Positions 1 through 64,000 of a stretch of 64,000 nt of DNA are shown here, piece by piece. The position numbers and the translations under genes are program-made. Position 1 is the first letter of the stretch, and every line of letters begins with the position of its first letter. The notes below the pieces were generated by a model. That model did no database searches. It was not told the origin of the DNA and saw only the letters and a program-made list of their open reading frames with translations. Source of the DNA: Actinomycetes bacterium (lineage in GTDB: Bacteria > Actinomycetota > Coriobacteriia > Anaerosomatales > JAGXFU01); assembly GCA_024637115.1 (NCBI GenBank), contig JAGXFU010000010.1:62001-126000 (forward strand), in the 5' to 3' direction.

Positions 1-1235
1 CTGCCCGTCACGGACTTGATCCGGCAGATCTGCGCGACGGGATCTACACTCGCCGCCGCTCCCGGGTCAACGATCTCGTGGGGCATGTCCTCACCGAAAC
101 AACCCAGGGAGTCAATCTCAAGTCACGGCTCTCGTTTGCCATGATGCATCCGGCTACTGGCCTGCCGCTGCTGGGCCTGCTTCTCTGGGGCATGTATGTG
201 GTTCTCGGTCAGTGGGTGGCGGGCGGAGTCGTTGGCGTGCTTGAGGAATCCGTCATGCAGGGCTACTGGGAGCCACTGGTACGCACCGTAGTCAGTTCAG
301 TGTTCGCGGTCGGATCGCCGATCTACACGATTCTCGCCGGCGAATTCGGCGTACTCACACTGACCCCCACGTATCTCATTGGTGTCATCTTGCCGCTCGT
401 TACTGCGTTCTATCTCCTTCTTGGATTGCTCGAGGACTCAGGGTACCTGCCAAGGATAGCCGCGCTGGCTGACCGATCTCTAACCGGAATCGGACTCAAT
501 GGCCGTGCGGTGATTCCTCTGATCCTCGGCCTCGGCTGCGTGACCATGGGTACGCTCACAACGCGCATTCTGGGCAGTCGGCGTGAGCGCTTCATTGCGA
601 CCGCCCTCATGGCGATTGCGGTTCCCTGTTCCGCTCAAATCGCTGTCATTGCTGCGCTCATGACCAGCACGGGGCCGCTGTACGCTGCAGGCTATATCGG
701 GGCGTTACTTCTGATTTTTGTTGCCGTTGGCACCGCTCTCAACAAACTTACCCCCGGAACTTCAACCGATCTGCTTATTGATATCCCGAGTCTCAGGCTG
801 CCGCGCGCTGACAACGTTGTGCGAAAGACGGTGACCAAGGTGTGGCACTTCATGAAAGAAGTAGCACTCTTCTTCCTTGCGGGAGCCCTCATCATCTCCG
901 TGCTCGATGTGACCGGCGCACTTGCATGGATACAGGAGGCGCTCATTCCCCTGACGGTCGGGTGGCTCGGTCTGCCCCCAGAGGCTGCCACCGCGTTCGT
1001 CATGGGATTCGTTCGTAGAGACTTTGGAGCCGCGGGCTTCTTCACCATGAGCCTTTCCTCGGCACAGCTGCTTGTGGCCATGGTCACCATCACGCTGTTC
1101 GTGCCGTGCATTGCAAGCATCATGGTGATCGTGAAGGAGCGCGGGTGGGGCTACATGGCAGGTCTGTTTGCCGGTTCTGTCAGCATCGCATTTCTGGTGG
1201 GTGGCCTACTGGCGCGACTGCTTGGGGTGGTATAG
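1..1235 (+). CDS. feoB: Ferrous iron transport protein B, C-terminal part (5' truncated by window edge)
   Basis: The reading frame is open from base 3, so the gene begins upstream of the window and its GTPase domain is not visible. What remains is the polytopic membrane part that moves Fe(II) across the cytoplasmic membrane. It has about eight hydrophobic segments and the two FeoB Gate-type blocks: GLNGRAVIPLILGLGC followed by TRILGSRRER and a PCSAQI stretch, and later GFVRRDFGAAGFF. The Gate Cys is present in GLGC. A GTG at 78 can be read as a start but would cut into the FeoB linker, so it is not taken as one. The stop codon abuts the start of the next small Cys-rich gene. Confidence 0.9.
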   Translation, partial: ARHGLDPADLRDGIYTRRRSRVNDLVGHVLTETTQGVNLKSRLSFAMMHPATGLPLLGLLLWGMYVVLGQWVAGGVVGVLEESVMQGYWEPLVRTVVSSVFAVGSPIYTILAGEFGVLTLTPTYLIGVILPLVTAFYLLLGLLEDSGYLPRIAALADRSLTGIGLNGRAVIPLILGLGCVTMGTLTTRILGSRRERFIATALMAIAVPCSAQIAVIAALMTSTGPLYAAGYIGALLLIFVAVGTALNKLTPGTSTDLLIDIPSLRLPRADNVVRKTVTKVWHFMKEVALFFLAGALIISVLDVTGALAWIQEALIPLTVGWLGLPPEAATAFVMGFVRRDFGAAGFFTMSLSSAQLLVAMVTITLFVPCIASIMVIVKERGWGYMAGLFAGSVSIAFLVGGLLARLLGVV

Positions 1236-1451
1236 ATGGCCTCGGTCACTCCGTGCCCGGCTTGCGGACTCACGACACCATCAGCCGAGATTCGCTGTCC
1301 ACGGTGCAACGCCCTGAAGCTGACGGCCTGCAGCGGTGCATGCTTGTTGTGCGCGTCCAAGTGCAGCACGTCATCCAACCCTGCCAAGGGCCGGGAGTTC
1401 AGACTAGCTGAGCCAGAACAGAGCGATGATGGCCCATCCGATCAGGAATAG
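1236..1451 (+). CDS. Small Cys-rich zinc-ribbon-like protein downstream of feoB
   Basis: This 71-residue protein starts on the base right after the feoB stop codon, so it is almost certainly translated by coupling with FeoB. It has two CxxC knuckles near the N terminus (CPAC at 7-10, CPRC at 21-24) and a second Cys cluster (CSGACLLCASKC, about 33-44), followed by a polar acidic tail. I do not recognise a named family. The position matches that of small FeoC-like accessory proteins, but FeoC is a winged-helix protein and this is not one. A metal-binding helper or regulator of the iron transporter is an inference. Its last 48 bases overlap a convergent small ORF. Confidence 0.7.
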   Translation: MASVTPCPACGLTTPSAEIRCPRCNALKLTACSGACLLCASKCSTSSNPAKGREFRLAEPEQSDDGPSDQE

Positions 1452-1535
1452 CGTGAACAAGATGCCGCAACCCACGCGGAATGCGCGGACGAGTTCGCGG
1501 TCGGGGTCATACTGTCCTTTGGCGAGCGGGGCCAT
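1404..1535 (-). CDS. Small single-pass membrane protein (43 aa) downstream of sdaAB
   Basis: A 43-residue ORF encodes a charged N terminus (MAPLAKGQYDPDRELVRAF) followed by one strongly hydrophobic helix (about residues 24-42) that ends in WLS. A GGAG Shine-Dalgarno sequence lies six bases before the ATG at 1535, which supports real translation. It sits 29 bases after the sdaAB stop on the same strand, so it is probably the last gene of that transcript. Its 3' end overlaps the convergent Cys-rich gene. The function is unknown; a small subunit or regulator of a membrane protein is only a guess. Confidence 0.6.
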   Translation of the reverse strand: MAPLAKGQYDPDRELVRAFRVGCGILFTLFLIGWAIIALFWLS

Positions 1536-1564
1536 TCGATTCTCCGAACGAGTGGGCGGTTGGC

Positions 1565-2233
1565 CTAGACAGCGGCAACACGTCTAACCGAGGTGATGGT
1601 CGGGACTCTGTTCAGGGTGTCAACGACTTCATCAGGTGCCGGTGTATCCGTTTCGATGACCATGAGCGCACGGGCACCTCGGGCTTCACGTGAGACGCGC
1701 ATGGCAGCGATGTTGACGCCGCTCTCTGCCAGCACGCTTGAGACGGCCGCGATTTCCCCCGGGCGGTCAACATGTTCGACCACGAGCGCGGGTAGTTCGC
1801 CGGTCATCTCAATCTCAAAATCATCGATAGCCACAAGCAGCACGTCGCCGCCTCCGAGAGACGCGCCCTGGATTCGCATCCGTCTCTCACCTTCTGCGAG
1901 CTGAAAGACAGCCGTGTTCGGGTGGACCTCGCCCAGGTCGATGGTTTCAAAACTGACCGAGAGACCCGCTTCGCCCGCGAGCGCGATCGACCGTCTGATA
2001 TCGGGATTGTCGGGTGCCATTCCAAGGAGCCCCGCCACGAGGGCCAGGTCGGTTCCATGACCATGACCTGTGGTCGCAAATGAACCGTGCAATCCAATGT
2101 GAGCGCTCGTGGGCGCTGCACCGAATACCGCGCGCGCAAGAGCGCCAAGTCGAACCGCTCCTGCGGTGTGGCTGGAGGACGGTCCGATCATGATGGGACC
2201 GACGATGTCGAAGATGCTGCGTTGGCGTGCCAT
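1565..2233 (-). CDS. sdaAB: L-serine dehydratase, iron-sulfur-dependent, beta subunit
   Basis: This 222-residue protein is the beta subunit of the [4Fe-4S] L-serine dehydratase that deaminates L-serine to pyruvate and ammonia. The N-terminal block has the family signature SIFDIVGPIMIGPSSSHTAG, followed by HGSFATTGHGHGTD. From about residue 148 there is an ACT domain beginning PALVVEHVDRPGEIA. The length is typical for the beta chain of the two-subunit form. The alpha chain, which carries the cluster cysteines, is normally next to it but is absent from this window: downstream on the same strand there is only a small membrane protein. The alpha gene must lie elsewhere. Confidence 0.92.
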   Translation of the reverse strand: MARQRSIFDIVGPIMIGPSSSHTAGAVRLGALARAVFGAAPTSAHIGLHGSFATTGHGHGTDLALVAGLLGMAPDNPDIRRSIALAGEAGLSVSFETIDLGEVHPNTAVFQLAEGERRMRIQGASLGGGDVLLVAIDDFEIEMTGELPALVVEHVDRPGEIAAVSSVLAESGVNIAAMRVSREARGARALMVIETDTPAPDEVVDTLNRVPTITSVRRVAAV

Positions 2234-2357
2234 TCGCTAAGTGTACTCCGCAAGAAGGCTGTTTGCTGCAGGCGCGTTGCGCATCTGCGGCAGCGCACGA
2301 TACGATGTGCGCGCGCATCCGCGTTGTTCAGGCAAGCGTCACGAAAGGATTCAACAC

Positions 2358-2903
2358 ATGTCGGAGCTCACACAGAACAAGCAGGTGACCATCCTGCTCG
2401 CCGTAGTGGCTGTATTGCTTGCGGCGATCATTGGTCTCCTCGTCTGGCAAAACACCCGTCTACCGGACCCGGATCCCAGTGCAGTCGCGGCCCAGCAAGG
2501 CGCAGTGACCGATCCTGCTGCCAACCCGAGCCCGGCCACTCCCGCCGTTGGTGGGGACTTTGATCCTGCCACCGCACCTGCGGTGCCCGCAGAGCAGACT
2601 CCGGAGCAGTACGTCAATGCGTACTACGAGGCTTGTCAGGCCGGCGACTACGAAGCCGCCTTCGTCATGCTTCCAACGGCCACTCAGACCTACTACGGCG
2701 ATTCTGCTGGTTTCGCCTCAACCCTGCAGGGCTACGGTGTTACCGGTTTTGCGGTACAGCCGCAGGTAGAGGTGGATGCTGAGACGATCACGGTTGTTGG
2801 CGCCCAGGATGCTCAGGGCATGTCATTCCCCTATACATGGACGTTCAAGTTGGGCGAGAACGGTTCGTGGCTTTGCGCCAGTCGTGACATGGGTGGCGTG
2901 TAG
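2358..2903 (+). CDS. Membrane-anchored extracytoplasmic protein, NTF2-like fold suspected
   Basis: The start chosen is ATG 2358, because AAAGGA at 2344-2349 precedes it and it begins directly before a single N-terminal membrane helix (about residues 9-29, VTILLAVVAVLLAAIIGLLVW). A Pro/Ala-rich linker follows, then a globular domain from about residue 80 beginning EQYVNAYYEACQAGDYEAAF. That pattern resembles DUF4878/NTF2-like lumazine-binding domains found outside the membrane. The frame is open upstream to 2241, but that part overlaps the sdaAB promoter region. It is followed by an inverted repeat at 2937. The function is not known. Confidence 0.7.
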   Translation: MSELTQNKQVTILLAVVAVLLAAIIGLLVWQNTRLPDPDPSAVAAQQGAVTDPAANPSPATPAVGGDFDPATAPAVPAEQTPEQYVNAYYEACQAGDYEAAFVMLPTATQTYYGDSAGFASTLQGYGVTGFAVQPQVEVDAETITVVGAQDAQGMSFPYTWTFKLGENGSWLCASRDMGGV

Positions 2904-2936
2904 CACCGAGTAGCCTTACCCGCGCGCTGCAATTTT

Positions 2937-2964
2937 GCGACGCCCCGTGTTTTCGGGGCGTCGC
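2937..2964 (+). terminator. Inverted repeat, probable terminator
   Basis: A perfect 10-bp stem (GCGACGCCCC with GGGGCGTCGC) and an 8-base loop lie 34 bases after the preceding stop. There is no clear T-run after it, so its strength as an intrinsic terminator is uncertain. Confidence 0.55.
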
Positions 2965-3043
2965 TGTGCATTGCGCCGGCAACGATGGGAACCCGCTCAC
3001 AGAGAGTCGGCACCGCGTCACTTCTGCGTGCTAGTCTGGGCGG

Positions 3044-5989
3044 ATGATGACGCAGGAGCTCACCCGACTGATCGTGCCGGGCACCGATCCAGATATCGTC
3101 GAGGCGTACGCTTCGCTCGCCGAGCGCGCGCTCGATACGGTCTTTGGGTTCGAAGAAGAAGTCATCTACGTAGACATCGAGACTACGGGCTTCGACCCCA
3201 ACCATGATGCCATCATTGAGATTGCAGCGGCCCGGGCAAAAGGTCCCGAGATCGTTGAGCGCTTTCACACGATGGTTCACCCGGGGCAATCGGTCCCGCT
3301 TGAAATCACGCAACTGACCGGCATCGATGATGCGATGCTCAAGGGAGCCCCGGGGCCGGAGGCAGCGGCGATTCGACTTGCGGAGTTCGTGGGGGGCCGC
3401 GATATCGTTGCCCACAATGCATCGTTCGATCGCGAGTTCCTGTTGCGCGCGGGCGGCACCTCGCGGTATCCGGGCGCATGGATCGACTCTCTTCAGCTCG
3501 CATTGATCGGTCTGCCCCGACTGCGCAGTCACCGGCTCGTTGACCTTGCCAGCGCGTTTGGAGCGTCCGAGCCGACCCATCGTGCCACCGCTGATGTCGA
3601 AGCTCTTGCCACGATCTACCGGGTCGCCCTTGTGGCACTCTCTGATTTGCCATCAGGCCTTCTTGGCAGAGTGGCGGGGCTGGCGCCGGAGACGGACTGG
3701 GCCGCCCGACCCATCATTTCCCACATAGCGGCAGGCGCTCATGCGACCACGCACGACCTGAAGGAGACCCGGAGGCATCGCGTATCAGCGGACAAGGCTG
3801 ATGCGCTCTTTGATGCCGACGATGTCGAGTGCGTATGCCCGTCGGCAGAAGATGTCATGGCCGAGTTCTCGCCCGAAGGAATCGCCGGGCGGATGTACTC
3901 AGGATTCGAGCCTCGAGGTGAGCAAGCTCGGATGGCCCAAGAGGTACTGGGGGCGTTCGGTGAGCGCAGGCACGTTGCGATCGAGGCCGGAACCGGTGTT
4001 GGAAAGTCGGTCGCCTACCTCGTTCCTGCCGCGAGATTCGCGCTGGAGAACGGCGTGAGCATCGGAATCGCCACCAAGACGAACTCGCTTATGGACCAAC
4101 TTGTGTACGCGGAACTCCCCGCTCTGTGTTCGGCGCTGGCCGCCGACAGCGACAGTGAGGCGGAGCCGCTCGGGCCGTTGCGATACGTATCGCTCAAGGG
4201 CTATGACCACTATCCGTGTCTACGCAAGCTTGAGAGACATGCGGCGGGACTCGCCGGGGTCAGAGAGCACGAGCTTGTGAGTATCGCGGCACTCCTCGCA
4301 TGGATCGAGCAGAGCTCGTGGGGAGATCTCGATGCGACCAACATACACTGGCATCGCGATGTGCGAGCCTCTGTCACGGCCAATGTGGCCGACTGTACGC
4401 ACAAGCGCTGTCGATTCTACCCGCATCTGTGCTACCTGCACGGGGTTCGCAAACGCGCTGCGAGCGCTCACATCGTGGTCACGAACCACGCGTTGCTCTT
4501 TAGAGATGTTGTGGCCGAAGGCGGGATACTGCCTCCGGTGCGCCACTGGATCATCGACGAAGCGCATTCTGCGGAAAGCGAAGCTCGAAAGCAGCTCACG
4601 CTCGATACGAGCCACGTTGAGTTGCGGGTTGCACTCGAGGCGCTCAACAAGCCGGGACGCGGCGGGCTCCTGGACAATCTTCGCAGGCGAATGTCGAGCC
4701 ATACCGATGAATATGGCGGTCAGGTGCTCTCCCAGATCGATGCGATGACCTCAGCGGTGGGCGCTGCGTCGAATCTCACATCGTCGCTCTTTGATTTCGT
4801 CAAGGATCTCGAGGCACTCGTTCCGGCCAGCGGCTACGACACCTGTGATGCGCGCATCACTGCCGAGATCCGCCACACAGGGGCATGGGCAACGGTTGAA
4901 GGGGTGGGCTCGTCGCTTGCCCGCAAACTCGAGGCGCTCCTTCAAGCGGGCCGGGGGCTTGTTACGCTGCTCGAGGAGGGTGGCGGCGAGTTTACGGATG
5001 GCAAAGCGGACCTCGCGGGGCTCCTCTCGCGCATCAACAGTCAGCGTGATGCACTTACCACGGTGATCGAAGGCTCTGCCGAGGAGTACGTCTACTGGCT
5101 TTCCCTTGACCGGCGACGCGCGGTGACTTCGGAGCGGCTCACCGCGTCCCGGCTCGATGTCGGGGAAGTGCTGGCGACGGACTTCTTTCCACGAACGCAT
5201 GCCGTGGTCTTTACCAGCGCCACAATCGCTGCAGGCGACAGCTTCAGCCACTTTGCCCGGAGCGTTGGCCTCGATCGCCTCGGCACGGTAGACGATGAGG
5301 GCAACGAGTGTGTTCAGTGGACGGCGCTGCGTCTCGACTCCTCATACGATTTCGAGCGTCAGATGTCGGTCTTTGTGCCCCGGGGAATGGCCGCACCGAA
5401 TGAGCCCGGCTACGTGCGAGATCTTGAACAACTGCTTGAGCAGGTGCACCTCGCCATGGGCGGATCGTGCCTGACGCTCTTTACGAATCGAAGAGATATG
5501 GAGGCGCTCCATCGCCTGCTCGAACCGAGACTGGCTGCAGCCGGGATCTCACTATTGGTACAGGGTCGCGGCGTATCAGCCAAGCGACTCCGTGATGAGT
5601 TCATTGCCGATACGCACCTGTCGCTGTTCGCCACGAAATCGTTCTGGGAGGGCTTTGACGCAAAAGGGGACACGCTTCGTTGCGTCATCGTGCCCCGGCT
5701 GCCTTTTGGTCGACCCAACGATCCCCTTGCCGAGGAGCGCGAAGCCCGAGAAGGTCGGGCGGCTTGGAATCGCTATACGCTCCCTGAGGCGATCATCGAG
5801 CTCAAGCAGGCCGCCGGACGTCTCATTCGTTCCAAGACAGATACCGGTTGTCTGGTTCTCGCCGACGTGCGGGTGATTCAGAAAGGCTACGGTCAGCAGT
5901 TCCTGGCATCGTTGCCCGTGAAAGACATTGAGATCATGCCCGCAGCCGAGGTCGCAGATCAGATTGCGCAACGCTTCGCGGAATCGTGA
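3044..5989 (+). CDS. dinG: DEDD exonuclease fused to DinG-family XPD-like helicase
   Basis: This 981-residue protein has two parts. Residues about 40-200 form a DnaQ-like 3'-5' exonuclease with Exo I VDIETTGFD, Exo II HNASFDREF and Exo III HRATADVEA. Residues about 285-980 form a superfamily 2 Fe-S helicase: Walker A EAGTGVGKS near 313, DEAH in WIIDEAHSAE near 503, motif V FWEGFDAKGD and motif VI QAAGRLIRS. Cysteines between Walker A and DEAH (DHYPCLRKL, CTHKRCRFYPHLC) fit the [4Fe-4S] domain. Exonuclease-DinG fusions are established in Gram-positive bacteria; the role is DNA or RNA unwinding and degradation in repair. Two tandem ATGs (3044, 3047) make the exact start ambiguous. Confidence 0.92.
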   Translation: MMTQELTRLIVPGTDPDIVEAYASLAERALDTVFGFEEEVIYVDIETTGFDPNHDAIIEIAAARAKGPEIVERFHTMVHPGQSVPLEITQLTGIDDAMLKGAPGPEAAAIRLAEFVGGRDIVAHNASFDREFLLRAGGTSRYPGAWIDSLQLALIGLPRLRSHRLVDLASAFGASEPTHRATADVEALATIYRVALVALSDLPSGLLGRVAGLAPETDWAARPIISHIAAGAHATTHDLKETRRHRVSADKADALFDADDVECVCPSAEDVMAEFSPEGIAGRMYSGFEPRGEQARMAQEVLGAFGERRHVAIEAGTGVGKSVAYLVPAARFALENGVSIGIATKTNSLMDQLVYAELPALCSALAADSDSEAEPLGPLRYVSLKGYDHYPCLRKLERHAAGLAGVREHELVSIAALLAWIEQSSWGDLDATNIHWHRDVRASVTANVADCTHKRCRFYPHLCYLHGVRKRAASAHIVVTNHALLFRDVVAEGGILPPVRHWIIDEAHSAESEARKQLTLDTSHVELRVALEALNKPGRGGLLDNLRRRMSSHTDEYGGQVLSQIDAMTSAVGAASNLTSSLFDFVKDLEALVPASGYDTCDARITAEIRHTGAWATVEGVGSSLARKLEALLQAGRGLVTLLEEGGGEFTDGKADLAGLLSRINSQRDALTTVIEGSAEEYVYWLSLDRRRAVTSERLTASRLDVGEVLATDFFPRTHAVVFTSATIAAGDSFSHFARSVGLDRLGTVDDEGNECVQWTALRLDSSYDFERQMSVFVPRGMAAPNEPGYVRDLEQLLEQVHLAMGGSCLTLFTNRRDMEALHRLLEPRLAAAGISLLVQGRGVSAKRLRDEFIADTHLSLFATKSFWEGFDAKGDTLRCVIVPRLPFGRPNDPLAEEREAREGRAAWNRYTLPEAIIELKQAAGRLIRSKTDTGCLVLADVRVIQKGYGQQFLASLPVKDIEIMPAAEVADQIAQRFAES

Positions 5990-6020
5990 CCGAGATACGC
6001 TGCGAAACTCTTAGGCGGAG

Positions 6021-6947
6021 TCAGCTCAGCAGGCCGGCGGCCAGGTCGGCCACGGCAGCGCGTACCTCGGCGGGCTCAAGAACCTCAACGGCTCCGAGTC
6101 GTGCTGCGACCTGACGGGCAAGCCACGCGGTCCCGGCGAACGGTACGGAGATCACGCGCGATCCGTCGGCTTCCGTGCTCACAATCTGACTCCCCGGCCA
6201 CTCCCGAGCCGCGAACTCCTCGGCAGGCGCGAAGCGAATGAGAGCCGTTGGTAGCTGTCCGGTAGACAGGGCTTCGCCTGCGAGCGGGATGCTGCGCGGG
6301 TCGAATCGCTCTGTGAGGGTTCGGGCCGTCCGAATCCGGTCGAGGCGGAATGTCCTCAGCGCACCCGCGCGTCTGCAGTAGGCTTCGACGTACCACACGC
6401 CGCGCTCTGCGAGCAGTTGCATCGGCTCGATGTCGCGCTCCGTGCAACTCTCCGAGCTCGCGCTCTGGTATTCGATGCGAACTACCAGGTGGTCCTGTAG
6501 GCCGCGGGCGACCGGGGCAAAGACCTCACTCGCGCCCGGCGAGGCCGCTGCACGAACTGTCTTCTCGAGGTCATCCGGGGAGATCTCAGGCGTTCCCGCG
6601 GCCGTCATGAGGCGAACCACGAGCGGGTCGCTGGCGGTCAGGCCGGCCATCTGCAGCGCGGCACCGAGTGCATGCGCCTCTGCCGAGGAAAGACGGACGC
6701 TCCTGTCCAGCGCAGGCAGTTCGCCAAAGACCTCGACGACGCCGTCTTCAACGTAAATCGGCATCATCGCGAGTGGGTCGTACGGTGCTACTCCGCAGCA
6801 GGCTAGCGTATCGAGATCCTCGCTGATCTCAGACACGCTCGCGCCGAGGGTCTCGGCGATTCGCTCGAGCGGGATGCGCGTGTCGCGCTTGAGGAGATGC
6901 AGGAGTGCGAGCAGTCTACGGGCTCGTGTCTCGGCAGGACCGGCCAT
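6021..6947 (-). CDS. pafC: WYL-domain transcriptional regulator PafC
   Basis: This 308-residue protein has an N-terminal winged HTH (RRLLALLHLLKRDTRIPLER, then EDLDTLACCGVAPYDP), a WYL domain around residues 150-215 (GVWYVEAYCRRAGALRTFRLDRI) and a C-terminal WCX-type extension. The TCCGxxPYDP turn and the order behind PafB identify it as PafC, partner in the PafBC heterodimer that activates LexA-independent DNA-damage genes in mycobacteria. Its ATG overlaps the pafB stop by one base (TAATG), indicating translational coupling and balanced subunit production. No proteasome genes are in the window, so only the DNA-damage role is suggested here. Confidence 0.88.
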   Translation of the reverse strand: MAGPAETRARRLLALLHLLKRDTRIPLERIAETLGASVSEISEDLDTLACCGVAPYDPLAMMPIYVEDGVVEVFGELPALDRSVRLSSAEAHALGAALQMAGLTASDPLVVRLMTAAGTPEISPDDLEKTVRAAASPGASEVFAPVARGLQDHLVVRIEYQSASSESCTERDIEPMQLLAERGVWYVEAYCRRAGALRTFRLDRIRTARTLTERFDPRSIPLAGEALSTGQLPTALIRFAPAEEFAAREWPGSQIVSTEADGSRVISVPFAGTAWLARQVAARLGAVEVLEPAEVRAAVADLAAGLLS

Positions 6948-7933
6948 TACCGGGAACCTCCGCTCGAGTGGAGGGCAGCGACTGACTCAAGGCTCTGCGA
7001 AAGCTGTTGGCTGAGTTCCGGGTCAAGAGCAGACAGGCCCGGTCCCATCTCGACAAGCCATCTCATGAGACGCGCACGATCGCGTGCCACGATTGTCCAC
7101 TCGAGTGCCCCATCGGGTAGTTCACGAAGTACGCCGGCACCCGCGGTGAGAGAAGGAGCGCGCCATGCGATCTCGGGCTCGATGCGCACCGTTGCCTCGA
7201 ACGGGTCGTTCCCGTATTGGAACGGCAGGTTGATGAAACGCACGACGTCGAAGTCCGCAGGGCGATCGAAATCCGCTGACTTGGGGCGGGAGACGTTCGC
7301 AGTCAGACGCGCCATACGAGAGACCGCGTAGACGCGGACCTCGTTGATGTCGGAGTCCCGGCCGACAACGTACCAGCGTCCGTCCCGAACAAAGAGCCCA
7401 TACGGCTCCACCGCGTGAGTCTTATGTTGTCCTGTGGAGTTCGTGTAGTCGAAGTGGACGACCTTGCGCGCAGAGGCGGCCCTGTTGAGCGTTGCCACAG
7501 CCGAGCCCTGATCAGCAGGACGCTCGTCGGCGATTCGGGCGATGGAGGGGGCATCCGGCGTATCGATCACGGTAGCGATCTTGGCGAGCGCAAAGCGTAG
7601 TTCCTCGGCGAATGGGAATGCCGGATCGTCAAGGAGGGCGGTTCCCACGGCGCGCACGGCGGCCGATTCTTGTGCGGAGAGATCGATATTGGACGCGAAC
7701 GTCGCCGCAGAATCAAGCCAGTAGCGACCCTCCGGGTCCGAGTTGATCGAGAACCCGGCGTCTCGCAGTGCATCTTTGTCTCTCTCGAACATCCTCTGAA
7801 ACGCTTCGGCGTCTTGATCCGAGGAGTCCGGGTATCCCTCGACCTCGCTGCGCACGCGGTCGCGCGTGACGGGTCCCGCTGCGGCTGCAAGGTACAGCGC
7901 CAGATTCACAAGTCGCTCGATCGCTACCGACAC
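6947..7933 (-). CDS. pafB: WYL-domain transcriptional regulator PafB
   Basis: This protein of about 328 residues is the first gene of the pafBC pair. It opens with VAIERLVNLALYL, which matches the known PafB start (VERLVNLV), then has the FQRMFERDKDALRDAGF helix-turn-helix end, a WYL domain (HAVEPYGLFVRDGRWYVVGRD) and a WCX tail. An in-frame ATG exists at 7987. I prefer the GTG at 7933 because GGGAG lies seven bases upstream, because a -10-like TAGAAT at 7991-7996 would put transcription start at about 7984, and because the family N terminus begins there. It is divergent from the kinase-like gene. Confidence 0.87.
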   Translation of the reverse strand: MSVAIERLVNLALYLAAAAGPVTRDRVRSEVEGYPDSSDQDAEAFQRMFERDKDALRDAGFSINSDPEGRYWLDSAATFASNIDLSAQESAAVRAVGTALLDDPAFPFAEELRFALAKIATVIDTPDAPSIARIADERPADQGSAVATLNRAASARKVVHFDYTNSTGQHKTHAVEPYGLFVRDGRWYVVGRDSDINEVRVYAVSRMARLTANVSRPKSADFDRPADFDVVRFINLPFQYGNDPFEATVRIEPEIAWRAPSLTAGAGVLRELPDGALEWTIVARDRARLMRWLVEMGPGLSALDPELSQQLSQSLESVAALHSSGGSR

Positions 7934-7990
7934 AAGGCTCTCCCGGTCAGGTACGTGGGGTCTGATCAGACGGACATCCGTCTGCATCTG

Positions 7991-7996
7991 ATTCTA
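7991..7996 (-). promoter_or_regulatory. Possible -10 element of pafBC
   Basis: TAGAAT on the minus strand lies about 60 bases before the GTG start of pafB. I see no convincing -35 at 16-18 bases, which would fit an activator-dependent promoter. Confidence 0.4.
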
Positions 7997-8030
7997 GCCG
8001 AGGAGTTGACGATGGCTCGAAAAAGTCTGG

Positions 8031-8129
8031 GAAAAGGAAACGAGGCGCGTGGGGGGACGCGCCTCGTTCAATATCGAGCAGGCGGGTTCCGCCCCTGAGG
8101 GGGGGAGGAGAGGGCGGGTCGCCACGCTC
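8031..8129 (-). ncRNA. Candidate 6C small RNA
   Basis: Read on the minus strand this is a compact unit of about 100 bases with two hairpins whose loops are runs of C, the defining feature of actinobacterial 6C RNA. Hairpin 1 (8072-8125) has GAGC/GCTC, GGCG/CGCC and CCGCCC/GGGCGG pairings around a loop containing CTCCTCCCCCCC. Hairpin 2 is a perfect 12-bp stem (8039-8050 with 8057-8068) with a loop of exactly six C, followed by TCCTTTTC, so it also serves as a terminator. An AT-rich TTATAT at 8137-8142 could be its -10. The C-rich loops could pair with Shine-Dalgarno regions of target mRNAs, as reported for mycobacterial 6C RNA. The ends are estimated. Confidence 0.72.
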
Positions 8130-8185
8130 TTTGCCGATATAAGCAACGGCTGTGCCAACCTCCCAAAACCGGCGGCAAAAGTGGC
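8121..8185. repeat. Interrupted inverted repeat around the 6C RNA promoter region
   Basis: GCCAC (8121-8125) plus TTTGCCG (8130-8136) pair with CGGCAAA (8173-8179) plus GTGGC (8181-8185). It lies in the divergent region between the small RNA and the kinase-like gene and may be an operator or a leader structure of the plus-strand mRNA. Confidence 0.45.
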
Positions 8186-8252
8186 CTCTCTCGTGAGTGG
8201 TCGTATCGCTCTTGTGCACAGAGTGATATACAGAGATGGAAAGGGGTCTGTC

Positions 8253-9764
8253 TTGGTAGATAAGCCATTGCGCCGCATGCCCGGTGATGATGCCGTCGGA
8301 TTCGAATCGGCGACGCTCGCTACCGCTATGTTCGGACTCAAGGAGAGCATGGGCGCGGAGCGCGTATATGCTGCTCTGCGAGCCGATGGCGACATGCTCC
8401 GTTTTCGGGCTTCGGCCCCATCTGATTCGGAGGCCGCGGGCAGAGTGCGGTCCAGGGATCTGCCTGGTGCCGAGCATGCGCTGGCAACCGGGACAGTCAC
8501 GCTCTCAGTTGATGGTCCCGTGCCATTTCGTGGCGAGGGCGAGACGCTCATCGTCCCGTTCACGGCCCGCGGCCAGTCGCACGGAGCAGCGGTTGTCGTG
8601 ATGCCCCCGGGTGCCGAGCCGGCCTCGCGAGCGATACTGGGGTACGTCGGGTCGCTGATCGGGGAAGGTATCGTCGCGCTTGCTGATCGGGAGAACCTTG
8701 CGGATCTGGTTGCCGGGATGTACGACTCCCGCTCGATACTCGAGTCGATCATCGAATGCGCAACCGAGCCGATGAAGGTCGTCGATCTTGATGGCAAGGT
8801 CCGGCGATGGAACCAGGCTGCCGAGGCGACCTATGGTTGGGCCGCAACGGAAGCACTCGGCGAGATGCTGCCCCATATCCCCGAGGACGTGCGCTTGCGG
8901 GCCCTTCACGACATCAGACAAATCGCAGCAGCAGGAAGAGTCGTTCGACGCGAAGTCGTGCACCAGCGGGCCGATGAAACACCACTCGCCATTGACCTGA
9001 CGCTGTTTCCCATGATCGACAGCGACGGGCATTCGTCCGGCGTTCTGAGTATCGCCCGCCCGGCGGTACGAGAGACATCTTCGCCCTCCGCAGGGGTCGG
9101 CGTGCCTTCGGCGATCGCGCGCGAACTGCAGGCTCCGCTCACGGCGATCGCAGGCTACGCGCAACTGCTCACGCGTAGCGAGATACTCGAAGACCACGGT
9201 CGCCGTATTCGAACGGTAACGGCGCTCGAGGCCCGCATCGGTCATATGAATGATTTGATTGAATCGCTTCTGCTCACGGACCAGATGGAGACGGGCGCGT
9301 TTGAACTGGCTTCGGATTCGACCGATCTCTCCAGTCTTGTTGCCACCGTACTTGCCCGTTTCGAGCAAGAGGGCGGTGCACGCGGAGTGCTCGTGGACTT
9401 CGAGCAGGGACTTCCTCGCGCAATGATCGACTCCCGTATGTTCGAGCGGGTGCTTCGTACGATTCTCGCCTCGGCAGTCATCGCCTCAACATCCGAGACC
9501 GTCGAGGTCAGCCTCGCTTCAAAGGAGTCGGGCGTTCTACTCAGAATCACCGCGAATGACTCGGTGCCGCACGCAGAGAGAGTTCAGGAGATGCTTGTGG
9601 GGAATAACCCCGCAGACGAAGCATTTGGCGCAGCGCTTGCGATGGAGTTCCGACTCGCTCATCGAATCGTGGAGGCGCATGGGGGGACATGCGACCTGAC
9701 AGCGCTGCCTGACAGAGACATGATGATCGAAGTCGATCTACCCGTTGGGGGAGACCATGAGTGA
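8253..9764 (+). CDS. PAS-containing histidine-kinase-like protein lacking the phospho-acceptor His
   Basis: The start chosen is TTG 8253, seven bases after AAGGGG. The frame is open back to 8049, but that stretch covers the small-RNA region and lacks a ribosome site. The protein (503 aa) has a GAF-like N-terminal half, a PAS domain at about residues 155-265 (PMKVVDLDGKVRRWNQAAEATYGW), a HisKA-like helix pair and an HATPase-like end (HRIVEAHGGTCDL). The H-box reads ARELQAPLTAIAGYAQLL, so residue 290 is Arg where kinases have His. The N-box reads RTILASAVIAS without the Asn, and the G1 DxGxG is ANDSV. It is probably a signalling pseudokinase or scaffold. It overlaps the next gene by 8 bases. 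Confidence 0.8.
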   Translation: MVDKPLRRMPGDDAVGFESATLATAMFGLKESMGAERVYAALRADGDMLRFRASAPSDSEAAGRVRSRDLPGAEHALATGTVTLSVDGPVPFRGEGETLIVPFTARGQSHGAAVVVMPPGAEPASRAILGYVGSLIGEGIVALADRENLADLVAGMYDSRSILESIIECATEPMKVVDLDGKVRRWNQAAEATYGWAATEALGEMLPHIPEDVRLRALHDIRQIAAAGRVVRREVVHQRADETPLAIDLTLFPMIDSDGHSSGVLSIARPAVRETSSPSAGVGVPSAIARELQAPLTAIAGYAQLLTRSEILEDHGRRIRTVTALEARIGHMNDLIESLLLTDQMETGAFELASDSTDLSSLVATVLARFEQEGGARGVLVDFEQGLPRAMIDSRMFERVLRTILASAVIASTSETVEVSLASKESGVLLRITANDSVPHAERVQEMLVGNNPADEAFGAALAMEFRLAHRIVEAHGGTCDLTALPDRDMMIEVDLPVGGDHE

Positions 9765-10725
9765 TGAACAGATTACGCCCGTCGAGCCGGACGCCACGGA
9801 TGACAGCCCGGCGAAAGCGCGAAAAAGGAGTCGTCGCGTACTGCTGATCGCGGTGTTGGTGCTGCTCGTTGGCGCGCTTGCAGTTGGCGGGTGGTTTGCC
9901 TGGCAGCAGATCGACACACGCAACCGCGCGCTCTCCGAGGTCGACAAGGCGACAACACTTATTGAGAATGCTGACGTCGTCGTGCTCGAAGTCGATGAGA
10001 TCGTTCGAGCGGAGATCACGTCCGAAGTGGGAGCACAAGCCTCCGAGATTCAAACACGGGTGCCCGACGCGGTCGCCGACCTTGATGCGGCGGCAGCCCT
10101 GCTTAACGGAGCCATGGGCGACTTGCGCGAAGAAGACACGCCGCGCGCCGAGGCGCTTCGCGATGCAGCCCTGGCCCGTTCTGAGATGCTCGCATCCGCG
10201 GATCCCATTCTCGAAGCCAATGCGTACGCCGCCGCTGCTCTCACACCTGCGCTCGCTGGTTGGGATGCGGTACTTGAGGGCGAGAAGCTCCTCGATGATG
10301 CTGTTGTCGAGTACAACAAACTCACCGATGCAGCGGTCAAGAAGTCGCGTGATATCACTGTTCAGGCTGAGCAGAAGCTCCAATCAGCCGAGGACCTCTT
10401 TTCCGAAGCGGCGACAGCATTCCCGGAGGCAGACTTCGCCCCCTATCAGAAGTACATCGATGGCAAACAGCAACTCGTGACACTCTCCAAGCAGGCCGAC
10501 AATGCGTTCCTCAAGGGAGACAAGGCCAAGGCCAATGATCTCTCTGACACGTACAACGCCCAGGACAAGAAGATGGTTGAGCAGGGCAAAGCCCTGCCGG
10601 GCACACCGGCCGAGGTCATTGCTGATGCATATGAGCGCGTTGCGGGCGAAGCTACAGCGGCCTATTTCGAGGCGCGTGATCGGGCAACAGTTGCAGACAA
10701 GGCGCTACAGGATCTTGAGAGCTAG
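9757..10725 (+). CDS. Single-pass membrane protein with long coiled-coil extracellular region
   Basis: ATG 9757 is preceded by GGGGGAG and overlaps the kinase-like gene by 8 bases, so the two are translationally coupled. The 322-residue product has a basic cytoplasmic stretch (KARKRSRR), one membrane helix (about residues 29-50) and a long Ala/Glu/Asp/Lys-rich helical domain outside the membrane with heptad-like spacing. There is no catalytic motif. It could be a sensor or stalk working with the upstream kinase-like protein, by context only. Confidence 0.72.
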   Translation: MSDEQITPVEPDATDDSPAKARKRSRRVLLIAVLVLLVGALAVGGWFAWQQIDTRNRALSEVDKATTLIENADVVVLEVDEIVRAEITSEVGAQASEIQTRVPDAVADLDAAAALLNGAMGDLREEDTPRAEALRDAALARSEMLASADPILEANAYAAAALTPALAGWDAVLEGEKLLDDAVVEYNKLTDAAVKKSRDITVQAEQKLQSAEDLFSEAATAFPEADFAPYQKYIDGKQQLVTLSKQADNAFLKGDKAKANDLSDTYNAQDKKMVEQGKALPGTPAEVIADAYERVAGEATAAYFEARDRATVADKALQDLES

Positions 10726-10768
10726 TTCAGAAGCGCCTCCGGATGCTCGCACACTACAAGGGGGATTC

Positions 10769-11515
10769 ATGGGAACCGAGCAGTTCTGGTCGCATTGGGG
10801 ATGGCCGGCAGCAACCGCCGCACTCGGATTCGTGTACGTGGGATTGCTCGTTCGCCAGTGGATCGCCCGTCGCAAAGCGCATCAGTTGGCGTGGGCGGTG
10901 GGCTTCCTGTTCTATGCCGTCGCTGCCGTCTTCGAGGCGTACTCCGAAGCCGGTGGAAACTGGGATCCCTTCATCTACCGCATCTACATCGTACTCGCGG
11001 CGTCGCTCGTGGGCTTTCTTGGCCTCGGCACGCTCTATCTCATTACCAAGAAACGCTGGATCGGCCATGCGTATCTGATCTTCAACCTGATCGGACTTGC
11101 GATCTTCTTCTACGGAGTCTTCACGACCGATCTTGTGATGGACAAGCTCGTACCCGGAATCACTGTCGGGGGGCAGGCGCTCGGTGAGTCGATGACGTTC
11201 CCCAGGATGATGTCGTTCTGGTTCAACATCCCGGGCTCACTGCTCCTCTTGGGAGGTTCGGCCTGGTCGGCCATCAAGTTCTGGCCCAAGCCGGAGTACC
11301 GCTACCGCTCATGGGCCAACGTGCTGATCTTCATTGGCACATTGCTGATCGCCGGCGCCGGGTCGATGGCGCGCGTGGGTACCTCGGTCGGCCTCTATCC
11401 TGCAGAGATGGTAGCCAGCGCCGTGTTGCTCGCAGGCTTTCTGATGGCAGGTACCCTGGAGAAGGGTGCGAAGACGATTCGCGCGAAGCGCATCGCGAGA
11501 TCTGCCGAGGAGTGA
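10769..11515 (+). CDS. Seven-helix integral membrane protein of unknown function
   Basis: The ATG at 10769 follows AAGGGGG by five bases. The 248-residue protein has about seven hydrophobic segments alternating with short basic loops (RQWIARRKAH, TKKRWIG), and a basic C-terminal tail (KTIRAKRIARSAEE). A glutamate-rich FEAYSEAGGNWDPF loop follows the second helix. I cannot place it in a named family. It is the last gene of the plus-strand group starting with the kinase-like protein and is followed by a strong terminator. Confidence 0.72.
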   Translation: MGTEQFWSHWGWPAATAALGFVYVGLLVRQWIARRKAHQLAWAVGFLFYAVAAVFEAYSEAGGNWDPFIYRIYIVLAASLVGFLGLGTLYLITKKRWIGHAYLIFNLIGLAIFFYGVFTTDLVMDKLVPGITVGGQALGESMTFPRMMSFWFNIPGSLLLLGGSAWSAIKFWPKPEYRYRSWANVLIFIGTLLIAGAGSMARVGTSVGLYPAEMVASAVLLAGFLMAGTLEKGAKTIRAKRIARSAEE

Positions 11516-11548
11516 TATTCGCTCGCGGAGGTATATCGGAATGAAGAA

Positions 11549-11572
11549 GGGCCCGGGAGCGATCCCGGGCCC
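11549..11572. terminator. Bidirectional intrinsic terminator
   Basis: A perfect 10-bp GC-rich stem (GGGCCCGGGA with TCCCGGGCCC) with a GCGA tetraloop is followed by TTT on the plus strand and by a short CTTCTTC tract on the minus strand. It lies between convergent genes ending at 11515 and 11601 and can serve both. Confidence 0.85.
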
Positions 11573-11600
11573 TTTGTGTCTGCTTTGGACGTGTTCCCGA

Positions 11601-13160
11601 CTATGGGATGGTCTCAAAGAACGTCGTGCGCCACTGGTGATAGACAGAGTCGCTGACAGCGGCCGGTCCGCCAACCAGGTAGGAGACGTCACCCTCACGC
11701 GCGTCACCCTCGCCTGACTCCAGACTCGGAATCGGGCCGTATCCCTTGAGGAACATGGTGACGTCCGGGCTGAGCACGTCTGGCCTCGTCAGCAGAAGCG
11801 GTGTATCAAGCCACCACGACAGTGGGCTGGCGGACAAAGCATCCGGGTAGGACTCGCCCGATGCAAGCAGCGTACAGTCCGCGCTCATGCCAAGATCGTC
11901 GACGCCGTGCTCTGCCACGAGGCGTGCCGTCTCGTAGCGGTTCGCTCCCGCTATGCGGCTCACGGTGTCAGTGGCCGCAACAGAACGGAGTTGATCCATG
12001 GCCGCTGCGGAGACAGCGCTGGTGCCGCCGACCACGATGACCTCAGCAGGCTCAATGTCATCGATAGCATCCAGAGTCGTCTGAGGCACCATCGCAGTTG
12101 TCGATAGCAAGATCACGCCATTGTTACTGGGGGCGATCGAAGCTACCGCGATGGCATCGGCCCATGCGGATCCGCTGACCACGTAGACGGAGTCAATGTC
12201 ACGTTCGTCCCAAACCGCGTAGGCGATTTCAACTGCAGTCTCGTATCGGTCAGCACCGGAGACCTCTTCGAGAGCGCCGACGGTTTCTACCATCCCGATC
12301 TCTCTGCGAGCGTTCGGTGCAACGGCATTCTCGCCACCGAGGATGAACACGGTAGGCTGCTCGCCGCCGTAGTACATCGACGGACCGCCGAACAGCCGGT
12401 CGAGTTCATCCGCGACCGAATCAGGGAAGTGCCCCTTCGCGGTGATGAAGAGCGGTGCATCGTAGGCGTTCGCGAGAATAGAACCGGTGACCGCATCGGC
12501 GAAGTCTTCGCCGGACGCCACAACGGCCTCGTAGACTCCGTCTCCATACTCGCCGTTCGCATTGCCAAAGATATTGGCGTTGTCATTGATGCGGTGGGAT
12601 ATCGCAGCCGATGTTCCATAGCGGTCGGCTCCGGATATTCTGTGTCCTATGCCTTCGTTCACATAGAGCCAGAACGCCCCGCGGTCATCGGCATCGAGTT
12701 CATGAACGTCGATATAGTAGGTGCCGGCTTCAGGTGCCTCGAACACCATCGACGACGAGTAGGTATAGAAGTAGTCGTGGTCGTCGTCCTGGGCCACGGT
12801 ATTGCCAGCGCTGTCCCAGATCACGATCTCGGTGTCAAAATCTCCGTAGTCGACATCGTCATAATCATTGTTGGCTGCGTAGAGCTCTGTCTCTATCGTG
12901 AAGAGCTGGCCCTTCGTGGCCGTGATCTTGCACATGTCGATATCGTCCACGGTATGGAAGGTGCGGAAGCTCACCTCAGGAGCGAACTTCGCGGTTGCCG
13001 TGGTGTTGTCCGACTCGTAGGCATCCTCGAAGGTGATGACGGACTGAGCGTGCACGCCTGTTGGTCCCGAACTCTTTGCCAGCACCACTCCTGGTAGTGC
13101 CAGCGTTGCGACCATCGCAATTGTCAGCGTAGCCAGTAGAACCTTTCGGATCTCTTGCAT
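11601..13160 (-). CDS. Secreted protein with N-terminal PPC-like domain and three CWB2 cell-wall-binding repeats
   Basis: The ATG at 13160 is preferred over the one at 13166, because GGGAG lies six bases before it and directly touches the other. The product (519 aa) has a signal peptide ending near LPGVVLA, then a beta domain with FEAPEAGTYYIDVHELD, the pattern of pre-peptidase C-terminal (PPC) domains. Three CWB2 (PF04122) repeats follow, each opening with a variant of RISGADRY: near residues 175, 282 and 387. CWB2 repeats anchor proteins to wall polymers. A paralogue with the same architecture lies at 23320. No catalytic domain is seen. Confidence 0.88.
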   Translation of the reverse strand: MQEIRKVLLATLTIAMVATLALPGVVLAKSSGPTGVHAQSVITFEDAYESDNTTATAKFAPEVSFRTFHTVDDIDMCKITATKGQLFTIETELYAANNDYDDVDYGDFDTEIVIWDSAGNTVAQDDDHDYFYTYSSSMVFEAPEAGTYYIDVHELDADDRGAFWLYVNEGIGHRISGADRYGTSAAISHRINDNANIFGNANGEYGDGVYEAVVASGEDFADAVTGSILANAYDAPLFITAKGHFPDSVADELDRLFGGPSMYYGGEQPTVFILGGENAVAPNARREIGMVETVGALEEVSGADRYETAVEIAYAVWDERDIDSVYVVSGSAWADAIAVASIAPSNNGVILLSTTAMVPQTTLDAIDDIEPAEVIVVGGTSAVSAAAMDQLRSVAATDTVSRIAGANRYETARLVAEHGVDDLGMSADCTLLASGESYPDALSASPLSWWLDTPLLLTRPDVLSPDVTMFLKGYGPIPSLESGEGDAREGDVSYLVGGPAAVSDSVYHQWRTTFFETIP

Positions 13161-13260
13161 GTGCATCTCCCTCGCATTCCTCCAGTGTGCATGCCGACCC
13201 CCGCCGACCTGTCATGTTCTTGAGAATACCCTAATCCACGCAGCGGAGCCGGGAACGCAC

Positions 13261-13977
13261 CTAACCCTCCTCGTAACCGCTTCCCATGCGGGCGAGTACG
13301 CCAACGTCAAAGATGATCACCGTACGTCCCTGCACATCGACGGTCCCCTCATCCTTGAGTCGTGCGAATGCCCGGGACAGGGTCTCCGGGACCGTGCCGA
13401 GGGCGGTTGCGAGTTCGCCCTTTGTCATTCCAAGGTCAACGCGCAGCCCGTCAGCGGTGGTCTCCCCAACGGTGAGTGCGCGCTGAAACAGATAGCGAGC
13501 TAGGCGCGAAGGCACATCGAGTGCGAGCGTCTGCACGACGCTCGTGAAGTTGACGACCTTGCTTGCCAGCCCTGAGATGAGATCGCGCGCGACCTTGGGC
13601 TCTGTCTCCAGCAACGCGTAAAGTGATTCACGCGGAAGCCAGGCCACGGTCCCCGCAGTTGCCGCCTCGATATTGGCCGGGTATCGACCTCCGGCGAGCG
13701 CCGCGACTGCCGCAGGGGAGTCGCTGGTGCCGAGCTCCTCGAACGTGATCTGCTTCCCGTCAGCGCCCATATAGAACACGCGTACCTTTCCGGCCACGAT
13801 GACTGCGTAGGCATCCGCGAGATCTCCCTCTGTGGCCAGGATTTCTCCGCGTACGACATCACGCATCGTCGCTGCTCGAGCAAGGTCGGCTACGGCCGCG
13901 TCGGTGGCGGCTCGCCAGAGACGACATGAACGCATAGCGGCCCAGAGATCGGGACGAACATCGGGTGGTGCGGCCAT
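13261..13977 (-). CDS. Crp/Fnr-family regulator, HcpR-like
   Basis: This 238-residue protein has a cyclic-nucleotide-binding-type beta barrel (GEILATEGDLADAYAVIVAGKVRVFYMG) and a C-terminal winged helix containing the recognition region MTKGELATALGTVPETLSRAFARL. GAGGAG seven bases before the ATG supports the start. It has no Fnr-type N-terminal Cys cluster. It is divergently placed against ygbA-ferredoxin-hcp with a perfect TTGAC-N4-GTCAA palindrome between them. HcpR regulators of that family use such sites to switch on hcp during nitrosative stress, so the HcpR assignment rests on family plus context. Confidence 0.85.
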   Translation of the reverse strand: MAAPPDVRPDLWAAMRSCRLWRAATDAAVADLARAATMRDVVRGEILATEGDLADAYAVIVAGKVRVFYMGADGKQITFEELGTSDSPAAVAALAGGRYPANIEAATAGTVAWLPRESLYALLETEPKVARDLISGLASKVVNFTSVVQTLALDVPSRLARYLFQRALTVGETTADGLRVDLGMTKGELATALGTVPETLSRAFARLKDEGTVDVQGRTVIIFDVGVLARMGSGYEEG

Positions 13978-14033
13978 GTGGGGGCTCCTCGGCAGGTTAA
14001 TTCATACGAAACTCCTCAAGATTCTTCTCTCAA

Positions 14034-14047
14034 TTGACGCGCGTCAA
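14034..14047. promoter_or_regulatory. HcpR/FNR-type operator
   Basis: The 14-base perfect palindrome TTGACGCGCGTCAA has FNR-family half-sites with GTCAA specificity, as described for HcpR. Its centre (14040.5) is about 41 bases before a start point predicted from the CATAGT at 14069-14074, which is the class II activator position for the rightward operon. Confidence 0.78.
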
Positions 14048-14068
14048 GGAATGAAGCGCTCCAGGGGC

Positions 14069-14074
14069 ATAGTC
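14069..14074 (+). promoter_or_regulatory. Probable -10 of the ygbA-ferredoxin-hcp operon
   Basis: CATAGT is placed so that the operator centre falls near -41.5. The operator occupies the -35 region, as expected for an activator-dependent promoter. Confidence 0.5.
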
Positions 14075-14126
14075 TCTGATGTGTTGCATCGCATCACCAG
14101 GTGCGTTGAGCAGGAAGGATGCGCTC

Positions 14127-14564
14127 GTGAATGATCTCTTTGCCGAGAAGATGACGGACCCCAAGGTTGCCAAGGACACGCAGCTCCTGGGGGATTTCAG
14201 TGTCATCTACTGCAAAGGTATGCACCCCGATCGCACGCGAACTGAGCTTGAGAGCGACGGCAGAAGTCTCGGGGTCTACGGGCGACGAGCTCCCGTCGTG
14301 TGCAGCGACTGCGCAGCACTCCTTGTGTATGCCGAGAAGAAGCGGGCGTTTTGCCCCAAAGATCCCAAGCCGTTTTGTAGCAACTGCGATACGCACTGCT
14401 ATCGAGCGGCAGAGCGCGAGTACATGCGCGAAGTCATGAAATACGCCGGCCCCCGGTCAATCGTTCGCGGTCATGCGGTCGACAGTTTCAAACACCTCAT
14501 CGAGGGGCGCAAGGCAAAGAGAGCTGCAGGCAGAGCCGCAGCACACAGAGAGGACATCTCATGA
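14127..14564 (+). CDS. ygbA: YgbA / nitrous oxide-stimulated promoter family protein
   Basis: The start chosen is GTG 14127, because GGAAGGA precedes it at a normal distance; the frame continues upstream to 14079 without a ribosome site. The 145-residue product has the family's Cys motifs: SDCAALLVYAEKKRAFCP, then CSNCDTHCY, which probably bind a metal, followed by a basic C terminus (EGRKAKRAAGRAAAHR). Members are known from enterobacterial YgbA, induced by nitrosative stress. It is the first gene after the HcpR-type operator and overlaps the ferredoxin start by four bases (ATGA). Confidence 0.85.
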   Translation: MNDLFAEKMTDPKVAKDTQLLGDFSVIYCKGMHPDRTRTELESDGRSLGVYGRRAPVVCSDCAALLVYAEKKRAFCPKDPKPFCSNCDTHCYRAAEREYMREVMKYAGPRSIVRGHAVDSFKHLIEGRKAKRAAGRAAAHREDIS

Positions 14565-14947
14565 GTACTACCGTTACCCGCCAGATAGTGAAGATCGACG
14601 AGGACCTGTGCAATGGCTGCGGAGTGTGTGTTTCGCCATGTGCAGAGGGCGCTATTCAGATCATCGACGGCAAGGCCAAGGTGATTCGCGAGGAACTGTG
14701 TGACGGTGCCGGATTCTGCCTGGGCGTCTGCCCGACCGGTGCGCTCACGCTCGAAGAGCGCGAGGCCGTTGAATTCGATCACGCGGCCGCCGAACCGATC
14801 ATCGCTGCCAAGAAGGCCAGCTACATCGCGCAGCACTGCTTCAACTGCAATGCATCCGAAGACGATGCACCGTTGCTGCCGGTCCGTATCAAGGGTGACA
14901 GCACGTGGGTATGTACACGATGCCTGCCGGCACTCATTCACGGCTGA
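14561..14947 (+). CDS. Ferredoxin-type 4Fe-4S protein with extra C-terminal Cys pairs
   Basis: This 128-residue iron-sulfur protein begins with two ferredoxin half-motifs: CNGCGVCVSPC and CDGAGFCLGVCP. In the second the CxxC is widened to CDGAGFC, so one cluster may be atypical. The C-terminal third has CFNC and CTRC pairs, suggesting a further metal site. It overlaps ygbA by four bases and precedes hcp, where it is placed to pass electrons to the hybrid cluster protein for NO or hydroxylamine reduction. The electron-donor role is inferred from operon order. Confidence 0.85.
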   Translation: MSTTVTRQIVKIDEDLCNGCGVCVSPCAEGAIQIIDGKAKVIREELCDGAGFCLGVCPTGALTLEEREAVEFDHAAAEPIIAAKKASYIAQHCFNCNASEDDAPLLPVRIKGDSTWVCTRCLPALIHG

Positions 14948-15002
14948 TTCAGACCGGCCGACACGATTCGAGCGTATCCAGTCACCGACGAGAGGGAGAA
15001 AC

Positions 15003-16607
15003 ATGTTCTGTAATCAATGTGAGCAAACAGCACGCGGAGTCGCGTGTACCACGGTTGGTGTGTGCGGCAAGAAGGAAGACGTCTCTGTACTGCAGGACCT
15101 GCTGGTCAACGCCACCCGCGGACTTGCGGTCGCGGCGCTCGATGCGAATACCCGCGGAGTAGACACGACCGAGGCAGGCCGCTTCGCGGCAGATTCGCTC
15201 TTCACCACCCTTACGAACGTAGACTTCGACGATGCCTCGATCTCCGAGAAGATCGACGAGGCGGTGCGCCTTCGCGAAGAACTCGGCTCGGACGTGAGCG
15301 GTGCGTTTACCGGGCTTACTCCCGCTGCGAGCGTTGAAGGCAAGATCGCTCAGGCCACTGAGTTCGGTAGCCCCTGGGACACCGAGCGCGATGATGATGT
15401 TCAGGCGCTGCAACAGACCACACTCTATGGCCTCAAGGGAATCGCGGCCTACGCGCACCATGCCCGTACGCTCGGTCAAGAAGATCCGGTCATCTACGCG
15501 TATCTCTTCAAGGCGCTTGCCGCGCTCGAAGACACATCGCTCGACCTGAACGCGTGGGTTGCTCTGGCGCTTGAGTGTGGCGAGGTCAACCTGCGCACCA
15601 TGGAGATCCTCGACGCTGCGAACACCGGAACCTACGGCCACCCCACCCCCACGGAGGTCCCCCTCGGTCAGCGCCCGAACAAGGCGGTGCTTATCTCTGG
15701 CCATGATCTCCACGACCTGCAGCTCTTGCTCGAGCAGACCGCCGGCAAAGGCATCGACGTGTATACGCATGGTGAGATGCTTCCGGCCCACGCCTATCCC
15801 GAGCTCAAGAAGCATCCGCATCTCTATGGTCACTATGGAACCGCGTGGCAGAACCAGCACAAGGAGTTTGCTGCCTTCCCGGGTGCGATTCTCATGACCA
15901 CGAACTGCCTCATGCCTCCGCGTGATGAGTATAAAGACCGCCTCTACACGAGCGGTCCCGTCCACTTCCCGGATGTGACGCATGTCTCCGGCGACTTCCA
16001 CAAGGTCGTTGCATGCGCAGAGTCCATGGCCGGGTTCGCCGATGAGACAGACAACGGCAGCGTTATGGTCGGATTTGGCCGCAACACGGTACTCGGTGTC
16101 GCCCCGCAGATCATCGATGCAGTGAAGGAAGGCGCAATCAAGCACTTCTTCCTCGTTGGCGGATGCGACGGTGCTCGTCCGGGTCGCAACTACTACACGG
16201 ATTTCGCGGAGCAGGCTCCGGAGGACACGATCATCCTCACGCTGGCCTGCGGGAAGTTCCGCTTCTTTGATAAGCAGCTTGGCGACATTGGCGGGATTCC
16301 TCGGCTGCTCGATGTGGGGCAGTGCAACGACGCATACAGCGCGATTCAGATCGCTGTCGCGCTCGCCGATGCGTTCGATGTCGGGGTGAACGACCTGCCG
16401 CTTTCCATGATTCTCTCGTGGTACGAGCAGAAGGCAGTGGCGATTCTGCTCTCGCTCCTGCATCTCGGGATCACCGACATACGCCTTGGGCCAACCCTGC
16501 CGGCGTTCATCACACCGAACGTGCTGCAGGTGCTCGTGGACAACTTTGGGATCAAGCCGATCGGTGAGAGCGCCGAGGCTGATCTCGCAACGATTCTCGG
16601 CAACTGA
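15003..16607 (+). CDS. hcp: Hydroxylamine reductase / hybrid cluster protein
   Basis: This 534-residue Hcp starts at ATG 15003, four bases after GAGGGAG. The N-terminal Cys set MFCNQCEQTARGVACTTVGVC (Cys 3, 6, 15, 21) is the spacing of Hcp from strict anaerobes and ligates the proximal cluster. Further conserved blocks are present: SGHDLHDLQ, THGEMLPAHAYPEL, TTNCLMPP, VGGCDGARPGRNYYT, LACGKFRFF and DVGQCNDAYSA, supplying Cys/His/Glu ligands of the hybrid Fe-S-O cluster. Hcp reduces NO to N2O or hydroxylamine to ammonia and is involved in S-nitrosylation control. It is the third gene of the HcpR-controlled operon. Confidence 0.96.
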   Translation: MFCNQCEQTARGVACTTVGVCGKKEDVSVLQDLLVNATRGLAVAALDANTRGVDTTEAGRFAADSLFTTLTNVDFDDASISEKIDEAVRLREELGSDVSGAFTGLTPAASVEGKIAQATEFGSPWDTERDDDVQALQQTTLYGLKGIAAYAHHARTLGQEDPVIYAYLFKALAALEDTSLDLNAWVALALECGEVNLRTMEILDAANTGTYGHPTPTEVPLGQRPNKAVLISGHDLHDLQLLLEQTAGKGIDVYTHGEMLPAHAYPELKKHPHLYGHYGTAWQNQHKEFAAFPGAILMTTNCLMPPRDEYKDRLYTSGPVHFPDVTHVSGDFHKVVACAESMAGFADETDNGSVMVGFGRNTVLGVAPQIIDAVKEGAIKHFFLVGGCDGARPGRNYYTDFAEQAPEDTIILTLACGKFRFFDKQLGDIGGIPRLLDVGQCNDAYSAIQIAVALADAFDVGVNDLPLSMILSWYEQKAVAILLSLLHLGITDIRLGPTLPAFITPNVLQVLVDNFGIKPIGESAEADLATILGN

Positions 16608-16624
16608 GAGGCAGCAGCAACGTC

Positions 16625-16978
16625 ATGAAGGAGCGCGTACTCATCATCAGTCTGGCCGTCATAGCGATGCTGTCGCTCGCGGTTGCCGTGGTGTTCGCGT
16701 TTGGGACGCCCCAGGCCCCGGACCTGGCGCCGATTGTCGAGACCACTGTTTCGGCACCCCCCATGGGAGCGGCTGCATTTACGGGTGGAGATGGCGGGGA
16801 TTCGCAGGTCACGAACAGTGAAGTGCCGCCGCCGGATCCCGGCAGCCCGCTGGCGATCGAGATTCCGGGCTGTGTGTGTCACAGCGACGATCCTGTGCTC
16901 GTTGAGGAGCATGCGGACTACCGAATGAACCAATGCTTTGGCTGTCACGCAGGTGGGATGCCGGAAATGGGTCAGTAG
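16625..16978 (+). CDS. Membrane-anchored small c-type cytochrome-like protein
   Basis: This 117-residue protein starts 17 bases after hcp and is probably its operon partner. Residues about 5-26 form an uncleaved signal anchor, followed by a Gly/Pro-rich linker. The C-terminal 40 residues carry GCVCHSDD and MNQCFGCHAGG. CFGCH is a canonical CxxCH haem c motif; the first is CVCH, one residue short, so it may bind haem atypically or only supply a His ligand. It would face the outside of the membrane. A CcsA-like maturation pair is encoded nearby at 19.1-20.8 kb. Its link to Hcp chemistry is inferred from position. Confidence 0.72.
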   Translation: MKERVLIISLAVIAMLSLAVAVVFAFGTPQAPDLAPIVETTVSAPPMGAAAFTGGDGGDSQVTNSEVPPPDPGSPLAIEIPGCVCHSDDPVLVEEHADYRMNQCFGCHAGGMPEMGQ

Positions 16979-17007
16979 TAATCCAGCCTTCACCAGGGCT
17001 TGATAAC

Positions 17008-17037
17008 AAGGGCGGTTCCCAGAAGGGAGCCGCCCTT
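17008..17037 (+). terminator. Intrinsic terminator of the hcp operon
   Basis: A 13-bp stem with one G-T wobble (AAGGGCGGTTCCC with GGGAGCCGCCCTT) and an AGAA loop lies 29 bases after the cytochrome stop. The T-run is short. Confidence 0.78.
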
Positions 17038-17114
17038 GGCATCTGTGCAGTATCATGTTCGGTGGGACCGCGTGGCAGACTTCCGCGCGAGATGATGTAT
17101 TCACGGAGGAACCG

Positions 17115-19088
17115 ATGTCCGAGGCCTTCCAGTATGTGCGTGAACTCGCTGACCGTATCGGTCCGCGCCCTGCAACCACCGATGCTGAATCGGAGGCGGC
17201 AGACTACATCCAGGGCGTCATGAGCGCCCGCGGACTTGAGGTTGAACGCCAGGAGTTCGATTGCCCGCGAACCTACTCGTGGTCGTTCGTTCTCTATCAC
17301 GCCCTCACGATCATCGCCGCTGGAGCGTTGTACTTTGCCGACGTTTGGGGTCCGCTTCGGTGGGTTGCCTTCGTGGTGGCTGCGCTCGTCGCTTTCACGA
17401 TGTGGATGGATCTTGACACGAGGGGCGGGCTGTCGGCCTGGCTCCCGCCCAAAGGTCCGAGCCAGAACATCATTGGCAAGCGGATACCCAGAACCAGACG
17501 GGGTGAGCGCCGGCGCAAGATCGTTGTTGTCGCCCATTACGACTCAGCCAAGTCGTCGGTTGCGTTCGCCCCGGCGATGGTCAAGAACTTTGCGGCGACC
17601 TTTGGTCTCATGAAGTGGTGCACGTTCATCGTTCCCGTGCTCATTCTGCTCGATAATCTGCCGTTCCTGGCATTTGCCGATCCGTATCTCTGGTGGGCAA
17701 CGCTCGCGGTCGCGGCGTACCTCCTCGTTCCCCTGCTCTTCAATGTGCACCGGGAACTGTTCATGCACGCCACCGAGGGCGCCAACGATAACGCTTCGGG
17801 AGTGGCGGCCATGCTTGGCGTACTCGACCGGATCGCGCCTGCCGAGGACGGCGGGACCGGGCTGTTGACCCAGCCGATCCGCATGCCGCGCGACACCGGC
17901 GGCGCGCTGACCATCAAGCCGCGGGTTCCCAAGTCCGCTCCCGCGGATGAAATGGTCGAGGAGGGCGGGTTGCTCGAGTATTCGCCGGCAGAAGTACCCG
18001 AAGAGACACTCACAGAGCTTCCAGATGATTTTCGTTGGGCCGAGAATGCGCCATCGAGCAGTCAGAGCAGCTTCGAGCTCGATACCGTTGAATTCGAGGC
18101 TGTCGAAGTTCCTCCGGCGGCACAGCCGTCGCGTCCTCGAGCAGCGAGCCTGAGTGGGTCGTGGGGTGAAGTCGACACCGACTTCGACGGCGACGGCGTC
18201 CCCGATGTGCGAAAGATAGAGCCCGAGGAGCCCGCAGATGCTGAGGCGCGTCGCCGAGAGTTGTTCGGTACATCGGCCCAGCAATCAGATGCCGATCGAC
18301 CGGTAGCTCCTTCGCAACCCTCCACACTGGCTGAACCCTCGGGAGGGCGCAGTCTGCTCGGTGGCCGAAATCGCGAAGAAGGCGAGCGTCCCAAGCGCAA
18401 GGGCTTCTTTGGCCTCGGACGCAAGAAGGAGCGGGCAGACGAGGTCTCCGACTGGCTCGGCGTCGATGACAGTTTTGACGCGCGCGATGAAGGTCGCAAG
18501 ATCGGCTCGTGGGACTCGTTCGAGGACGAGGACGCCGGCTTCAAGGGCGGCCGGGCGGGCGATGACCCCATTGGCGATCCCGAATACGCCGCAAACGCAG
18601 CCTCGCGGATTCGTAAACGTGTCTCCGAAGGCTCCGATCACTCACTTGCCGAGAAGGAAGTCTGGTTCATAGCCACGGGTGCCGAGGAGAGCGGGACGTG
18701 GGGTATGCGCGCGTTCCTGGAGGAGTACGCCGACGAACTCCGTGGAGCGTTCATCATCAACCTCGACAACATCGGTGCCGGCAATCTGTACTGGATCACC
18801 AAGGAGGGCATGGCTCGTCGCTACGGAAGCGATCGCCGCCTCATGAGCGCTGCGCGCAAGGTCTCACGCCAGGAGGAGATCCTTGTGAAGGGTCGCGAAT
18901 ACAGGGGGCTCTCCACCGATGCCACGCCTGCGCTGGCTCGTAAGTTCAAGGCCATGAGCATCATGGCGTTCGACATCAACGGAAGACTCCCGAACTGGCA
19001 TTGGCACACTGATACCAGCGAGAACGTGCAGCCGGAGAATGTCGACAACGCCGTGCGTTTGGTCGAGGGCATCATCCGCGAACTTTAG
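17115..19088 (+). CDS. Membrane-embedded M28-family metallopeptidase with large disordered insertion
   Basis: ATG 17115 follows ACGGAGGA. The 657-residue protein has M28 zinc-peptidase blocks far apart: VVVAHYDSA (His about 141), GANDNASG (Asp 225), ATGAEESGTWG (Glu 523/524), INLDNIGAG and WHWHTDTSEN (His about 631). About four membrane helices lie at residues 55-100 and 160-215, the latter between the first His and the Asp. Residues about 245-505 are an acidic, Ser/Pro- and charge-rich insertion, including VDTDFDGDGVPD, a calcium-binding-loop-like segment. All ligands appear present, so it is probably an active aminopeptidase. The insertion is the odd feature. Confidence 0.85.
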   Translation: MSEAFQYVRELADRIGPRPATTDAESEAADYIQGVMSARGLEVERQEFDCPRTYSWSFVLYHALTIIAAGALYFADVWGPLRWVAFVVAALVAFTMWMDLDTRGGLSAWLPPKGPSQNIIGKRIPRTRRGERRRKIVVVAHYDSAKSSVAFAPAMVKNFAATFGLMKWCTFIVPVLILLDNLPFLAFADPYLWWATLAVAAYLLVPLLFNVHRELFMHATEGANDNASGVAAMLGVLDRIAPAEDGGTGLLTQPIRMPRDTGGALTIKPRVPKSAPADEMVEEGGLLEYSPAEVPEETLTELPDDFRWAENAPSSSQSSFELDTVEFEAVEVPPAAQPSRPRAASLSGSWGEVDTDFDGDGVPDVRKIEPEEPADAEARRRELFGTSAQQSDADRPVAPSQPSTLAEPSGGRSLLGGRNREEGERPKRKGFFGLGRKKERADEVSDWLGVDDSFDARDEGRKIGSWDSFEDEDAGFKGGRAGDDPIGDPEYAANAASRIRKRVSEGSDHSLAEKEVWFIATGAEESGTWGMRAFLEEYADELRGAFIINLDNIGAGNLYWITKEGMARRYGSDRRLMSAARKVSRQEEILVKGREYRGLSTDATPALARKFKAMSIMAFDINGRLPNWHWHTDTSENVQPENVDNAVRLVEGIIREL

Positions 19089-19097
19089 GGGTGACTC

Positions 19098-19742
19098 CTA
19101 GGCCTCGAACTCACGCTCCGGTTCGACGGTGCGTACGCGCCGAATCGCGAGCTTGTCGGCGTAGAACGACATCATGGTTCCAACTCCCGTGAGAATCGCC
19201 GATGCGTAGAAGACCGGCAGCATGAATGTTGAGCGCTGCAAAGCGACCACCACGAATGCAAACAGGATGAAGCCGAGGTGCAGTAGGCCCGATCCGGTCT
19301 TTGTCAGTCGGCCCTCAGTCAGATACGAGGGCCCGCGCACGCCGGCAACGGTGAGGGTTACAACCGCCACCTGGATCAGCGCAGCGAGTATGAGATAGAC
19401 CGCGAGACCTGTGGCGAGCGACCCGGCGACCACCCAGGTGCCTGCACCTACGATCAGCATCACAAGAGAGATGCCCAGGAGTGCTGTGCGGGAGAAGAGT
19501 CGCTTGGGAACACAGAGTCCCATCGCGATCACGAGAAGCACGATCTGAGGCGCTGCGATTGCGTTCATCACATCAATGAAGCGGGCATAGCCGCCGAGCT
19601 GCTCCCACCCGGGTACCGTTCGCTGCGCCCACCACACGTAGAGCGTTCCCGCGAATGACTGCACGCCGATACTGCCGAGCAGCATCACGGTCGCCACTGT
19701 CAGATAGAAGTCCCAGTTGCGTTTCAGCCCATCGCGATCCAT
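19098..19742 (-). CDS. Integral membrane partner of the CcsA-like cytochrome c maturation protein
   Basis: The start is ATG 19742, with GGGGAGG eight bases upstream, overlapping the preceding gene by 19 bases. The 214-residue product has about six membrane helices (for example YLTVATVMLLGSIGVQSFAG, IVLLVIAMGLCV, AVYLILAALIQVAVVTLTVAG) and a charged C terminus. There is no catalytic motif. The tight overlap with the CcsA-like gene suggests a two-protein complex for haem delivery or cytochrome assembly. I do not recognise the family itself. Confidence 0.72.
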   Translation of the reverse strand: MDRDGLKRNWDFYLTVATVMLLGSIGVQSFAGTLYVWWAQRTVPGWEQLGGYARFIDVMNAIAAPQIVLLVIAMGLCVPKRLFSRTALLGISLVMLIVGAGTWVVAGSLATGLAVYLILAALIQVAVVTLTVAGVRGPSYLTEGRLTKTGSGLLHLGFILFAFVVVALQRSTFMLPVFYASAILTGVGTMMSFYADKLAIRRVRTVEPEREFEA

Positions 19743-20848
19743 AGACCCACCTCCCCGGCAGGCACGACAAGCGCGTAGCTGTGGGCACCCGGCACCACGT
19801 ATGTCGTGAGATAGGTGAGGATGAGGACAACGAATGAGAGAATCGCAAGTCCCGCGACCCATCGCCACATGCCGCGCTTGCGCAGATAGAGGCGTCCATG
19901 TAGGTAGGCGGTGTAGAGGAACCACATCATGATCGACATGTTGACCTTGCCACTCCACCACCACGACTCTCCCTGCCACGCCAGGATCGCCCACGGAAAG
20001 CCGAGAAGCATGCCAACGGTCAGCGGCAGAAACCCGAGCCGGGCCCATCGGTAGGCGGTTGTCTCATATGCCGAGAAGCGTGTGCGCACCATCTGCATCG
20101 TGGCAATGAACGAGATCACGAACGCCCCGTAGCTTATGAACAACAAGGGAGGGTGCACCCACATGAACCACGTGTTGTAGTAGTACTGACGCGCGCCCTC
20201 CATGCCCTGGTAGGCCGGAAACGAGATCGCGAGGTTTGAGGTCATCGTTGCCTGCAAGTACCCCTCGTATTGGCCAAGGAATGACGGAAGAGGCATGGTG
20301 AAGGGGTGACCCCACAGCGTGGATCCTGCCAGGAGCAGCGCGAGAATGACTGCAGTTCCGGGTAGCAGTTCATCGCGATGCCTACGCATGAACAGCGCCA
20401 TGACGCCCACGATGAGCGCCCAGACAAAGAGCTTCTCCGATTCGACCCACAGCGGCACCGCGAGGCGTCCGGTTATCACGCCGGTCTCAGGGCTCGCAAC
20501 CACGGCGATGTCATAGAGACGCCAATGGAACCAGACAAGCACGCCCTCTCCGGCGACGAGCAACACCGTTGTCGCGCCCATCATCAGCGGGAGCCAGCGT
20601 CGGAGCTTCGGAATGAGTGCGAGGATCAGCAGCCACACTGCCGCAACGAAAAGGAGAGCCTCGATCGGTCGACCGACCACAGCGAGCGTGTCGATCAAGG
20701 TCGAGAGATCTGTGCGTGTCGTAAGCGGGTCCACGAGCGGCGAGGGCTCCTTGGCAGCCGGATCGAAGGATTGCGACACGAGTATACCGTTCGCTCCCCG
20801 ATGTGCGCCGTCCGACACGGTGATAGCAGGAGTTGTTTGCGGGGACAC
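19724..20848 (-). CDS. CcsA/CcmF-like cytochrome c assembly (haem-handling) membrane protein
   Basis: This polytopic protein has up to 374 residues. The conserved WVHPPLLFISYGAF block and the Trp-rich segment AWQGESWWWSGKVNMSIMMWFL identify the CcmF/CcsA haem-handling family (PF01578), which holds haem in an external Trp-rich pocket and joins it to CxxCH motifs of apocytochromes. Here the usual WGxxWxWD motif is altered to ESWWWSGK. The start is uncertain: GTG at 20848 has no ribosome site, while GTG 20734 has AAGGAG 12 bases upstream and sits directly before the first helix. It is the first gene of a two-gene minus-strand unit. Confidence 0.85.
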   Translation of the reverse strand: MSPQTTPAITVSDGAHRGANGILVSQSFDPAAKEPSPLVDPLTTRTDLSTLIDTLAVVGRPIEALLFVAAVWLLILALIPKLRRWLPLMMGATTVLLVAGEGVLVWFHWRLYDIAVVASPETGVITGRLAVPLWVESEKLFVWALIVGVMALFMRRHRDELLPGTAVILALLLAGSTLWGHPFTMPLPSFLGQYEGYLQATMTSNLAISFPAYQGMEGARQYYYNTWFMWVHPPLLFISYGAFVISFIATMQMVRTRFSAYETTAYRWARLGFLPLTVGMLLGFPWAILAWQGESWWWSGKVNMSIMMWFLYTAYLHGRLYLRKRGMWRWVAGLAILSFVVLILTYLTTYVVPGAHSYALVVPAGEVGLWIAMG

Positions 20849-20922
20849 GAATGAGGACGGTACACTGCAGAACCCCCTGAATCACATACGGGTCCGGGGC
20901 GATGCCTATGCCGGAGGTACCG

Positions 20923-22140
20923 GTGAGCCCGAACCGCCTGACAAAGATACTTGCACGCCGTTTCATGGTTTCCTGGCGCGAGCAGAAAACGCGCTATGAC
21001 ATCGAGGCCCTGCAAGCCAATACTGAACGGGTAGGCCTGGTCATTCGCGTGCGCTGGGCGCTCGTTGTGGTGCTGTCCCTGTACTCTGCTCTCGCCGCGT
21101 GGGCGTATGCGATCGACACGCCGTGGGCTGAGTTGTGGGCGAACATGCAGGTTCCGGCTGGCGCGTTCGTCTTCGTGCTCGCTTACAACCTCTTCTACTG
21201 GCGTACCTATCGCCGCCTGGGTAACATTTCGGTGCTCAATCACGCGCAGCTCATGTTTGATGCGATCGTGGTCACGGTGCTTGTCTACTACAGCGGCGGC
21301 GTGCACTCGTGGTTCTGGGCGATGTACTCGCTGTTCATCCTCGAAGCGGCATTCATTCTCCCCAGGCGGTGGCATGCATGGATGATGGCGGCGTTCTGCG
21401 CACTGTGCCTGGGCCTCGTGATCTGGGGCGAGTACTTTGGCCTCATCCCACATGTCGAGATGCCCTTCATTGCCGAGGAGTTGCATCGCAACCTCACATT
21501 CGTGGCTGTGCGCTATGGCTGGCAGCTCACCGTCCTCGGCGGTACCGCAACGGTCGCTGCGCTCATGACCGGTGCTATCCGAAAGCGCGAGGCTGAACTG
21601 GCTTCGGCATCGATCGTTGACGACAAGACGGGCCTTTACGACCGCGGTTACTTCTTACGAGCGCTTAGTCGCGAACTGCTGCGCGCGGAACGTGATGAAC
21701 ATGGCGTGGCGGTCATCCTCGCGGATATCGACGAGTTCGATCGTTACAACAAGATGTTCGGAATCGACCAGGGTGATCGTCTCTTGCGCAAGGTTGCGCG
21801 GGCGATGTCTGATGCGGTCGCCGAGTGCAGCGCCGGCGGAATTCGCGAAACGAACGTCGTTTCGCGTTTTGGTGGCGAGGAGTTCGCGATCATTCTGGCC
21901 GAGGACTGCAAGGGAGTCGCACCGTCGCTCCCGGATGCCCTGAGAGCCGCCGAGGCAGTTCGTGCAGCCGTGGCGCAGGTGAGCGTCGATGATGCGGGTG
22001 TAACGGTCAGCGTTGGCGTCGCACGGTTCCCGGAGGATGGTATGACGTCCGATCAGCTTCTGGATGTGGCAGACGCCGTACTCACGCGTTCCGCTTCGGC
22101 CGGTGGCAATCGGGTTTCCCACGCAGAGAACGACGCCTAA
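20923..22140 (+). CDS. Membrane-bound diguanylate cyclase (GGEEF)
   Basis: GTG 20923 has an ideal GGAGG five bases upstream, so it is preferred to ATG 20902. The 405-residue protein has about six membrane helices in residues 35-210 and a GGDEF domain at about 230-400. The active-site loop is RFGGEEFAII (GGEEF at 317-321), with ILADIDEFDRYN carrying the metal and substrate residues, so it should synthesise c-di-GMP. The inhibitory I-site five residues before GGEEF reads RETN rather than RxxD, which suggests reduced product inhibition. The DUF1461 gene starts 4 bases after the stop. Confidence 0.92.
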   Translation: MSPNRLTKILARRFMVSWREQKTRYDIEALQANTERVGLVIRVRWALVVVLSLYSALAAWAYAIDTPWAELWANMQVPAGAFVFVLAYNLFYWRTYRRLGNISVLNHAQLMFDAIVVTVLVYYSGGVHSWFWAMYSLFILEAAFILPRRWHAWMMAAFCALCLGLVIWGEYFGLIPHVEMPFIAEELHRNLTFVAVRYGWQLTVLGGTATVAALMTGAIRKREAELASASIVDDKTGLYDRGYFLRALSRELLRAERDEHGVAVILADIDEFDRYNKMFGIDQGDRLLRKVARAMSDAVAECSAGGIRETNVVSRFGGEEFAIILAEDCKGVAPSLPDALRAAEAVRAAVAQVSVDDAGVTVSVGVARFPEDGMTSDQLLDVADAVLTRSASAGGNRVSHAENDA

Positions 22141-22144
22141 GCCG

Positions 22145-22807
22145 ATGCACCGCCTTGAGACGGCAGGTGTCGCGTGTGCACTCGCACTTCTCCTGGTGGG
22201 GCTCTCTGTGCGTCTGCTGACGGTTCCTGTGTTCACGTCGATCGTTGCACGCGCCGTGGACTCCCCGGCTCGCTCCGACCTTGCCGAGGAGACTGCACTC
22301 GGCCTCGCTGAGCAGGTCCGTGGGTATGTGACCGGTGCCGATCCGGGACCCCTACCGGGTCATGTCGAGGACAGAGTGGGCTTCACGCCTGAAGCGGTAT
22401 CTCATCTCGACGACGTACGCGCCGTGCTGACAACCGCCGCTTGGGCCACATGGATTCTGCTCGGGGCCGTCGGTATCTGGCTGGTGTGGAGTATGCGCAC
22501 GGGACGGCGCGAGTCCATTGTGCGTGCGCTGCGCGCCGCAGGGTGGACTGCAATCGGAGTCGTGCCGCTGGCCGCAGCCGTAGCGCTTGGCGACTTCGAT
22601 GCTTTCTTCGAGGCCTTCCATGGGCTGTTCTTCGCCTCAGGCACGTGGCAGTTCTCCTCGAGCGATCTCCTCATACAGTTGTTCCCGGAGCCGTTTTGGA
22701 TGACCGGCGCGGCTGCCTGGGGGGTGCTCGTGGTGTGTGGAGGAGGACTGCTACTGGCGGCTTCAAGAGTTGTGCGAGCGCAGTCATGGGGTAGCGGTTC
22801 GGTGTGA
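22145..22807 (+). CDS. DUF1461 / Lit-like integral membrane protein
   Basis: This 220-residue protein belongs to the TIGR01906/PF07314 family. It has about five membrane helices and the signature stretches PEAVSHLDDVRAVL (first conserved His) and FHGLFFASGTW followed by SDLLIQLFPEPFW (second His, then the D-LI-FPE-F block). One member, Lit of Enterococcus and Bacillus, is a lipoprotein intramolecular transacylase that makes lyso-form lipoproteins; both His regions are seen here, but family membership does not prove the activity. It starts four bases after the cyclase gene, so the two are likely cotranscribed. The ribosome site is weak. Confidence 0.78.
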   Translation: MHRLETAGVACALALLLVGLSVRLLTVPVFTSIVARAVDSPARSDLAEETALGLAEQVRGYVTGADPGPLPGHVEDRVGFTPEAVSHLDDVRAVLTTAAWATWILLGAVGIWLVWSMRTGRRESIVRALRAAGWTAIGVVPLAAAVALGDFDAFFEAFHGLFFASGTWQFSSSDLLIQLFPEPFWMTGAAAWGVLVVCGGGLLLAASRVVRAQSWGSGSV

Positions 22808-22834
22808 ACTGCGTGACGTTGAGCACGAGAATGC

Positions 22835-22862
22835 ATGACAACACGCTGAAGAAGTGTAAACT
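22835..22862 (+). promoter_or_regulatory. Probable sigma-70-type promoter of the DUF5679 gene
   Basis: ATGACA and TAAACT are separated by 16 bases, about 80 bases before the start codon. The leader between holds short GC-rich hairpins (CCCC-TGA-GGGG near 22874 and CCGGC-GTC-GCCGG near 22901). Confidence 0.5.
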
Positions 22863-22942
22863 GACTTGTGGCCCCCCTGAGGGGACGAGGGCTTGCGTCT
22901 CCGGCGTCGCCGGGGATTAGGACTGATTGAAGGGAGTGCCAT

Positions 22943-23092
22943 ATGGCAGCCAAAGAAGGTTATTGCGTCAAGTGTAAGGCCAAGCGTGAGATCAAGGACG
23001 CGCAGGACATCACGATGAAGAACGGTCGCCCCGCCACCCAGGGCCTGTGCCCCGAGTGTGGTACCAAGATCTTCAAGATCGGCAAGTCGTAA
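22943..23092 (+). CDS. DUF5679 zinc-ribbon protein (49 aa)
   Basis: This 49-residue protein has two CxxC pairs, CVKC near the N terminus and CPEC near the C terminus, separated by KNGRPATQG, the complete signature of DUF5679. AAGGGA precedes the ATG. Such proteins are common in actinobacteria and are predicted to bind one zinc; the role is unknown. It is a single-gene unit with its own promoter candidate and a strong terminator 27 bases after the stop. Confidence 0.85.
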   Translation: MAAKEGYCVKCKAKREIKDAQDITMKNGRPATQGLCPECGTKIFKIGKS

Positions 23093-23118
23093 GACTTACC
23101 GTTTTGATGCGCTGATGC

Positions 23119-23154
23119 GAAGCGCCTTCGACCTTCACGGGTCGAAGGCGCTTC
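23119..23154 (+). terminator. Intrinsic terminator
   Basis: A perfect 15-bp stem (GAAGCGCCTTCGACC with its complement), a six-base loop and a following TTT form a strong terminator after the DUF5679 gene. Confidence 0.88.
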
Positions 23155-23319
23155 TTTGCATCTCGAGCTTGTTGGGGGCTCAGAATTCGCTAGATTTTGG
23201 GGTATAGACAGCCGTGCCACAGTAGCCGCATAATCCCTGCTAGCGCACCGCTTCTGGGGGGGCGCAATCAACCAGGTGCCCCGTGTACCCAGGGGGACCT
23301 TTCCTACAGAGGAGTGCGC

Positions 23320-25143
23320 ATGGAGCGGACCACCCGGGTAGTCTCGCGCTACCTAAATCTCGCGTTGGTTGCAGTGTTTCTTGTTGCGATGTTTCCGGCA
23401 TCAGCGTTTGCGGCTGACTGGCGCGATGCGAACCCGAAGTTCAACAGGCATGAGAAGGTTGCCGGTGGGGAGCGCGTGCAGGCGCTCGCAGCGAGCGACG
23501 ATATTCCCGGGGTCTCTTTGCCCGCGTCGCCATTCACAGGTGTGCTCGATGCGGCTACCCACTCCGATGATGTGTTTGCCGTAACCCTTGCGGAGAACGA
23601 CACCCTGTTCCTCGACATCACCGGTCCGGCGAAATCCCAGTTCTTTGTGTACCTCTTCACGCCAGACGCGGTCACTGTCAATCCGGCGAATCCTCTCTAC
23701 GACGAGGAGACTGTCTGCGACGGGAGTGACTACGGCTACTATCCGGAAATGCTGTTCTTCCACGCGCCTGAGGCGGGTACGTACTACATCGATCTGTATG
23801 CGATGAGCGGTAACGGTGCCTACACCGTCAACTGGGAGATCGTGCCCGGTGAGGCTGATGATGATATCTCCACGTGTGCGACCATCGCGCCATCGCCGAT
23901 CGTCTCCACGTTCGGTGAGTGGGATCTAGCGGAGGTGTTCGCTGTTGAGATGGTCGAAGGTGACCAGCTCGATTTGACCCTGACCGGCTCCGCAGATGCC
24001 GATCTCGACCTCGCGGTATTCCAGCCGCACGCACTCACCATATGGGGCGAGGATGCGCCGAGGGTTTCCTCATGGGGAGAAACAGCCAGCGAGAAGTTGA
24101 CGCTCGTCTGCCCTCCAGGCGGCGACGGCACCTATTATGTTGCAGTTCTCAACTGGTCCGAGGGTGCCCCAGACTACCGTCTCGCCTGGAGGCGGTCTCA
24201 TCCGCTCGCTCCACGTCTGTCAGGAGCGAATCGATTCGCCACGTCCTATGCGATCAGCCAGGCGAGCTTCTATTCCGCCAAGGCAGCGGTTCTGGCGGTC
24301 GGGAATGACTATCCTGACGCTTTGGCCGCGGCCGGCCTGGCGGGCGCGCTGGATTGTCCGGTGTTGCTCCTGCCGGAGATGTTCGGTGAGGTCTACGTCA
24401 GCGACGAGCTCGCAAACGAACTCTTCGCGCTTGGTGCGAGCAGCGTCTACATCGTTGGTGGTGAGAAGGCCATCCCAGCCGATGTAGCAGCGTATCTGTC
24501 GCAGGACTATGGATTTGCGGTTACTCGTGTTGCCGGCAGTGATCGCTACGCGACTTCGGTAGAGGTCGCAAAGAAGATGGACTCTCTCATTGGCCGAAAG
24601 GGCACCGCGTTCCTCGCGTCGGGCAGCTCGTTTGCAGATGCCCTGGCGGTTGCCCCATTCGCCTTCTCGCAGGGGTTCCCGATACTGCTCACACCCAAGG
24701 ACACGCTGGCGCCTTCGGTGCGCTCGTACCTTTCTAGCGCCAAGCCCAAGGTCACAATCGTGGGCGGCACCGCTGTTGTGGGCTCGGGAGTGCGCTCGCA
24801 GGTCATCGCCGCCACCGGAAACACGTGTGATCGCATCGCGGGGGACGATCGCTACCAAACAGCGGTCGATGTCGCCAACTATGCCATCGATGGTCATGGC
24901 TGGGGAACGTGGAGCAGCGTTGGAATCGCCGCAGGAACGAACTTCCCTGACGCGCTGTCCGGTGGACCGGCGCTGGGATCACGCGGCGGTGCGCTCTTGC
25001 TCACCGACCCAAAGGTGCTTTCACGTCAAGCCGCCGGATGTCTTGCAACTCACAAGTCAAAGATCGGCCAGGCGTTCGTCCTGGGAGGCACCGCGGTCGT
25101 GACGCCCGGCACAAAGACCTCAGCCGAGGCCGCACTGAAATAG
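23320..25143 (+). CDS. Secreted protein with PPC-like domains and three CWB2 cell-wall-binding repeats
   Basis: ATG 23320 follows CAGAGGAG. The 607-residue product has a signal peptide ending at PASAFA, two tandem PPC-like beta domains (FHAPEAGTYYIDLYAMSG and later CPPGGDGTYYVAVLNW) and three CWB2 repeats opening RLSGANRFATSYAIS, RVAGSDRYATSVEVA and RIAGDDRYQTAVDVA. It is a longer relative of the protein at 11601, with one more PPC domain. It is probably a wall-attached surface protein; no enzymatic domain is present. It stands alone between terminators. Confidence 0.88.
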   Translation: MERTTRVVSRYLNLALVAVFLVAMFPASAFAADWRDANPKFNRHEKVAGGERVQALAASDDIPGVSLPASPFTGVLDAATHSDDVFAVTLAENDTLFLDITGPAKSQFFVYLFTPDAVTVNPANPLYDEETVCDGSDYGYYPEMLFFHAPEAGTYYIDLYAMSGNGAYTVNWEIVPGEADDDISTCATIAPSPIVSTFGEWDLAEVFAVEMVEGDQLDLTLTGSADADLDLAVFQPHALTIWGEDAPRVSSWGETASEKLTLVCPPGGDGTYYVAVLNWSEGAPDYRLAWRRSHPLAPRLSGANRFATSYAISQASFYSAKAAVLAVGNDYPDALAAAGLAGALDCPVLLLPEMFGEVYVSDELANELFALGASSVYIVGGEKAIPADVAAYLSQDYGFAVTRVAGSDRYATSVEVAKKMDSLIGRKGTAFLASGSSFADALAVAPFAFSQGFPILLTPKDTLAPSVRSYLSSAKPKVTIVGGTAVVGSGVRSQVIAATGNTCDRIAGDDRYQTAVDVANYAIDGHGWGTWSSVGIAAGTNFPDALSGGPALGSRGGALLLTDPKVLSRQAAGCLATHKSKIGQAFVLGGTAVVTPGTKTSAEAALK

Positions 25144-25179
25144 ACCGAGAGGCTCACGCCCTCTTGTGATGCGTAGAAG

Positions 25180-25213
25180 GTGGGCGCCTTTGGTGAGAAC
25201 CGGAGGCGCCCAC
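25180..25213 (+). terminator. Hairpin after the CWB2 gene, probable terminator
   Basis: GTGGGCGCCT (25180-25189) pairs with AGGCGCCCAC (25204-25213). No T-run follows, so termination strength is uncertain. Confidence 0.6.
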
Positions 25214-25340
25214 ACGTACTCCTACTGCGCTCGCTGATGTGTCATCCTGTTGACAGTGGACTGCAGGCGAGAGTAGCGTCCCGAGAATCGGTGTCGTCAC
25301 CGCTGTTTCAGCGGTGAAAGCGGAGGCGAGTCACTCAAAT

Positions 25341-25982
25341 ATGAACGTCATTGTCGTAGGGTGCGGACGTGTTGGTTCTCAGTTGGCGACCCTGCTTTCC
25401 GTTGAGGGTCGCAACGTGGTCGTTATCGACAAGGACCCTGAGTCATTCAAACGCCTCGGCACGTTGTTCAACGGCGTGACTATCAAGGGTCTTGGTTTCG
25501 ATGAGGACATTCTCGAAGAGGCGGGCATACGCGAGTGCGATGCGTTTGCGGCGGTAACGAACTACGACAACACGAACCTGATGGCGGCTGAGGTCGCTCG
25601 CAAGATATTTGAAGTTCCGCACGTTGTTGCGCGCTTGTACAATCCCGTGCGCGAGCGAACGTATCAGCAGCTTGGGCTCGACTATGTCTGTGGTACCACG
25701 CTCGTGGCGGAAGTGCTGCTCGACAAGATCAAGGCCGGTCACGGTCATCACATCGCGAGTGTTGGCGACGTCGAGGTCGTGCAGTTCCGAGCGTCAAAGG
25801 CCGTTGAGGGCAAGACCGTCTCTGACATTGAGATCGCGCGAAGATTCAAAGTCGCAGTCGTCACCCGCGAGGACGCCATGTTTGTGCCTGAGCGTGACGC
25901 TGTTCTGCATGCAGGTGACATCATTGTCGCATCGGTCAAAGAGGAAGCGTTCGGTAAGATCGAACGCTACATGGAGGACTAG
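25341..25982 (+). CDS. trkA: TrkA/KtrA-type potassium uptake regulatory protein
   Basis: ATG 25341 begins directly at the Rossmann strand MNVIVVGCGRVGSQLA, so the upstream in-frame GTG at 25314 is not preferred. The 213-residue protein has an RCK_N domain with an intact GxGRxG loop and an acidic VVVIDKD strand end, followed by an RCK_C domain (about 140-213). RCK proteins bind nucleotides and gate Trk/Ktr potassium channels from the cytoplasm. No TrkH/KtrB channel gene is in the window. It is followed two bases later by a second RCK gene. Confidence 0.9.
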   Translation: MNVIVVGCGRVGSQLATLLSVEGRNVVVIDKDPESFKRLGTLFNGVTIKGLGFDEDILEEAGIRECDAFAAVTNYDNTNLMAAEVARKIFEVPHVVARLYNPVRERTYQQLGLDYVCGTTLVAEVLLDKIKAGHGHHIASVGDVEVVQFRASKAVEGKTVSDIEIARRFKVAVVTREDAMFVPERDAVLHAGDIIVASVKEEAFGKIERYMED

Positions 25983-25984
25983 CG

Positions 25985-26650
25985 ATGTTGATTGTCGTTA
26001 ACGGCGGAGGCAAGGTCGCATCGTATCTGGCAAAGACCATGGTGACCAACGGTCATGATGTTGCGCTGATTGAGAAGCGCGCAGAGATCGTGGAGAAGCT
26101 CTTGTATGAACTGCCAAAGCAAGTGCTTGTCATTCATGGAGACGGATGTGACGCGACGTATCAGGAAGATGCGGGCGTTGGGCGGGCCGATGTCTTTGTG
26201 GCGTCAACGGGTGATGACGACGATAACCTGGTCGCATGTCAGCTAGCCAGAGTCGCCTTTGGCGTTCCGCGCGCCATCGCACGCGTCAACAATCCCAAGA
26301 ATGAGCATATCTTCAACGCGCTCGGCATCGAGGCCATCTCTTCCACCACGATCATCTCCCGGATGATTGAAGAGGAGGCACTCGTCGGTGACCTGCGCAC
26401 GTTGATTTCTCTGCGTAAGGGCAATATGGCCATTGTGGAGATCGAACTGCCCACGGACCGCTGCGTGGTCTGCAACAAGAAAGTCGCCGAGCTGCCGTTG
26501 CCCGTGGACTGCGTGCTCGTCGCTCTCATTCGAGGGGAGAACGTGGTTACCGTACATGGTGATACCGAACTTCTGCCGGGCGATGTGGTCATCGCCTTCA
26601 CCGCCGTAGAGCATGAGAAGGCGCTCAAGAAGGCGCTTACCGGTACCTAG
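25985..26650 (+). CDS. Second TrkA-type RCK protein with altered nucleotide loop
   Basis: The 221-residue protein starts two bases after the first TrkA gene. It has RCK_N and RCK_C domains, but the dinucleotide loop reads NGGGKVASYLA instead of GxGRVG, with Ala at the third glycine position, so NAD(H) binding may be altered. DGCDATYQEDAGVGRADVFVA is typical RCK sequence. A CVVC pair (in DRCVVCNKKVAEL) at the start of RCK_C is unusual and could be redox-active or metal-binding. The two RCK proteins may form a heteromeric gating ring. Confidence 0.85.
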   Translation: MLIVVNGGGKVASYLAKTMVTNGHDVALIEKRAEIVEKLLYELPKQVLVIHGDGCDATYQEDAGVGRADVFVASTGDDDDNLVACQLARVAFGVPRAIARVNNPKNEHIFNALGIEAISSTTIISRMIEEEALVGDLRTLISLRKGNMAIVEIELPTDRCVVCNKKVAELPLPVDCVLVALIRGENVVTVHGDTELLPGDVVIAFTAVEHEKALKKALTGT

Positions 26651-26742
26651 GCGGGATTCTCGCCTGGGTGGGTTTGTCGGTGGTCGGTGCACGGTTTACA
26701 ATGCGGGACGCAATGAGGCACGAGTCTTCTGATTTCGTAAAT

Positions 26743-26818
26743 GCGGACGTAGCTCAGTTGGTAGAGCGAGAGCTTCCCAAGCTCTAGGTCGCGGGTTCGA
26801 GACCCGTCGTCCGCTCCA
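26743..26818 (+). tRNA. tRNA-Gly (anticodon CCC)
   Basis: A 76-base cloverleaf: acceptor GCGGACG pairs with CGTCCGC, D-arm GCTC/GAGC, anticodon arm AGAGC-TTCCCAA-GCTCT with anticodon CCC, and T-arm GCGGG-TTCGAGA-CCCGT. The CCA end is encoded. TACAAT at 26697-26702 is a likely -10 element. Confidence 0.95.
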
Positions 26819-26828
26819 GACACTCACA

Positions 26829-26850
26829 CAGGCCGCCCACGGGCGGCCTG
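26829..26850 (+). terminator. Intrinsic terminator after tRNA-Gly
   Basis: CAGGCCGCCC pairs with GGGCGGCCTG across a two-base centre and is followed by TTT. It lies 11 bases after the tRNA. The stretch 26851-27021 beyond it holds no gene I can support. Confidence 0.8.
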
Positions 26851-27021
26851 TTTGCGTTTGGATGAGCCGTTCGTCTTGAATCCCGCACCGTCTGGCGGGA
26901 AGGCGTCGCCCAAGGCAGGATTGTTACGCAGAACGTCGAACACATGTTCGTATAGCAAGAGCCGCCATTCCCTCACCTCTCCGGCGGCACTGTTAATCAG
27001 GTGCAAAGGAGCTGGTGCGTA

Positions 27022-27945
27022 ATGTGGCGTGCAGTCTGTTTCTGTTGTCTTGTATTGGGAGTGACACTTCTTGATGTGCCGAGTGCTCGCTGTGTGGAGG
27101 CACCGCTCGCAGACACATCGCAGACCTTGCTTTCGTATGGAGAGACGTATGTTTCACGAGATGGTGGAACTGCCCGGCATAGCGGTCTCGATCTCGCGTC
27201 TGAACCCGGATCGCGGGTCTATTCAGTAACTGATGGCGTTATCGTCTTTGCGGGTTCCGTTCCCTCTGCGGGGGGCGGGACGCACCTCGCCATCACGGTT
27301 GAAACGTCGGACGGTGATAAGTGGTCCTATGTCCCGGTTGAGTCATCGGTGGTTTCTGTCGGGGATGTAGTTCACGCTGGCCAGCAACTGGGCTTCCTTG
27401 CGGCCTGCGGTGATGCTTCTGCGCAGCAGACCCATCTGCATATAGGGCTACGTGTGTCAGGCACGTACTGCGATCCGTCTGAACTCATGCCGGTTTCTGC
27501 AATCGCCGGGCAGGAGCCTCAGCCAATTGATGACGTGCCGAGCGACGTGATCTTGGATTCTGCCGCATCACCACTTCAGGTCGGTGTTCCAGAGCCGGTG
27601 CTGACACCGAGCGGATCAGGCGTGTCCTGTCCACAGGCTCAACCGCTGCCGGTTCTCTCCAGCCCGGTCGTCCATGTGGAGAGCGTGGCGCTAGACGCCG
27701 TTTCGCCTGCGTCCGACCCGAGCCCCTCGCTCATTCAAGAGGGGGGCATCGTTCAGTCCACTACACAGCGCGCACGCCTCACGCGTAGCAGCGCCGCTGT
27801 GTCGCCAATACCCGCGCAGGCGGCTTCCCGGCTCGCACCCGCACTCGTGGCGGTAGCGGGTCTATTCATGGGCTTTATGAAGCGCCCGCGTTCATGTTGT
27901 GTCACTGCGCCAGGGGATACTGTTGCAGCCGTGGTTGGCCGGTGA
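27022..27945 (+). CDS. Secreted M23 (LytM-type) metallopeptidase-like protein
   Basis: ATG 27022 is chosen because AAGGAG lies about ten bases upstream. The 307-residue protein has an export signal (about residues 3-20) and an M23 domain at about 35-155. It carries the metal ligands HSGLDLASEPG (HxxxD) and THLHIGL (HxH), so it could be an active cell-wall endopeptidase, or a LytM-type scaffold. The second half is Pro/Ser/Val-rich and ends in a hydrophobic helix (ALVAVAGLFMGFM) with a basic tail, which may be a membrane anchor. The -35 and spacer of the rpsF promoter lie inside its 3' end. Confidence 0.85.
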   Translation: MWRAVCFCCLVLGVTLLDVPSARCVEAPLADTSQTLLSYGETYVSRDGGTARHSGLDLASEPGSRVYSVTDGVIVFAGSVPSAGGGTHLAITVETSDGDKWSYVPVESSVVSVGDVVHAGQQLGFLAACGDASAQQTHLHIGLRVSGTYCDPSELMPVSAIAGQEPQPIDDVPSDVILDSAASPLQVGVPEPVLTPSGSGVSCPQAQPLPVLSSPVVHVESVALDAVSPASDPSPSLIQEGGIVQSTTQRARLTRSSAAVSPIPAQAASRLAPALVAVAGLFMGFMKRPRSCCVTAPGDTVAAVVGR

Positions 27946-27951
27946 TACACT
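27923..27951 (+). promoter_or_regulatory. Promoter of the rpsF-ssb-rpsR-rplI operon
   Basis: TTGCAG, a 17-base spacer and TACACT match a sigma-70-type promoter. It overlaps the last codons of the M23 gene and lies about 70 bases before rpsF. Confidence 0.65.
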
Positions 27952-27968
27952 CCGATGGCTCATTTCCT

Positions 27969-27997
27969 GCTCCGGGTGAAGCCTTCAGTCCCGGAGC
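27969..27997 (+). promoter_or_regulatory. Leader hairpin before rpsF, possible S6:S18 autoregulatory site
   Basis: GCTCCGGG pairs with CCCGGAGC around a 13-base loop, just before the ribosome site GGGGAGG. S6:S18 leader motifs that repress this operon are known in many bacteria; position agrees, but I cannot confirm the conserved core. Confidence 0.45.
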
Positions 27998-28021
27998 CAC
28001 CAGTCCAGGGGAGGTGAACAA

Positions 28022-28315
28022 ATGAAGGCTTACGAACTCATGGTCATGTTGAACCCCACCCTCGACGAAGAGGCCCGTGAAGCGATCGTTGTGAAGATCC
28101 AGGGTCTCGTCACTGACGGCGGCGGTGTGTTGGATAATCTCGAGTCCTGGGGCAAGCGCAAGCTCGCCTTTGAGATCGACGATCTCACAGAGGGCGACTA
28201 TCTCGTACTCGATTTCCACACGGAGCCCGCTGCTATCGCCGAGATCGACCGCGTGCTGCACATTACCGATGCCGTTTTGCGTTACATGTTGGTGCGTCGC
28301 GAGGATCGCGGGTAG
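28022..28315 (+). CDS. rpsF: 30S ribosomal protein S6
   Basis: This 97-residue S6 starts with MKAYELMVMLNPTLDEEAR and has SWGKRKLAFEIDDLTEGDY, both family hallmarks. GGGGAGG precedes the ATG. It binds S18 in the central domain of the small subunit. First gene of the conserved rpsF-ssb-rpsR-rplI operon. Confidence 0.97.
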   Translation: MKAYELMVMLNPTLDEEAREAIVVKIQGLVTDGGGVLDNLESWGKRKLAFEIDDLTEGDYLVLDFHTEPAAIAEIDRVLHITDAVLRYMLVRREDRG

Positions 28316-28385
28316 TCCTTGCAACGATCAGCGGCGCGACTCCGGATCGGAGTGACAACCGCGGATTTGAGAAGGTGGGTTATCA

Positions 28386-28808
28386 ATGAGTATCAATCGA
28401 GTCGTCATTAGTGGGAATCTCACGCGAGACGGTGAGCTGCGCTCAACGTCCGGTGGAATGTCGATCCTCAAGCTGGGGGTGGCGGTCAACGATCGTCGTA
28501 AGAACTCTCAGAGTGGTGAGTGGGAAGACGTTCCGAATTTCGTGGACTGCACGATATTCGGCGCGCGCGCCGATGCGCTCGGCCAGTATCTGGTCAAGGG
28601 TACGAAGGTGGCCATCGAAGGCAAACTTCGCTGGAGTTCCTGGGAGACCCCGCAGGGCGACAAGCGCTCGAAGCTCGAAGTTGTCGTCGATGAGATCGAG
28701 TTCATGAGCTCACGCGATAGCGGCGGCCAGAGCAGCGGGTTCTCGGGTGGTCAAAAGACCTCCACGACCCCGGTGTCGACCATCCCTGACGAGGAGATTC
28801 CGTTTTAG
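28386..28808 (+). CDS. ssb: Single-stranded DNA-binding protein
   Basis: The 140-residue protein has an OB-fold opening MSINRVVISGNLTRDGELR, with VPNFVDCTIFGARADAL and EGKLRWSSWE, a Gly/Ser linker and the acidic protein-interaction tip DEEIPF at the C terminus. It binds single-stranded DNA as a tetramer in replication and repair. Placed between rpsF and rpsR as in most bacteria. Confidence 0.97.
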   Translation: MSINRVVISGNLTRDGELRSTSGGMSILKLGVAVNDRRKNSQSGEWEDVPNFVDCTIFGARADALGQYLVKGTKVAIEGKLRWSSWETPQGDKRSKLEVVVDEIEFMSSRDSGGQSSGFSGGQKTSTTPVSTIPDEEIPF

Positions 28809-28883
28809 AGACATTCTCGCGGAGTCGGCGTATGCCGAGCACCGCAGCCCGTCTCACATGAGAGACGCGAAAGGAGGAAGACC

Positions 28884-29147
28884 ATGTCCGATTATGCACG
28901 TAAGCCACGTCGCAAGTTTTGCGCGTTTTGCAAAGACAAGACTGAGTACATCGATTACAAAGACACGCAGATGCTTCGCAAGTACATGACCGATCGCGGC
29001 AAGATCAAGCCGCGCCGGGTTACAGGTACATGCGCTCAGCATCAGCACAGGCTTTCAATGGCAATCAAGCGCGCACGGGAGATGGCTTTGGTGCCGTACA
29101 CCGTCCCGGTCATCAGTGGCCGCGTCGACGGTCGTCGCGGCAGGTAA
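28884..29147 (+). CDS. rpsR: 30S ribosomal protein S18
   Basis: The 87-residue S18 has [40 protein letters not shown] and [19 protein letters not shown], the family core. The CxxC plus a later Cys are of the zinc-binding (C+) type. AAAGGAGG precedes the start. S18 pairs with S6 from the same operon. Confidence 0.97.
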
Positions 29148-29198
29148 CGCACGTCTCGAGCCGGCCATATGTGGTCGGCGCAGACAAGGGAGATAGTA

Positions 29199-29801
29199 AT
29201 GAAGGTCATCCTGACACAGGAAGTGAAGGGCAGGGGCGGTGAAGGCGACGTCGTTGATGTCGCCCGCGGCTTTGCCGTGAACTACCTTTTCCCGCGTAAG
29301 ATGGCAATCGAGGCCACGCCCGGGAACCTAAAACAGCTCGAGCTGCGGGTACACAACATCCGTACACGTGAAGGCGCTCGCATCAATGATGCGCAGTCCA
29401 TCGCAGACAAGCTCGAGGGCGCTTCGGTCACAATCGAAGCAAAGGTCGGCGACGAGGGCCGTTTGTTCGGCTCCGTCACCGCTCAGATGATTGGCGTCGC
29501 CATCGGGGAACAACTTGATGTCGATATCGATCGTCGCAAGATGGATATTCACGGCACCATCAAGGAAGTTGGCGAGCATACCGTCTCGGTGCAGGTTTAC
29601 CGTGACGTTAAGGCCGACGTTATTGTGAAGGTTGTCCCTGAGGGCGGCCTGATCATCCATGAGCCCACGACCGCTGAGGAGATCGTTGCTCAGGTCGAGG
29701 CAGAGGAGGCAATCGCAGAGGAAGCCGAATCAGAGGTTTCCGAGACTGCCGACGAGGTTGTCGTTGTTGCAGGCGATGAAGGCGAGGAAGCAGCCGAGTA
29801 A
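29199..29801 (+). CDS. rplI: 50S ribosomal protein L9 with long acidic tail
   Basis: ATG 29199 is preceded by AAGGGAG. Residues 1-150 are a complete L9: MKVILTQEVKGRGGEGDVV, the RGFAVNYLFPRKMA signature and a C-terminal domain ending near VVPEGG. Residues about 157-200 are an extra Glu/Ala-rich tail (EEIVAQVEAEEAIAEEAE and more) that ordinary 150-residue L9 proteins lack. A terminator follows. Confidence 0.95.
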   Translation: MKVILTQEVKGRGGEGDVVDVARGFAVNYLFPRKMAIEATPGNLKQLELRVHNIRTREGARINDAQSIADKLEGASVTIEAKVGDEGRLFGSVTAQMIGVAIGEQLDVDIDRRKMDIHGTIKEVGEHTVSVQVYRDVKADVIVKVVPEGGLIIHEPTTAEEIVAQVEAEEAIAEEAESEVSETADEVVVVAGDEGEEAAE

Positions 29802-29831
29802 TCGAGTTGCTTCTCTCTACGAACTGCATCT

Positions 29832-29859
29832 CGGGGTGTCGCCATTAGGCGGCACCCCG
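29832..29859 (+). terminator. Terminator of the rpsF-rplI operon
   Basis: A 12-bp stem with one wobble (CGGGGTGTCGCC with GGCGGCACCCCG), ATTA loop, then TATTTTG. The rest of the gap to dnaB (29860-30053) holds no gene I can support. Confidence 0.85.
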
Positions 29860-30053
29860 TATTTTGTTGTGAATCTGTGGGTACTGTGGAAACCCCTGCA
29901 AGCGCCCCCAATTGCCTGTGGATAGACGCTTTCGGTCGATGGCGGGTGTCAGAGCCAACCGCTAGAATCGGCTCCACTGGGTGCCCGAGTGTCCGCACAT
30001 GCGGATGACATGAGCACGCGGTTGTCTCACTGATGTGGTGGCCGGAGGATAAC

Positions 30054-31439
30054 GTGGCAGAGGTTTCGTTTCAAGATCGCTCAATGCGCGCGGTGGGTTC
30101 CGCCCAGCGGGTCCCGCCCCACAACCTTGAGGCGGAGCAGGCACTGCTCGGCTCGATGTTTCTGTCCCGCGAGGCAGCAGAGAATGCATTGGCCTCTGTG
30201 CACGCCGAGGACTTCTACCGCCCTGCACACTCGAAGATCTTCGCTGCTATCGATTACCTCTTCAATTCGAGTATTCCGGTAGATCACGTGAGCGTTGCTG
30301 ACCGTCTTGAGGCAGCTGGCGAGCTCGACCAAGTCGGGGGTAAGACATATCTCCTGGATGTCACACAAGTTGTTCCGACGGCGGCGAATGCGTCGCGGTA
30401 CGCGGAGATCGTCAAACGAACGGCGGTGCTGCGCGAGTTGATCAAGGCGGCCGCAGAGATCGTCGATATCGGCTATGACGGCCCTGATGATCTGCAGGCT
30501 GTTGTCGAAGATGCAGAGCGCCTGATCTTCAACGTAACCAACAAGCGCATCACCAATAACTTTCTTCCAATCGCAGAACTACTCGAAAAGAGCTTTCATC
30601 AGCTTGAGGAGTTGTTCGAGCGACAGGAGCACATTACCGGAGTGCCCACCGGCTTCAAGGATCTCGATAAGCTCCTGGCGGGTATGCATCGAGGCGACCT
30701 GTTGATCCTCGCTGCTCGTCCTTCGGTCGGTAAGACCGCTCTCGCTCTGAACATGGCGACCAATGCGGCTAAGGCAGGCGCAACCGTAGCGCTCTTTAGC
30801 CTGGAGATGTCGGCAGAACAACTCATCCAGCGTGTGCTGTGCGCTGAGGCCCGCATCAGTGCTCAGGATGTTCGCACCGGCTTTATCAAAGATCCTGACT
30901 GGGGCAACATTCACAGAGCGATGGGCCAGCTGGCAGATCTCGATTTTCACGTCGACGATACCCCGTCGATATCGATTCTCGAGGTTCGTGCCAAGGCTCG
31001 TCGTCTTCTGCGCGACAAGCCCAACGGGCTCGTCATCGTCGACTACCTGCAGCTCATGCAGCCACAGCATCGCAGGACAGAGAATAGGCAGACTGAAATC
31101 GCAGAGATCAGCCGTGGTCTCAAGATCCTGGCGAAGGAACTGCGCGTGCCGGTAGTTGCTCTCTCGCAGCTATCGCGTGCAGTCGAGCAGCGAGCAGGGA
31201 AGCGGCCGCAACTTTCCGACCTGCGTGAATCCGGAGCGATTGAGCAGGACGCCGATGTCGTCATGTTCATCGATCGAAACACCGATCCTCGTGGCAATGA
31301 GGAAGACGATGATCGACCCGCCCGCGGAACTGCAGAAGTGATCGTTGCCAAGCACAGAAACGGGCCAACGGGTTCGGTTCAGCTGGTCTTCAACGATCGG
31401 TACACGAAGTTCGTCGACTTCACCGATCAAATGCCCTAG
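30054..31439 (+). CDS. dnaB: Replicative DNA helicase
   Basis: GTG 30054 has GGAGG five bases upstream and gives the normal N terminus (RVPPHNLEAEQALLGSMF). The 461-residue protein has the DnaB N-terminal domain, a linker and a RecA-like helicase domain: Walker A ARPSVGKTALALNM, Walker B LVIVDYLQLM, and the arginine-finger region KHRNGPTG. There is no intein. It unwinds DNA at the fork as a hexamer. It follows the rpsF-rplI operon, a common order in Gram-positives. Confidence 0.97.
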   Translation: MAEVSFQDRSMRAVGSAQRVPPHNLEAEQALLGSMFLSREAAENALASVHAEDFYRPAHSKIFAAIDYLFNSSIPVDHVSVADRLEAAGELDQVGGKTYLLDVTQVVPTAANASRYAEIVKRTAVLRELIKAAAEIVDIGYDGPDDLQAVVEDAERLIFNVTNKRITNNFLPIAELLEKSFHQLEELFERQEHITGVPTGFKDLDKLLAGMHRGDLLILAARPSVGKTALALNMATNAAKAGATVALFSLEMSAEQLIQRVLCAEARISAQDVRTGFIKDPDWGNIHRAMGQLADLDFHVDDTPSISILEVRAKARRLLRDKPNGLVIVDYLQLMQPQHRRTENRQTEIAEISRGLKILAKELRVPVVALSQLSRAVEQRAGKRPQLSDLRESGAIEQDADVVMFIDRNTDPRGNEEDDDRPARGTAEVIVAKHRNGPTGSVQLVFNDRYTKFVDFTDQMP

Positions 31440-31448
31440 TTGAGCGAC

Positions 31449-31682
31449 TTACGCCTTGCGTAGCGCCTCGAACTCCTCAGGCTGCCATCCGATGATCGCT
31501 TTCTCGCCCACCTGGATGACGGGTACCCCATGCTGCCCGGTCATGAGCACCATTTCTCGACGACCCGCGATGTCCTCGATGATATCGACCTCGGTGAACT
31601 CGATATCGTTGTCCACCAGGTAGGCTTTTGCCACTTTGCACCATGAACACGTCTTCGTTGTGAAGATACGCACACGTTTCAC
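31449..31682 (-). CDS. Glutaredoxin-like protein
   Basis: This 77-residue thioredoxin-fold protein has the redox motif CSWC (residues 12-15), the cis-Pro segment HGVPVIQVGEKAIIGW and a short C-terminal helix. It belongs to the small NrdH/Grx-like group of anaerobes. It overlaps the upstream tetR gene by four bases and is the last gene of the export operon, which is unusual company; a role in keeping a regulator or adaptor reduced is speculative. It converges with dnaB. Confidence 0.88.
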   Translation of the reverse strand: MKRVRIFTTKTCSWCKVAKAYLVDNDIEFTEVDIIEDIAGRREMVLMTGQHGVPVIQVGEKAIIGWQPEEFEALRKA

Positions 31683-32293
31683 TCGGAGACCTCCCAGTCC
31701 ATCACGCGCATCACCGTATCGGTGACCGACATTCTCGAGTCAATCATAAGAATGGTGGTCACGAAGTAGCCCACGAATACGCTTGCCAGTGTCTGAACCC
31801 GGGCAGGCAGGGCTTCAGGTCCGTGCGGCAATCCGAATTCTGAGTCAAGCCGTGTAATGAGGGAGGCGACCTTGTCCAGGATCGGTTCAGTGATCGAGTT
31901 CCTATACGTGTCCAGAAACTCAGGGTTGTGCACTACGGCGACCATGGCTGTTTGTATGATAGGGAAGTAGGTAGGAAGGACTGCCTCACGGTCAGCCACG
32001 ATCTCGCTGATTATGAGAGCGACATTTGCGGCCGTGGCTGAATCCACGAGAGGGCCGACCTCGGCCACAACTCGTTCTCCCGTGGCCGCGAGCATGCTTT
32101 CGAAGAGATCATGCTTGCTCTCGAAGTGCCGGTAGATTGCCGGTTCACTGATTCCTACGATCTCGGCGATCTCCCGGAGACTTCCGGCTTCGTATCCCTT
32201 GCGCCCGAATACATCAACGGCGGCATCCAGAATCTCGCCCTTTCTGCCTGGGATGCTTTCGCGAAAGAACCGGGTATCAGCAACTGCGCTCAT
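31679..32293 (-). CDS. TetR/AcrR-family regulator of the export operon
   Basis: The 204-residue protein has an N-terminal TetR HTH (ILDAAVDVFGRKGYEAGSLREI, then VGISEPAIYRHFESKHDLF) and a helical ligand-binding domain with a hydrophobic C-terminal helix. It overlaps the ABC ATPase gene upstream by four bases, so it is expressed with the transporter it probably represses. A TetR-like inverted repeat lies at the operon promoter (38830-38849). Confidence 0.88.
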   Translation of the reverse strand: MSAVADTRFFRESIPGRKGEILDAAVDVFGRKGYEAGSLREIAEIVGISEPAIYRHFESKHDLFESMLAATGERVVAEVGPLVDSATAANVALIISEIVADREAVLPTYFPIIQTAMVAVVHNPEFLDTYRNSITEPILDKVASLITRLDSEFGLPHGPEALPARVQTLASVFVGYFVTTILMIDSRMSVTDTVMRVMDWEVSE

Positions 32294-33447
32294 GTCTTAA
32301 TGGGCCTCGGCGTAGTGGCTCGTTGCTCGCTCACGAGGTGAACGAACACGTCCTCGAGCGTGGGCTGGACCCCGGCGATCTTGCGCGGCACGAGTCCGTG
32401 GACGCGCAGGTGGGCCTCAAGCAGTTCTGCACCATCGGTCCGCTCGCCTGTGTTGACGTGGAGGAGCGCCCCACTCAGGTACACCTCTGGTATGTCGGTT
32501 GCCGCTTCGAGAACTGTGAGCGCGGTCTGAACGTCATCCACCTCGACCTCGAATACGCTCTCGTGCATGAACCGATCGCGAATCTCGCGGGGTGAACCCT
32601 CGGCGATGATGTCGCCTTCGTAGATGAATGCAAGGCGGGAGCAGTGCGCAGCTTCGTCCATGTAGTGCGTGGTTACGAACAAGGTTATGCCGCTCGCCGC
32701 GAGTTCGTAGAGGAGATCCCAGAAATGGCGGCGGGCGGTTGGGTCTACACCCGATGTCGGTTCATCAAGGAATATCAGTTCAGGTTCATGAATCGTGGCG
32801 CATCCCAAAGCAAGGCGCTGCTTCCACCCTACGGACAGATTGGCAGTGAGCTCGTTCTCTCGACCTTCAAGATCGGCCATTCGAAGGACGTACGCGCGTC
32901 GCTGTGCGAACTTGTCGCTCTCAAGACCGTAGACCCCCGCGTAGAAGCGCAAGTTCTCATCGACGGTCAGATCCTCAAAGAGGGAGAACTTCTGGCTCAT
33001 GTATCCGATGCGCTGACGGACCAATTCGGGGTTAGCCACAACATCGCAGCCGAGCACCTTTGCGTCGCCAGACGTGGGTGCGATCACACCGCACAGCATT
33101 CGGATGGTTGTGGTCTTGCCTGACCCGTTTGGCCCAAGGAAGCCAAAGATCTCGCCGCGCTTCACATCAAGATCGATCGCGTTGACGGCGGTGAAGTCGC
33201 CAAAGCGCTTCACAAGACCGCGGCAACCGAGTGCCACGTCTGCCGCGGGGATGTACTCTTTCGGTTCCGGAGGCGCTTTCGGGGCAGACGCTACTCCCGG
33301 ATCTACGGGAGAAGCGGGAGGTGCCGGCGAGACAGTCTCAGCCTCTGGAGGAGTGCTTGCCTCAGGCTCGCCGATAGCCACACGTTCAACGAGAGGATTT
33401 GTCTCCTCGGCCGGGGTGGTGTTCTTGTGTCTGCGGAACAGCGGCAT
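32290..33447 (-). CDS. ABC transporter ATP-binding protein (YbhF/CcmA-type)
   Basis: The 385-residue protein has a Pro/Glu-rich N-terminal extension of about 70 residues, then an ABC domain: Walker A GPNGSGKTT, Q-loop YMSQKFS, Walker B LIFLDEPTSGVDP and a His switch (TTHYMDE). The signature is LSVGWKQR instead of LSGGQ, as in the YbhF-type multidrug exporters. It pairs with two ABC-2 permeases encoded directly upstream and powers export of an unknown substrate. Confidence 0.92.
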   Translation of the reverse strand: MPLFRRHKNTTPAEETNPLVERVAIGEPEASTPPEAETVSPAPPASPVDPGVASAPKAPPEPKEYIPAADVALGCRGLVKRFGDFTAVNAIDLDVKRGEIFGFLGPNGSGKTTTIRMLCGVIAPTSGDAKVLGCDVVANPELVRQRIGYMSQKFSLFEDLTVDENLRFYAGVYGLESDKFAQRRAYVLRMADLEGRENELTANLSVGWKQRLALGCATIHEPELIFLDEPTSGVDPTARRHFWDLLYELAASGITLFVTTHYMDEAAHCSRLAFIYEGDIIAEGSPREIRDRFMHESVFEVEVDDVQTALTVLEAATDIPEVYLSGALLHVNTGERTDGAELLEAHLRVHGLVPRKIAGVQPTLEDVFVHLVSEQRATTPRPIKT

Positions 33448-33459
33448 GGTCAGTGTCTC

Positions 33460-34581
33460 CTAGTCCGCAAGCCGTTTTTGGAAGCGCGAGAGCGCGAAAG
33501 CGAAGATAGCGATCGAGAAGGCGGCCATGGCAGCGAACTCCGGCCAGAGCGCTACAAAGCCCGAGCCTTTCATGAAGTTCGAGCGCAGGATGATGAGCGC
33601 ATAACGCAGAGGGATCAGATAGGTGATCGGTACCACCGGAGCCGGCATTGATTCGATCGGGAAGATGAAGCCCGACAGAACGATGGTTGGGATCATGTAG
33701 AACATCGTCATCTGCAATGCCTGATGCCGCGTCTTTGAGACCGTTGAGATCAACAGGCCGGTTCCAAGCGTCGAGAACATGAAGAGCAGCATGCCGGCGC
33801 TGATTACCAGGACATCGCCGTTGAACGGTACCTGGAACCAGTAGATGCCCACACCCATGATGAAAACGATCTGGACGGTCGACAGCAGGATATAGGGCGT
33901 GAGTTTGCCCCAGAGATACTCTCCGCGGGTGATGGGTGTGACGAACATCTGCTCCAATGTGCCACGTTCTCGTTCGCGAACCACAGCCTGGGACATGAGA
34001 CCCATGCTCGAGAGCATGAGAATGAATGCGACCAAACCGGGAACCATTGCGTTCACGCTACGCAGTGTGGGATTGAAGAGCACCCGAACGCGGGCATCGA
34101 TTCCGGCGCCGCTCGGCACCAGGCCGGTCGATTCAGCTCGCGCCTGCGAAAAGTCGGCGAGGACTTGCATGGCATAGCCGCTCGCAACCGAGGCCGTCTT
34201 ACTGTCGGCTCCGTCGACGATCAATTGCATCGGAGCGGTCTCGCGTCTTTCGAGCGCCTCACCGAAACCGGGAGGGATGATGACCGCCATCTGGATCTTC
34301 TCTCCGTCCATCAGCGGGCGCATCTCGATCTCGCTATCGGGATGCGCGGTGATGGTGAAGTAGCCGACATTGGCAAAGGCCGTCTCCACTTCACGTGAGA
34401 TCGTCGTACGGTCCTGGTCGATGATGGCGGTCTGGATATTGGTTACGTCTGAACCCACCACATAGCCGAACATGATCAACTGCAGGATCGGCTGCAGGAA
34501 CACGAGTGGAAGCAGCATCCTGTCCCGTCTGAGCTGACGGAATTCTTTCCAGATGAGGAGTTTGATCCGAGACCATGACAT
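33460..34581 (-). CDS. ABC-2 type permease (YbhR/YbhS-like)
   Basis: The 373-residue protein begins with a cytoplasmic helix (KLLIWKEFRQLRRDRMLL), one membrane helix, a large external domain of about 140 residues and five C-terminal membrane helices. The RERERGTLEQMFVTPITRGEYLWGK coupling helix is diagnostic of ABC2_membrane_3 permeases. It sits 3 bases after a homologous permease gene; together they form a heterodimer. Confidence 0.92.
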   Translation of the reverse strand: MSWSRIKLLIWKEFRQLRRDRMLLPLVFLQPILQLIMFGYVVGSDVTNIQTAIIDQDRTTISREVETAFANVGYFTITAHPDSEIEMRPLMDGEKIQMAVIIPPGFGEALERRETAPMQLIVDGADSKTASVASGYAMQVLADFSQARAESTGLVPSGAGIDARVRVLFNPTLRSVNAMVPGLVAFILMLSSMGLMSQAVVRERERGTLEQMFVTPITRGEYLWGKLTPYILLSTVQIVFIMGVGIYWFQVPFNGDVLVISAGMLLFMFSTLGTGLLISTVSKTRHQALQMTMFYMIPTIVLSGFIFPIESMPAPVVPITYLIPLRYALIILRSNFMKGSGFVALWPEFAAMAAFSIAIFAFALSRFQKRLAD

Positions 34582-34584
34582 GAT

Positions 34585-35727
34585 CTAGTCAGCCCTCCTT
34601 GAGTACATCAGCGTTGCAAGAGAGAGCGACACGAACGCATAGATGGCAAGCGCGCCAACCTGCGGCCACAAGACGTCCCAGCTGCCACCTTTGAGGAAGA
34701 CCGAGCGAGATATCGTGACCATGTAGCGCCCGGGGAACAGATAGGAAATGAACTGCAGGAACGGAGGAATGCTGTTCAGGGGGAACGCAAAACCGGAGAG
34801 CATGAATCCGGGCAGGAAGCTGATGAGAAGTCCCATGAGATTGGCGATCTCAGTGCTTGCCGCTCTGGCTGAGATCATGAGGCCGATTGCGAGTGAGCAC
34901 AGCACAAACAGGAAAGTAGCCACCGCCAGCACAAAGATATCTCCACGCAGAGGAGTGCCGAACACCGTGAGCGCAACGATTGTGATTGCGATCATGTCGG
35001 TGAACGCGAGTACGACCCAGGGGGTGACCTTGCCAAGCATCAGTTCGCCCCTGCGAATCGGCGAAACGATGATCTGCTCGAATGTTCCTTGTTCCTTCTC
35101 CTTGACCAGGGTCACGGCGGTCTGCTGAATCGTGACGATCATGATGACCACGACCATGAGTCCGGGAATCAGAAAGTCCGAGGAGCGCCGCTCGGGGTTG
35201 TACCACATGCGCATCTGCGCATCGATGCCGCCAAACGAACCGGCGTCGATAGCCTGAGTCTCGCCCCAGTCGACGAATATCTCACGGCCGAGCTGACGAT
35301 TGAGCGCGATGACGTACGTTTGGCCGAGCTGCGCCGAATTGGGCTCGGATCCGTCGATCTGTACAGCAACGCGGCCTTCTTCACCGCGGGCGATGTCACG
35401 CCCGAATCCCGGTGCCACGACAACGGCGATCCGCGCGTTGGAGCGGTCGAACGCATCGTTGATCTCGGCCTGCGAGTCGACATGACCGATCACGTCAAAG
35501 AACGTCGACTGTTCGTATGCGGCCAGGTACTCGCGACTTGCTGTGGTTCGGTCGCCGTCCAGCAGGAGCGTGGGAACGTTGTCGACATCAAAGCCAATTG
35601 CATATGCAAAGAGCAGTAGCTGGAGAATCGGCATTCCGAGCACGGCGAACAACATGCGTGGGTCGCGCCGGATATGAACGTATTCTTTGTTCGCGATGGC
35701 TATGATCCTGCGCAGCGAGGCCCTCAT
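34585..35727 (-). CDS. ABC-2 type permease (YbhS/YbhR-like)
   Basis: This 380-residue permease has the same plan as the next gene: N-terminal helix, large external domain, then KEKEQGTFEQIIVSPIRRGELMLGK and five C-terminal helices. It starts inside the end of the upstream ATPase gene (four-base overlap). The paired permeases and two different ATPases reproduce the YbhFSR arrangement in split form. Confidence 0.92.
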   Translation of the reverse strand: MRASLRRIIAIANKEYVHIRRDPRMLFAVLGMPILQLLLFAYAIGFDVDNVPTLLLDGDRTTASREYLAAYEQSTFFDVIGHVDSQAEINDAFDRSNARIAVVVAPGFGRDIARGEEGRVAVQIDGSEPNSAQLGQTYVIALNRQLGREIFVDWGETQAIDAGSFGGIDAQMRMWYNPERRSSDFLIPGLMVVVIMIVTIQQTAVTLVKEKEQGTFEQIIVSPIRRGELMLGKVTPWVVLAFTDMIAITIVALTVFGTPLRGDIFVLAVATFLFVLCSLAIGLMISARAASTEIANLMGLLISFLPGFMLSGFAFPLNSIPPFLQFISYLFPGRYMVTISRSVFLKGGSWDVLWPQVGALAIYAFVSLSLATLMYSRRAD

Positions 35728-36797
35728 TCGGTGGCCGCCTCTGCAACGTCGGCAGCCTGCCGGGCTGCTGCTGCCGTACGAGCTTCTTCGGTCAGATAGG
35801 CGAAGGTCGCCTCCATGTCCATTCGTCCATATGAGGCATCTCGCACCGTCACCCCTGTGCGGGATACAGCCGTCGCAAGGTCCTGGGGAGTCGGGCCGCC
35901 GTGGATGGCGATGGCCCGTACGAGCTCGCCTTGAACCGATGCTCCGAGAATCCCGTCGACGTCCTGAATCACGTTGAGGGCGGCACGCTCGCTATCCGAT
36001 GCAATCTCTATCAGCCGACCGGGTACACGTTCCTTGAGAGCCGCAGGGGTGTCTTGCAGGAGTATGCGTCCGTAGTCCATGAAGGCCACGCGCGAACAGA
36101 GCTCGGCTTCATCCATATAGGGGGTGGCCACAACGACGGTGATGCCCTGGCCATGCAGCCCTGCGATGATTCGCCAGAACTCACGACGCGAGACAGGATC
36201 GACACCGGTCGTCGGCTCATCGAGAAAGAGCAGCTCAGGCTCGTGCATCAGCGTGACGGCAAGGGCGAGCTTCTGCTTCATGCCGCCTGACAGATGCTCT
36301 GCCCGGCGTCCCGAGAAGCCTTCGAGTCCGCTGAACTCCAGGAGGCGTGCTGCGCGCAGGCGCATTTCAACGCGCGGAACCCCTCGAAGCTCGGCAAAGA
36401 AGCGCAGGTTCTCCATGACAGTGAGATCGGGATACAGGCTGAATCGCTGTGACATGTAGCCGATGCGTGGCTTGATGCGGCTCGGATGGTCAATGACCGA
36501 TTCTCCGAATACCAGGGCGTCGCCCTCGGTGGGCCGCAGAACGGTAGACAGCATGCGAATCAACGTGGACTTGCCTGCCCCGTCGGCTCCCACCAGGCCA
36601 AAGATCTCTCCGGCTTCCACCCGAGCGTCTATGCCATCGACCGCGATGGTCTCGTCGCCAAAGCGCTTCACGAGACCGCAGGCCTCGATCGCGGGCGTTG
36701 GTTCGGGTTCGGCCGCGCTCGAGAACTGAGTCTCGATCTCGATCGCATCGAGCGGAGCGGTCTCCTCGGCAGGGTGTATGTCGTGCGATTCGCTCAC
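35724..36797 (-). CDS. ABC transporter ATP-binding protein
   Basis: The GTG at 36797 lies one base after the stop of the adaptor gene and gives a normal N terminus (about 357 aa); the frame is open further upstream but would overlap the adaptor. Motifs: Walker A GADGAGKST, Q-loop YMSQRFS, canonical signature LSGGMKQK, Walker B LLFLDEPTTGVDP. Unlike its neighbour it keeps a standard signature, so the two ATPases are not simple duplicates. Confidence 0.9.
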   Translation of the reverse strand: MSESHDIHPAEETAPLDAIEIETQFSSAAEPEPTPAIEACGLVKRFGDETIAVDGIDARVEAGEIFGLVGADGAGKSTLIRMLSTVLRPTEGDALVFGESVIDHPSRIKPRIGYMSQRFSLYPDLTVMENLRFFAELRGVPRVEMRLRAARLLEFSGLEGFSGRRAEHLSGGMKQKLALAVTLMHEPELLFLDEPTTGVDPVSRREFWRIIAGLHGQGITVVVATPYMDEAELCSRVAFMDYGRILLQDTPAALKERVPGRLIEIASDSERAALNVIQDVDGILGASVQGELVRAIAIHGGPTPQDLATAVSRTGVTVRDASYGRMDMEATFAYLTEEARTAAAARQAADVAEAATE

Positions 36798-36798
36798 G

Positions 36799-37575
36799 TT
36801 AGAACGCCACGTCCACGGGCATACCGGGCTTGAGTACGTCGCCTGCGTCGTCGACCTCGAGGCGAACCTCGTAGACGAGCTTGACGCGCTGTTCCTTGGT
36901 CTCCACGTTTGAAGGCGTGAACTCAGCTTCGCTGGCGATGTAGACCACAACACCCGCAAAGTCGGTTTCCGATGAGTCGGCAGTGATCGTGGCCATGTCG
37001 CCCAGGGTCACTTCGCCGATATTTGTCTCGGGGATGTAGATGCTCACGTAGAGGGTGGAGAGGTCGGTGAGCGTTGCGAGCGTCTTGCCGGGGCTCGCGT
37101 TCTCCCCAAGTGATGCCGTGAGTTTGGCGATGGTGCCGTCCATCGGGGCGGTGATGGTCGCGTAGCCCAGTTGAGCATCTGCCATCTGCCGTGCGGCACT
37201 CGCCTGGTCGAGCCGTGCCTGAACACGCGCGATCTCAGCGGTGCTCGCCTTGTCGGCGCGCGCCTGGTCGAGCGCCGCTTGAGCAGCGCGTACACCGGCA
37301 TCGGCCTGGGTCACCTGGAGCTGCAGTAGTTCGCTGTCCAGCGTGAACAGAACGGTGCCCGAGGTGACCTCGGCGCCTTCCTCGGCCTCTGCAGTGGCGA
37401 TTCGCCCCGCAATGAGTGAGGAGACGGCGACTTCGCGCGCCTCGATCGTGCCGCTTCCGCCAAGGACGTCCTCGGCAGTTGCGTCCTGACCGTAGGTAGT
37501 CCACCACCACCAACCTCCCGCAGCGCCAGCCGCGATGAGGAGGAGGACCACGACGATGATGATGCGCTTCTTCAT
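36799..37575 (-). CDS. HlyD/YbhG-type membrane fusion (adaptor) protein
   Basis: The 258-residue protein has one N-terminal membrane helix (KRIIIVVVLLLIAAGAAGG), a biotinyl-lipoyl-like half-motif (IEAREVAVSSLIAGRIA), a short coiled coil rich in Ala/Gln (about 90-145) and the return half-motif ATITAPMDGTI, then a beta-barrel domain. Such proteins extend ABC exporters across the envelope. It is the second adaptor gene of the operon. Confidence 0.9.
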   Translation of the reverse strand: MKKRIIIVVVLLLIAAGAAGGWWWWTTYGQDATAEDVLGGSGTIEAREVAVSSLIAGRIATAEAEEGAEVTSGTVLFTLDSELLQLQVTQADAGVRAAQAALDQARADKASTAEIARVQARLDQASAARQMADAQLGYATITAPMDGTIAKLTASLGENASPGKTLATLTDLSTLYVSIYIPETNIGEVTLGDMATITADSSETDFAGVVVYIASEAEFTPSNVETKEQRVKLVYEVRLEVDDAGDVLKPGMPVDVAF

Positions 37576-37606
37576 CGTTCTCGAACCCCGTTCCGTTTCG
37601 TTGTGA

Positions 37607-38851
37607 TTAATCGGTCAGTATCAGGAGGTCGGCGGGTGTTCCGGGCGGTAGCCCGGGCGCTCCGTAGACCTCGATGGTCACCTTGAATGCACGTGTGAGA
37701 TGGATGAACTTCGTTGAGAACGTTGTTGGCACGATCTGGTATTCAGCTCCGATGGATGTCACCACGCCGGTGAACTCCTCGCCGGGAAGCGAGTCGATTC
37801 TCACACGGGCAGGGGAGCCCGCGCGGAACCGCCGGGCCTGCTCTGATGTCACGAATGTGTCCAGGAGCGGGCGGGCAAGGGTGCGTAGCGTTATGAGCGG
37901 CGCACCTGCAGCGCGTACTTCTCCCTGCGAGATCGCTTCGACAACGATTCCATCACGCGGAGCGATGATCGTGGCGCGCCCGAGCTGTGCTTCGACCACG
38001 GCGAGAATCGCCTGTCTCGCATCTACGAGTGCGATGGCCGTGCGCTGTACTGCCTGAAGCGAGCTTTCTGCGTCCTGCAGTTCCAGCTGGGCCTTCTGAA
38101 GATCTTCGAGGCTGACCTGGAGCTCCTCAAGGGCCTTGTCGACCTGAGAGATCGTGAGCTCGAGACGCGCAATGTTGGCCGCGATCTCAGGTGAGAGCGG
38201 AGGCGGAGTACCCGTTCCCGGATTGCTTGGGGGTGCTGCAATCGCGCGAGCCGCATCGAGTTGCGTTTGCAGGTCGCGTCTCTGAAGCTGGAGGTCAACA
38301 ATCGTTTGCTGAACTTCCACGGTCTTTGAAGCGGCGTCCGAGCGACCGTCTACGATGTCACCGGTTCGAGATTCGATGTATGCCAGATCCGCCTCGGCAC
38401 GTGCAAGATCTGCGCGGGCAGCTGATGCCGCCGCGGAGGCGAGGGAGTCGTCGAGTATCGCGATGACCTGCCCTGTAGTGACGGTGTCTCCGGGCTTGAC
38501 CCGCATGTCCACGACGCGCTCCCATGTCTTTGCCGGACCCAGGAGCGACTCGAACAGATCCCGACTCTCCGTAGCCAGAGCGGTTTGGCCTTGCTGTCCA
38601 TCATTCGCTGCAGCAGTTCCGGTACCCACGAGAGAGGGAGCTGTGCCGATTGAGGGATCGACCGCGGTGCGCGGCAGGTTCGGCACACGAATCACGACGA
38701 GGTCATCGACGAACGACCCGGTGAGCTCAAGGCCCTCGGTTGTTTGTGGACTGCAGCCGGCCACGAGCAGCAGCGCAGAGAGACCGAGTGCCATGAGCAG
38801 CCCGCAGGCGAATCGGTAGAACCGAGTATGTGAGTTATCATTCACTAACAT
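37607..38851 (-). CDS. Lipoprotein adaptor of the export operon (HlyD family)
   Basis: The 414-residue product has a lipoprotein signal with lipobox LVAGC (Cys about 33), a lipoyl-like segment (MRVKPGDTVTTGQVIAILDD), a long coiled coil (about 140-270, interrupted by a Pro-rich hinge) and a return segment (ATIIAPRDGIVVEAI). It is the first gene of the eight-gene operon. ATG 38851 is annotated; GTG 38845, nine bases after CGGAG, is an equally good start because the predicted transcript begins near 38860. Confidence 0.85.
   Translation of the reverse strand: MLVNDNSHTRFYRFACGLLMALGLSALLLVAGCSPQTTEGLELTGSFVDDLVVIRVPNLPRTAVDPSIGTAPSLVGTGTAAANDGQQGQTALATESRDLFESLLGPAKTWERVVDMRVKPGDTVTTGQVIAILDDSLASAAASAARADLARAEADLAYIESRTGDIVDGRSDAASKTVEVQQTIVDLQLQRRDLQTQLDAARAIAAPPSNPGTGTPPPLSPEIAANIARLELTISQVDKALEELQVSLEDLQKAQLELQDAESSLQAVQRTAIALVDARQAILAVVEAQLGRATIIAPRDGIVVEAISQGEVRAAGAPLITLRTLARPLLDTFVTSEQARRFRAGSPARVRIDSLPGEEFTGVVTSIGAEYQIVPTTFSTKFIHLTRAFKVTIEVYGAPGLPPGTPADLLILTD
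38830..38849. promoter_or_regulatory. Imperfect inverted repeat, possible TetR operator
   Basis: On the minus strand GTTAGTGA-ATGA-TAACTCAC has 6 of 8 symmetric positions. It lies just downstream of the predicted transcription start of the export operon. Confidence 0.45.
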
Positions 38852-38866
38852 GTACTCCGAGGTCCT

Positions 38867-38895
38867 ATCCTAGTCGCTCTTTGGTGCGCAGACAA
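38867..38895 (-). promoter_or_regulatory. Promoter of the export operon
   Basis: TTGTCT, a 17-base spacer and TAGGAT on the minus strand place the transcript start near 38860, a few bases before the first gene. Confidence 0.6.
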
Positions 38896-38913
38896 TAGTA
38901 TTCGCTCTCAGCC

Positions 38914-38941
38914 TTGCGGGGAATGGTCTCTGCAGTATAGA
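38914..38941 (+). promoter_or_regulatory. Promoter of the BASS transporter gene
   Basis: TTGCGG, a 16-base spacer and TATAGA. The -10 overlaps the CsoR-like palindrome by two bases, so a bound repressor would block the polymerase. Confidence 0.55.
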
Positions 38942-38959
38942 ATACCCCGTAGGGTATTC
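38940..38959. promoter_or_regulatory. CsoR/CstR-like operator palindrome
   Basis: GAATACCCCGTAGGGTATTC has perfect 7-base arms (GAATACC/GGTATTC). The TACCCC-GGGTA core resembles operators of CsoR-family copper or persulfide sensors. No such regulator gene is in the window. Confidence 0.6.
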
Positions 38960-38996
38960 AGGAATCACACCGATTCAGGCTCGCCAAGGAGAGTGA

Positions 38997-40013
38997 ATGA
39001 TGCTTCTGTCCGCATTCGATCGTGTTCGCCGTCCGCTTCAGGGGCTCTCTCAACATCTGGTCATCTGGGTTCCTGCCGCTATGACGGCGGGCCTTGTCGT
39101 GGGTCTCCTCGTAGATCTGACTCCTCTCAAGATGCTCGTACTTCCCCTCACGATGCTCATGGTCTATCCGATGTTGGTGAACTTTCGTCCCGCTGAAGCG
39201 TTCAACGTTCGTGCTGCCAAGGCGGTTATTCTTGCGATGGTTCTTAACTTCGTTGTGCTTCCGGCACTCGCCTGGGCGCTCGCTGTGACCTTCTTTGACG
39301 GAAACCCCCAGCTGTTCGTTGGGATGCTGCTTGTAGGACTGTTCCCGACCTCCGGCATGACCATCTCTTGGACCGGGCTCGCCAGGGGCAATGTCGCTGC
39401 TGCGATAAAGATGACCGTCATCGGGTTGCTGATGGCGGCGGTACTCGCGCCGTTGTACCTGTATCTTCTGGCCGGCACGCGCGTTGCTGTCGATGTGCTC
39501 GGTGTTGCCCAGACGGTTGCGCTGGTCGTGTTCGTGCCCATGATGGCGGGGGTCCTGACCCGACGTTTCCTCGTGCGCCGATACACGCAGCCCGTATACA
39601 AAGAACGCCTCGCTCCGGTCTTTCCTGCACTGTCCACTCTTGGCGTGCTCGCTATCGTGTTTCTGGCGATAGGCCTCAAGGCCAAGATGATCGTCAACGA
39701 CCCTGCACTGCTTGCGCGCATAGCGCTACCGCTCCTTCTGTTCTACCTGGTGGCGTTCGCCGTGGCGACGATCGTGGGCAGATTCTCTCTCAACAGGAGC
39801 GATGCGGTAGCAGCCGTATACGGCTCGGTGATGCGCAATCTCTCGGTTGCCCTTGGGATCGCCATCGCATCGTTTGGCCCGGAAGCGGCGCTCGTTCTGG
39901 CCGGCGCGTACATCGTCCAGGTTCAGGGCGCGGCATGGTACGTTCGCATTGCAGACGCGCTACTGTGCACCGGCGACGATTGCGGGCCGGAAGTCGATCC
40001 CGCAACGGCCTAG
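38997..40013 (+). CDS. BASS-family transporter related to ACR3 arsenite permeases
   Basis: This 338-residue protein has about ten membrane helices. [14 protein letters not shown] and [26 protein letters not shown] correspond to ACR3/BASS blocks. ACR3 proteins have a conserved Cys in the segment aligned to FPTSGM (usually PC), here absent, so arsenite-thiol chemistry is doubtful; the C terminus has Cys in LLCTGDDCG. The CsoR-like operator in the promoter suggests control by metal or sulfur species. The substrate is not known. Confidence 0.8.
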
Positions 40014-40115
40014 GGGATTGAGAAGGACCCCTCTGCCTGTCCGAGTGCCGGGCCGCCGGGTGTCGTCACGGACCCGCCCTAGCGGAATCTCGCCGCGTCG
40101 GGCATACTTACCGCG

Positions 40116-40140
40116 AACGCCCGCCGAGCAAGCGGGCGTT
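40116..40140 (+). terminator. Hairpin in the BASS-purA gap
   Basis: AACGCCCGC and GCGGGCGTT pair around a 7-base loop, about 100 bases after the transporter stop. It has no T-run. The remainder of 40014-40230 shows only GC-rich local pairing and no gene. Confidence 0.45.
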
Positions 40141-40230
40141 GCGCACGTCGCCACAAGCTTAGGCGGCTGCCCGGTCCGGGAGCGGCGGCAAGGGTCCGCG
40201 GGACCGATCACTTTCAGGGAGCCTATCTAC

Positions 40231-41520
40231 ATGGCCGGCATAGTGCTCGTCGGCGCCCAATGGGGCGACGAAGGTAAGGGCAAGATCACCGACCTCATCG
40301 CGGACGATTTCGACTACGTCGTTCGTTTCCAGGGGGGCAACAACGCAGGGCATACCGTCATCCACGGCGGTCGCACCCTCAAGCTTCATCTCATCCCGAG
40401 CGGGATCATGTACCCGCACATCACGCCGGTGATCGGCAACGGGTGCGTCATCGATCCTAAAGTACTGCTCGAGGAGATGGACCGGCTCGAGGCCGACGGA
40501 CTCTCGACCCACCGTCTCCTCATCAGCTGCAACGCACACATCATCATGCCGTACCACCGCGATCTCGATGGTGCGAGCGAACGTCGTCTCGGTAATCTCG
40601 AGATCGGAACAACGCGTCGCGGCATCGGTCCCGCATACCAGGACAAGGCGAGCCGCATGGGCCTGCGCGTCCAGGACCTCCAGGACGAGCACATCTTTCG
40701 CAAGAAGGTCGAAGCCGCGCTCCACGAAAAGAATGACATCCTCTCCAAGGTCTACGGTCTGCCGACCTATACGGTCGATCAGATTGCCGAGGAGTACCTG
40801 CCCTACGCCGAGCGCATCAAGCCGCACATCGCGGATACGTCGCTCGTGGTCAACAAGGCGCTTTCTGCAGACCAGTGGGTGCTGTTCGAGGGCGCCCAGG
40901 GAACGTTGCTTGATCTCGATCACGGCACCTACCCGTTCGTTACCTCGTCGAGTCCGATCGCGGGTGGCGCATGCACGGGTGCCGGTGTCGGTCCCAGAAC
41001 CATCGATCGTGTTCTCGGAATCGCCAAGGCGTACATCACACGAGTCGGGTCAGGTCCGTTCCCGACCGAGCTCGACGACGAGACCGGGCGCCATCTCATC
41101 GAAGTCGGTCACGAGTACGGTACGACCACCGGGCGCGAACGCCGTGCCGGTTGGTATGATGCGGTGATCGTTCGCTACACCGTTCAGGTGAGCGGGCTGA
41201 CCGACCTCATCCTCACCAAGCTCGATGTGCTCTCGCAGCTCGACACCATCAAAGTGTGCGTTGCCTACGAGTACGAGGGGCATCGCTACAATAACCTTCC
41301 GTGTCATCAGACGATCTTCCATCACGCCAAGCCGATCTACGAAGAGCTGCCGGGATGGAAGACCGATATCACGCACTGCCGCACATTCGAGGAGCTTCCC
41401 AAGGAAGCGCGCGACTACGTGCAGTACATCGAGGATCTGGCGGAAGTGCCGGTCTCGATGATCGCAGTCGGCCCCAGCCGCGAGCAGACCATCATGCGCA
41501 GGTGGGAAGCAAGACCGTAG
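40231..41520 (+). CDS. purA: Adenylosuccinate synthetase
   Basis: The 429-residue enzyme starts [18 protein letters not shown], the GTP P-loop-like signature, followed by [12 protein letters not shown] (catalytic His and Asp region), [17 protein letters not shown], and the [12 protein letters not shown] and [11 protein letters not shown]-specific blocks. It condenses IMP with aspartate in AMP synthesis. CAGGGAG precedes the ATG. First of a loose purine cluster (purA, purD, purE). Confidence 0.97.
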
Positions 41521-41541
41521 CAATACACGAGCGGTAAATCG

Positions 41542-41570
41542 CACAGTGCCGGTCCGCGACCGGCCCTGTG
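41542..41570 (+). terminator. Terminator after purA
   Basis: CACAG-t-GCCGGTC pairs with GACCGGC-c-CTGTG around CGC, followed by TTGTGTGCTTT, 21 bases after purA. Confidence 0.75.
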
Positions 41571-41644
41571 TTGTGTGCTTTGTCGCCCTTCTTGCGGCAC
41601 GAGCGCTCTCGCGTAGTCCAGATGGGCGGCCCGTGCTTTTCGGC

Positions 41645-41650
41645 TACAAT
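41645..41650 (+). promoter_or_regulatory. Possible -10 of purD
   Basis: TACAAT about 50 bases before purD; no clear -35 at standard spacing. Confidence 0.35.
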
Positions 41651-41699
41651 CTATGTCCGACGGAAAGTATCTCGACTCGTTGAAGGGGGCGCTGACCCG

Positions 41700-42986
41700 A
41701 TGCGTATTCTTGTCCTTGGCGGAGGCGGACGCGAGCATGCGATCGTTGCCAAACTCGCGCAGTCCCCACGAACCTCCGCGCTTTTTTGCGCTCCCGGCAA
41801 CGGAGGTACCGTATTTCTTGGCGAGAACGTGTCGCTCGATATCGAGGATCCTCAGGCGGTGGCAGCATACGCGACCGAGCACGCGATCGACCTGGTGGTG
41901 ATCGGACCTGAGGGCCCGCTCGTAGCAGGTGTCGCCGACGCCGTTGAGGCGGCTGGAATCCTCGCATTCGGCCCCACCGCGGCCGGTGCCCGCCTCGAAG
42001 GGTCCAAGTCGTTCGCCAAGGACCTGATGGCCCGTCACGGCATCCCCGCAGGCTTCAGTGAGGCCTTTACCGATGAGGCCGCAGCACTTGAGTACCTCGA
42101 TGAGGTGGCGGCCCCGATCGTTGTCAAAGCCGATGGTCTTGCAGCCGGCAAAGGCGTGACGGTGGCGATGGATATCCACACGGCGCGCGAGGCAGTCACT
42201 GAGTGCTTCGATGGTCGTTTCGGCGAGGCTGGAACCACGGTGCTCATCGAGGAGTTCTTGTCCGGGCCCGAGTGCTCGCTCCTTGCGTTCACCGATGGCG
42301 AAACGGTTGTCCCCATGGCTCCCGCGCAGGATCACAAGCGCGCCTATGAAAACGACAAAGGCCCCAACACGGGAGGCATGGGCGTCTACTCTCCCGTACC
42401 GATCGTGACCGACACTGAGTATGCGACCATGATTGAGATCATGGAACTCACTGCCGCCGGTCTGGCTTCGGACGGTATCGACTACCGGGGAGTACTCTAC
42501 GGCGGATTCATTCTCACCGATGAAGGCCCCAAGGTTCTCGAGTTCAATGCGCGTTTCGGTGATCCCGAGACCCAGGTCGTACTGCCCCGTCTCGATGGCG
42601 ACCTGGTCGACATCATGGTCGCCACGGCGGAGCGTCGCTTGAGCGACATCGAACTGAAGTGGAAGCCCGAGTGGGCGGTGAGCGTGGTGCTGGCCTCGGG
42701 TGGATACCCGAACGAGTACGAAAAGGGCAGAGTCATTACCGGTATCGAGGAGGCCTCGGCACTTCCCGGGGTGACGGTGTACCATGCCGGCACGAAGGTC
42801 ACGGATGACGGCTCACTCGTGAACGCCGGCGGGCGCGTCCTCAACGTCACCGCCCTTGGCGATTCATTTTCCTCGGCGCGCGACCGTGCATACGAGGCGG
42901 TGGCCAAGATCGAGTGGGACGATATGTTCTTCCGGACCGATATCGGCGCCAAGGCCATGCGTGGCCGCGACGCCTGGAAGGCCTGA
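41700..42986 (+). CDS. purD: Phosphoribosylamine-glycine ligase
   Basis: The 428-residue GARS begins [15 protein letters not shown], has the ATP-grasp blocks [16 protein letters not shown] and [24 protein letters not shown], and the metal-binding [13 protein letters not shown]. It joins glycine to phosphoribosylamine in purine synthesis. ATG 41700 matches the family N terminus; the frame continues upstream to 41568 but without homology. Confidence 0.97.
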
Positions 42987-42993
42987 ATACGCG

Positions 42994-44358
42994 ATGCTCT
43001 CCGAAAGACTTCTCTCACGCGTGGTGCGCTCGAGCAACGATCGCTATCTGCGCCTTGCCACGACCGAAGCCGACTCGCTTCCCGGGCCGGTCGAGGGCCG
43101 CAACTACATGCTCTACGTACACATCCCGTTCTGTACGAGATTGTGCCCGTACTGCTCGTTTAACCGATTCCCCTTCTCCGAGGAGAGAGCGCGGCCTTAC
43201 TTTGAGAGCCTCAAGGCCGAGCTTCAGATGGTTGCCGACCTGGGCTATGACTTCCAGTCCATGTACATCGGCGGCGGAACGCCCACGGTCATCATCGAAG
43301 AGTTGTGCGACATCATCGACAGGGCGCGATCATTGTTCTCCATCAAGGAAGTCAGCTGCGAGACCAACCCGGATCATCTGATTCCTTCGATCATCGAGCC
43401 ACTTCAAGATCGCGTGCAACGCCTCAGCGTGGGCGTGCAATCCTTCGACGATATGCTCCTCAAGCAGATGGAGCGTTACGACAAGTACGGGTCTGGCGAG
43501 GCAACGTTGCAGCGAATCAAGGATGCCGAGGGCGCGTTTCACTCGCTGAACGTTGACATGATCTTCAACTTTCCCAGCCAGACCCCTGAGATGCTCAAGC
43601 GTGACGTGGAGATGCTCAACGAGTCCGGTTGCAACCAGACTACGTTCTATCCGCTCATGGCCTCTCCGGTGGTTCGCGAGTCGCTCAAACGCAGCGTGGG
43701 CACGGTCTCCTACGGCAAAGAACATGAGCTTTACCGGGTTCTCGACGCCGGGCTTGCCGAGAAGTTCTCTCCCGCCAGTGCATGGACGTTCTCGCGCACG
43801 GGCGGCGGAATGATCGATGAGTACATCGTTGATTACGAAGACTATGTGGGGATCGGGTCGGGCGCATTCTCCTTCCTTGGTGGAACGCTGTGGTCGAATA
43901 CGTTCTCGTTGAGCGAGTACGGTCGCCGCATTGGCGAGGGAAAGATGAGCGCAGTCGCCAGGCGTGAGTTCTCGCTACGGGAACGCATGCGCTATCGATT
44001 CATGATGGGGCTGTTCGGACTTGAGCTCGACAAGCTCGCTTTCAAGCGCGATTTTGGAGTCGATATAGAACGGGCGCTTCCAACTGAGACGTTGTTCATG
44101 CGGACGGTGGGTGCCTATGACATTGATGATGTCCAACGAATCACCCTCACGCCCAAGGGACGCTACCTGCTCGTGGTGATGATGCGCGAATTCTTTATCG
44201 GGGTGAACGGCGTGAGGGACCAGGCGAGAGCCGGCCTGCCTGAAGAGGAGAGACGGCTGTTCCATGACGAGGGGGATGCGTCATGTGAGTCCGGTCATGC
44301 TGTGGCATCTGCAGTTGCCGCAACCGAAGAATCCGAATCCGGCGTCTCAGCGCCATAG
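42994..44358 (+). CDS. Radical SAM protein of the HemN/HemW coproporphyrinogen dehydrogenase-like family
   Basis: The 454-residue protein starts seven bases after purD. It has YVHIPFCTRLCPYCSFNRF, the CxxxCxxC cluster motif with the extra aromatic typical of HemN/HemW, then MYIGGGTPT and SVGVQSFDD. The C-terminal half includes a HemN_C-like region (RYRFMMGLFGLELDKLAF). Relatives include HemN, the haem chaperone HemW and the ring-opening ChuW/HutW group; sequence alone does not choose between them. Placement between purD and purE suggests cotranscription, not a purine role. The tail after about 415 is polar and likely disordered. Confidence 0.82.
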   Translation: MLSERLLSRVVRSSNDRYLRLATTEADSLPGPVEGRNYMLYVHIPFCTRLCPYCSFNRFPFSEERARPYFESLKAELQMVADLGYDFQSMYIGGGTPTVIIEELCDIIDRARSLFSIKEVSCETNPDHLIPSIIEPLQDRVQRLSVGVQSFDDMLLKQMERYDKYGSGEATLQRIKDAEGAFHSLNVDMIFNFPSQTPEMLKRDVEMLNESGCNQTTFYPLMASPVVRESLKRSVGTVSYGKEHELYRVLDAGLAEKFSPASAWTFSRTGGGMIDEYIVDYEDYVGIGSGAFSFLGGTLWSNTFSLSEYGRRIGEGKMSAVARREFSLRERMRYRFMMGLFGLELDKLAFKRDFGVDIERALPTETLFMRTVGAYDIDDVQRITLTPKGRYLLVVMMREFFIGVNGVRDQARAGLPEEERRLFHDEGDASCESGHAVASAVAATEESESGVSAP

Positions 44359-44375
44359 AGAGAAGGAGCACCCTC

Positions 44376-44840
44376 ATGGCAGATACCCCGCTCGTAGGAA
44401 TCGTGATGGGTTCCAAGTCAGATATGGACGTTATGCAGCAGTGCGCCGACCAGCTCGATGCACTCCGAGTCCCCTACGAACTCATTGTCGCCAGCGCACA
44501 TCGCAACCCCGATCGCGTCCACGAGTGGGCGAGTACGGCGGGGGATCGCGGGATGAAAGTGATCATCGCTGCGGCGGGCAAGGCGGCCCACCTTGGCGGC
44601 GTCGTAGCGGCATTCACGCCGCTGCCGGTCATCACGGTTCCCATGAAGACATCAGACCTGGGCGGACTCGATTCACTGCTGTCGATGGTACAGATGCCGA
44701 CGGGAGTGCCCGTTGCGTGTGTTGCGATCAACGGAGCCAAGAACGCTGCGATTCTCGCAACGCAGATACTCGGCACGTCGATGCCGGAGCATCGTGCAAC
44801 AATCGCTGAGTTCAAAGCGAAGATGACGGAGGCAGAATAG
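44376..44840 (+). CDS. purE: 5-(carboxyamino)imidazole ribonucleotide mutase
   Basis: The 154-residue class I PurE begins TPLVGIVMGSKSDMDVM, with SAHRNPDRVHEW (catalytic His) and AAAGKAAHLGGVVAAFTPLPVI. It interconverts N5-CAIR and CAIR. AGAAGGAG precedes the ATG. No purK is seen in the window. Confidence 0.96.
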   Translation: MADTPLVGIVMGSKSDMDVMQQCADQLDALRVPYELIVASAHRNPDRVHEWASTAGDRGMKVIIAAAGKAAHLGGVVAAFTPLPVITVPMKTSDLGGLDSLLSMVQMPTGVPVACVAINGAKNAAILATQILGTSMPEHRATIAEFKAKMTEAE

Positions 44841-44932
44841 TCGGGCACCACGGAACATGGTGGTGTAGACTCGCCCCAATCGCTGGGCAACATGGCGAAT
44901 TGGAGATGTCAGGTCCGGGGAGGACGGGTGTG

Positions 44933-45334
44933 ATGCGAGCGCGGAACACCGAGTCAGGTTTTAGTCTCGTAGAGTTGATGGTCGTTGTGCTGATCATCGG
45001 CGTACTCGTTGCCATTGGCGTTGCCGTGTTCGGTGGCTCCACCGAGAAGGCGCAACAACGCGCGTGTTTCAGCAACCAACGCATCATTGAAGGCGCCGCG
45101 CAGGCGTATTCCTCACAAAACGACGAGGATTTGAGCGGTCTTGTGGGAGTGGTAACTGGCACGCACCCACTCATCAATGACTACATCTTCCGCACGCCAC
45201 CGCGTTGCCCTTCTGCTCCTCAACCAGCCGATCCTGCCAACGTTACCGTTGCTACCGGTGCATACACGCTCGATGGTAACGGCAATGTCGACGCGTGCAC
45301 TCACGGATCCCCCGCGCACGGGCGATTCCGCTAG
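44933..45334 (+). CDS. Type IV prepilin-like protein
   Basis: ATG 44933 lies nine bases after GGGGAGG. The 133-residue product has a prepilin leader and N-methylation motif: ESGFSLVELMVVVLIIGVLV, with Gly before the mature Phe and Glu at +5. The short globular part contains four Cys (AC, RC, AC and context) that may form disulfides. No pilus motor, peptidase or platform gene is nearby, so it is either an orphan pseudopilin or a subunit of a distant system. It ends 124 bases before the msrA start. Confidence 0.88.
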   Translation: MRARNTESGFSLVELMVVVLIIGVLVAIGVAVFGGSTEKAQQRACFSNQRIIEGAAQAYSSQNDEDLSGLVGVVTGTHPLINDYIFRTPPRCPSAPQPADPANVTVATGAYTLDGNGNVDACTHGSPAHGRFR

Positions 45335-45383
45335 TCGGGTCGTGTACTCGTATCCAATTGCGACGCGAGACCGTTTGATAGGT

Positions 45384-45437
45384 TCCGCGCCACATTGTAT
45401 TTCGGCACTCGATTTGGCGCGGAGGTTGCTCTCAACC
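45384..45437 (+). promoter_or_regulatory. Structured leader of msrA
   Basis: TCCGCGCCA (45384-45392) pairs perfectly with TGGCGCGGA (45415-45423) around a 22-base loop. Directly after it GGTTG-CTCT-CAACC (45424-45437) forms a second hairpin just before the ribosome site GGAGGGAG. This could control msrA translation or transcription; no known riboswitch class is recognised. Confidence 0.5.
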
Positions 45438-45458
45438 ATGCAACGGAGGGAGCCTTTG

Positions 45459-46157
45459 ATGTTGTTCTCCAAGCCATCGATCAGTGCGGATACAGATACA
45501 GTATCGTGCTCCGTGCCGCCCATTGATCTGGCGGTACCCGCAACGCTTCAAACCGCCACGTTCGCCGCAGGTTGATTCTGGGGTCCCGATGCCCGGTTCG
45601 GGCTCGTGGATGGCGTGTGGCGTACCCGGGTTGGATATGCCGGGGGTCGCGCCAGTGACCCGACATATCGCAGGATCGGGGATCATACGGAGTGCATCCA
45701 GATCGATTTCGATCCCGCGCGAATCTCCTTTGGGGAACTCCTCGATGCATTTTTCCAGATGCACAACCCCTCGCGCCCTGCGTACTCGACTCAGTACGCA
45801 TCACTCGTGCTTGCACACGATGACATGCAAGCCGATCTGGCCCGTGACGCCTGCAAGCGCTGGGGAGTGCTCCTTGGTCAGTCCGTCGAGACGGCTGTTC
45901 ACGCACTCGATCGCTTCTACGTTGCCGAGGACTACCACCAGAAGTACGGACTCCGCTCCGATACCTTCTTCATGAGCGAATTCAACGCGACACACCCTGA
46001 CCCCGCGGATTTTCGCGAGTCGACTGCCGCGGCGCGAGTTAACGGGTATCTGTACTCAGGAGGTTCCATCGCACGGCTGGACGCAGAGCTTGATGACTAT
46101 GGCCTGTCCAATGAGGCGACGGAACGCTTGAGAAGGCACGTGCAGCGAGCCGGTTGA
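45459..46157 (+). CDS. msrA: Peptide methionine sulfoxide reductase A, selenocysteine-containing (UGA = Sec39)
   Basis: The frame runs from ATG 45459 (six bases after GGAGGGAG) to the stop at 46157 with one in-frame TGA at 45573-45575. The sequence around it reads TATFAAG-[TGA]-FWGPDARFG: TGA falls exactly on the nucleophile of the MsrA motif GCFWG. After it, VGYAGGRASDPTYRRIGDHTE, NPSRPAYSTQYAS and AEDYHQKYGLR are fully conserved MsrA blocks with no decay. A hairpin with a GGU loop follows at the bacterial SECIS distance. The product (232 aa with Sec) reduces methionine-S-sulfoxide in proteins. msrB follows 19 bases later. Standard gene callers would split this into two pieces. Confidence 0.93.
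45573..45575 (+). other. Selenocysteine UGA codon
   Basis: In-frame TGA at codon 39 of msrA, at the catalytic Cys position of GCFWG. Confidence 0.92.
45584..45610 (+). promoter_or_regulatory. Bacterial SECIS-like hairpin in msrA
   Basis: TCCCGA, bulged T, GCCC, loop GGTTC, GGGC, TCG, bulged T, GGA: ten base pairs with two single bulges. The loop starts 20 bases after the TGA, with GG first, matching the distance and the GGU loop of the E. coli fdhF element; the bulged U on the 5' arm is also a SelB-recognition feature there. Confidence 0.85.
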
Positions 46158-46176
46158 TCCGCTGAGAGGAGCGATC

Positions 46177-46572
46177 ATGCCCAAGGTCATCAAGAGCGAC
46201 GATGAGTGGCGTTCTCTGCTCACACCAGAGCAGTTTCGCGTATTGCGACGCGCTGGTACCGAGCCGGCGTTCGAGGGTGAACTGACCGATGTGACCGATT
46301 CGGGAATCTATCGGTGTGCCGGGTGTAGTACGCCTCTCTTTTCCTCGGCAGATAAGTTCCATTCCGGATGCGGGTGGCCGAGTTTCACCCGGCCCGTCGA
46401 TCCCGATGCCGTCACGGAACACCGCGACGTGAGTTTTGGAATGGAAAGGGTCGAAGTGCTCTGCTCCACATGTGAGGGACATCTGGGCCACGTGTTCACG
46501 GATGGGCCCGCACCTCTGGGAACGCGGTACTGCATCAACTCCGTATCACTCGATTTCGACGCCGAGGAGTAG
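46177..46572 (+). CDS. msrB: Peptide methionine sulfoxide reductase B
   Basis: The 131-residue protein starts after GAGAGGAG. It has zinc-binding pairs CAGC and CSTC, the FHSGCGWPSF block and the active site GTRYCINSVSL, where the nucleophile is an ordinary Cys. It reduces methionine-R-sulfoxide, complementing the Sec-MsrA encoded directly upstream; together they repair both diastereomers. Confidence 0.96.
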   Translation: MPKVIKSDDEWRSLLTPEQFRVLRRAGTEPAFEGELTDVTDSGIYRCAGCSTPLFSSADKFHSGCGWPSFTRPVDPDAVTEHRDVSFGMERVEVLCSTCEGHLGHVFTDGPAPLGTRYCINSVSLDFDAEE

Positions 46573-46646
46573 AGCCCTCACACCCCGCTCAGCGGTGCAG
46601 TAGGGCTACACTCACGTAAGATCAGGCAGTCCAACCGGGGAGGGAC

Positions 46647-47354
46647 ATGGAGACCACGGGGCGGCAGAGGATCGAACTCCAGAAGCAGGCCGCGGCGCGC
46701 GCCGCACTCGATTTCGTTGCCGCAGGGACGTACTTGGGCGTGGGCTCGGGCTCCACTGCTGCGCTCTTTGTCGGGGAGTTGGCAGCCTCAGGCATCACGC
46801 CCAAAGGCGCAGTGGCCTCCTCGGCAGACACCGGTCGTCTGCTTGCCGAGGCAGGCATCGCAGTTGTCGATCTTAGGGATGTCGGTCGGGTTCCTGTCTA
46901 CGTTGACGGAGCCGATGAAGCCGACGGTGAACTGCGCCTCATCAAGGGAGGCGGCGGCGCGCTGACCCGCGAGAAGATAGTGGCGTGTTCCGCCGATCTC
47001 TTTGTGTGCATCGTTGACGAGAGCAAGCTCGTGGATCGACTGGGCAGCTTTCCGCTGCCTATCGAGATCATCCCGATCGCAGCCGTGCACGTTGCGAGAC
47101 GTATCTCCCGACTCGGCGGCCATGCGAGCGAACGAGAGGGTTTCACAACAGACAACGGCAACATCATCCTTGATGTGACGGGTCTGGACATGCGTGACCC
47201 GATTGCGTTGGAGCATGAGATCGACGGCATCGCAGGGGTCGTATCGTGCGGTATCTTTGCCCGCCGTCCCGCCGACGTGTTGCTGGTTGGCGCGGATGCC
47301 GGTGTAGAGCGATTCGAACGCGCGAGGTCACCACGCCAGGGTGAGTGGCCCTAG
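46647..47354 (+). CDS. rpiA: Ribose-5-phosphate isomerase A
   Basis: The 235-residue enzyme has YLGVGSGSTAALFV (phosphate loop), VDGADEAD, LIKGGGGALTREKI (catalytic Glu region) and DNGNIILDV. It interconverts ribose-5-P and ribulose-5-P, feeding PRPP for the nearby purine and histidine genes. GGGGAGGG precedes the ATG. Confidence 0.96.
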   Translation: METTGRQRIELQKQAAARAALDFVAAGTYLGVGSGSTAALFVGELAASGITPKGAVASSADTGRLLAEAGIAVVDLRDVGRVPVYVDGADEADGELRLIKGGGGALTREKIVACSADLFVCIVDESKLVDRLGSFPLPIEIIPIAAVHVARRISRLGGHASEREGFTTDNGNIILDVTGLDMRDPIALEHEIDGIAGVVSCGIFARRPADVLLVGADAGVERFERARSPRQGEWP

Positions 47355-47445
47355 GGGCTCCTCGGCAGACTGTAGCGCAGTAGAGTGATACAGTAGATTG
47401 GCCGACAGGCACTCGTTTCGTGTTCCGACTCCGCGGAGGTTTCAC

Positions 47446-48318
47446 ATGCTTTCGATCGCGCTTCCCAAAGGCTCACTCGAAGAACAGACGATGCTGCTGT
47501 TCAATCAGGCGGACATGACGATCGGCAAGACCAGCCGTGCGTATAACCCGAGCATCGATGATCCTCGCATCGCACGCGCCAAGATCCTGCGTCCGCAGGA
47601 GATTCCCATCTACGTGCAGGATGGCTACTTCGATCTCGGTATCTCCGGACACGACTGGGTGCGTGAAAGCGGGGCCGATGTCATTGAAGTGGCTGAGCTT
47701 CCATACGCCAAGACCGGCGCCGGTGTCGTGAATATGGTGCTGGCCGTTCCCGAAGGCTCATTGGCGCAATCGGCTCGTGACATCACCCCGGGCAGTCGCA
47801 TCACCACCGAGTTTCCCAAGGCTACGAAGCGGTTCTTTGACGAACTGGGTATCGAGGTCGAGGTTCACTTCTCCTACGGCGCTACCGAGGCAAAGGTCCC
47901 GGAGATGATGGATGCGCTTGTCGATCTGACCGAGACGGGCTCCACGCTGCGTCGCAACGGTCTCAAGATCATCGATACGATTCTGACGTCGACCACGCGG
48001 TTGATTGCCAACAAAGACTCGTGGGCCAATCCCGTGAAGCGCGCGGCGATCGAGGAGGTTCGGACACTCCTGCTCGGGGTGATCGAAGCCCGCGGGAAGG
48101 TGCTGCTCTCAATGAACGTGCCCACCAGCAGTCTCGACGCCGTGATCGCGCAACTGCCGGCCATGAAGCGACCCACCGTGAACGAACTGTACGGAGCGGA
48201 TGGCTACGAGATCATGACGGTTGCCGAGAAGACAACGGTCAACGAGCTCATTCCAGCGCTCAAAAAGGCCGGCGCCGAGGACATCCTCGAGATGCCGATC
48301 TCCAAGATCGTGCGCTGA
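47446..48318 (+). CDS. hisG: ATP phosphoribosyltransferase, long form
   Basis: The 290-residue HisG begins MLSIALPKGSLEEQTMLLF and has ISGHDWVRESGADV, TEFPKATKRFF, and DLTETGSTLRRNGL (PRPP loop). The extra C-terminal domain of about 75 residues (RGKVLLSMNVP ... AGAEDILEMPISKIV) is the regulatory domain of the long form, which binds histidine and does not need HisZ. First step of histidine synthesis; no other his genes are in the window. GCGGAGG precedes ATG 47446. Confidence 0.95.
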   Translation: MLSIALPKGSLEEQTMLLFNQADMTIGKTSRAYNPSIDDPRIARAKILRPQEIPIYVQDGYFDLGISGHDWVRESGADVIEVAELPYAKTGAGVVNMVLAVPEGSLAQSARDITPGSRITTEFPKATKRFFDELGIEVEVHFSYGATEAKVPEMMDALVDLTETGSTLRRNGLKIIDTILTSTTRLIANKDSWANPVKRAAIEEVRTLLLGVIEARGKVLLSMNVPTSSLDAVIAQLPAMKRPTVNELYGADGYEIMTVAEKTTVNELIPALKKAGAEDILEMPISKIVR

Positions 48319-48333
48319 GGAATAGCCAACCTG

Positions 48334-48834
48334 CTACCACTCCATCGTGCCGGGACTCCCCTTGAAGGGTCCTACGACGGCCTGCGTCACCCATCCGCCG
48401 TAGAAGTGACCCTCCTGGGCTCCCACCACTTCGCCGTCGATGGTGGCCTCATCGATCGCCTGCGGATAGAACGAGTAATGGTCGGTGATCTCCTCGTAGC
48501 CTGGGTTGGGTGCCGGGTAGAACCAGGCTGCGTTCGAGGATGTTCGCTCACCGACCTGAAGGTGCACGTAGCTGGCGCGGCCTTTGTACTCGCAGACCGT
48601 GTGGTGGCCGCTGGGTTGCAGATACTCCACCGCGACATCTCTGGCGGGAATGTATATTCCGGGTGGATGACTCGTTTCCAGGATCCGCACCGAGCGCGTG
48701 GTGTCGGCAATCGTTATGCCTTCGAAGCGCACGATTATGTGATGGCCTGTGTACGGATCGACTCGGGGAGGACGAGGGTAGTCCCAGACCGATTCCTGCC
48801 CGGGTTTGAGTTCAGGCCGCTGCGGTGAGTACAT
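48334..48834 (-). CDS. DUF427 domain-containing protein
   Basis: The 166-residue protein has the PF04248 (DUF427) pattern: VRFEGITIADTTRSVRILETSHPPGIYIP, then CEYKGRASYVHL and AAWFYPAPNPGYEEITDHYSFYP. The fold is a small beta structure of unknown function. It converges with hisG 15 bases apart and is divergent from the next gene. Confidence 0.88.
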   Translation of the reverse strand: MYSPQRPELKPGQESVWDYPRPPRVDPYTGHHIIVRFEGITIADTTRSVRILETSHPPGIYIPARDVAVEYLQPSGHHTVCEYKGRASYVHLQVGERTSSNAAWFYPAPNPGYEEITDHYSFYPQAIDEATIDGEVVGAQEGHFYGGWVTQAVVGPFKGSPGTMEW

Positions 48835-48938
48835 CGGTGCTCCTTTAGGGCTTCAGGCGCAGTGTATGGGTATCATGCCGATGAGAGATAGTCGGTTCGC
48901 GTCACCTTGCATGTACCCGACCGGAGAGGCCCGCACCC

Positions 48939-49568
48939 ATGCGCATTGCAGTCGTCGGCGCGACCGGCGGTACCGGGGCCCACGCTGTTGCACAAGCGCT
49001 TGGCCACGGGCATGAGGTCACGGCGGTGGTTCGCGATCCGTCCCGAGTCACCCAGACCCACGAACGGCTGACCGTCGCTACGGCCGACGTGCTTGATCTC
49101 GACTCCGTCCGTGCGGCGCTACCCGGTCACGATGCGGTTCTGTCCGCCATCGGCGGCAAGCCCGGCGGTTCGGTCGACGTGTACTCCAAGGGTATCGAGA
49201 GCATTCTGTACGCGATGGCGGAGAATGATATCTCCCGACTGGTGGCCATGAGCGCCTCCGGCGCGTTTCATCGCAACGACAAGAACCTGTCGCTCGGGTA
49301 CAGACTGCTTATGAAAGCCGCCATGAGCGGTCTGTATGACGACCTGGAGCGTATGGAACAGCGCATCATGGCGAGCTCCCTGTCGTGGGTCATCGTTCGG
49401 CCAGCGGGTCTCACAGACGCCGAACAGACCGGTCACTATCGCATTGGGCTCGATGGGCGACCACTTGGACAGGGCGGGCGCATCTCTCGAGCCGACGTTG
49501 CGGCGTTCATGCTCAAGTCAGCTGAGACGGACCAGTGGGTGCGCAAAGCGATCACCCTCGCGTACTAA
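48939..49568 (+). CDS. NAD(P)-binding protein, atypical SDR (NmrA/BVR-B-like)
   Basis: The 209-residue protein has the Rossmann loop VVGATGGTGAHAV, VVRDPSR, and late SDR blocks (SRLVAMSASGAF, SWVIVRPAGLTD, ISRADVAAFML). It lacks the YxxxK catalytic pair, so it belongs to the atypical SDR group that includes biliverdin/flavin reductases and NmrA-type sensors. It is followed 14 bases later by an aldo/keto reductase, suggesting a small redox operon. Confidence 0.88.
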   Translation: MRIAVVGATGGTGAHAVAQALGHGHEVTAVVRDPSRVTQTHERLTVATADVLDLDSVRAALPGHDAVLSAIGGKPGGSVDVYSKGIESILYAMAENDISRLVAMSASGAFHRNDKNLSLGYRLLMKAAMSGLYDDLERMEQRIMASSLSWVIVRPAGLTDAEQTGHYRIGLDGRPLGQGGRISRADVAAFMLKSAETDQWVRKAITLAY

Positions 49569-49582
49569 GGGAGGTTCACTAA

Positions 49583-50425
49583 ATGACACTCGCTATCAAT
49601 AGTACGGTCACCCTCACCGGCGGCGGCGAGATGCCCCGCTTTGGCCTTGGCACATACAAGGCGTCAGAGGGGGGTGAGGTCGAGGGCTCCGTAGCAACCG
49701 CGCTCGAGGTCGGCTATCGAAGTATCGACACGGCCTCGCTCTATGGCAACGAACAGGCGATCGGACAGGCCGTGGCCCGGAGCGGGGTTCCTCGCAGCGA
49801 GTTGTTCATCACCACGAAAGTCTGGAATGACGAGCAGGGCTACGAGGAAACGCTGGCCGCGCTGCACCGCAGTCTCGAGCGCCTCGATATGGACTACGTG
49901 GATCTCTACCTCCTACACTGGCCGATTCCTCGGCTCATGGAGAGCGCGTGGCGCGCGATGGAGGAGTTGCGCGCTGAGGGACATGTACGAGCGATTGGAG
50001 TTTGCAACTTCTTGGTACCGCACCTTGAGCAACTCGATTCAATCGCAACAACGCCGCCAGCGGTCAATCAATTCGAGTTCCATCCGTGGCTGCAGCAGCC
50101 TGAGGTCGTGAGCGCATGTCATGAGCGGGGAATCGCTGTTGAGGCCTGGGCGCCGCTGGCCCGTGGGCGGGTGTTCGACATGCCCGAGGTCGTCTCTATC
50201 GGCGAACGCTACGGCAAGAACGCAGTGCAGGTCGCACTTCGGTGGCTGCTGCAACGCGACGTTGTGGCGATTCCGAAATCCGTACACCCTCAGCGCGTGC
50301 GCGAGAACGCCGAGATCTTTGATTTCGAGCTCACTTCACACGAGGTCGAAGTCATCAACGGGCTCGATCGTGCTGAGCGGATCGGCCGTGATCCTGCATG
50401 GGCTGCCACGGGCGAACCACTCTAG
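49583..50425 (+). CDS. Aldo/keto reductase (AKR5-like)
   Basis: The 280-residue protein shows the AKR tetrad: Asp in YRSIDTASLYGNE, Tyr in the same block, Lys in TTKVWN and His in LLHWP. WLLQRDVVAIPKSVHPQRVREN is the cofactor 2'-phosphate region, so NADPH is expected. Likely substrates are small aldehydes or 2-keto acids (2,5-diketogluconate reductase/methylglyoxal reductase group); the exact one cannot be told. Confidence 0.92.
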   Translation: MTLAINSTVTLTGGGEMPRFGLGTYKASEGGEVEGSVATALEVGYRSIDTASLYGNEQAIGQAVARSGVPRSELFITTKVWNDEQGYEETLAALHRSLERLDMDYVDLYLLHWPIPRLMESAWRAMEELRAEGHVRAIGVCNFLVPHLEQLDSIATTPPAVNQFEFHPWLQQPEVVSACHERGIAVEAWAPLARGRVFDMPEVVSIGERYGKNAVQVALRWLLQRDVVAIPKSVHPQRVRENAEIFDFELTSHEVEVINGLDRAERIGRDPAWAATGEPL

Positions 50426-50549
50426 CAATTCGTATCCAAGATGAGCCACATATCCTCGTGGACTGATACGGCGTCAGGGCCGATAGGGGCACTCGTATTC
50501 ATCATGACGCATAAGATGTGCTGCGATTTGCATCAAATACGCGTCTGAA

Positions 50550-50578
50550 TTGCCAATATTCTCACGATTATGTATACT
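50550..50578 (+). promoter_or_regulatory. Promoter of the amino-acid ABC operon
   Basis: TTGCCA, a 17-base spacer and TATACT preceded by TG (extended -10) form one of the best sigma-70-type promoters in the window, about 120 bases before the first gene. The stretch 50426-50549 shows nothing else. Confidence 0.75.
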
Positions 50579-50703
50579 TCATACATCCCTAGTTCTTTTT
50601 CATAGTGGCTGCATGGGTATTTTGCTGTTCACCCTGCGTGGTGGCGTGCGTGCCACACCGAGAGCTGAGGAGAACCGAACCCCACTATATGGAGGCACGG
50701 GAA

Positions 50704-51507
50704 ATGATGAAGATGCGTAATGTACTACTCGCCATGGCAGTGATTGTAGCCATGGCGCTCCTCGGCGGATGCTCCGGCACCGACTCGACCGATGCCGACG
50801 CCGGCGCTGACGCGGACACTGCGGCCGAAGCATTCGTGTTCGCGAATTCGGGGGCGTACAAGCCTTTTAGTTTTGACGAAGGTGGCGAGATTGTAGGTTT
50901 CGATGTAGATATCGCCAACGAGATCGCTCAGCGACTCGGTAGAACGCCGGAGATGAACTCCCCCGTTCCATTCGACTCGCTTATCCAGGGACTCACGGCG
51001 GGCAAGTACGACGCGCTCGTCGCCTCGCACGGTATTACCGATGAGCGCAAGGAAGTCGTTGACTTCTCTCGCCCGTATTACCGTTCTGGCGCGCAGATCT
51101 TCGTCGCTGATGACAACGAGGAGATCAACGGTGCCGACGATCTCGCGGGCAAGAAGATCGGAGTCGTCAAGGCTTCGACCTATCTTGAGCTCGCTAATAC
51201 GCTGACCGATGAAGGAAACGTCACGACGTATGACAGCGATGTGATCGCGCTCGTGGATCTTGGAACAGGCCGTATCGACGCGGTTATCACAGACAAGCTG
51301 GTTGGGCTGATCGCCAAGAGCGATTCCGGCCTTGAAATCAAGGCTGTCGGCGACGTCCTGCAAGAGGACGAGATGGGTGTTGTGGTCCAGAAGGGCGATA
51401 CCGAGCTCTTGGCTGCCATCAACACCGCGCTCGAAGACATGATTGCTGACGGCACCTACGAGACGATCAGCATGCGCTGGTTCGACGAGAACATCCTCGG
51501 CGAATAG
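50704..51507 (+). CDS. Polar amino-acid ABC transporter substrate-binding lipoprotein
   Basis: ATG 50704 is eight bases after GGAGG. The 267-residue product has a lipobox LLGGC (Cys about 23), an acidic Asp/Ala linker and an SBP_bac_3 domain: SGAYKPFSFDEGGEIVGFDVDIANEIA, FDSLIQGLTAGKYDALVAS, VVDFSRPYY and GTYETISMRWF. The substrate is probably a polar amino acid or cystine. A permease and an ATPase gene follow. Confidence 0.93.
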   Translation: MMKMRNVLLAMAVIVAMALLGGCSGTDSTDADAGADADTAAEAFVFANSGAYKPFSFDEGGEIVGFDVDIANEIAQRLGRTPEMNSPVPFDSLIQGLTAGKYDALVASHGITDERKEVVDFSRPYYRSGAQIFVADDNEEINGADDLAGKKIGVVKASTYLELANTLTDEGNVTTYDSDVIALVDLGTGRIDAVITDKLVGLIAKSDSGLEIKAVGDVLQEDEMGVVVQKGDTELLAAINTALEDMIADGTYETISMRWFDENILGE

Positions 51508-51516
51508 ATATTGTTT

Positions 51517-51548
51517 GTCCGAGCCCCGGCGTGCGCCGGGGCTCGGAC
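51517..51548 (+). repeat. Strong hairpin between SBP and permease genes
   Basis: A perfect 14-bp stem (GTCCGAGCCCCGGC with its complement) and a GTGC loop start 9 bases after the SBP stop. No T-run follows. It probably acts as a partial terminator or 3'-end stabiliser giving more SBP than permease. Confidence 0.75.
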
Positions 51549-51612
51549 CACACATCTCGGGAGCTGACCGCCCCGCACCTGGCGGCTCCCGTTCCCGTCA
51601 GGAGACGTATAC

Positions 51613-52278
51613 GTGGCTTTCATCAGTTTTGTTCAGGAGTACTTCTGGGGATTTCTGCTGGCGACTCGCCTAACGCTGTTGCTCACAGCGGTGTCCCTCG
51701 CACTCGCGGTTGTCATCGGTCTGGTGTTCGCGTTCTTAAAGATCTCAAAGAACCCCATTGCCAACCTGGTGGCTGCCGGCTACATCGGCATCACCCGAGG
51801 CATGCCGTTGATCGTGCAGCTGATGTTTCTCTACTTTGGTATCAGCAAACTCGTGGTGCTCAGTTCGTTTTGGGCGGGCACCCTTGCACTGGCGTTCCAC
51901 GCGGGCGGCTACGTCGCCGAGATCCTGCGCGGCGCTATTCAGAACATCGACAAGGGTCAGACCGAGGCGGCGCGTTCGTTGGGCATGTCCCGCCGAAAGA
52001 CCATGGCGCTCATAGTTCTCCCGCAGGCGTTTCGGCGTGCCGTGCCTCCGCTCGGCAATCAGTTCATCATCGGGCTGAAGGACAGCACCTTGGTCGCCTT
52101 CCTCGGTGTGCCGGAACTCTTTAGCAAGTCTATGACTGCAGCCGCCGCTAATTACCGGCCATTCGAAACCTACCTCATGTCAGGCACGTATTATCTCGTG
52201 CTTGTCATCATCTTCACCTGGCTGGTTAGCAAGCTCGAGAAACGGCTCTCGCCTGACCGCCAGGAGGCGACCTCATGA
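51613..52278 (+). CDS. Polar amino-acid ABC transporter permease
   Basis: The 221-residue protein has five membrane helices and the HisM-type motif [14 protein letters not shown] plus the EAA loop [28 protein letters not shown] 51613 follows CAGGAG. One permease gene only, so it likely forms a homodimer. Its stop overlaps the ATPase start by four bases. Confidence 0.94.
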
Positions 52279-53003
52279 GCATGATTGAGATCAAAGGGCT
52301 ACAGAAGAGCTTTGGCGACCTGCACGTCCTGAAGGGTATCGACCTCACGATCGAGCTTGGACAAGTCGTTGTTATCATCGGTCCTTCGGGCTCTGGAAAG
52401 AGCACACTCCTGCGGTGCATCAATTTCCTGGAGTTTCCCAACGAGGGTGAGATACGTGTCAACGGCGAGCTCATCGACCCCAAGACGAGTAATCTGGACA
52501 AAGTGCGGCAACACATGGGCATGGTGTTTCAGCAGTTTCAACTCTTTCCGCACAAGAATGTCCTGCACAACATCACCATCGCGCCCGTCAACGTAAAGGG
52601 CATGCCCAATAAGAAGGCAGTCGCGATAGCGCGCGACCTGCTTCAAAAGGTCGGTCTCCCCGAAAAGGAGAAGGCCTGGCCGTCCCAGCTCTCGGGAGGC
52701 CAGAAGCAACGTGTAGCGATAGCTCGAGCCCTCGCCATGGATCCCGACATCATGCTCTTTGATGAGGTGACGTCCGCGCTCGACCCCGAGCTTGTCAACG
52801 AGGTGCTGCAGGTGATGCAGGATCTCGCCGCCGGCGGGATGACGATGGTCGTGGTCACCCACGAAATGGGCTTCGCCAAAGAGATGGCCGATCAGGTGGT
52901 CATGATGGATGACGGGCTCATTGTCGAGCAAGGTACACCCGAGCAGCTGTTCGAGAACCCGCAGGAAGAGCGGACGCAGGCGTTCCTGAGCCAGGTGCTC
53001 TAG
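52275..53003 (+). CDS. Polar amino-acid ABC transporter ATP-binding protein (GlnQ-type)
   Basis: The 242-residue ATPase has Walker [11 protein letters not shown]-loop [11 protein letters not shown], signature LSGGQKQR, Walker [14 protein letters not shown] and H-loop [19 protein letters not shown] and the length are typical of the GlnQ/HisP group. It completes an SBP-permease-ATPase uptake system. Confidence 0.95.
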
Positions 53004-53028
53004 CCAAGGAAAGGAGTGTGATTGTCCG

Positions 53029-53670
53029 ATGGGCTACGTTGGTTTCACGTTAACGGTCTTTGCTGGTTTTCTCGCGATTTCGAATCCGATTGCCAGTACA
53101 CCCATCTTTCTTAGCATCACAAGTGATGAGACGGATGAAATGCGCAAGACGATCGCACTCAGGGCGGTGCTTGTGGCCTTTGGGATCATCGCGATCCTGT
53201 GCGTGGCAGGTAACGCCATATTCGCAGTGCTCGGCATCACCGTGAGCGCACTTCAGCTCGCTGGCGGCGCCATCGCCTTCATGATCGGTTTCGGGATGTT
53301 GCAGGGCGACCCATCGTCCGTACAGCATCCCACGCTGCACGGCGTCAACTCCCAAGACTTCACTACTACGTTGGACATGGCTATCTCCCCATTGGCCGTG
53401 CCCATTCTCGTAGGTCCGGGAACCATCGCTACGGCGCTGAGCTACACAGGACATGGCGACCCCATCCAGATTGCGCTCACCATTGCGGCGTTTGGGGCGC
53501 TCTGTCTCGTGACGTACCTACTGTTCGTGTTCGGTAAGCCTCTTGTTCGATGGCTCGGACGCGCTGGTACCCGCGCGCTTAACCGGCTCATGGGGCTGGT
53601 TCTCGCCGTAGTGGGAGTCCAACTGCTACTCAAGGGGCTTGCCGGGGCACTACAGACGTTCGGGTCCTAG
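53029..53670 (+). CDS. MarC-family integral membrane protein
   Basis: The 213-residue protein has six membrane helices and the MarC blocks AISNPIASTPIFLSIT, RAVLVAFGIIAILCVAGN and SPLAVPILVGPGTIATAL. The family function is unsettled; the old link to antibiotic resistance has not held. It ends 21 bases into the 3' region of the convergent lysR gene. Confidence 0.9.
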   Translation: MGYVGFTLTVFAGFLAISNPIASTPIFLSITSDETDEMRKTIALRAVLVAFGIIAILCVAGNAIFAVLGITVSALQLAGGAIAFMIGFGMLQGDPSSVQHPTLHGVNSQDFTTTLDMAISPLAVPILVGPGTIATALSYTGHGDPIQIALTIAAFGALCLVTYLLFVFGKPLVRWLGRAGTRALNRLMGLVLAVVGVQLLLKGLAGALQTFGS

Positions 53671-54600
53671 TCTAGTAGCCGCCCCGGCCGACGGAATCCC
53701 GCCTCGTCGCCGTGCGGCATCCGCAAGCGCTTCGAGTGCAGCGGCGATCGCCGGAGAACCACCGCTTCCACGCCGAATATTGGCTACAACCGCCCGGTTC
53801 ACTTCGATGTCGGAGATCTCCGCGAATACGATACCCGGGTAGTCGGCCAGTCTGGCCATGGGAGGAACAAGGGCCACACCGAGCCCTTCGCCCACGGCGG
53901 CGAGTATGACCTGGTAGTCGTTGCTCTGGAGATCGACTCGCGGATTGAATCCGGCTTCGTTCGCAACGCGTATCTGCACATCAAGGAATGGCGATCCATC
54001 GCGTCCCACGATCCACTGGTCATCCTTGAGTTCGCGCATGCGAACCGAACCAGCTGCGAGCGGGTGATCGGAAGGCATCGCGATCCACATGGGCTCGGTC
54101 AGCAGCGGACGCCGTTCGATTCCCGGGTCTTCGGGCTCCGGGAGGTGATCGAACTCGTAGGTCACCACCAGATCGAGCTGCCCCACCTTGAGGGCGGGAA
54201 GGCTCTCCTCGGGCTCAAGGTCGCTCATGGTGAATTCCAGTTGGGGGTGTTGCTTTCTGAGCGCGCCAAGCGCTGGTACGAGCAGAGTGCGTGCTGCGGT
54301 CGGGAAGGCGGCAACGTGGAGCGTGCCGGCCATTCCCTCAGCGATGGCCTCCATGTCCGCCTCGGCCTCTTCAAGTACGGCGAGAACTCGTTCTGCATGG
54401 ACAACGAGCTTTTCGCCCGCGCTGGTGAGACGAACTCCTCGGCCAACCCGCTCCAGGAGCTCCACGCCCGCTTCCCGTTCGAGTACCCCCATCTGCTGTG
54501 AGACAGCGGACGGCGTCATAAAGAGCGCCTCGGCAGCCCTGGCAATACTGCCGCGCGCCTTGACCTCTCTCAGAACCCGGAGTCTGTTTACGCTAATCAT
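53650..54600 (-). CDS. LysR-family transcriptional regulator
   Basis: The start taken is ATG 54600, which gives the normal N terminus MISVNRLRVLREVKARGSIARAAEAL; the frame is open further upstream without homology. The 316-residue protein has a winged HTH (MTPSAVSQQMGVLEREAGVELLER) and a periplasmic-binding-like effector domain. Directly before the ATG lies the palindrome TAAGT-ACA-ACTTA, leaving no room for a ribosome site, so the mRNA may be leaderless or the start slightly different. The divergent neighbour encodes a 33-residue membrane peptide. Confidence 0.9.
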   Translation of the reverse strand: MISVNRLRVLREVKARGSIARAAEALFMTPSAVSQQMGVLEREAGVELLERVGRGVRLTSAGEKLVVHAERVLAVLEEAEADMEAIAEGMAGTLHVAAFPTAARTLLVPALGALRKQHPQLEFTMSDLEPEESLPALKVGQLDLVVTYEFDHLPEPEDPGIERRPLLTEPMWIAMPSDHPLAAGSVRMRELKDDQWIVGRDGSPFLDVQIRVANEAGFNPRVDLQSNDYQVILAAVGEGLGVALVPPMARLADYPGIVFAEISDIEVNRAVVANIRRGSGGSPAIAAALEALADAARRRGGIPSAGAATRLGPERL

Positions 54601-54613
54601 TAAGTACAACTTA
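54601..54613. promoter_or_regulatory. Palindrome at the lysR start, probable autoregulatory site
   Basis: TAAGTACAACTTA has perfect five-base arms and abuts the lysR start codon, in the gap to the divergent small gene. Confidence 0.55.
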
Positions 54614-54711
54614 CGCGATTCGGAAGTAAGCGGCAATTGAACTGAAGTGTATGTGGGACGATGATACTCATGAAGGCAATACAGGATTCGAGAGTTCGGA
54701 AGGAGGCACCC

Positions 54712-54813
54712 ATGTTCAGTGACAGCTTCAGCGAGGGCGGTGTCTACTACCTGCGCGCGATCGGCCTGGCGTTTGCCAGTATCGCTCTGGCGTTCGTAAT
54801 CGGCGCCCTCTAG
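54712..54813 (+). CDS. Small membrane peptide (33 aa)
   Basis: ATG 54712 has a near-perfect AAGGAGG site six bases upstream. The peptide has a short polar N terminus (MFSDSFSEGGVYYLRAIG) followed by one hydrophobic helix (about 19-33). It is divergent from lysR and followed by a terminator, so it is a complete single-gene unit. The function is unknown; regulation by the LysR protein is a reasonable guess. Confidence 0.65.
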   Translation: MFSDSFSEGGVYYLRAIGLAFASIALAFVIGAL

Positions 54814-54840
54814 AAATCGCATACACACGTTTCTCCCGCG

Positions 54841-54868
54841 CCGTCACCGGTCTGCCCACTGGTGACGG
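54841..54868 (+). terminator. Terminator after the 33-aa peptide gene
   Basis: CCGTCACC and GGTGACGG pair around a 12-base loop, with CTATTTT a few bases later. Confidence 0.65.
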
Positions 54869-54952
54869 TGCTCCTATTTTCTGCGACCGATCGGTATGGC
54901 AGGTAGACTAAAGGCATCGCCTGACCGACAGAGCCGACAGGACCGAGGTGCC

Positions 54953-55486
54953 ATGATCCGCGCACCCCGCAGCGAGCCACCACCGGAGATGTATGCCGAT
55001 GAGCCCGTGCTCCTCCGTAGCGGGCCACACTGGATGTCGGAAGACATCACCATCGGGCTTGCTCTTCTGCTCGCCGCATACTCGCTCGCAGCGCTGTTCC
55101 TTGAACCCTCCTTGCTCATCTATGCCGTGATTCCGGCGGTTCCGTTGCTCCTGCGTCTCGCAATCGAACTTCCACGTTACTGGCGATTCGAGACCGTACT
55201 GACGTCGCGCAGACTGATCCTGAATGTGGGTACGCTCCGCGATATCTACCAGACCTTGCTCGTGCGGGATATGGTCTCTGTGCGCGTGATTCGCGGACGC
55301 ACGGGGCGCCTTCTCGGCTATGGATCTGTCGCGATCACCATGCAGGGCGAGGATGCTACGGGAACCCCCAAGCAGGGAACCATCACGCTCGATCATGTCC
55401 GTGACCCCAAGGCGCTTGCCGAGACGCTCAGGTCTGCGATGGGGCGCGCACGTGCTGACACGGCGACAGCCGGCGAGGACGAGTAG
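54953..55486 (+). CDS. Membrane protein with bacterial PH domain (bPH_2-like)
   Basis: ATG 54953 follows GAGG. The 177-residue protein has two close membrane helices (about residues 30-75) and then RFETVLTSRRLILNVGTLRDIYQTLLVRDMVSV, the pattern of YdbS/bPH_2 domains with TSRRLI, followed by GYGSVAITMQGE. Such domains are found at the inner face of the membrane; function unknown. It stands alone. Confidence 0.78.
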   Translation: MIRAPRSEPPPEMYADEPVLLRSGPHWMSEDITIGLALLLAAYSLAALFLEPSLLIYAVIPAVPLLLRLAIELPRYWRFETVLTSRRLILNVGTLRDIYQTLLVRDMVSVRVIRGRTGRLLGYGSVAITMQGEDATGTPKQGTITLDHVRDPKALAETLRSAMGRARADTATAGEDE

Positions 55487-55566
55487 CGGGAGAGGCTCAG
55501 GCGCTCGGATGCTGCAGGGCTGAGCTGCCCTCATGCAGAGAAGTCACACAGTTCTGAAAATCCTCC

Positions 55567-55594
55567 TTGACTAGTGTGAAGTTTGTAGTAGTCT
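55567..55594 (+). promoter_or_regulatory. Promoter of the padR operon
   Basis: TTGACT, a 16-base spacer and TAGTCT, about 100 bases before padR. Confidence 0.6.
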
Positions 55595-55617
55595 ACGTTT
55601 TGGGTACTATCAACTTC
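55578..55617. promoter_or_regulatory. PadR operator candidate
   Basis: GAAGTTTGTAGTA (55578-55590) and TACTATCAACTTC (55605-55617) are inverted copies with 11 of 13 positions matching; they enclose the -10 and the start region. Confidence 0.6.
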
Positions 55618-55694
55618 GTACTAGTGATAATCACACAACAGTAACAGCGTGCACGGTGTTGCTGGCGGGTGAACGAACAACAAGGAGGTGAGCT

Positions 55695-56063
55695 ATGGAG
55701 ACTCATGAAGACCCCATGATGCGTAAGTTCCGCAAGGAGCTAAATGCGGGGACGGTCTCTCTCGTGTTGCTTACCATTCTCGAACGATCAAGCGAACCGC
55801 TCTATGGCTATCAGATCGCAAAGCGGATCGAGGGAGAGTGGCAGCAGGGCGCCCCGGTCAAACAGGGGACGCTCTACCCGGTGCTCCGGTCGATGGAAGA
55901 GAACGGTCTGTTGTCGAGTGAGGTGGAGCCAAGCGTCTCAGGCCCCCCGCGTAAGTATTACTCGATCACGGAGCGCGGCCGTGAGGTTCTGAAGGAATGG
56001 ACGATCGTGTGGCTCAAGACCCGCGATTTCGTTGAGACGGTATTGGAGGAGAACGGTGGATAA
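55695..56063 (+). CDS. PadR-family transcriptional regulator
   Basis: The 122-residue protein has the PadR winged helix: LVLLTILERSSEPLYGYQIAKRIE, QGTLYPVLRSMEENGLL and GPPRKYYSITERGREVL. It is the first gene of an envelope-protein operon and probably represses its own promoter. CAAGGAGG precedes the ATG. Its end overlaps the next gene's GTG start. Confidence 0.94.
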   Translation: METHEDPMMRKFRKELNAGTVSLVLLTILERSSEPLYGYQIAKRIEGEWQQGAPVKQGTLYPVLRSMEENGLLSSEVEPSVSGPPRKYYSITERGREVLKEWTIVWLKTRDFVETVLEENGG

Positions 56064-56958
56064 GACGGTCGAGGGATACCTCGCACACCTGAGGCAGGCG
56101 CTCTCCGGAGCTGATCCGGCGGTTGCGCAAGACGCCCTCTACGACGCCGAGGAGTACCTTCGCAGTGCGCTTGCCGACAACGGCACCGCTACCCCGGAGG
56201 CCTTCGACCAGGTAGTAGAGGCATACGGAACGCCCGAGGAGGTCGCCTTGGCCTATCTCGAGCAGGAGGTGACGGTCTCCAGAGCGCTGAGGGCACCGGC
56301 TCCCGTTGCGCGGGAGAAGCGATCCGCACTCGGACGGTTCTTTGGAATCGTTGCTGACTCCAACGCGTGGGCTTCGATGTTCTACATGTTGCTCACGTTC
56401 GTTACCGGCATCGTGTACTTCACGGTGATCGTGACCGGGCTCTCTCTGTCGCTTGGGCTGATGATCACGCTGCTCGGAATACCGATCGCACTGCTGTTGA
56501 TAGCAGTGGTTCGTGCTGTGTCCCTTGCCGAGGGACGAATGGTCGAGGGGCTGCTCGGTGTGAGAATGCCGCGCAGACCTCGGATGGTTGGAGCTCAGGG
56601 CGATATCTGGACGCGGCTCAAGTCATGGTTCACCGACTATCGCACGTGGACAACGATGCTCTACATGTTCCTGCAGCTTCCGTTGGGTGTGATCTATTTC
56701 ACCCTGCTTGTGACGGGTTTCGCCACAAGTGCTTCGCTTGTTGCGCTTCCGTTCATGCAAGAACTGACAGGTATACCGTTCATGCAGTTCGACGGATATA
56801 GCTACGTACTTGAAACCTGGGCGTATCCGCTTGTGGTTGCGGCGGGGTTGCTTGGCATGGTTGTTCTGCTCTGGATCGTGAAGGGTATTGGCACGTTGCA
56901 TGGTGGGTATGCAAAAGCATTGTTGGTCGGAACAAGTGAAGAAACTGTTGCGCGCTGA
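56056..56958 (+). CDS. HAAS-like plus duplicated putative sensor-domain membrane protein
   Basis: GTG 56056 lies inside the padR 3' end, after GGAGGAG. The 300-residue protein starts with an alpha-helical DUF1700/HAAS-type domain (VEGYLAHLRQALSG ... YDAEEYL ... FDQVVEAYGTPEEVA), typical of PadR partners. It then has two copies of a membrane unit: AWASMFYMLLTFVTGIVYFTVIVTG and TWTTMLYMFLQLPLGVIYFTLLVTG, each followed by another helix pair. This matches the putative sensor domain family. It may sense membrane stress for PadR. Confidence 0.83.
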   Translation: MDKTVEGYLAHLRQALSGADPAVAQDALYDAEEYLRSALADNGTATPEAFDQVVEAYGTPEEVALAYLEQEVTVSRALRAPAPVAREKRSALGRFFGIVADSNAWASMFYMLLTFVTGIVYFTVIVTGLSLSLGLMITLLGIPIALLLIAVVRAVSLAEGRMVEGLLGVRMPRRPRMVGAQGDIWTRLKSWFTDYRTWTTMLYMFLQLPLGVIYFTLLVTGFATSASLVALPFMQELTGIPFMQFDGYSYVLETWAYPLVVAAGLLGMVVLLWIVKGIGTLHGGYAKALLVGTSEETVAR

Positions 56959-56987
56959 ACGAGCGCGTATGAGGAGGCTGATCTGAC

Positions 56988-57719
56988 GTGTTTCGTAGAG
57001 TAGTGGTAGTTACTGTGGTCGCGGCTCTCGCACTGGGTTTGAGCGGATGCATCGTTCGACGGGTCGATACTGAGAAGCCGAGGGTAGAGTCCCGTGCGGT
57101 TGAGAGCTTCGATGCAGTCTCATTTTCCGGTTACGGCGATCTTGTGATCAAGAGGGGTCCGCGCCGAGATGTCGAGATCAACGGGCCCGAGAGCGTTATC
57201 GAACGCATCGAGACCCAAGTGCGTGGCGACACGCTCCATATCGACTGGAAGAGCGGTTGGTTCGGCTGGTGGAACTTCTCTGGCTCCAACGTCGAGATCG
57301 TGGTCACGATGCCGGAGATACAAGCTCTCGACGTCTCAGGAGCGGGCGATGTGACAATGGATGACTTCACCGGCGAGGACTTCGCATTCGAACTCTCGGG
57401 TGCCGGTAGTTTCAAAGCTCAGGACATCGAGTTCGATGAGGTCAGCGTGGATCTTTCCGGAGCGGGTGCCGCCGAACTCTCCGGTATGGTCGCGAACCAG
57501 ACCGTGAGCATCTCGGGCGTTGGAGAATACGATGCCCGAGATCTTGAGAGCAAGACCGCCCGGGTCGAGATGTCCGGTGCAGGGAGTGCGAGCGTGTGGG
57601 CCAAGGACTCACTGAATGTCGACCTCTCCGGAGCCGGGTCAGTTGAGTACTACGGAGATCCGCGGGTCAGTCAGGATATCTCCGGCGTGGGCTCAGTGAA
57701 CGCGCGCGGTGATCGCTAG
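56988..57719 (+). CDS. DUF2807 (head GIN domain) lipoprotein
   Basis: The 243-residue protein has a lipobox LSGC (Cys about 21) and a DUF2807 beta-helix: FDAVSFSGYGDLVIKRG at the front and repeated Ser-Gly-Ala-Gly turns (LDVSGAGDV, ELSGAGSF, DLSGAGAA, MSGAGSA, DLSGAGSV) spaced about 20-25 residues apart. It would be an outward-facing lipoprotein. DUF2807 genes often travel with PadR/HAAS genes, as here. Confidence 0.9.
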   Translation: MFRRVVVVTVVAALALGLSGCIVRRVDTEKPRVESRAVESFDAVSFSGYGDLVIKRGPRRDVEINGPESVIERIETQVRGDTLHIDWKSGWFGWWNFSGSNVEIVVTMPEIQALDVSGAGDVTMDDFTGEDFAFELSGAGSFKAQDIEFDEVSVDLSGAGAAELSGMVANQTVSISGVGEYDARDLESKTARVEMSGAGSASVWAKDSLNVDLSGAGSVEYYGDPRVSQDISGVGSVNARGDR

Positions 57720-57800
57720 TCCTGATCGTCGACCCCCTGGATTGATAACAACGCGGGAATACGGTATAACGCCGCCCGCTCATGGAAGGATTTGAGTGAA

Positions 57801-58097
57801 ATGGAACTCTTTGGGGCTATGTTCGGAATCAGTATGGGGATGGTTGCCTTCCTCGCCACAATCGTTAGTCTGCTCTTTCCGTTGTTCTGGGTATGGATGC
57901 TCATAGACGCGGTCTTGCGCGATGAGAGGGAGTATCCGGGAGCGACATCGAACGAGAAGCTCGTGTGGGTGCTGATTCTCGTGTTCGTGCAGTTCTCGGC
58001 GATCTTCTATTGGTTCATGGTGCACGCAAAGATCCGCAGAGGCAGCATTGTCGATCTCCAGCAGCCTGCCCCTTCGCAACCGCCTGTTAGCGTCTAG
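57801..58097 (+). CDS. Small two-helix membrane protein (PLDc_N-like)
   Basis: ATG 57801 is ten bases after AAGGA; the TTG at 57792 would leave no spacing. The 98-residue protein has an N-terminal hydrophobic stretch (about residues 5-34) ending PLFWVWMLIDAVLRDE, then EKLVWVLILVFVQFSAIFYWFMVHAK. The W-x-D and K-W patterns resemble PLDc_N-type small membrane proteins. Part of the PadR cluster; function unknown. Confidence 0.75.
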   Translation: MELFGAMFGISMGMVAFLATIVSLLFPLFWVWMLIDAVLRDEREYPGATSNEKLVWVLILVFVQFSAIFYWFMVHAKIRRGSIVDLQQPAPSQPPVSV

Positions 58098-58108
58098 AGG
58101 AGCAAACC

Positions 58109-58534
58109 GTGTTTCAGAGCGACTACATCCTGCGAGTCATTGAGCAATTCGGCACAGTGCTTCGCAAGATGCTCGCATCTTTGCGCGAGGCGCGCCCCGA
58201 GGAGGCACTGGAACTCTCCGAGCAAGCAATCGGGATCGCCCTTGATATGGATCCCGAACTCGCCCTCTCTCTTGATGCGGAGTCGCTGATATTCTTGATC
58301 GGAATGGGTGGGAATCCGGACCCTGTGCGCCTGCTGATGCTCGCAGAGGCGCTGGCTATTCGGTTCGAAGCACTCAGAGACAGCGGAAATCTCGAGGCGG
58401 CCGAGCGCGAAAAGGATCGAGTCCTGGTGATCGCCGAGCGCGCAATGCAGGGCGCTCCCAGTGAGCGGCTGACTGAGACGCTCTCATTTCTTGGCGGACT
58501 CTATGCATTAGGGGGAACCGGAGCCGTTTCGTAG
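58109..58534 (+). CDS. DUF6483 family protein
   Basis: GTG 58109 follows AGAGGAG. The 141-residue, all-helical, soluble protein begins FQSDYILRVIEQFGTVLRKML, the mark of the DUF6483 family, with TPR-like helices after it (EALELSEQAIGIALDMDPELALSLDAESL). It is the last gene of the PadR-led group. Function unknown. Confidence 0.85.
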   Translation: MFQSDYILRVIEQFGTVLRKMLASLREARPEEALELSEQAIGIALDMDPELALSLDAESLIFLIGMGGNPDPVRLLMLAEALAIRFEALRDSGNLEAAEREKDRVLVIAERAMQGAPSERLTETLSFLGGLYALGGTGAVS

Positions 58535-58569
58535 GCGCTCCGGTTCCTAGATTGGCATCACTGCCGGTT

Positions 58570-59421
58570 CTATGAGCGGTAGACATCCCGGGCAACAAGA
58601 GCCCCAACGGCGAACAAGAGTTGTGCTCCGACCCAACCTAGGTCAAGGATGGCAGTGGTGCCGATTCCTGCCCAATCCGCATAGGAGTAGAAGGTGTCCG
58701 TTGCGGCAAAGATCAGAGCCCCGGCAATCACGAACCACCATGGCCATGACAGGCGCCCCGCTCCGAGCTGATTCACCACGAGTGCGAGCGTAATGGCTGG
58801 CGCGAGCATGAACACAACGTCGCCCACCGGGTAGAGCGTGCTTACGAATTTGCCAACGTTCGTGAGTTCGTCGGCTCCTGCTGAGAGAATATATGGCGCC
58901 AGAACGCCTACATATACCAGGCCTACGCCGGACACGGCAACAATCGCCCCAAAGAGCAGGGGCCGATTGATGTTCACGAAGCCCCGATATGACCGCACCG
59001 CGACAGCGATTCCTGCAGTGAAGAAGACGTACTGCAGCGGGTAGAACAGATCAGCGATCGAAGGATATGGATCCTGAGCGAGAACGAGCTCGAGGGTCAT
59101 CCAGATCAGGTCACCGATTGCGAACGCCGCTACGCCCAGGCCAATGAGTAGCCACTGACGTCCGACAGATTCGTGGTAGCCCAGCGATAGCGCCACCCAG
59201 ATGGTGATTATGGCGGCCACGACACCTAGTAGGATTCCGAATACATAGATCGTGTTGGTCGCCGTCTCGCTGAGGGTCTCGTTGTACGCCATGGTGTTAG
59301 TCAGGTAGAAGACCACAAGAAGTGCCGCCAGCACGAGTCCGGTGCCGAGAGTGAACCCGGAGATTATTCTCTGACGGGCGACGGGAGCATGGGCGGTCGT
59401 CGTCACGGTAGGATCGCTCAT
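58570..59421 (-). CDS. Polytopic membrane protein of unknown function
   Basis: The 283-residue protein has about nine membrane helices with a short polar N terminus. Blocks such as AIGDLIWMTLELVLAQDPYPSIADLFYPLQYVFF and AATDTFYSYADW resemble the membrane sensor halves of some GGDEF proteins, but no output domain is attached. It overlaps the upstream small gene by four bases, so the pair is coupled. Confidence 0.75.
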   Translation of the reverse strand: MSDPTVTTTAHAPVARQRIISGFTLGTGLVLAALLVVFYLTNTMAYNETLSETATNTIYVFGILLGVVAAIITIWVALSLGYHESVGRQWLLIGLGVAAFAIGDLIWMTLELVLAQDPYPSIADLFYPLQYVFFTAGIAVAVRSYRGFVNINRPLLFGAIVAVSGVGLVYVGVLAPYILSAGADELTNVGKFVSTLYPVGDVVFMLAPAITLALVVNQLGAGRLSWPWWFVIAGALIFAATDTFYSYADWAGIGTTAILDLGWVGAQLLFAVGALVARDVYRS

Positions 59422-59651
59422 GCCAAGACACCTCCCTGAATATCCGAGAGCACACGATCGATCGTCGTACTTGGTGCCACCGGCGAAAGGAGACGCCGAA
59501 TGCTCTGTTCGAGCGCGGGCATGTCGTCACAGCACAGAGAGTCCATCGACTTGCCAATGGATATCGCTGTTGCCCGCACGCAGGTGTCAGCTGCCATCGC
59601 GCCAACATACGGACTCAGCACAGTGACGACGACTTCCGGCACAGTCGCCAT
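59418..59651 (-). CDS. Small soluble protein of unknown function (77 aa)
   Basis: The ATG at 59651 follows AGGGGGAG and is preferred to an upstream frame extension. The product (MATVPEVVVTVLSPYVGAMA ...) has an alpha-helical pattern, two adjacent Cys (CCDD) and IGKSMDSL; I do not recognise a family. It is coupled by a four-base overlap to the polytopic membrane protein and may be its cytoplasmic partner. Confidence 0.65.
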   Translation of the reverse strand: MATVPEVVVTVLSPYVGAMAADTCVRATAISIGKSMDSLCCDDMPALEQSIRRLLSPVAPSTTIDRVLSDIQGGVLA

Positions 59652-59791
59652 GACTCCCCCTATCTTGTATCGAGCTGATTCCGATTTCCGTGCGACCCCC
59701 GCGGCACGTCGAATCAACTCGTCATCCCTGATATCGGCGTTAGTCCGCTAGACTTGAGACAAACGAGGCGCCACATGGATGGAGTGACAAC

Positions 59792-60946
59792 ATGGGTTCG
59801 AGAGTTGCCCTGGTACGTTGCGAGTCGTACGACGATGCTGCCGTGCACGCCGCAGTCGGGAGAGGTCTGGAGCTCCTTGGTTGGCCCGATGGTATTGTTC
59901 GCGAGCAGGGTGAACATCTTCTGCTCAAGCCCAACGTCCTGGTGGGATCTGCGCCCGACAATTGCGTCACCACACATCCGGCCGTGTTTCGGGCCGTGGC
60001 GGAGCATTTCAAGGCAGCTGGCGCGCATCTGACATACGGGGACTCGCCTGGCTTTGGCAACCCCGAGTCGGCTGCGAAGCGCTCCGGACTTGTCGAGGTC
60101 GCCACAGAACTCGGCATACCATTCGCGGATTTCATTGATGGCAAACAGGTCCTGTTTCCCGAGGGGGATCTCATCAAGTCATGGTTCATTGCCAATGGTG
60201 CCGTAGAGGCGGAGGGGATCGTCTCGCTGCCCAAGATGAAGACGCATGGACTCTCGCGTGTGACCGGGGCGGTCAAGAACCAGTTCGGGTGCATCCCCGG
60301 TATGCGCAAAGGGGAGTTTCACGCGCGTATGAGCAATGTGGCACAGTTCAGCCGCATGCTTGTCGATCTCAACCGTCTGCTGAAGCCCAGGCTGTATGTG
60401 ATGGACGGCATCACCGCGATGGAGGGCAACGGACCCCGTAGTGGCGATCCCAAGCAGATGAATGTCCTGCTGCTGTCGACCGATCCTGTGGCAATCGATG
60501 CAACGGTGTGTCGCATGATGCAGCTTGATGTCGACCTCGTTGACACCGTCGTGATCGGCCAGGAACTCGGCCTCGGTACCTGGGAAGATATCGAGTATGT
60601 GGGCGATCCGCTCGAGTCCTTCATTGCCCAGGAGTACAACGTCAACCGCAGCCCCCGCACCACTACCGAGAGCGCGACCGGTCGACTCTCGTCATTCATG
60701 CGGCGCTACGTGGTTCCTAAACCCTATATCATCGAGGACCGTTGCACCGCATGCGGCACATGCGTGAAGGTGTGCCCGGTCGATCCAAAGGCAGTTGACT
60801 GGGCCGATGAACAGGGCGCACGCGCAAAGAAGCCGCCTGTGCATCACTACGGCGAATGCATTCGTTGCTACTGCTGCCAGGAGATGTGTCCCGAGCGCGC
60901 TATCGAGGTCAAGACGCCGCTACTGGGCAAGATCATTCACCGTTAG
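59792..60946 (+). CDS. DUF362 protein with C-terminal 2[4Fe-4S] ferredoxin domain
   Basis: The 384-residue protein has a DUF362 domain (LLLKPNVLVGSAPDNCVTTHP, YGDSPGFGN, LPKMKTHGLSRVTGAVKNQFG, DGITAMEGNGPRSG) and a ferredoxin end with CTACGTCVKVCP and CIRCYCCQEMCP, supplying two [4Fe-4S] clusters. Such proteins are frequent in anaerobes; the reaction is unknown, electron transfer to a bound substrate is likely. Single-gene unit convergent with rubrerythrin. Confidence 0.92.
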   Translation: MGSRVALVRCESYDDAAVHAAVGRGLELLGWPDGIVREQGEHLLLKPNVLVGSAPDNCVTTHPAVFRAVAEHFKAAGAHLTYGDSPGFGNPESAAKRSGLVEVATELGIPFADFIDGKQVLFPEGDLIKSWFIANGAVEAEGIVSLPKMKTHGLSRVTGAVKNQFGCIPGMRKGEFHARMSNVAQFSRMLVDLNRLLKPRLYVMDGITAMEGNGPRSGDPKQMNVLLLSTDPVAIDATVCRMMQLDVDLVDTVVIGQELGLGTWEDIEYVGDPLESFIAQEYNVNRSPRTTTESATGRLSSFMRRYVVPKPYIIEDRCTACGTCVKVCPVDPKAVDWADEQGARAKKPPVHHYGECIRCYCCQEMCPERAIEVKTPLLGKIIHR

Positions 60947-60965
60947 CAGTACGGCGCCTCCCGCT

Positions 60966-61538
60966 CTAGTACGTCTCGATGTGCAGCTCCTGATACGCAC
61001 GCGGGTGCTTGCAGGCGGGGCACATGTCCAGCGCTTCGGAGCTCTCGTGGACGTAGCCGCAGTTGCGGCACTTCCAGGCAACCGGTGCATCGCGCCGAAA
61101 CACGCGGCCGTTCTCCACGTTGGCGAGCAGCTTGCGATAGCGCCTCTCGTGATGCTCCTCGACCTTTGCGATCTCGCGGAACGACGAGGCGACGGCGGGA
61201 AAGCCCTCGTCCTCGGCGGTCTGCGCAAAGTCGGGATAGAGCGTTCCCCACTCTTCGAGTTCGCCGTTGGCGGAGGCAAGCAGATTCTCGGCGGTCGTGC
61301 CGATCACGCCAGCAGGATACATCGCGGTGATTTCGACCGCGCCGCCCTCGAGATGCTTGAAGAACACCTTTGCATGTTCCTTCTCGTTCTCGGCAGTTTC
61401 CAGGAACAGCGCGGAGATCTGCTCGAATCCCTCTTTCTTGGCAGCGCTCGAGAAGTACGTATAGCGTGTGCGTGCCTGTGACTCGCCCGCGAACGCTTTG
61501 AGGAGGTTCTGTTCGGTCTTAGTGCCCTTGAGACTCAT
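60966..61538 (-). CDS. rbr: Rubrerythrin
   Basis: The 190-residue protein has the diiron four-helix domain ([35 protein letters not shown] ExxH sets) and a C-terminal rubredoxin domain with CRNC and CPAC. It reduces hydrogen peroxide in anaerobes. It is downstream of a radical SAM gene on the same strand, 71 bases apart. Confidence 0.96.
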
Positions 61539-61609
61539 ACATTTCTCCTATCGAATAGCATTCCATACCGAGGAAGGACGTACCCGAACGCTGGCCCGTT
61601 CTCACGCGG

Positions 61610-62806
61610 CTAGCCGCACGCTCCACCGCTCCCGCAGGGGGTCGCGGGTGAATGTGAGGGGTCGGAGAATGCCGCCGCCTCGTCCTGACCGCGGTTCCGC
61701 TCCGGATGCAGAATGCAGGTCGTGTCGACTTCCATTGCATCTCCGGTCGCCTGCCATGCTTTAGTGCGACAACCCCTGCAGATTCGCGAGTACTCACAGG
61801 CCTCCGGTGCGCACGCACCCTTGGCTTCCTGCTCGTCGAGCTTGTAGAGCTCAGACGTGGCGTCCATGAGCGACATCTCACGAACGTTGCCCACCACCCA
61901 GTCCTGGGCGAACTGGCACGGCATGATGCCGCCTTCGGAATTGATATTCATGTGTCCCTTGCCAACCGGGCACGCACTCATGATCTTGAGGCGCTCTAGG
62001 CCGCGGGACACATCGATACCACGGGCAATGAGCTTCTCGGCGATATAGGGGATGACGCTTGGGAGTGCGCCGATGTCGTATTCAAGGGTGCTTTCGGGAT
62101 CGAGCAGATCCTCGACGATGAAGTCGGCAAGCTCGCGCCACTGCTCTGCAGAGATACGAATGTCGTCTTCGCCCTCGCTGCGTCCACTCGTGATGAGGTC
62201 GCACAGGTAGATGAGACCCGCATCGAGTTCCTTTGTCTCGCGAATGAGATCGTAGACGTGCGGCCATGTGTCCTGACTCACGGCACTCTTGATTGCAACG
62301 CCGACACCTTCTTCACGCAGTATCTTGATGGCGTCGATGACTTTTGCTCGGGTGCCTGGAACTCGCACCATGGCGTCGTGGAACTCATCGGGACCGTACA
62401 GGGATGTCGCGATCCAGTCGATGCCGAGACTCTTGAGGCGCTTGGCGGTGTCGCGATCGATCAGAGTGGCATTGGTGGAGACGGTCACGCGGATATCGAG
62501 TTCACGGGCGCGCTCGAGAATGTCCCAGAAGTTACTGCGAACCATAGGTTCGCCACCGGACATGAACAGCAGCGGCACTCCCGCTTCGCCCATCTGCTCG
62601 ACGAGGGCCATAGCCTCTTCGTCAGAGAGCTGCTCGGGCTTCTTTTGCCCGTCCGCCGCCATGTAGCAGTGGTCACACAGGAGGTTACATCGGTTCGTGA
62701 TGTTCCAGATGATCTCGCTTGGGCGGCCCAGCTTAAGGGCCTTGAGGGCCTTGTTCTCGACTTCGTCGAGCGGGCCTGTGAAGAACAGTGAGCGAACGTG
62801 AGCCAT
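61610..62806 (-). CDS. Radical SAM/SPASM protein of the NirJ/AhbC-AhbD-like group
   Basis: ATG 62806 lies about ten bases after GGGAGG; the frame is open much further upstream but lacks homology. The 398-residue protein has WNITNRCNLLCDHCYM (CxxxCxxC cluster), MSGGEPMVRSNFW, and a SPASM-type C-terminal part with C in SACPVGKGH, PCQFAQDW, CAPEACEYSRICRGCR and TTCILHP. The EYxxICRGCRxxAWQATGD ending is typical of NirJ/Ahb haem-pathway and related peptide-modifying enzymes. A Cys-Gly tail (PCGSGGACG) is unusual. The product is not predicted more closely. Confidence 0.85.
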   Translation of the reverse strand: MAHVRSLFFTGPLDEVENKALKALKLGRPSEIIWNITNRCNLLCDHCYMAADGQKKPEQLSDEEAMALVEQMGEAGVPLLFMSGGEPMVRSNFWDILERARELDIRVTVSTNATLIDRDTAKRLKSLGIDWIATSLYGPDEFHDAMVRVPGTRAKVIDAIKILREEGVGVAIKSAVSQDTWPHVYDLIRETKELDAGLIYLCDLITSGRSEGEDDIRISAEQWRELADFIVEDLLDPESTLEYDIGALPSVIPYIAEKLIARGIDVSRGLERLKIMSACPVGKGHMNINSEGGIMPCQFAQDWVVGNVREMSLMDATSELYKLDEQEAKGACAPEACEYSRICRGCRTKAWQATGDAMEVDTTCILHPERNRGQDEAAAFSDPSHSPATPCGSGGACG

Positions 62807-63081
62807 GGAGAGGGCGCCTCCCGGGTCGTTGTGTCGCCCCATGCCGGCGAGGCGCTTTGTCGTATGCGAACAATTGTATGCAACTGTCGCGCCGAAGTGG
62901 GCGTTTGTAACATCTATGACAATTCGACGGACAGTGCGGTATTCGTGTTCACACGGGTCGCCTCCTGCCACAGTCAAGAATCGGGTGAACGAGAGGCGTG
63001 AAAGACCACTTTTGGTGGTATCCGAGCGAAGAAAGCCACCAGATATTGTGGATTCCTTTAACCACGGTGCCGGCCGTGCCC

Positions 63082-63111
63082 TTGTCGGCGGTGTTTCGTG
63101 TTGGCTACGAT
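63082..63111 (+). promoter_or_regulatory. Possible promoter of a short transcript
   Basis: TTGTCG, an 18-base spacer and TACGAT, about 50 bases before an extreme ribosome site. The rest of 62807-63081 shows no gene; it must hold the minus-strand promoter of the radical SAM gene, for which TACAATT near 62873 is a -10 candidate. Confidence 0.45.
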
Positions 63112-63160
63112 TCTCGTAAGGGTGCACACCCCAGGGCGCAATGAGGCGCACCGCCGTTCC

Positions 63161-63175
63161 AGGAGGTGATCCAGC
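63161..63175 (+). promoter_or_regulatory. Extended Shine-Dalgarno sequence
   Basis: AGGAGGTGATCCAGC is complementary over 15 bases to the conserved 3' end of 16S rRNA (GCTGGATCACCTCCT), far longer than an ordinary ribosome site. Confidence 0.8.
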
Positions 63176-63177
63176 TG

Positions 63178-63246
63178 ATGCGAAGTACCGGTATCGCTAC
63201 GTTGGTCCTAACCGACGCGGACATGGCGGAGGCTCGGGCCGTCTGA
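63178..63246 (+). CDS. Putative short ORF (22 aa) behind the extended ribosome site
   Basis: ATG 63178 is correctly spaced for the extended Shine-Dalgarno and opens a 22-codon frame (MRSTGIATLVLTDADMAEAR, then AV). No family is recognisable at this length. It may be a leader peptide or a small protein; with promoter and terminator it forms a separate transcript. Confidence 0.45.
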   Translation: MRSTGIATLVLTDADMAEARAV

Positions 63247-63331
63247 CGACGGCGGCGAACCAGGCGATGGGGTCTGGGCGCCAAGCCACTCGAGTTTTTG
63301 GGAGTTTGTCGCTGTCTAGTAGCGAATCCAG

Positions 63332-63358
63332 GGGGTCGCTCCGATAAGGAGCGGCCCC
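63332..63358 (+). terminator. Intrinsic terminator of the short transcript
   Basis: An 11-bp stem with one wobble (GGGGTCGCTCC with GGAGCGGCCCC), GATAA loop, then TTCTGT. Confidence 0.75.
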
Positions 63359-63374
63359 TTCTGTCTCCCCTGAC

Positions 63375-63746
63375 CTAGCTACCTGTGGTGAAGGGCTCCT
63401 CGGCACGCCGGGTTGAGATGTGGTTCTGCTCGTCGACAAAGACCACGCGGGGGGACCAGGTGTGCGCCTCGGCATCGTCGAGCTCGAGGTACGAGGCGAT
63501 GATCACCAGGTCACCAGGGGCGACATGATGCGCGGCAGCTCCGTTGACGCATACGACTCCCGAGTCGGCCTCGCCGGCAATCGCGTAGGTCGTGAGGCGG
63601 GCACCATTCGTGACGTCCCACACGTGAACCTGCTCATTGGGATAGATGCCCACAGCGTGTAGTAGGGAGATATCGACAGTGATGCTGCCTTCGTAGGCGA
63701 CCTGCGCATCGGTGACCGTGGCGCGGTGGATCTTGCCGCCGAGCAT
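63375..63746 (-). CDS. panD: Aspartate 1-decarboxylase proenzyme
   Basis: The protein (about 123 aa from ATG 63746) has MLGGKIHRATVTDAQVAYEGS, with the Gly-Ser self-cleavage site giving the pyruvoyl group, then VWDVTNGARLTTYAIAGEADS and VNGAAAHHVAPGDLVIIAS. It makes beta-alanine for coenzyme A. The start is uncertain: no ribosome site lies before 63746, and E. coli PanD begins three residues earlier (here IPRTML, without a start codon), while the frame stays open to 63824. No other pan genes are seen. Confidence 0.93.
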   Translation of the reverse strand: MLGGKIHRATVTDAQVAYEGSITVDISLLHAVGIYPNEQVHVWDVTNGARLTTYAIAGEADSGVVCVNGAAAHHVAPGDLVIIASYLELDDAEAHTWSPRVVFVDEQNHISTRRAEEPFTTGS

Positions 63747-63860
63747 GGTGCGGGGGATTGATTCGCGCCAAACGGCGCGCTTTCTGCTAACCTTGCTTGC
63801 TACCCTTACGCCCCGTGTGCACAAGCGCGCGGCCTTCTATGAGTCTCGGAGACAACCCAA

Positions 63861-64000
63861 ATGCTTCAGAGTGACGTTCGAAATATCGCAATCATCGCGC
63901 ACGTCGACCACGGCAAGACGACGCTTGTGGATCGGCTCCTTCAAGAGACCCACGTGTTCCGCGACAATCAGCAGGTCGAGGAGCGCGTACTCGATAGCAA
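63861..64000 (+). CDS. typA: GTP-binding protein TypA/BipA, N-terminal fragment (truncated by window end)
   Basis: The visible 46 residues begin [20 protein letters not shown], the P-loop AHVDHGKTT of translational GTPases, followed by [18 protein letters not shown] and ERVLDSN, which fits TypA/BipA rather than LepA or EF-G. It binds ribosomes in stress and assembly. The rest lies beyond the window. Confidence 0.9.

What the first reader, a model, noticed from the sequence alone, without database searches (positions are those of the whole stretch)
45459..46157. Selenocysteine MsrA: in-frame UGA at the catalytic residue
The reading frame on both sides of a single TGA is intact MsrA. The TGA replaces exactly the nucleophilic Cys of GCFWG (TATFAAG-Sec-FWGPDARFG), and all downstream motifs are undamaged. 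A Sec-for-Cys nucleophile raises MsrA activity in known cases. Sec-MsrA is described in a few organisms but is rare; in an actinobacterium it would be notable. Automatic annotation would report a truncated MsrA without its active site. The partner MsrB next door uses Cys.
Basis: partly seen in the sequence, partly recalled or inferred. Interest (0 to 1): 0.95.

Follow-up and report, generated by a model that had tools for sequence, protein, structure and literature searches.

The report
Selenocysteine-type methionine sulfoxide repair enzyme
This bacterium's gene for the methionine-repair enzyme MsrA has a UGA codon exactly at the catalytic residue and is predicted to insert selenocysteine there; the same UGA is found in 42 related genomes, so it is a solid new member of a known and fairly widespread family rather than a rarity.

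The parts
45445..45449 (+). GGAGG ribosome-binding-like sequence, 9 nt before the ATG
   Evidence: read directly from the sequence; function inferred
45459..46157 (+). msrA gene, selenoprotein type: catalytic PMSR domain plus C-terminal helical domain, 232 residues with the TGA read through
45573..45575 (+). in-frame TGA, predicted selenocysteine codon at the nucleophile (residue 39, GUFWG)
   Evidence: conserved in relatives
45583..45611 (+). predicted SECIS hairpin: core stem 45591-45595 with 45599-45603, loop GUU 45596-45598, bulged U 45590, lower stem
   Evidence: minimum-energy fold, codon constraint, pair counts, synonymous recoding control
46177..46572 (+). msrB, Cys type (Cys119 in RYCINS), 19 nt after msrA, likely same transcript
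   Evidence: operon inferred from spacing
31449..31682 (-). glutaredoxin-like protein, CSWC motif; candidate reductant (inferred)
   Evidence: (PF00462, 50.2 bits, over cut-off), sequence read; all 17 NCBIfam matches are below their cut-offs

Best explanation
This is a methionine-S-sulfoxide reductase gene whose catalytic codon is TGA, and it is predicted to make a selenoprotein: Sec-tRNA(UCA), carried by SelB, would decode this UGA because of the hairpin that begins 7 nt behind it. Shown: the TGA at the nucleophile, its conservation, the selA/selB/selD/tRNA-Sec set, the constrained hairpin and the two-domain fold model. Inferred: that selenium is really inserted; that SelB binds this hairpin; that the selenolate attacks methionine-S-sulfoxide with Glu78 as acid; that, lacking a conserved resolving cysteine, the oxidised enzyme is restored by a glutaredoxin, as reported for C. 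oremlandii MsrA; and that the neighbouring Cys-type MsrB repairs the R-sulfoxide.
Against: No direct evidence of selenium. The window's own hairpin is not unusually stable for its composition (z -0.68, 42 of 200 shuffles as good). RNAalifold's own best structure on the 111-row alignment is a different one, and the covariation term for the hairpin is slightly unfavourable, +0.17. 28 of 111 rows break at least one of the five core pairs. Two of the five measures do not exceed shuffles clearly (pairs with a change on both sides, 33 of 500 shuffles as high; further pair types, 293 of 500). The test on independent branches had too few pairs to decide. Two TGA genomes (G008, 65% complete; G064, 86%) show no Sec marker over cut-off. 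Rfam reports no known element there.
Confidence: 0.96

Rival explanations
1. Decaying gene: TGA is a nonsense mutation and MsrA function is covered by the second, Cys-type MsrA of this genome.
For: A second Cys MsrA exists at G000:C12:70921-71373 (GCFWG, codon TGC).
Against: The TGA is at the same codon in 42 other genomes of the order; downstream active-site residues are invariant across 50 rows; codons of the hairpin are under strong constraint.
Confidence: 0.01
2. Sequencing or assembly error.
For: The genome is a 17-contig assembly, 92% complete.
Against: The same TGA was found in 42 other genomes of the order and in 76 of 80 genome-contig loci.
Confidence: 0.005
3. UGA is read as another amino acid (Cys or Trp), by a code change or by Cys loading of tRNA-Sec when selenium is short.
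For: Not excluded by sequence; a Cys form of this subfamily exists in G014.
Against: Sec pathway and tRNA-Sec(UCA) in the genome; the MsrA gene itself ends on TGA; a constrained hairpin follows the codon.
Confidence: 0.02
4. Termination is used: the functional product is the downstream 180-183-aa ORF starting at GTG.
For: That is how a protein database holds it (P0002; the ORF listing 45606-46157).
Against: Such a product lacks the nucleophile and the first strand; the codons just upstream encode a motif (TATF..G) that is nearly invariant in relatives.
Confidence: 0.005

Closest known systems
Selenoprotein MsrA of Clostridium (Alkaliphilus) oremlandii OhILAs (PDB 4lwj, 4lwk, 4lwl, 4lwm, 4u66)
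   Different: From another phylum; has three other cysteines (17, 79, 132), none among the conserved columns, where CoMsrA has none (PMC4333827, passage); three glutaredoxin matches in this genome, none with TGA, whereas the C. oremlandii Grx1 has Sec (U13; PMC4479559, passages)
Sec-MsrA listed for Syntrophobacter fumaroxidans (PMC1794560)
   Same: Bacterial Sec-MsrA in an anaerobe (table passage)
   Different: Deltaproteobacterium; its sequence was not compared here
Cys-type MsrA (TIGR00401; E. coli 1ff3, Mycobacterium 1nwa)
   Different: Cys nucleophile, no helical domain (PMC4333827, passage); the E. coli type has two resolving Cys (PMC4479559, passage)

Membership tests
Two-domain selenoprotein MsrA (C. 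oremlandii type) | MsrA catalytic domain | tested here: met
Two-domain selenoprotein MsrA (C. oremlandii type) | C-terminal helical domain | tested here: met
   PF20939 24.5 bits, cut-off 23.7; model aligned to 4lwj over residues 29-232. The Pfam model is weak in relatives: it passed cut-off in 1 of 3 long relatives scanned
Two-domain selenoprotein MsrA (C. oremlandii type) | TGA at the nucleophile codon | tested here: met
Two-domain selenoprotein MsrA (C. oremlandii type) | No conserved resolving cysteine (1-Cys type) | tested here: met
   no Cys among invariant or nearly invariant columns except 39 in 50 long rows; window protein has none after residue 132
Two-domain selenoprotein MsrA (C. 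oremlandii type) | Essential acid Glu55 equivalent | tested here: met
   Glu78 invariant in 50 rows; offset of 23
Two-domain selenoprotein MsrA (C. oremlandii type) | Sec actually present and activity raised | not testable with these tools
   needs mass spectrometry, 75Se or assay
Two-domain selenoprotein MsrA (C. oremlandii type) | Reduced by glutaredoxin, not thioredoxin | not testable with these tools
   three glutaredoxin matches present; biochemistry not testable
Bacterial Sec-decoding system | selA, selB, selD and tRNA-Sec in the genome | tested here: met
Bacterial SECIS element | Hairpin in the ORF with apical loop 16-37 nt after UGA | tested here: met
   20 nt, loop GUU; range from PMC10778597 (passage)
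Bacterial SECIS element | G among the first two loop bases (recalled rule) | tested here: met
   in the window G is first; in 111 rows loop GTT 106, GTA 2, GCT 1, TTT 1, ATT 1
Bacterial SECIS element | SelB binding | not testable with these tools
   needs binding or reporter assay

The most novel reading that the evidence does not exclude
This MsrA family is a selenoprotein family by origin, caught while being remodelled in one order: Sec, with its hairpin written into the GCC-CGG-TTC-GGG codons, is the ancestral state; G014 reverted to Cys with loss of the Sec machinery; and in two genera the helical domain, essential in C. oremlandii, was lost and a new C-terminal Cys took over as resolving partner of the Sec.
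Probability: 0.45. Interest if true: 0.5.

Novelty: new member of a known kind. Interest (0 to 1): 0.35.

Why it matters
It places Sec-MsrA firmly in an order of Actinomycetota (matching records are named Coriobacteriia) where annotation can cut off the active site, and it gives a compact insertion signal with compensatory changes across 111 distinct sequences that can be tested base by base. G014 shows what stands in for Sec when the pathway is absent: a Cys codon one base away from TGA. The short forms of two genera ask how a Sec-MsrA can work without the domain that is essential in C. oremlandii.

Tried and rejected
Default fold statistics do not single out the hairpin: strand folding z -0.68, and RNAalifold prefers another structure that includes the UGA itself. 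I kept the hairpin because codon use, covariation against slid controls, and synonymous recoding all point to it. Evaluated on the alignment, the hairpin has a folding term of -7.5 and a covariation term of +0.17 kcal/mol, while RNAalifold's own choice scored -2.4; why the program passes over it was not resolved. The core-stem count depends a little on the stretch folded: 64, 70, 76 and 78 of 111 Sec rows for 33, 36, 39 and 42 nt, against 0 or 1 of 5 Cys rows.

The association of Arg/Gln codon 7 with the Phe codon 8 wobble (81 G-C, 14 A-T, 13 A-C of 108) is partly base composition or kinship, because the unrelated Phe codon 1 shows a weaker association too (p 3e-4). The independent-branches test was inconclusive: one or two starred pairs in each hairpin test that I could see; the output was cut and the third hairpin pair's result was not seen.

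Pseudogene, sequencing error and use of the downstream ORF were considered and rejected (see rivals). Search for a Sec-glutaredoxin partner: three glutaredoxin matches, none with TGA. A scan of the window for further in-frame TGA genes listed ten candidates that I did not follow up, and it missed MsrA itself, so it excludes nothing.

Rows dropped before counts: L150 and L177 had no motif; L176 (own Cys MsrA, another subfamily) was skipped; L165 (Cys, another subfamily, cut at the contig end) is in the counts (6 Cys) but not in my subfamily counts (5 Cys). Eight of 125 rows repeated the same 93 nt and were counted once. The tree used 107 of 117 distinct rows: L165, eight short forms and one cut piece were left out; it is the quick tree, because the careful search did not finish. 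The alignment used 50 rows that I picked from the long ones.

I added, changed the novel case (its odds from 0.55 to 0.45, since it now holds more parts), and raised interest from 0.30 to 0.35 for that reason alone.

Literature: papers PMC2671064 and PMC3062254 are not held and were not seen. 'Selenocysteine' with 'Coriobacteriia' gave 2 papers (listing only, not opened; titles on thyroid disease and Arctic lakes); 'selenoprotein' with 'OPB41' gave 0. Searches gave 1 and 7 papers; of these I searched passages of PMC1794560, PMC9312934 and PMC13188914 only. So I found no report of this branch in what I saw of the held library; most subscription papers are missing from it.

Full report
Observation. 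The window reads ATG at 45459, TGA at 45573-45575, and a terminal TGA at 46155-46157. Read through, the frame is a complete MsrA. Pfam finds the PMSR domain at residues 32-165 (121.7 bits) and the helical domain PF20939 at 185-222 (24.5 bits, just over its cut-off of 23.7). The TGA lies on residue 39, the nucleophile of GxFWG, by alignment to solved C. oremlandii MsrA. MsrB follows after 19 nt and has Cys119 in RYCINS. PurE lies upstream, and a type IV pilin-like gene lies between it and msrA.

Sec machinery. The own genome (2.31 Mb, 17 contigs, 92% complete) holds on one contig selA (607.9 bits), selB (370.7), selD (368.6 with one TGA inside) and two tRNA-Sec genes with anticodon UCA (73.4 and 67.6 bits). 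The selD TGA sits in SSKAGUAAKWGP, near the start of the protein; that this is the usual Sec site of SelD is recalled. A hairpin with loop GGC is in the predicted fold of the 42 nt behind it.

Conservation. PF01625 was searched in 99 genomes (own and 98 relatives): 64 had a match, and 43 genomes had a match with one TGA inside. All 43 are in the same order (69 genomes including the own); none of the 30 same-class relatives has one. In all 43 the TGA is at the nucleophile codon. In genome contigs, 76 of the best 80 loci have TGA and 4 have Cys; their titles name Coriobacteriia and other Actinobacteria, Syntrophomonadaceae and other Bacillota, Chloroflexi, Deltaproteobacteria, Nitrospirae, Planctomycetes, Synergistaceae and others. 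One of the six search patterns contained a Cys codon, which would favour Cys forms if anything. In a sample of 396 Actinomycetota genomes, 4 (own included) carry the full-length two-domain TGA form.

Two lengths. Of the 43 TGA genes of the order, 33 run 185 residues or more from the motif to the stop; 8 end 140-144 residues after it, with the stop inside the fetched stretch; one is intermediate (177) and one is cut by the end of the stretch. The 8 short forms come from two genera (g29 and g33), form one clade in a quick tree of the catalytic domain (support 98; 138 columns, many forks unresolved) and are 51-67% identical to long forms over that domain in the three best matches of each. Two of them scanned against Pfam show PMSR only. 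In 7 of 8 a Cys stands near the C-terminus, with 4-9 residues behind it. In C. oremlandii the helical domain is essential (PMC4333827, passages). That the new Cys resolves the oxidised Sec is a guess.

Co-occurrence. Of the 43 TGA genomes, 33 have selA and 35 have selA or a tRNA-Sec of 60 bits or more (lists copied by hand). Of the other 8, six have selD over cut-off with TGA inside (that of G010 also has a TAG), and G010 also has selB over cut-off; G008 (65% complete) and G064 (86%) have none. Twenty-two genomes of the order have selA or strong tRNA-Sec but no TGA MsrA, so the machinery does not imply this gene. G014 has the same subfamily with Cys (TGT) in an ordinary ORF of 280 codons. It lacks selA, selB, selD and tRNA-Sec over cut-off at 99% completeness and falls within the Sec clade of the order (support 97, quick tree).

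Insertion signal. After the TGA the window reads UUCUGGGGUCCCGAUGCCCGGUUCGGGCUCGUGG. Its best fold is a five-pair stem GCCCG/CGGGC with loop GUU, a bulged U and a lower stem. The loop starts 20 nt after the TGA; 16-37 nt is the range quoted for bacteria (PMC10778597, passage). The spacing of bulged U to loop G (6 nt) equals that of E. coli fdhF (U17 and G23, recalled). In 111 distinct Sec sequences, Ala GCC is 72 of 76 (726 of 1952 elsewhere in the same genes), Ser TCC 35 of 35 (319 of 1229), Arg CGG 80 of 83 (438 of 1690), Phe TTC 94 of 108 (494 of 719), Gly GGG 104 of 108 (304 of 1496); the Gly at codon 3, outside the core stem, is GGG in 19 of 96. Within the own order alone GGG is 37 of 40 against 130 of 583. 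Six pairs counted on 108 distinct rows: 88.7% of cells paired (shuffles 78.0, slid controls at most 57.9), covariation 0.289 (shuffles 0.123, none of 500 as high; slid controls at most 0.141); the counts of pairs with two-sided change (4 against 3.0) and of further pair types (10 against 9.6) are not clearly above shuffles. The main exchanges are G-C to U-A at the Ala/Ser position, C-G to U-A one pair below it, and G-C to A-U next to the loop. Synonymous recoding with each gene's own codons leaves the core stem in 5.8 of 111 on average (maximum 13 in 200 runs) against 70 observed. Against: single-sequence stability is ordinary, RNAalifold's free choice differs, only 83 of 111 rows keep all five pairs, and the independent-branch test lacked power. 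I take the hairpin as very likely the SECIS; SelB binding is untested.

Evolution. In a quick tree of 107 rows the five Cys rows need five changes, at least two forced by starred branches; five again with the hairpin columns left out. This fits Sec as the older state with repeated Cys replacement, but such counts cannot tell gain from loss.

Known or new. Sec-MsrA is a known selenoprotein (PMC1794560, PMC4333827, PMC4479559, PMC13188914, PMC9312934; passages seen). The find is a new member in a branch that I did not see reported: an order of Actinomycetota whose matching records are named Coriobacteriia. Interest is moderate because the kind, its chemistry and its insertion rule are known.

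Noticed in passing
L135, L137, L148, L155, L158, L159, L171, L174 (G036, G053, G067, G065, G066, G042, G068, G063): Short TGA-type MsrA genes of two genera that lack the helical domain, with a Cys near the C-terminus (4-9 residues behind it) in 7 of 8.
   Followed up: partly
L009 7188-7280 and 9495-9587, strand - (G000:C1:89187-89279 and 91494-91586): Two tRNA-Sec genes with anticodon UCA flank a multihaem cytochrome-like ORF (L009 7460-9388 +); the copy behind selB scores lower and has more non-standard pairs. G057 and G058 also have two strong copies.
   Followed up: partly
L009 14361, strand - (SelD): SelD of this genome is itself predicted to be a selenoprotein (SSKAGUAAKWGP) with a hairpin behind the TGA.
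   Followed up: partly
L181 (G272) and L183 (G129): MsrA genes of two unnamed Actinomycetota, ending without a helical domain, also have TGA at the GxFWG nucleophile; L181 has a 7-pair GAGGCGG/CCGCCTC stem behind it. Possibly independent Sec-MsrA lineages.
   Followed up: partly
G000:C12:70921-71373 (L176): Second MsrA of the own genome, Cys type of another subfamily (codon TGC), 199.4 bits.
   Followed up: no
G053, G055, G067, G010: TGA MsrA and TGA SelD present but no selA found at reported completeness 93-98%; perhaps assembly gaps, not resolved.
   Followed up: partly
window 44900-45334: Small type IV prepilin-like gene between purE and msrA (TIGR02532).
   Followed up: no
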